In this document: positions 1-9,558 of the stretch, in pieces
Layout of the letters: each line of letters starts with the position of its first letter
Numbering within the stretch: the stretch's first letter is position 1
Origin: a bacterium
GTDB lineage: Bacteria > UBA9089 > CG2-30-40-21 > SBAY01
Assembly: GCA_040757115.1 (NCBI GenBank)
Contig: JBFLYA010000144.1
Location: forward strand, 1 to 9,558
DNA length: 9,558 nucleotides
Direction: 5' to 3'
Notes under the pieces: generated by a model
What the model saw: only the letters and a program-made list of their open reading frames with translations
Told to the model about the DNA's origin: nothing
Databases searched by the model: none
Program-made: the position numbers and the translations under genes

Positions 1-2
1 CT

Positions 3-107
3 CTCATAAGATTCAATGATAGTGATGTAAAGAAAGATATAGACAATGTTTTAAGGGCAATTGAAGGATGGATTGAACAATCACAACCCCCTAACCCCCT
101 TTATTAA
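3..107 (+). CDS. 3' end of a DUF559-type endonuclease-like protein (partial)
   Basis: An open frame enters from the left edge and ends at TAA (105-107), giving about 34 residues. It begins LIRFNDSDVKKDIDNVL and continues RAIEGWIEQ. The pattern [I/V]-[I/L]-R-F-x-[N/D]-x-[D/E]-V, then spaced I/VL/I, is the usual C-terminal strand and helix of DUF559 proteins, which belong to the Vsr-like PD-(D/E)XK superfamily. The catalytic part lies outside the window, so activity cannot be judged. The last residues (QPPNPLY) are translated from a C-rich palindromic repeat, and the stop codon lies in its stem-loop. The natural C-terminus has therefore probably been replaced or extended by repeat DNA. The family call rests on a short segment and is moderate. 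Confidence 0.5.
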   Translation, partial: LIRFNDSDVKKDIDNVLRAIEGWIEQSQPPNPLY

Positions 108-201
108 GGGGGAATTGCCTGGAAACCCGGGGTAAGTGTAGCCTCCCTCTGGGTAGAGGGGAAAAAGTAAAATTGCCCTCCACCCCTATTTAAAAGGGGT
201 G
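84..201. repeat. Cluster of three short stem-loops (C-rich/G-rich palindromic repeat)
   Basis: Three perfect hairpins follow one another: CCCCCTT/AAGGGGG (95-101/106-112), CCCTCT/AGAGGG (145-150/155-160) and CACCCCT/AGGGGTG (181-187/195-201). The first overlaps the stop codon of the upstream gene. The pyrimidine-to-purine palindrome style resembles dispersed intergenic repeats seen in many uncultivated bacterial genomes. No long T-run follows on the plus strand, so these are not clear intrinsic terminators, although the first could act as one for the partial gene. No gene is visible here. Confidence 0.7.
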
Positions 202-228
202 AAAATCAAGAAAAAGCAAGAAATTGAC

Positions 229-319
229 ATTTGCAACTCTTTTGAAATCAAGGAGTTATATAGTAGGAGGGCAATAAGAAAAAAGCGTATTTGTAACTTC
301 TTGTTAATCAAGGAGTTAT
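229..319. repeat. Two direct copies of a 31-bp hairpin-forming repeat upstream of the barrel gene
   Basis: Bases 229-259 and 289-319 align over 31 bp with 25 identities, and both end in the same AATCAAGGAGTTAT. Starts are exactly 60 bp apart. Each copy can fold on itself: AACTTCTTG pairs with CAAGGAGTT in the second copy (one G-T mismatch), and the first copy forms a weaker version. Placement 48-138 bp before the start codon at 367 would suit a 5'-leader or operator role, but it could also be another dispersed repeat. Confidence 0.6.
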
Positions 320-366
320 GAATTTCGTGAAAGGCTGTAATAAAAATAAAAAGGAGGTAAACTATC

Positions 367-1239
367 ATGTTAAAGAAAAATATTATGATAGTAGTATTAG
401 GAGGAGTTATATCCGTATGGTTAACATCTTTTTCTTTTGCGGCTTTTAAATTTGAAGGGGTTGGTGCAAGACCTTTAGGTATGGGAGGTGCATTTGTGGG
501 ATTAGCCAATGATATTAATACACTTTATTATAATCCCGCGGGTTTAGCCGATATACGCGAACGGATAGAAACCTATATGTATTCCCAGAAATTAGAGGTT
601 CTAAAATATCATTATGTTGGTATTGCCCAAAAAAATGTTGGATTTAGTTTCGTTACTCAAAATACAGGGGATGAATTAGGTGGTAAGAATATAAATCAGC
701 AAAAATTAGATATGAGTGAATCTGTTCTTGCCCTTTCTTATGGGGGATATATAATAGAGACAATGCCTGAGTTAGCCTTAGGAGGGAATCTAAGAGTGCT
801 AAATTTGAATTCACCTACAAGATCAGGTTCGGGATTTTGTTTTGATATTGGGGCTTTGTATAAACATCCAATGTATGAACATATATCTTATGGGGTAGTC
901 ATCCGTAATATTAATGCAGAGACTCTGGATGAAGAAATAGATGAGGTATTTTCTGTTGGGGTAGGATATAAATTAGATAGCCCCAAAATGATATTTGCCG
1001 CTGATATAACTACTAAAAAAGATTATGCAAAAACAAGTGATACAAAATATGGCTATAATTTAGGATTAGAATATACACCTATTCCCATTTTAGCCGTGAG
1101 ACTGGGCCTGGCAGATGGGAATATTACCTGGGGGATGGGTTTTGCACAGGAGAAATGGCAGTTGGATTATGCCTTTGGTTCTATCGATGCGATAGAAGAT
1201 TTTAACAACCACTATATCTCTTGCACCTTAAAGTTCTAA
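367..1239 (+). CDS. Outer-membrane beta-barrel protein, PorV/UPF0164-like
   Basis: This encodes a 290-residue exported protein. A strong Shine-Dalgarno (AGGAGG, 352-357) sits 9 nt before the ATG. Residues 1-25 form a signal peptide (lysines, a hydrophobic core, then SFSFA). Directly after it comes the signature GARPLGMGGAFVGLANDIN, then TLYYNPAGLA, the conserved N-terminus of PorV/PorQ/UPF0164 FadL-like barrels. The rest alternates polar and hydrophobic strands with aromatic girdles and ends in Leu-Lys-Phe, the terminal aromatic expected for BAM-assembled barrels. Family members are outer-membrane proteins; some, such as PorV, act in secretion or attachment of surface proteins, but transport of lipids or other substrates is also possible. 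The exact role cannot be read here. It appears monocistronic, with repeat elements on both sides. Confidence 0.8.
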   Translation: MLKKNIMIVVLGGVISVWLTSFSFAAFKFEGVGARPLGMGGAFVGLANDINTLYYNPAGLADIRERIETYMYSQKLEVLKYHYVGIAQKNVGFSFVTQNTGDELGGKNINQQKLDMSESVLALSYGGYIIETMPELALGGNLRVLNLNSPTRSGSGFCFDIGALYKHPMYEHISYGVVIRNINAETLDEEIDEVFSVGVGYKLDSPKMIFAADITTKKDYAKTSDTKYGYNLGLEYTPIPILAVRLGLADGNITWGMGFAQEKWQLDYAFGSIDAIEDFNNHYISCTLKF

Positions 1240-1241
1240 AT

Positions 1242-1415
1242 AGATGTAACTATACTCAAATAAATTGAGTTTGCAAATATTTTGTTCTAAAAAGGGATCA
1301 AGGATTCGAGGGGTGAAGGATTCAAGTGCTTGAAAAATAAGGTGTTCACTCGACCCTTGAATCCTTTCAAGAAAGTTTTTGCAAACTAGTTTTGTTTGGG
1401 TATATTTAGCCATCT
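1242..1415. repeat. Inverted-repeat element, about 174 bp, abutting the barrel gene
   Basis: The ends are long inverted repeats. Starting from ATAC at 1252, the left arm matches the reverse complement of the right arm at 27 of 36 positions, including the perfect 10-mer AGTTTGCAAA (1268-1277) against TTTGCAAACT (1378-1387). With one small gap the similarity extends outward to AGATG (1242) and CATCT (1411-1415). The interior has its own inverted segments around AAGGATTC (1300-1307, 1316-1323) and GAATCCTT (1359-1366). The left end begins 2 bp after the stop codon at 1237-1239. No coding sequence and no target duplication were found. It is MITE-like in shape, but it could equally act as a 3' RNA structure. 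Confidence 0.6.
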
Positions 1416-1522
1416 GAAGTGAAACAAGAGGTAATGTTTGTCAGGTTCAGGGTTCAAGGAGCAAGGTAGAAAATAAGCCCCCGTGTTCCGTGGTTGGTGA
1501 ACCGACTGTCTTACTTCAGATG
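1411..1522. repeat. Second inverted-repeat element adjoining the first
   Basis: A perfect 10-bp inverted repeat, CATCTGAAGT (1411-1420) and ACTTCAGATG (1513-1522), encloses about 90 bp. Further in, GGTTCA and TGAACC occur near both ends, so the arms may continue imperfectly. Its left end shares CATCT with the right end of the 1242-1415 element, so the two overlap or were joined there. No gene is seen in the whole 1240-1592 gap; beyond these repeats only AT-rich DNA and the ribosome binding site of the next gene remain. Confidence 0.5.
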
Positions 1523-1592
1523 AGTAAATAAATAATTACCCAAAATTTATAAATAGTCTTAAAAATGAACAGTAAAAAGGGGAGAGGATAAA

Positions 1593-2315
1593 ATGATAAA
1601 ATATAATTTAAAAACATTAATTTCGACAATAATTGCTATTTCTCTCATATTTCCTACCTCAGTGAGTGCTAAAATTACCCCTAAAGAAATAAAAGATAAA
1701 AAGGTTGAAGTTATTACTATTAAAAAAGGTGATACCTTATGGGATATAGCTAAAGTTTGTTATAAAAACCCATTTATGTGGAAAAAATTCCAGGAATTTA
1801 ATATTATTACCAACCCTGATTTGATTTTTCCAGGTGAGAAATTAGTCATTAGCGCTGAAGATGCTAAAAAATTAAAGGAGATATTAGAAAAGAGAGTAAT
1901 TGAGGTAAAAGAAGAGATAAAAGAAATAAAAGAGAAAAAAGAGATACTTAAGAAGAAAAAAGAAGAAAAACCTGAAAAAGTAGAAGTGATAAAAGAAGTT
2001 ATCAAAGAAAAAGAAGTTAAAGTTCCTGTTCCAGATGAAGCGCTTCTAAAGAAAATTGCGATGTTAGAACAGGAAATAAAGTTATTAAAAAAAGCAGGGA
2101 AAAAAGACGAGAAGCCGCCTCAAAAGGAAATTAGGGTATTAAAAGAGCAGATAACATCTTTACAAGAGGAAGAAGCAATACTACAGGCATCTATCGTTGA
2201 ATTAGAAGAAAAACTTGCTATAGAAAAAACAGACAAACAAGAATTAGAGGGATTTTCACAATTTCTGGCTGTAGGTATAATGTGTGCAGTTATACTTTTG
2301 AATACATTTAAATAA
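1593..2315 (+). CDS. Exported LysM-domain protein with long coiled coil and C-terminal membrane anchor
   Basis: This encodes 240 residues. A purine-rich Shine-Dalgarno (GGAGAGG, 1581-1587) precedes the ATG. Residues 1-26 are a signal peptide ending SVSA. A single LysM domain spans about 38-87: a KGDTLWDIA start, the N-P-D-L-I-F-P-G core and a closing KLVI strand. LysM domains bind the N-acetylglucosamine backbone of peptidoglycan. Residues 89-219 are very rich in Lys and Glu with heptad-like spacing and read as a long coiled coil, broken near VPVPDE (145-149). Residues 222-238 are hydrophobic and form a terminal membrane helix. The design suggests a periplasmic strut linking the cell wall to a membrane. 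LysM proteins often accompany pilus secretins, and a secretin lies 4 kb away on the other strand, but a direct partnership is only a guess. Confidence 0.8.
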   Translation: MIKYNLKTLISTIIAISLIFPTSVSAKITPKEIKDKKVEVITIKKGDTLWDIAKVCYKNPFMWKKFQEFNIITNPDLIFPGEKLVISAEDAKKLKEILEKRVIEVKEEIKEIKEKKEILKKKKEEKPEKVEVIKEVIKEKEVKVPVPDEALLKKIAMLEQEIKLLKKAGKKDEKPPQKEIRVLKEQITSLQEEEAILQASIVELEEKLAIEKTDKQELEGFSQFLAVGIMCAVILLNTFK

Positions 2316-2354
2316 TGCTCTGTCATACTTCAATTGATAGATAAAAGGTAATTG

Positions 2355-2374
2355 TTCACCGCAGAGACGCAGAG
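2355..2374 (+). repeat. CACCGCAGAG-type dispersed repeat, left copy
   Basis: TTCACCGCAGAGACG plus CAGAG at 2355-2374 matches, in inverted orientation, 3259-3278 at 18 of 20 positions. The pair brackets the broken GxxExxY gene. This motif is familiar to me from intergenic DNA of many environmental genomes. The rest of 2316-2626 is AT-rich, with a T-run at 2394-2402 and a small tandem duplication, and no convincing gene. Confidence 0.6.
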
Positions 2375-2547
2375 AAAGAGAGAGGAAAATATCTTTTTTT
2401 TTCGTGTTTTTCGGTGTTTAAAAAGGCTTAAAAACAATTACTCGAAAGTAAGTATTAAAAGATTAATAAACAACGAAAGACCCAAAATGCACAAAAAAAA
2501 GGAAATTTCTGTTTCTGGTGAATAGATTTTAATTTTTTGTAACCGTT

Positions 2548-2577
2548 CAGGGCTATACATTACAGGGCTATACATTA
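2548..2577 (+). repeat. Tandem duplication of a 15-bp unit
   Basis: CAGGGCTATACATTA occurs twice head to tail (2548-2562 and 2563-2577) without mismatch. It follows GTAACCGTT (2539-2547), which recurs inverted at 3278-3286. Perfect identity suggests a recent duplication. Confidence 0.75.
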
Positions 2578-2934
2578 GAAGTGTAAACAAGGAGAAATGG
2601 GGAAAAGGGAGAATTAGAGAAATGGCTCAAACTTTTTCTTGCTCCACCCTTCGAACATCAATCTTGGAGTCTGCGAAATTTACCAGTAACCCTATTTCTT
2701 TATCCACTGCTCTAAGGTATGCTCTAACCTGATTATAATACTTCCCACTTATCTCCTCAACAGTTTTAATCTCTACCACAATCTCATCTTCAACAAAAAG
2801 ATCAAGTCTATCAATCCCAACCTCAACACCTTGATAGAATATCTTGACTTCTTTTTCTGATTCAAAGATGATGTTCTGTCTTGCAAACTCAACCTTCAAG
2901 GCATTGTGATAGATGCTCTCCAGAAAACCAGGTC

Positions 2935-2938
2935 CTAA
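2935..2938. repeat. Target-site duplication CTAA, copy 1
   Basis: CTAA immediately outside the TGTCGT end of the element. In the disrupted gene (minus strand) it reads TTAG, the Leu codon plus the first base of the next Gly codon. Confidence 0.75.
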
Positions 2939-3127
2939 TGTCGTGTTGAACAAATAACGCACGGAATTCGATTCTGGTAACTGGTGATTGGTAACTGGTA
3001 ATTAAATACCGTTCGGCTGAGCTCAGGACGAAACTATTTAACCAATTACCAATTACCAGTTACCAATTATCCGTTTGCAGGTTACGAAACCTGATGATGC
3101 CCCGTGCAAAACTTACTCAATACGACA
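2939..3127. mobile_element. MITE-like element, 189 bp, with terminal inverted repeats and 4-bp target duplication
   Basis: The ends are TGTCGTGTTGAAC...GCACGG (2939-2964) and its inverted partner TGTCGTATTGAG...GCACGG (3127-3102), with 19 of 26 positions identical. CTAA flanks both sides (2935-2938 and 3128-3131), a target duplication fitting the YTAR pattern known for IS5-subgroup insertions. The interior has no coding capacity. It holds a large inverted module of GGTAACTGGT/ACCAGTTACC units around a central CTGAGCTCAG palindrome, plus a small hairpin, CAGGTT-acga-AACCTG (3078-3093). It was presumably mobilised in trans by a transposase not in this window. The family link rests only on target-site pattern. 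Confidence 0.8.
2976..3070. repeat. Inner inverted module of GGTAACTGGT units with central CTGAGCTCAG palindrome
   Basis: The left arm (2976-3003) repeats GGTAACTGGT twice around GATT. The right arm (about 3040-3070) is its imperfect reverse complement, with ATTACCA units and CCAGTTACC. The loop centre TTCGGCTGAGCTCAGGACGA (near 3013-3033) contains the perfect 10-bp palindrome CTGAGCTCAG. It forms a compact cruciform or RNA hairpin and may be an older independent repeat that was captured by, or inserted into, the outer element. Confidence 0.65.
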
Positions 3128-3131
3128 CTAA
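3128..3131. repeat. Target-site duplication CTAA, copy 2
   Basis: CTAA directly follows the ACGACA end of the element, matching 2935-2938. Collapsing the two copies restores the reading frame of the interrupted gene. Confidence 0.75.
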
Positions 3132-3258
3132 CTTTTGATGGACATTAATACAGGCATTAATAATCCTATCAGTTAACTCTTTTTCTCCATTTCTCCATCT
3201 TCTCTCCCTTTCTCCTTATTTTTATCCTACCTGAACTCTTACAATTTTTTCTGTGCAT

Positions 3259-3286
3259 CTCTGTGTCTTTGCGGTGAAACGGTTAC
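3259..3286 (-). repeat. CACCGCAGAG-type dispersed repeat, right copy, fused to GTAACCGTT
   Basis: On the minus strand this reads GTAACCGTTTCACCGCAAAG and onward. The second part matches 2355-2374 (18 of 20) and GTAACCGTT matches 2539-2547 (9 of 9), both inverted relative to those copies. Apart from the broken gene's 5' end, the inserted element and these repeats, nothing else is visible in 2963-3307. Confidence 0.6.
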
Positions 3287-3307
3287 GAAGGTTTAATCTC
3301 TCACTAA

Positions 3308-4315
3308 TTATTTCATAAAGAAAAGTCCTGCCAGAAAGATTAAATAAAATCCACTAGCTCCTAATAATACATAAGGATTAATTTTTTCTTGAATACTCAT
3401 CATTATAAAAATAAGTGTAGAAACTACTATGGGAATACCGCCTGTTAGAAGTGCTATTCCCTGTAAGTGCCAGGGACTAAATAAAATTCCTAACATAACC
3501 AGAATAGTAGCTTGAAATATCATCGAACTAATTATATTGCTTAATGCCAATGTATCTTTGTTATCTTTTAACCATATAATTATATTAATTTTTGAAGGAA
3601 TTTCAATTACCAGAGGAGCAAAGATTATCGCTAAAATTAACCCTAATAATGGAGATTGAATTCCAATAGTTATTTCTTTCATAGTATGAACAAATAAATA
3701 ACTCCCTCCGATTAAAGATATTAAAGAAATGACAAGTTGGGAGATAATAGTTGCTGATGTTGTTTCTCCTCTACCCCCTGAGAAGTATAATGGGGTGTAG
3801 AGTTCTTCAAATGCTCTTTCTTCATAAGCAATACTTCGATAGAGATAATAGCCATAAATTATTAATAAAACAAATCCAATGAATATTTGTGGGAACTTAT
3901 CTTCAAGTAACCCTGCAAATATGGCGAAGGAGTAAGTAATTAAGAAAAATTTCAAATCTCTTGATATAATTAGCTCATCAGCGTCTATTTCACTATCTCG
4001 CTCGCCTTTTTTAGCCAGTAATATAATTGTCAATCCAAATATACCAGGGGCTAATGTGGATAAAATAAGTGGTGCACCAATGATTGCTCCAATACCTATT
4101 GGTATAGTTTCTGTTCCACGGAGGAAAATAAAGGCAGTTAAAGGAATTATTATCTGTGGAAGACATTTCCCTGTGATTGAGATGATATTTCCAATAGTTC
4201 CTTCGGCTAATTCAAATGTCTTCCCCAGCCATTCTATAGCATTATTGAAAAAGAAACAGGAAATAAAGATTAATCCTATGCTTAAAACAAATAAGATAAT
4301 TGAAATAATCTCCAT
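3308..4315 (-). CDS. Divergent Na+/Ca2+ exchanger (CaCA superfamily) membrane protein
   Basis: This 335-residue protein is almost entirely hydrophobic, with about ten predicted membrane helices and one longer charged loop around 101-122. AGGAGAAG (4330-4323) lies 7 nt before the ATG. The overall plan is that of bacterial CaCA antiporters: two inverted halves, each with an alpha-repeat. Repeat 1 (about 48-82) reads GKCLPQIIIPLTA where exchangers have G-T-S-L-P-E-x-x-x-S, followed by GAIIGAPLILSTLA where G-S-N-I-F-N is usual. Repeat 2 (about 230-275) reads APLVIEIPSKINII, then LALSNIISSMIFQ. The first ion-binding Glu is Gln, while a Glu remains in repeat 2 (VIEIPS). The substrate ion is therefore uncertain, and a related cation/H+ exchange role or loss of transport is possible. 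It is flanked by repeats and appears monocistronic. Confidence 0.65.
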   Translation of the reverse strand: MEIISIILFVLSIGLIFISCFFFNNAIEWLGKTFELAEGTIGNIISITGKCLPQIIIPLTAFIFLRGTETIPIGIGAIIGAPLILSTLAPGIFGLTIILLAKKGERDSEIDADELIISRDLKFFLITYSFAIFAGLLEDKFPQIFIGFVLLIIYGYYLYRSIAYEERAFEELYTPLYFSGGRGETTSATIISQLVISLISLIGGSYLFVHTMKEITIGIQSPLLGLILAIIFAPLVIEIPSKINIIIWLKDNKDTLALSNIISSMIFQATILVMLGILFSPWHLQGIALLTGGIPIVVSTLIFIMMSIQEKINPYVLLGASGFYLIFLAGLFFMK

Positions 4316-4333
4316 GATTTTTCTTCTCCTGAA

Positions 4334-4375
4334 AATAGAAAGTAGAGAGTAGAGAGTAGAAAGTAGAAAGTAAAG
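4334..4375. repeat. 7-bp tandem repeat, six units
   Basis: AATAGAA, AGTAGAG, AGTAGAG, AGTAGAA, AGTAGAA and AGTAAAG follow without gaps just upstream of the exchanger gene's Shine-Dalgarno. It is a microsatellite-like tract in the exchanger's 5' leader, so copy-number change could alter expression. Confidence 0.8.
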
Positions 4376-4448
4376 AAAACATCACTCCTCACGCTTATCT
4401 CCCCATCTCCCACCTTCTATCTACTATTTTCATCTTCATTTGTGAACT

Positions 4449-4604
4449 AACGGTTCATGACCGTTTCCTCTGAAAATGAACGCAGATTTATTCGTCCTTC
4501 TAAATAAATTATCGGCATTTTAATAAAATACTTTAGATGGGACGGTCTATTTTTTTTCGTTTTTACAAAATAAAAACTGGAAAACCTAACTTTTCTGGGA
4601 CGGT
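4449..4604. repeat. ACGGTT-type repeats: one palindrome and two direct TGGGACGGT copies
   Basis: AACGGT-tcatg-ACCGTT (4449-4465) is a perfect 6-bp-arm palindrome. TGGGACGGT occurs at 4538-4546 and again at 4596-4604, each followed by TCTA or TCAC and a T-rich stretch. This resembles the short GGGACGGTTC repeats I associate with REP-type elements mobilised by Y1 tyrosine transposases, but no such gene is in the window. Together with the neighbouring tracts these fill 4316-4741, where no gene is credible. Confidence 0.5.
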
Positions 4605-4631
4605 TCACTTTTGTTTGAAAGATTGCGGTTA

Positions 4632-4692
4632 GAAATTCGAAATTAGAAATTGGGACAAAAATCAAGAATCTTTCTCTCTAATTTCGAATTTC
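4632..4692. repeat. 16-bp perfect inverted repeat downstream of the CooS-like gene
   Basis: GAAATTCGAAATTAGA (4632-4647) is the exact reverse complement of 4677-4692, with a 29-nt loop. The element starts 50 bp after the 3' end of the CooS-like gene. It has no GC-rich stem with a T-run, so an intrinsic terminator is not evident, but the structure could stabilise the transcript's 3' end. Confidence 0.7.
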
Positions 4693-4741
4693 CAATTTCA
4701 ATTCTCTCTATTCTTTTATATCCAACTCTTCCAATCTACCA

Positions 4742-6574
4742 TCAAATATTTAACCCAATGCGTTTTTCATCAATACTGCCAATAAGTAATTTAGCCGCCT
4801 GAGATGGGTCTGTTTCTAAAATAATCCTTCCTTCAAATAATTCTATGACCTTTTTAGCAAGTATATTGCCAATGAGGGGACTACTAAGAATGGTTTGATT
4901 TAATCCAAAGTGGACTGGAATTCCTAAACTTAGAAGTCCAAATCCCATCGCCGTTGGTTTTTCTATTCCCAATTCATTGACAATAGCGACTATTGGGAGG
5001 TCTTTTAATTGCATATCAAGTCTTGTGGCAATAGCGAATAAAAGATTTAAAATATGAGCAAAATCAATCATACTCCCAAAATGCCAGATAGGTGGTAGAG
5101 CCTTTTCAATATTAGATTGTCGGGCTAAACTACACAGGATATTTCCCAGTTTTTGACCTGCATATTCAACGACGGCAGTGGTATTCATAAGTCCTGCAGA
5201 AATACAGGAATAAATACTACATCCTGTGCCTAATATCAATATATTTTTCTTTAGGAGTTCTTTGACTATTTGGAGATGAGTTTCATTAAGTTTTGGACAA
5301 CCAATTAATAAAGCAAATCCCTGTATTTCACCAGATACCAACCAATGAAGTAAAGGTTTGAAGGGGTCAATTGAATTTAACTTGCTTAAAATATCAACCA
5401 GTCCTTCAAAAGAAAAACCTGCAGAAAATGACATTAGTTTTTTTGGAGAATCTATGGAGATAGTTTTTTTACGGTTTGCAAAATTGCTAATAGCGGTCTC
5501 GATAATTTCAACGGCTTTTATATCGTTTATTTCTTGAGTATTGATAAATTGTGTATGGAAAGAATTTACCATTTGTTTTAGAGCAGGATAAACACATCCC
5601 TCATCTGCCATGACCATTTCCACTAAACCTGTCCCCACAGCAAGTTCTTGAAGGTCTGCCCCACCGAGCCAATGAATATTACCTCGACCTAATATTTCAT
5701 TTCCAATACAACCCAAACCCAGGATATTTATTCCCGTTGCTCCCTGATGATGAGCCTTCGTTATCATTTCTTCAGAATTTGCTAATTGGACAATTTTGTC
5801 GCCTGATAATGGGAAATGTCCGATTAAGATAATATTTACCTGCGGTTGTTCTAAAATCTCCATTCCTGTTTTTGTCTCAACTAATTGATGTGGCAAAAGA
5901 AGGGTATCTTGAAGTTCTGAGGCAATAATCATTGTCAAAAGGTTTGTTAATCCAATCTTAAATCCCTGTATTAAAAAATCCTCTTCATTTGAAGTAACAC
6001 CCAGACTACATAAATGATTACCCTGTAAGATTTCACTTGTGGCTGAATTGGGGAAGATATTCTTTTCAATAAGGTCAAGTCTTACTCGTTTTGGAAGATA
6101 GTTATAGACAAACCGTGTAGATACAGGAGAATTCTGTATTGGATTTTCAATATCCGCAAGAGCCTTTAATGCTACTTCTTTTTTGTCTAATAGTATGTCA
6201 AGTCTTTTGGCTATTTGTTGTAGTTTGCCTTCATTTTTTATCCGGCAAGATGTATCTAACAAAGAGAAGGCAATCTGTTTAGCATAAATTATACTTGAGG
6301 TTGTTCCTTTTATGATGGACGATAGAAGGTTTTTAGCAATGATAGTATCTAATGTATCCCCACAGATACCTGTTAGTTTTTGTTTATGGATTAATTTTAA
6401 ATGAAGTGGGAGTTGACTATGGCTGAGTTGACAGGGGCCCATAGCACATTGATTACAGCAGACTAATAATTGAGCAAAGGCACATTGAGTTTTGTGATAT
6501 TTATTTTGGCGATGAAAAATGGTTTCAATATTTTGGTTATTTTCATGATTAAAAAAATCATTTCTTTTTATCAT
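4742..6574 (-). CDS. cooS: CooS-like Ni-CO dehydrogenase/hybrid-cluster family protein lacking the Ni-ligand cysteine
   Basis: From ATG 6574 this is a 610-residue protein, close to CooS length. A TTG three codons upstream directly abuts the AGAAAG tract, so ATG is preferred. N-terminal cysteines 31, 39, 40, 43, 48 and 71 (QLLVCCNQCAMGPC, then GICG) match the D- and B-cluster [4Fe-4S] sites. C-cluster ligands by comparison with Carboxydothermus CODH-II: His253 (IGHFP, for His261), Cys289 (LGCIGNE, Cys295), Cys327 (DEGCVYP, Cys333), Cys426 (IGCPK, Cys446) and Cys452 (GTGCS, Cys476). The sixth, Cys526 in MGSCVDN, is Met502 here (FGSMIDF). The catalytic Lys (IEKPTAMG, Lys539) remains. The HSDHG histidine segment is replaced by TTSSIIYAK. 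CooS oxidises CO to CO2 at a Ni-Fe centre; without the Ni-ligand Cys this one may hold a different cluster or do another redox reaction. It starts 13 bp after the secretin stop. Confidence 0.8.
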   Translation of the reverse strand: MIKRNDFFNHENNQNIETIFHRQNKYHKTQCAFAQLLVCCNQCAMGPCQLSHSQLPLHLKLIHKQKLTGICGDTLDTIIAKNLLSSIIKGTTSSIIYAKQIAFSLLDTSCRIKNEGKLQQIAKRLDILLDKKEVALKALADIENPIQNSPVSTRFVYNYLPKRVRLDLIEKNIFPNSATSEILQGNHLCSLGVTSNEEDFLIQGFKIGLTNLLTMIIASELQDTLLLPHQLVETKTGMEILEQPQVNIILIGHFPLSGDKIVQLANSEEMITKAHHQGATGINILGLGCIGNEILGRGNIHWLGGADLQELAVGTGLVEMVMADEGCVYPALKQMVNSFHTQFINTQEINDIKAVEIIETAISNFANRKKTISIDSPKKLMSFSAGFSFEGLVDILSKLNSIDPFKPLLHWLVSGEIQGFALLIGCPKLNETHLQIVKELLKKNILILGTGCSIYSCISAGLMNTTAVVEYAGQKLGNILCSLARQSNIEKALPPIWHFGSMIDFAHILNLLFAIATRLDMQLKDLPIVAIVNELGIEKPTAMGFGLLSLGIPVHFGLNQTILSSPLIGNILAKKVIELFEGRIILETDPSQAAKLLIGSIDEKRIGLNI

Positions 6575-6587
6575 AATTAACAACTTT

Positions 6588-8588
6588 CTATTTTTTACTT
6601 TCTAAAGAAGTTGGGAGAATATACGGTGTGATATAAATGACAAGTTGTGATTGCGATTCCTCTTTTGTTAATTTTTTAAATAGATACCCAATAATTGGGA
6701 TTCGTCCTAATATAGGGACTCTGGATTCTGATTCATTTTTCTTTGATTGAACTAATCCACCGATAACGATTGTTTCTCCATTTTTCACTCTAATTGTTGT
6801 GTTAACCTTTCGTTCGCTGGTAATGGGCAAGGAACCGCCACCGGCTCCTGTTTCTGTTTCGCCTGTTTTATCACTAACTTCTGGTGAGATTTCGACATTA
6901 ATTTCACTCGAGGCAGTCACCCAGGGTTTAATTTTTAATTTTATCCCTGTTTCGACTACCCTTGGCACACCAACAGGTTCTAATTTTCCAGTCGCTTCAT
7001 TATATCTATGTTCTCGATACCGATACATTGTCAAAACATCAATATTTGCCTCATGTCCATTTAGAGTAGCAAGAGTAGGATTAGCCCGAATAGTTGCCTT
7101 TCCCTCTTTTATCAAAGCCCTTAGACTTGCGGAGAATTCTTTACTTAATTCCCCAACTTTATAAGTTAGTGGTAAAGGTATAATCTGGTCTGGAAATAGT
7201 TTTATATCAATATTTCCTTTTTGATATTTTGCCTCTGCTAATCCTAATTCTCGACCCCATGTTGTTGTATAATCAACAATTAAAGCCTCAATCATAATTT
7301 GAGGGGCTGGTTTGTCTATTTGAGAGAGATATTCCTTCACTTTATCAATTAGTTGTTGAGTGCCGATAATCGCCAGGGCATTTTGGTCTTTAAGTAATTT
7401 AATATTGGTTTTAGGAAAGGCATCTGGCAGAGATTTTAAAGCCTCTTCTACATTTATCCAGTTAACCTTAATTACCTCTGAATTAACAAAGGTAAGAGCC
7501 GCCGCACTTAAAGATACCCCCTCTCCTATAATATAAGTTCCATTACTTTTAGTAAATGTAAAATTAGTTCCTTCTAATATTAGTCCTAATAGTTTTTCTA
7601 AAGGGACATCAGTGAGATGAGCATCTACTTTACCCTTGACATAGCCTGCGGTAACAATATCAATCTTTCCTTGAACCGCAATCGCCCTTATGACCTCTTC
7701 TAAGTTTGCGGATTTTAAATCTACAGTAAACAATCCTTCCTGGTTGACCATAATAGAAAATGTTTTTTTACCTTCCATTCTGGTCACTTGAAAGATTTCA
7801 TTAATCTTTTCTACAGTAAAGCCATTAGTTTCTAAAAGAGCCCGCAATCCTACTTCTAATGGTGCATTTTCAAGATGAGAAGATACCTCACCAACAACTG
7901 ACCTATCGGCAACAATATTTATTCCCCCTTGAATGGATATTTCGCGTAATACCTTAAGTATATCAGCAGATTTAACATCCAGTGATAATAGTCCATTTTT
8001 AACAATAATTGTTCCTATTCTCTCTTCTTCTTCGCCACCTGCTCCAACGACATATATATCTTTTACCTTTCGATATTTAAAGCCACCCGTTCTAAGTATT
8101 CGTTCAAGACTTGTTTCTACCGGGACATTTTTTAGATATATTGATATTTCTCCAACAACAGATTTATCCGTAATAATATTAACTCCACTTTGTAAAGATA
8201 TGTCTCGTAGGATTTCATTAATATCTACTTTTTTTGCATCTAAGGTTAAATATCCACGCTCTACAGATAAGGTATAAGGTTTTTTTAAATCAATTTTTTT
8301 TACCTTATAAATATCACCTTTTTTTTCATAAGTTAATCCATGGGCATTAAGTAAAGCCATTAATCCTGTTTCAAAAGGGACTTTTGTCAGGTGTATTGTT
8401 ACTCGTCCTTTGATAGGTTCATCTGTGACAATATTAACTTTTTGCTGTGAGGCTAATGAGCGTAAAACATCATTTATATCCGCCTCACGGTAATCAATGG
8501 TAATAAGATTAGGTGTTGTTATTTCTTCAGTTACGGCTAATGAAGAGCCAATTAAAAGAAATAAAGTAGCAAGTAATATCTTTTTCAA
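6588..8588 (-). CDS. Outer-membrane secretin (PilQ/GspD-like) with four tandem STN-type domains
   Basis: This is 666 residues, starting at TTG 8588 behind a good Shine-Dalgarno (AGAGGTG); no in-frame ATG fits upstream. Residues 1-18 are a signal peptide (SSLA). Four homologous units of about 72 residues follow at about 28-99, 113-184, 200-271 and 286-357. Each is L-x-[T/S]-[I/L/V]-D-x-[R/K]-x-[A/V]-[D/N], then a V/I-L/I-R helix, NI[V/I]xD, V-x-G-x-[V/I]-x-x-x-L and [V/A]P-[L/V/F]-E, the STN/N0 pattern. A secretin-N domain lies at about 368-428. The channel domain runs from about 432 to 658, with the hallmark VKNGETIVIGGLV and VPILGRIPIIGYLF near the end. Secretins form the outer-membrane gate of type IV pili and type II secretion. 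The pseudopilin upstream supports that role. PilQ versus GspD cannot be decided without the other machine genes. Confidence 0.9.
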   Translation of the reverse strand: MKKILLATLFLLIGSSLAVTEEITTPNLITIDYREADINDVLRSLASQQKVNIVTDEPIKGRVTIHLTKVPFETGLMALLNAHGLTYEKKGDIYKVKKIDLKKPYTLSVERGYLTLDAKKVDINEILRDISLQSGVNIITDKSVVGEISIYLKNVPVETSLERILRTGGFKYRKVKDIYVVGAGGEEEERIGTIIVKNGLLSLDVKSADILKVLREISIQGGINIVADRSVVGEVSSHLENAPLEVGLRALLETNGFTVEKINEIFQVTRMEGKKTFSIMVNQEGLFTVDLKSANLEEVIRAIAVQGKIDIVTAGYVKGKVDAHLTDVPLEKLLGLILEGTNFTFTKSNGTYIIGEGVSLSAAALTFVNSEVIKVNWINVEEALKSLPDAFPKTNIKLLKDQNALAIIGTQQLIDKVKEYLSQIDKPAPQIMIEALIVDYTTTWGRELGLAEAKYQKGNIDIKLFPDQIIPLPLTYKVGELSKEFSASLRALIKEGKATIRANPTLATLNGHEANIDVLTMYRYREHRYNEATGKLEPVGVPRVVETGIKLKIKPWVTASSEINVEISPEVSDKTGETETGAGGGSLPITSERKVNTTIRVKNGETIVIGGLVQSKKNESESRVPILGRIPIIGYLFKKLTKEESQSQLVIYITPYILPTSLESKK

Positions 8589-8593
8589 ATCTT

Positions 8594-8600
8594 CACCTCT
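8594..8600 (-). promoter_or_regulatory. Shine-Dalgarno supporting a TTG start for the secretin
   Basis: AGAGGTG on the minus strand ends 5 nt before TTG 8588. The in-frame upstream codons (ACA AGA GGT GAA GAT) contain no ATG or GTG, and the signal peptide begins directly at the TTG, so the rare start codon is well supported. Confidence 0.75.
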
Positions 8601-8691
8601 TGTGTAAAATAAAAGGAAATATGGAGATTATGTATGGGAAAGTGAGATTCACTGCTTACCTTCTCCCCTTCATCATCTCCCTTATTTCCCT

Positions 8692-8712
8692 TTTATACTT
8701 CAGCTGTATAAA
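8692..8712. repeat. Short perfect hairpin between pseudopilin and secretin
   Basis: TTTATAC and GTATAAA flank a 7-nt loop (TTCAGCT), 12 bp after the pseudopilin stop. The rest of the 136-bp spacer contains purine-rich repeat-like sequence on the minus strand. No T-run follows on the transcribed strand, so read-through into the secretin is plausible. Confidence 0.5.
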
Positions 8713-8724
8713 CCTGAATGGTGA

Positions 8725-9246
8725 CTATATTTCATGTCCATAATTAGAGTAATAGATAGTAGATGAAAGGTTATTAAAGGCATTGGTATCTTGATGAGTA
8801 CAATTTATCCGCACATCGCCACTGTTAGAGCTATATATCCATCCACCTATGTCATTAATTTGTCCCTGTGCTATTTCATCATAGAGGTTAGTTGGGACAT
8901 AGTGAATATGTGTTTCAGTTTCTTCAGTATGCGGATGTGGATTAGACCGTTGAAGTGTTGCTCTGGGTATCTTTTGAATATAGTCAGGCACAAAAGGAGG
9001 ATAAGTTTCACCGCCATTATCCCACTTTTCAGTATTTAATAGTCTGGGCCACATTCCTCTCGTATCCGCAAAATAAATAACGATAGATGCTCGCAATGCT
9101 CCTAAATTAGCTTTTGCCGCGGCTTCTCTTGCCTTATCTATCAATTGCATAAATTTAACTACACTTATCGCGGCTAAAACACCTATTATTCCAACAACAA
9201 TCATTAACTCAAGAAGGGTAAATCCACCCTTATTATTCTTTTTCAT
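8725..9246 (-). CDS. Type II/IV pseudopilin, GspG-like, with a histidine-rich segment
   Basis: From ATG 9246 this is 173 residues. That start has GAGGAA just upstream; an ATG four codons earlier (9258) has no Shine-Dalgarno. The leader MKKNNKGG is cut between Gly8 and Phe9 by prepilin peptidase. The class III signal FTLLELMIVVGIIGVLAAI includes the Glu at mature position 5 and forms the N-terminal helix that packs in the fibre core. The C-terminal GGWIYSSNSGDVRINCT matches the GspG-type GGWxY...G.VRIN ending. An unusual stretch near 102-116 (NPHPHTEETETHIHY) has five histidines and several acids and could bind metal. Function is in a pilus or type II secretion pseudopilus, in the inner membrane and periplasm. 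It lies 136 bp upstream of the secretin, same strand, probably the same transcription unit. Confidence 0.85.
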   Translation of the reverse strand: MKKNNKGGFTLLELMIVVGIIGVLAAISVVKFMQLIDKAREAAAKANLGALRASIVIYFADTRGMWPRLLNTEKWDNGGETYPPFVPDYIQKIPRATLQRSNPHPHTEETETHIHYVPTNLYDEIAQGQINDIGGWIYSSNSGDVRINCTHQDTNAFNNLSSTIYYSNYGHEI

Positions 9247-9250
9247 GAAA

Positions 9251-9256
9251 TTCCTC
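9251..9256 (-). promoter_or_regulatory. Shine-Dalgarno deciding the pseudopilin start
   Basis: GAGGAA on the minus strand lies 4 nt before ATG 9246 (GAGG is 6 nt away). The upstream ATG at 9258 overlaps this site and has no ribosome binding site of its own, so the shorter leader peptide is preferred. Confidence 0.65.
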
Positions 9257-9377
9257 ATTATCTATTTATCAATTCTCATTTTTAGGGTTCTGCAAAACCA
9301 AGAAACTGTAGTTGTTAAGCGGGTATTTAAAACCTCTATTTTTATCAATTTCCTCCAAAGAGCAAAATGCAAAACTC

Positions 9378-9467
9378 GTTTATAGTTTAGGGTTTATAGT
9401 GTATAGTTTATAGTGTATAGTTTATAGTCCTTCAACTATCAACTATAAACTATCAACTATAAACTAT
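9378..9467. repeat. Palindromic tandem array of 14-bp units
   Basis: TGTATAGTTTATAG is repeated at 9400-9413 and 9414-9427, with a partial copy before them. After TCCTT, the inverted unit CAACTATAAACTAT is repeated at 9440-9453 and 9454-9467. The two halves pair into an AT-rich hairpin of about 90 bp between the pseudopilin gene and the partial gene at the right edge. Nothing else but AT-rich DNA is seen between 9259 and 9377. Confidence 0.7.
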
Positions 9468-9488
9468 CTTTGCCAAAGTTCAGTAAAA

Positions 9489-9557
9489 TTATCTCTTTCC
9501 TTTCAGCGTTAAAATACTTGAAGCAAAGATATTACCAAATTCCTCCAACTCTTTGAG
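9489..9557 (-). CDS. 3' end of an unidentified gene entering from the right edge
   Basis: A minus-strand frame runs in from the edge and encodes LKELEEFGNIFASSILTLKGKR before TAA (9491-9489). Codon choice and mixed polarity look like real coding sequence. It is on the same strand as the pseudopilin and ends about 240 bp upstream of it, so it may belong to the same gene cluster. Too little is visible to name a family. Confidence 0.4.
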   Translation of the reverse strand, partial: LKELEEFGNIFASSILTLKGKR

Positions 9558-9558
9558 A

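Follow-up and report, generated by a model that had tools for sequence, protein, structure and literature searches.

A gene of the GxxExxY family lies split in the window (the whole stretch of 9,558 nucleotides analysed, contig 144 of a source genome, G000, of 4.3 Mb in 462 contigs). This locus raises two questions: what interrupted the gene, and what such genes do in the repeated DNA that surrounds them. To our knowledge, no role has been described for GxxExxY proteins, which occur widely in bacteria and archaea of the environment and of which a genome often has several copies.

A split gene within nested elements

The cassette that carries the GxxExxY gene was found inserted into an outer gene-less element, which results in three nested levels. 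The features are as follows.

2348..3286, no strand: outer element without a gene, with CRCNRAG arms and GTAA ends, GTAATTGTTCACCGCAGAGACGCAGAG ... CTCTGTGTCTTTGCGGTGAAACGGTTAC
2531..2538, no strand: left 8-bp target duplication of the cassette, AATTTTTT, perfect
2539..3242, minus strand: GxxExxY cassette with IS66-like ends, GTAAGAGTTCAGG / GTAACCGTTCAGG
2590..2625: arm downstream of the gene, in inverted orientation to the upstream one; GGAGAA-like units at intervals of 8-9 nt
2627..2938, minus strand: 3′ part of the GxxExxY gene (PF13366, E 3.7e-30; TIGR04256, 108.6 bits; alignment)
2935..2938, no strand: left CTAA target duplication of the MITE
2939..3127, no strand: MITE of 189 bp with apparently IS630-type ends (terminal repeats, copy number, flanks, DNA fold)
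2939-2964 and 3102-3127: 26-bp terminal inverted repeats of the MITE, 19/26 identical
3128..3131, no strand: right CTAA target duplication of the MITE
3128..3198, minus strand: 5′ part of the GxxExxY gene, which begins with the native ATG at 3198 and encodes the first helix
3178..3220: arm upstream of the gene, which overlaps its start and ribosome-binding site; GGAGAA units at intervals of 8-9 nt
3243..3250, no strand: right 8-bp target duplication of the cassette, AATTTTTT, perfect

The original prediction had assigned the gene to the GxxExxY family, and both profiles agreed, with scores above their curated cut-offs (TIGR04256, 108.6 vs. 35 bits; PF13366, 105.1 vs. 22 bits). The invariant residues (GxxExxY, D, ExK, Q) were all within the 3′ part. 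The prediction had also read correctly from the sequence the 189-bp element with its terminal repeats and CTAA on either side, the frame shift caused by an inserted length of 193 bp, the in-frame TGA, and the open reading frame (ORF) of 111 amino acids (2627-2962) that begins inside the MITE end, at a GTG. The window is a clean case in which annotation would take such a truncated, GTG-started ORF for an intact gene.

The claim that excision restores the frame exactly held only in part. The joined protein has the consensus junction, but the window copy, unlike about 20 others, has lost 2 bp between the MITE and the native ATG, which leaves the 5′ part of its gene out of frame. Because of this extra deletion, excision of the MITE alone would not restore the ORF from the native ATG: that frame would run for 9 codons before a stop, and no ATG, GTG or TTG lies upstream in the rejoined one. 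Empty sites that lack the MITE, with about 98% DNA identity, were found on contigs C16, C7 and C154 of the source genome and on C148 of a genome of the same genus (G001). The gene on C16 has an intact ORF of 131 amino acids.

The predicted structure of the protein was a confident PD-(D/E)XK model (pLDDT 95.5), in which the invariant D64, E74 and K76 are the D...ExK residues of this nuclease fold. It resembled Cas4 SSO0001 (Z 9.4) and archaeal Holliday junction resolvases (Z 6-7). Resolvases and homing endonucleases were among the weak fold matches, which do not decide the function. The defence library gave weak Cas4 similarity only, and the protein had no match in PHROGs or, by sequence, in the PDB. 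The model points to a PD-(D/E)XK DNA nuclease. The structural core in common with Cas4 begins at model residue 19, which is the insertion point, with helix 1 outside. The MITE made the window copy a pseudogene, whose 3′ part, judged by this model, would still encode the catalytic core without helix 1. There were too few changes to measure selection on the 3′ fragment; substitutions among window-type copies looked near neutral.

Multiplication of the MITE and of the interrupted cassette

The element at 2939-3127 gave 85 BLAST matches in the source genome, about 22 of them near-complete, and its end pattern occurred 32 + 32 times there vs. 0 for the reversed control. The 4-bp flanks were the same on either side in 11 of the 22 near-complete copies. 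Their central TA was nearly constant, and most of them read CTAA, CTAG, CTAT or TTAG (NTAN). Multi-copy, short, bounded by terminal inverted repeats and lacking a transposase, the element is a MITE. Folded as single-stranded DNA, it forms a strong hairpin (z = -7.5) in its inner part. The exact MITE end had no match in contigs of other species, and relatives beyond the genus had short pieces only, mostly of the inner GGTAACT/GGTAATT repeat. At 2975-3065 this repeat forms a hairpin around a REP-like CTGAGCTCAG centre, and by itself it matches other genomes of the phylum. On contigs C234, C242 and C249, a further element of about 160 bp with GTAAT...ATTAC ends, gene-less CGCAAAG arms and an 8-bp duplication (CTCAGCCG) lies inside the MITE centre (locus L030, about 1562-1719; L029, about 1344-1500; L025, about 1618-1774).

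Two observations had been named as evidence against an insertion: a lack of other copies with the same ends in the genome, and the same internal sequence in intact relatives. Many further copies were found, and intact GxxExxY relatives lacked the internal sequence.

On contig C265 of the source genome, an IS630-type transposase gene (DDE_3, E 3e-20), itself split by another transposase gene, was located between ends that match those of the MITE (TGTCGTGTTGAGCAAATTTCGCA), with CTAG at either side. This arrangement suggests that the MITE has IS630-type ends.

The GxxExxY cassette is also a repeated unit. It starts with GTAAGRGTTCAGG and finishes with CCTGAACGGTTAC, is about 500 bp long with 13-bp GTAA... 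ends, has GxxExxY as its sole gene, and occurs dozens of times, as copies and as deletion derivatives. Its DNA had 34 matches in the source genome and 44 in G001. Nine copies had perfect 8-bp duplications, including AATTTTTT in the window; those elsewhere were GTGTATAA (around the uninterrupted 496-bp cassette on C16), GATAGGTG, GACTTTTC, TGATTACG, ATTAAATC, AAAAATTA, ATAAAAAA and AAATTCAG. A 15-bp tandem duplication at about 2549-2578 in the window, close to the end of the cassette, also occurs in the copy on C7. Duplications of 8 bp are made by IS66 elements (PMC3281130). An IS66 transposase remnant with two stops was bracketed by cassette-type ends (GTAACCGTTCAGG) on C277 of the source genome; no matching duplication was seen around this remnant. 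The assignments of the cassette ends to IS66 and of the MITE ends to IS630 are both putative, each based on short repeats and a broken partner element.

The original prediction took the gene to be broken by an inverted-repeat element at this locus. The insertion and its target duplication were confirmed, but the gene is part of a multi-copy mobile cassette, and the place of the event had to be revised. The MITE was in one orientation and at the identical junction in six loci of two species (C144, the window, C56, C234 and C242 in the source genome; C133 and C19 in G001), because a cassette that was already interrupted had multiplied. The hit thus occurred in an ancestral cassette. Across both genomes, about ten further cassettes had the MITE reversed at the same TTAG; in most of these, the rest of the gene was deleted up to CCAGGATTGATG, and the one on C255 had its own perfect 8-bp duplication. 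A reversed MITE at this site (C41 and others) implies either that insertion happened twice or that the element was inverted; about 12 suitable sites are present in the cassette. In locus L018 (C41 of the source genome), the cassette with the reversed MITE carries another insert, with CGACCTGTGCGGTTA ends and the duplication GATCTTTT. Interrupted cassettes kept multiplying, and their movement therefore needs no intact protein of their own but can take place in trans.

The end GTAASSGTTCAGG / GTAASSGTTCAGGYWR had 517 matches in the source genome vs. 5 for the reversed control. Several matches to the GTAASSGTTCAGGYWR end were close to the start of a contig (about 250 bp or less), and repeats of this end probably break the assembly. 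Because synteny with the genome of the same genus breaks at 3307, just past the exchanger gene, the latter offers no clean empty locus for the window as a whole; the LysM gene at 1593-2315 had no match in that genome.

Repeat arms and protein subtypes

Nearly every GxxExxY gene in the source genome was flanked by inverted arms of short units. The same arrangement was usual among 132 GxxExxY loci from about 20 phyla, including archaea: the arms lay within tens of nucleotides of the gene ends, and the modal arm had three units with a spacing of 8-10 nt. An inverted-arm score of at least 30 was obtained for 96 of 128 GxxExxY loci vs. 8 of 133 other ORFs (p ≈ 7e-30). At least four CRCNRAG units were present in 97.5% of 80 flanks vs. 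8.6% of 479 background windows. A set of 80 loci was picked by the peptide GPG[LM]LE[SN][AV]Y and represents one subtype; other subtypes came from the remaining loci. In one genome of the same phylum (G008), GxxExxY had 21 matches, mostly short N-terminal fragments.

The units were of several kinds (CRCNRAG, CRCNRAT, ACAGGAT and GGAGAA-like), and the kind went with the protein subtype. All 94 GPGLLE proteins were classed as CRCNRAG, the GxGFLE proteins as CRCNRAT (22), ACAGGAT (3) or CRCNRAG (1), and all four window-type proteins had GGAGAA-like arms; the arm classes were defined after some loci had been seen, so that these counts serve as a description and not as a blind test. On the tree, the arm type changed 12 times vs. 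35 times with shuffled labels. When a genome had a GPGLLE gene and another subtype, both with classable arms, the arm types differed in 19 of 20 cases. We found no report of the arm motifs or of their link to GxxExxY in the literature searched, mostly outside subscription journals, where two papers mention the name GxxExxY, each a single time. The link between arm sequence and nuclease type is apparently unreported.

Even among proteins less than 45% identical, the units can still be recognised; from this we infer that they are the target of the protein, which is most likely a DNA nuclease. The main alternative is common descent: gene and arms would be inherited as one linked unit, and their correspondence would not reflect recognition. 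Directly outside the arms, 66 loci of other taxa showed no excess of target duplications over mismatched pairs; this speaks against a simple transposon, and the arms cannot be taken as element ends in general.

The arms might act instead as RNA or autoregulatory binding sites, in which case the transcript could form a long hairpin, to be bound or cut by the protein. Their inverted arrangement, tens of nucleotides from the gene ends, would suit this reading, as would the overlap of the upstream arm with the ribosome-binding site and start in the window cassette. We consider it unlikely: there was no Rfam match at the gathering score for the window and 15 loci, gene-less armed elements exist, and the fold is nearest to DNA nucleases such as Cas4.

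We give somewhat less credence still to an ordinary MITE in an ordinary accessory gene, with the cassette carried by IS66-type ends through chance and the arms being common intergenic repeats. The genome is indeed saturated with repeats, as the matches to the GTAASSGTTCAGG end indicate, and gene-less arms and armed pairs are frequent in it. This reading does not account for arms that flank GxxExxY genes in about 20 phyla, far above other ORFs and background, or for a unit type that follows the protein subtype within one and the same genome.

Homing of the MITE to one GxxExxY site, as by an intron or IVS, was rejected as very improbable: although the same TTAG is occupied in many cassettes and in both orientations, most MITE copies sit at unrelated NTAN sites, the interrupted cassettes are near-identical and relocated, some with their own 8-bp duplications, and other GxxExxY types are not hit at that site.

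Proposed explanation and comparison with known systems

We favour, as the probable explanation of the locus as a whole, nested mobile DNA together with a nuclease that recognises its own arms. A non-autonomous, apparently IS630-type MITE entered a TTAG/CTAA site in the codons ...KL|GPG of the GxxExxY gene. A transposase of the IS66 family may move the cassette in trans. The GxxExxY nuclease would recognise its own arm units and cut at or near the inverted arms, and such cutting could help armed elements to spread or to be retained, whether they are its own or carry no gene. More tentatively, and with somewhat more doubt than belief, we suggest that GxxExxY and its arms may form a widespread and unreported two-part system, in which a small PD-(D/E)XK nuclease recognises a subtype-specific 7-nt unit, present about three times in each inverted arm, and thus spreads or maintains armed elements with or without the gene. 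The arms give GxxExxY proteins a concrete candidate substrate. They would also account for a class of short repeats, such as CACAGAG and CGCAGAG, that are very common in these genomes.

The MITE insertion in the GxxExxY gene belongs to a kind already known, and the interest lies in the repeat-armed cassette with its predicted nuclease. Like MITEs of the IS630 family, this MITE has inverted repeats in common with an IS630-type (DDE_3) element, a TA-centred target, many short copies and a palindromic interior. The duplication of the IS630 family is usually given as 2-bp TA, whereas here it reads as 4-bp NTAN. The cassette is similar to non-autonomous elements of the IS66 family and to mobile insertion cassettes in its GTAA-type ends, its 8-bp duplication and a passenger without transposase; it differs from them in that the passenger is a predicted GxxExxY nuclease with its own repeat arms.

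Within the GxxExxY family (TIGR04256; PDDEXK_3, PF13366), the window gene is a clear member with all invariant residues, and nothing that we found on this family reported the repeat arms. Cas4 (SSO0001) and the archaeal Holliday junction resolvases have the same catalytic-core fold with weak sequence similarity, and the likeness to Cas4 implies no CRISPR context for GxxExxY. The comparison with REP sequences and their RAYT (TnpA-REP) proteins concerns the whole arrangement: in both, a nuclease gene, here a predicted one, lies between inverted arms, gene-less pairs occur, and the unit type is matched to the protein. Unlike RAYT, which is defined by the HUH Y1 transposase, the GxxExxY protein belongs to PF13366 and is a PD-(D/E)XK protein by its model, and unlike REP hairpins, its arms consist of about three 7-nt units placed every 8-10 nt.
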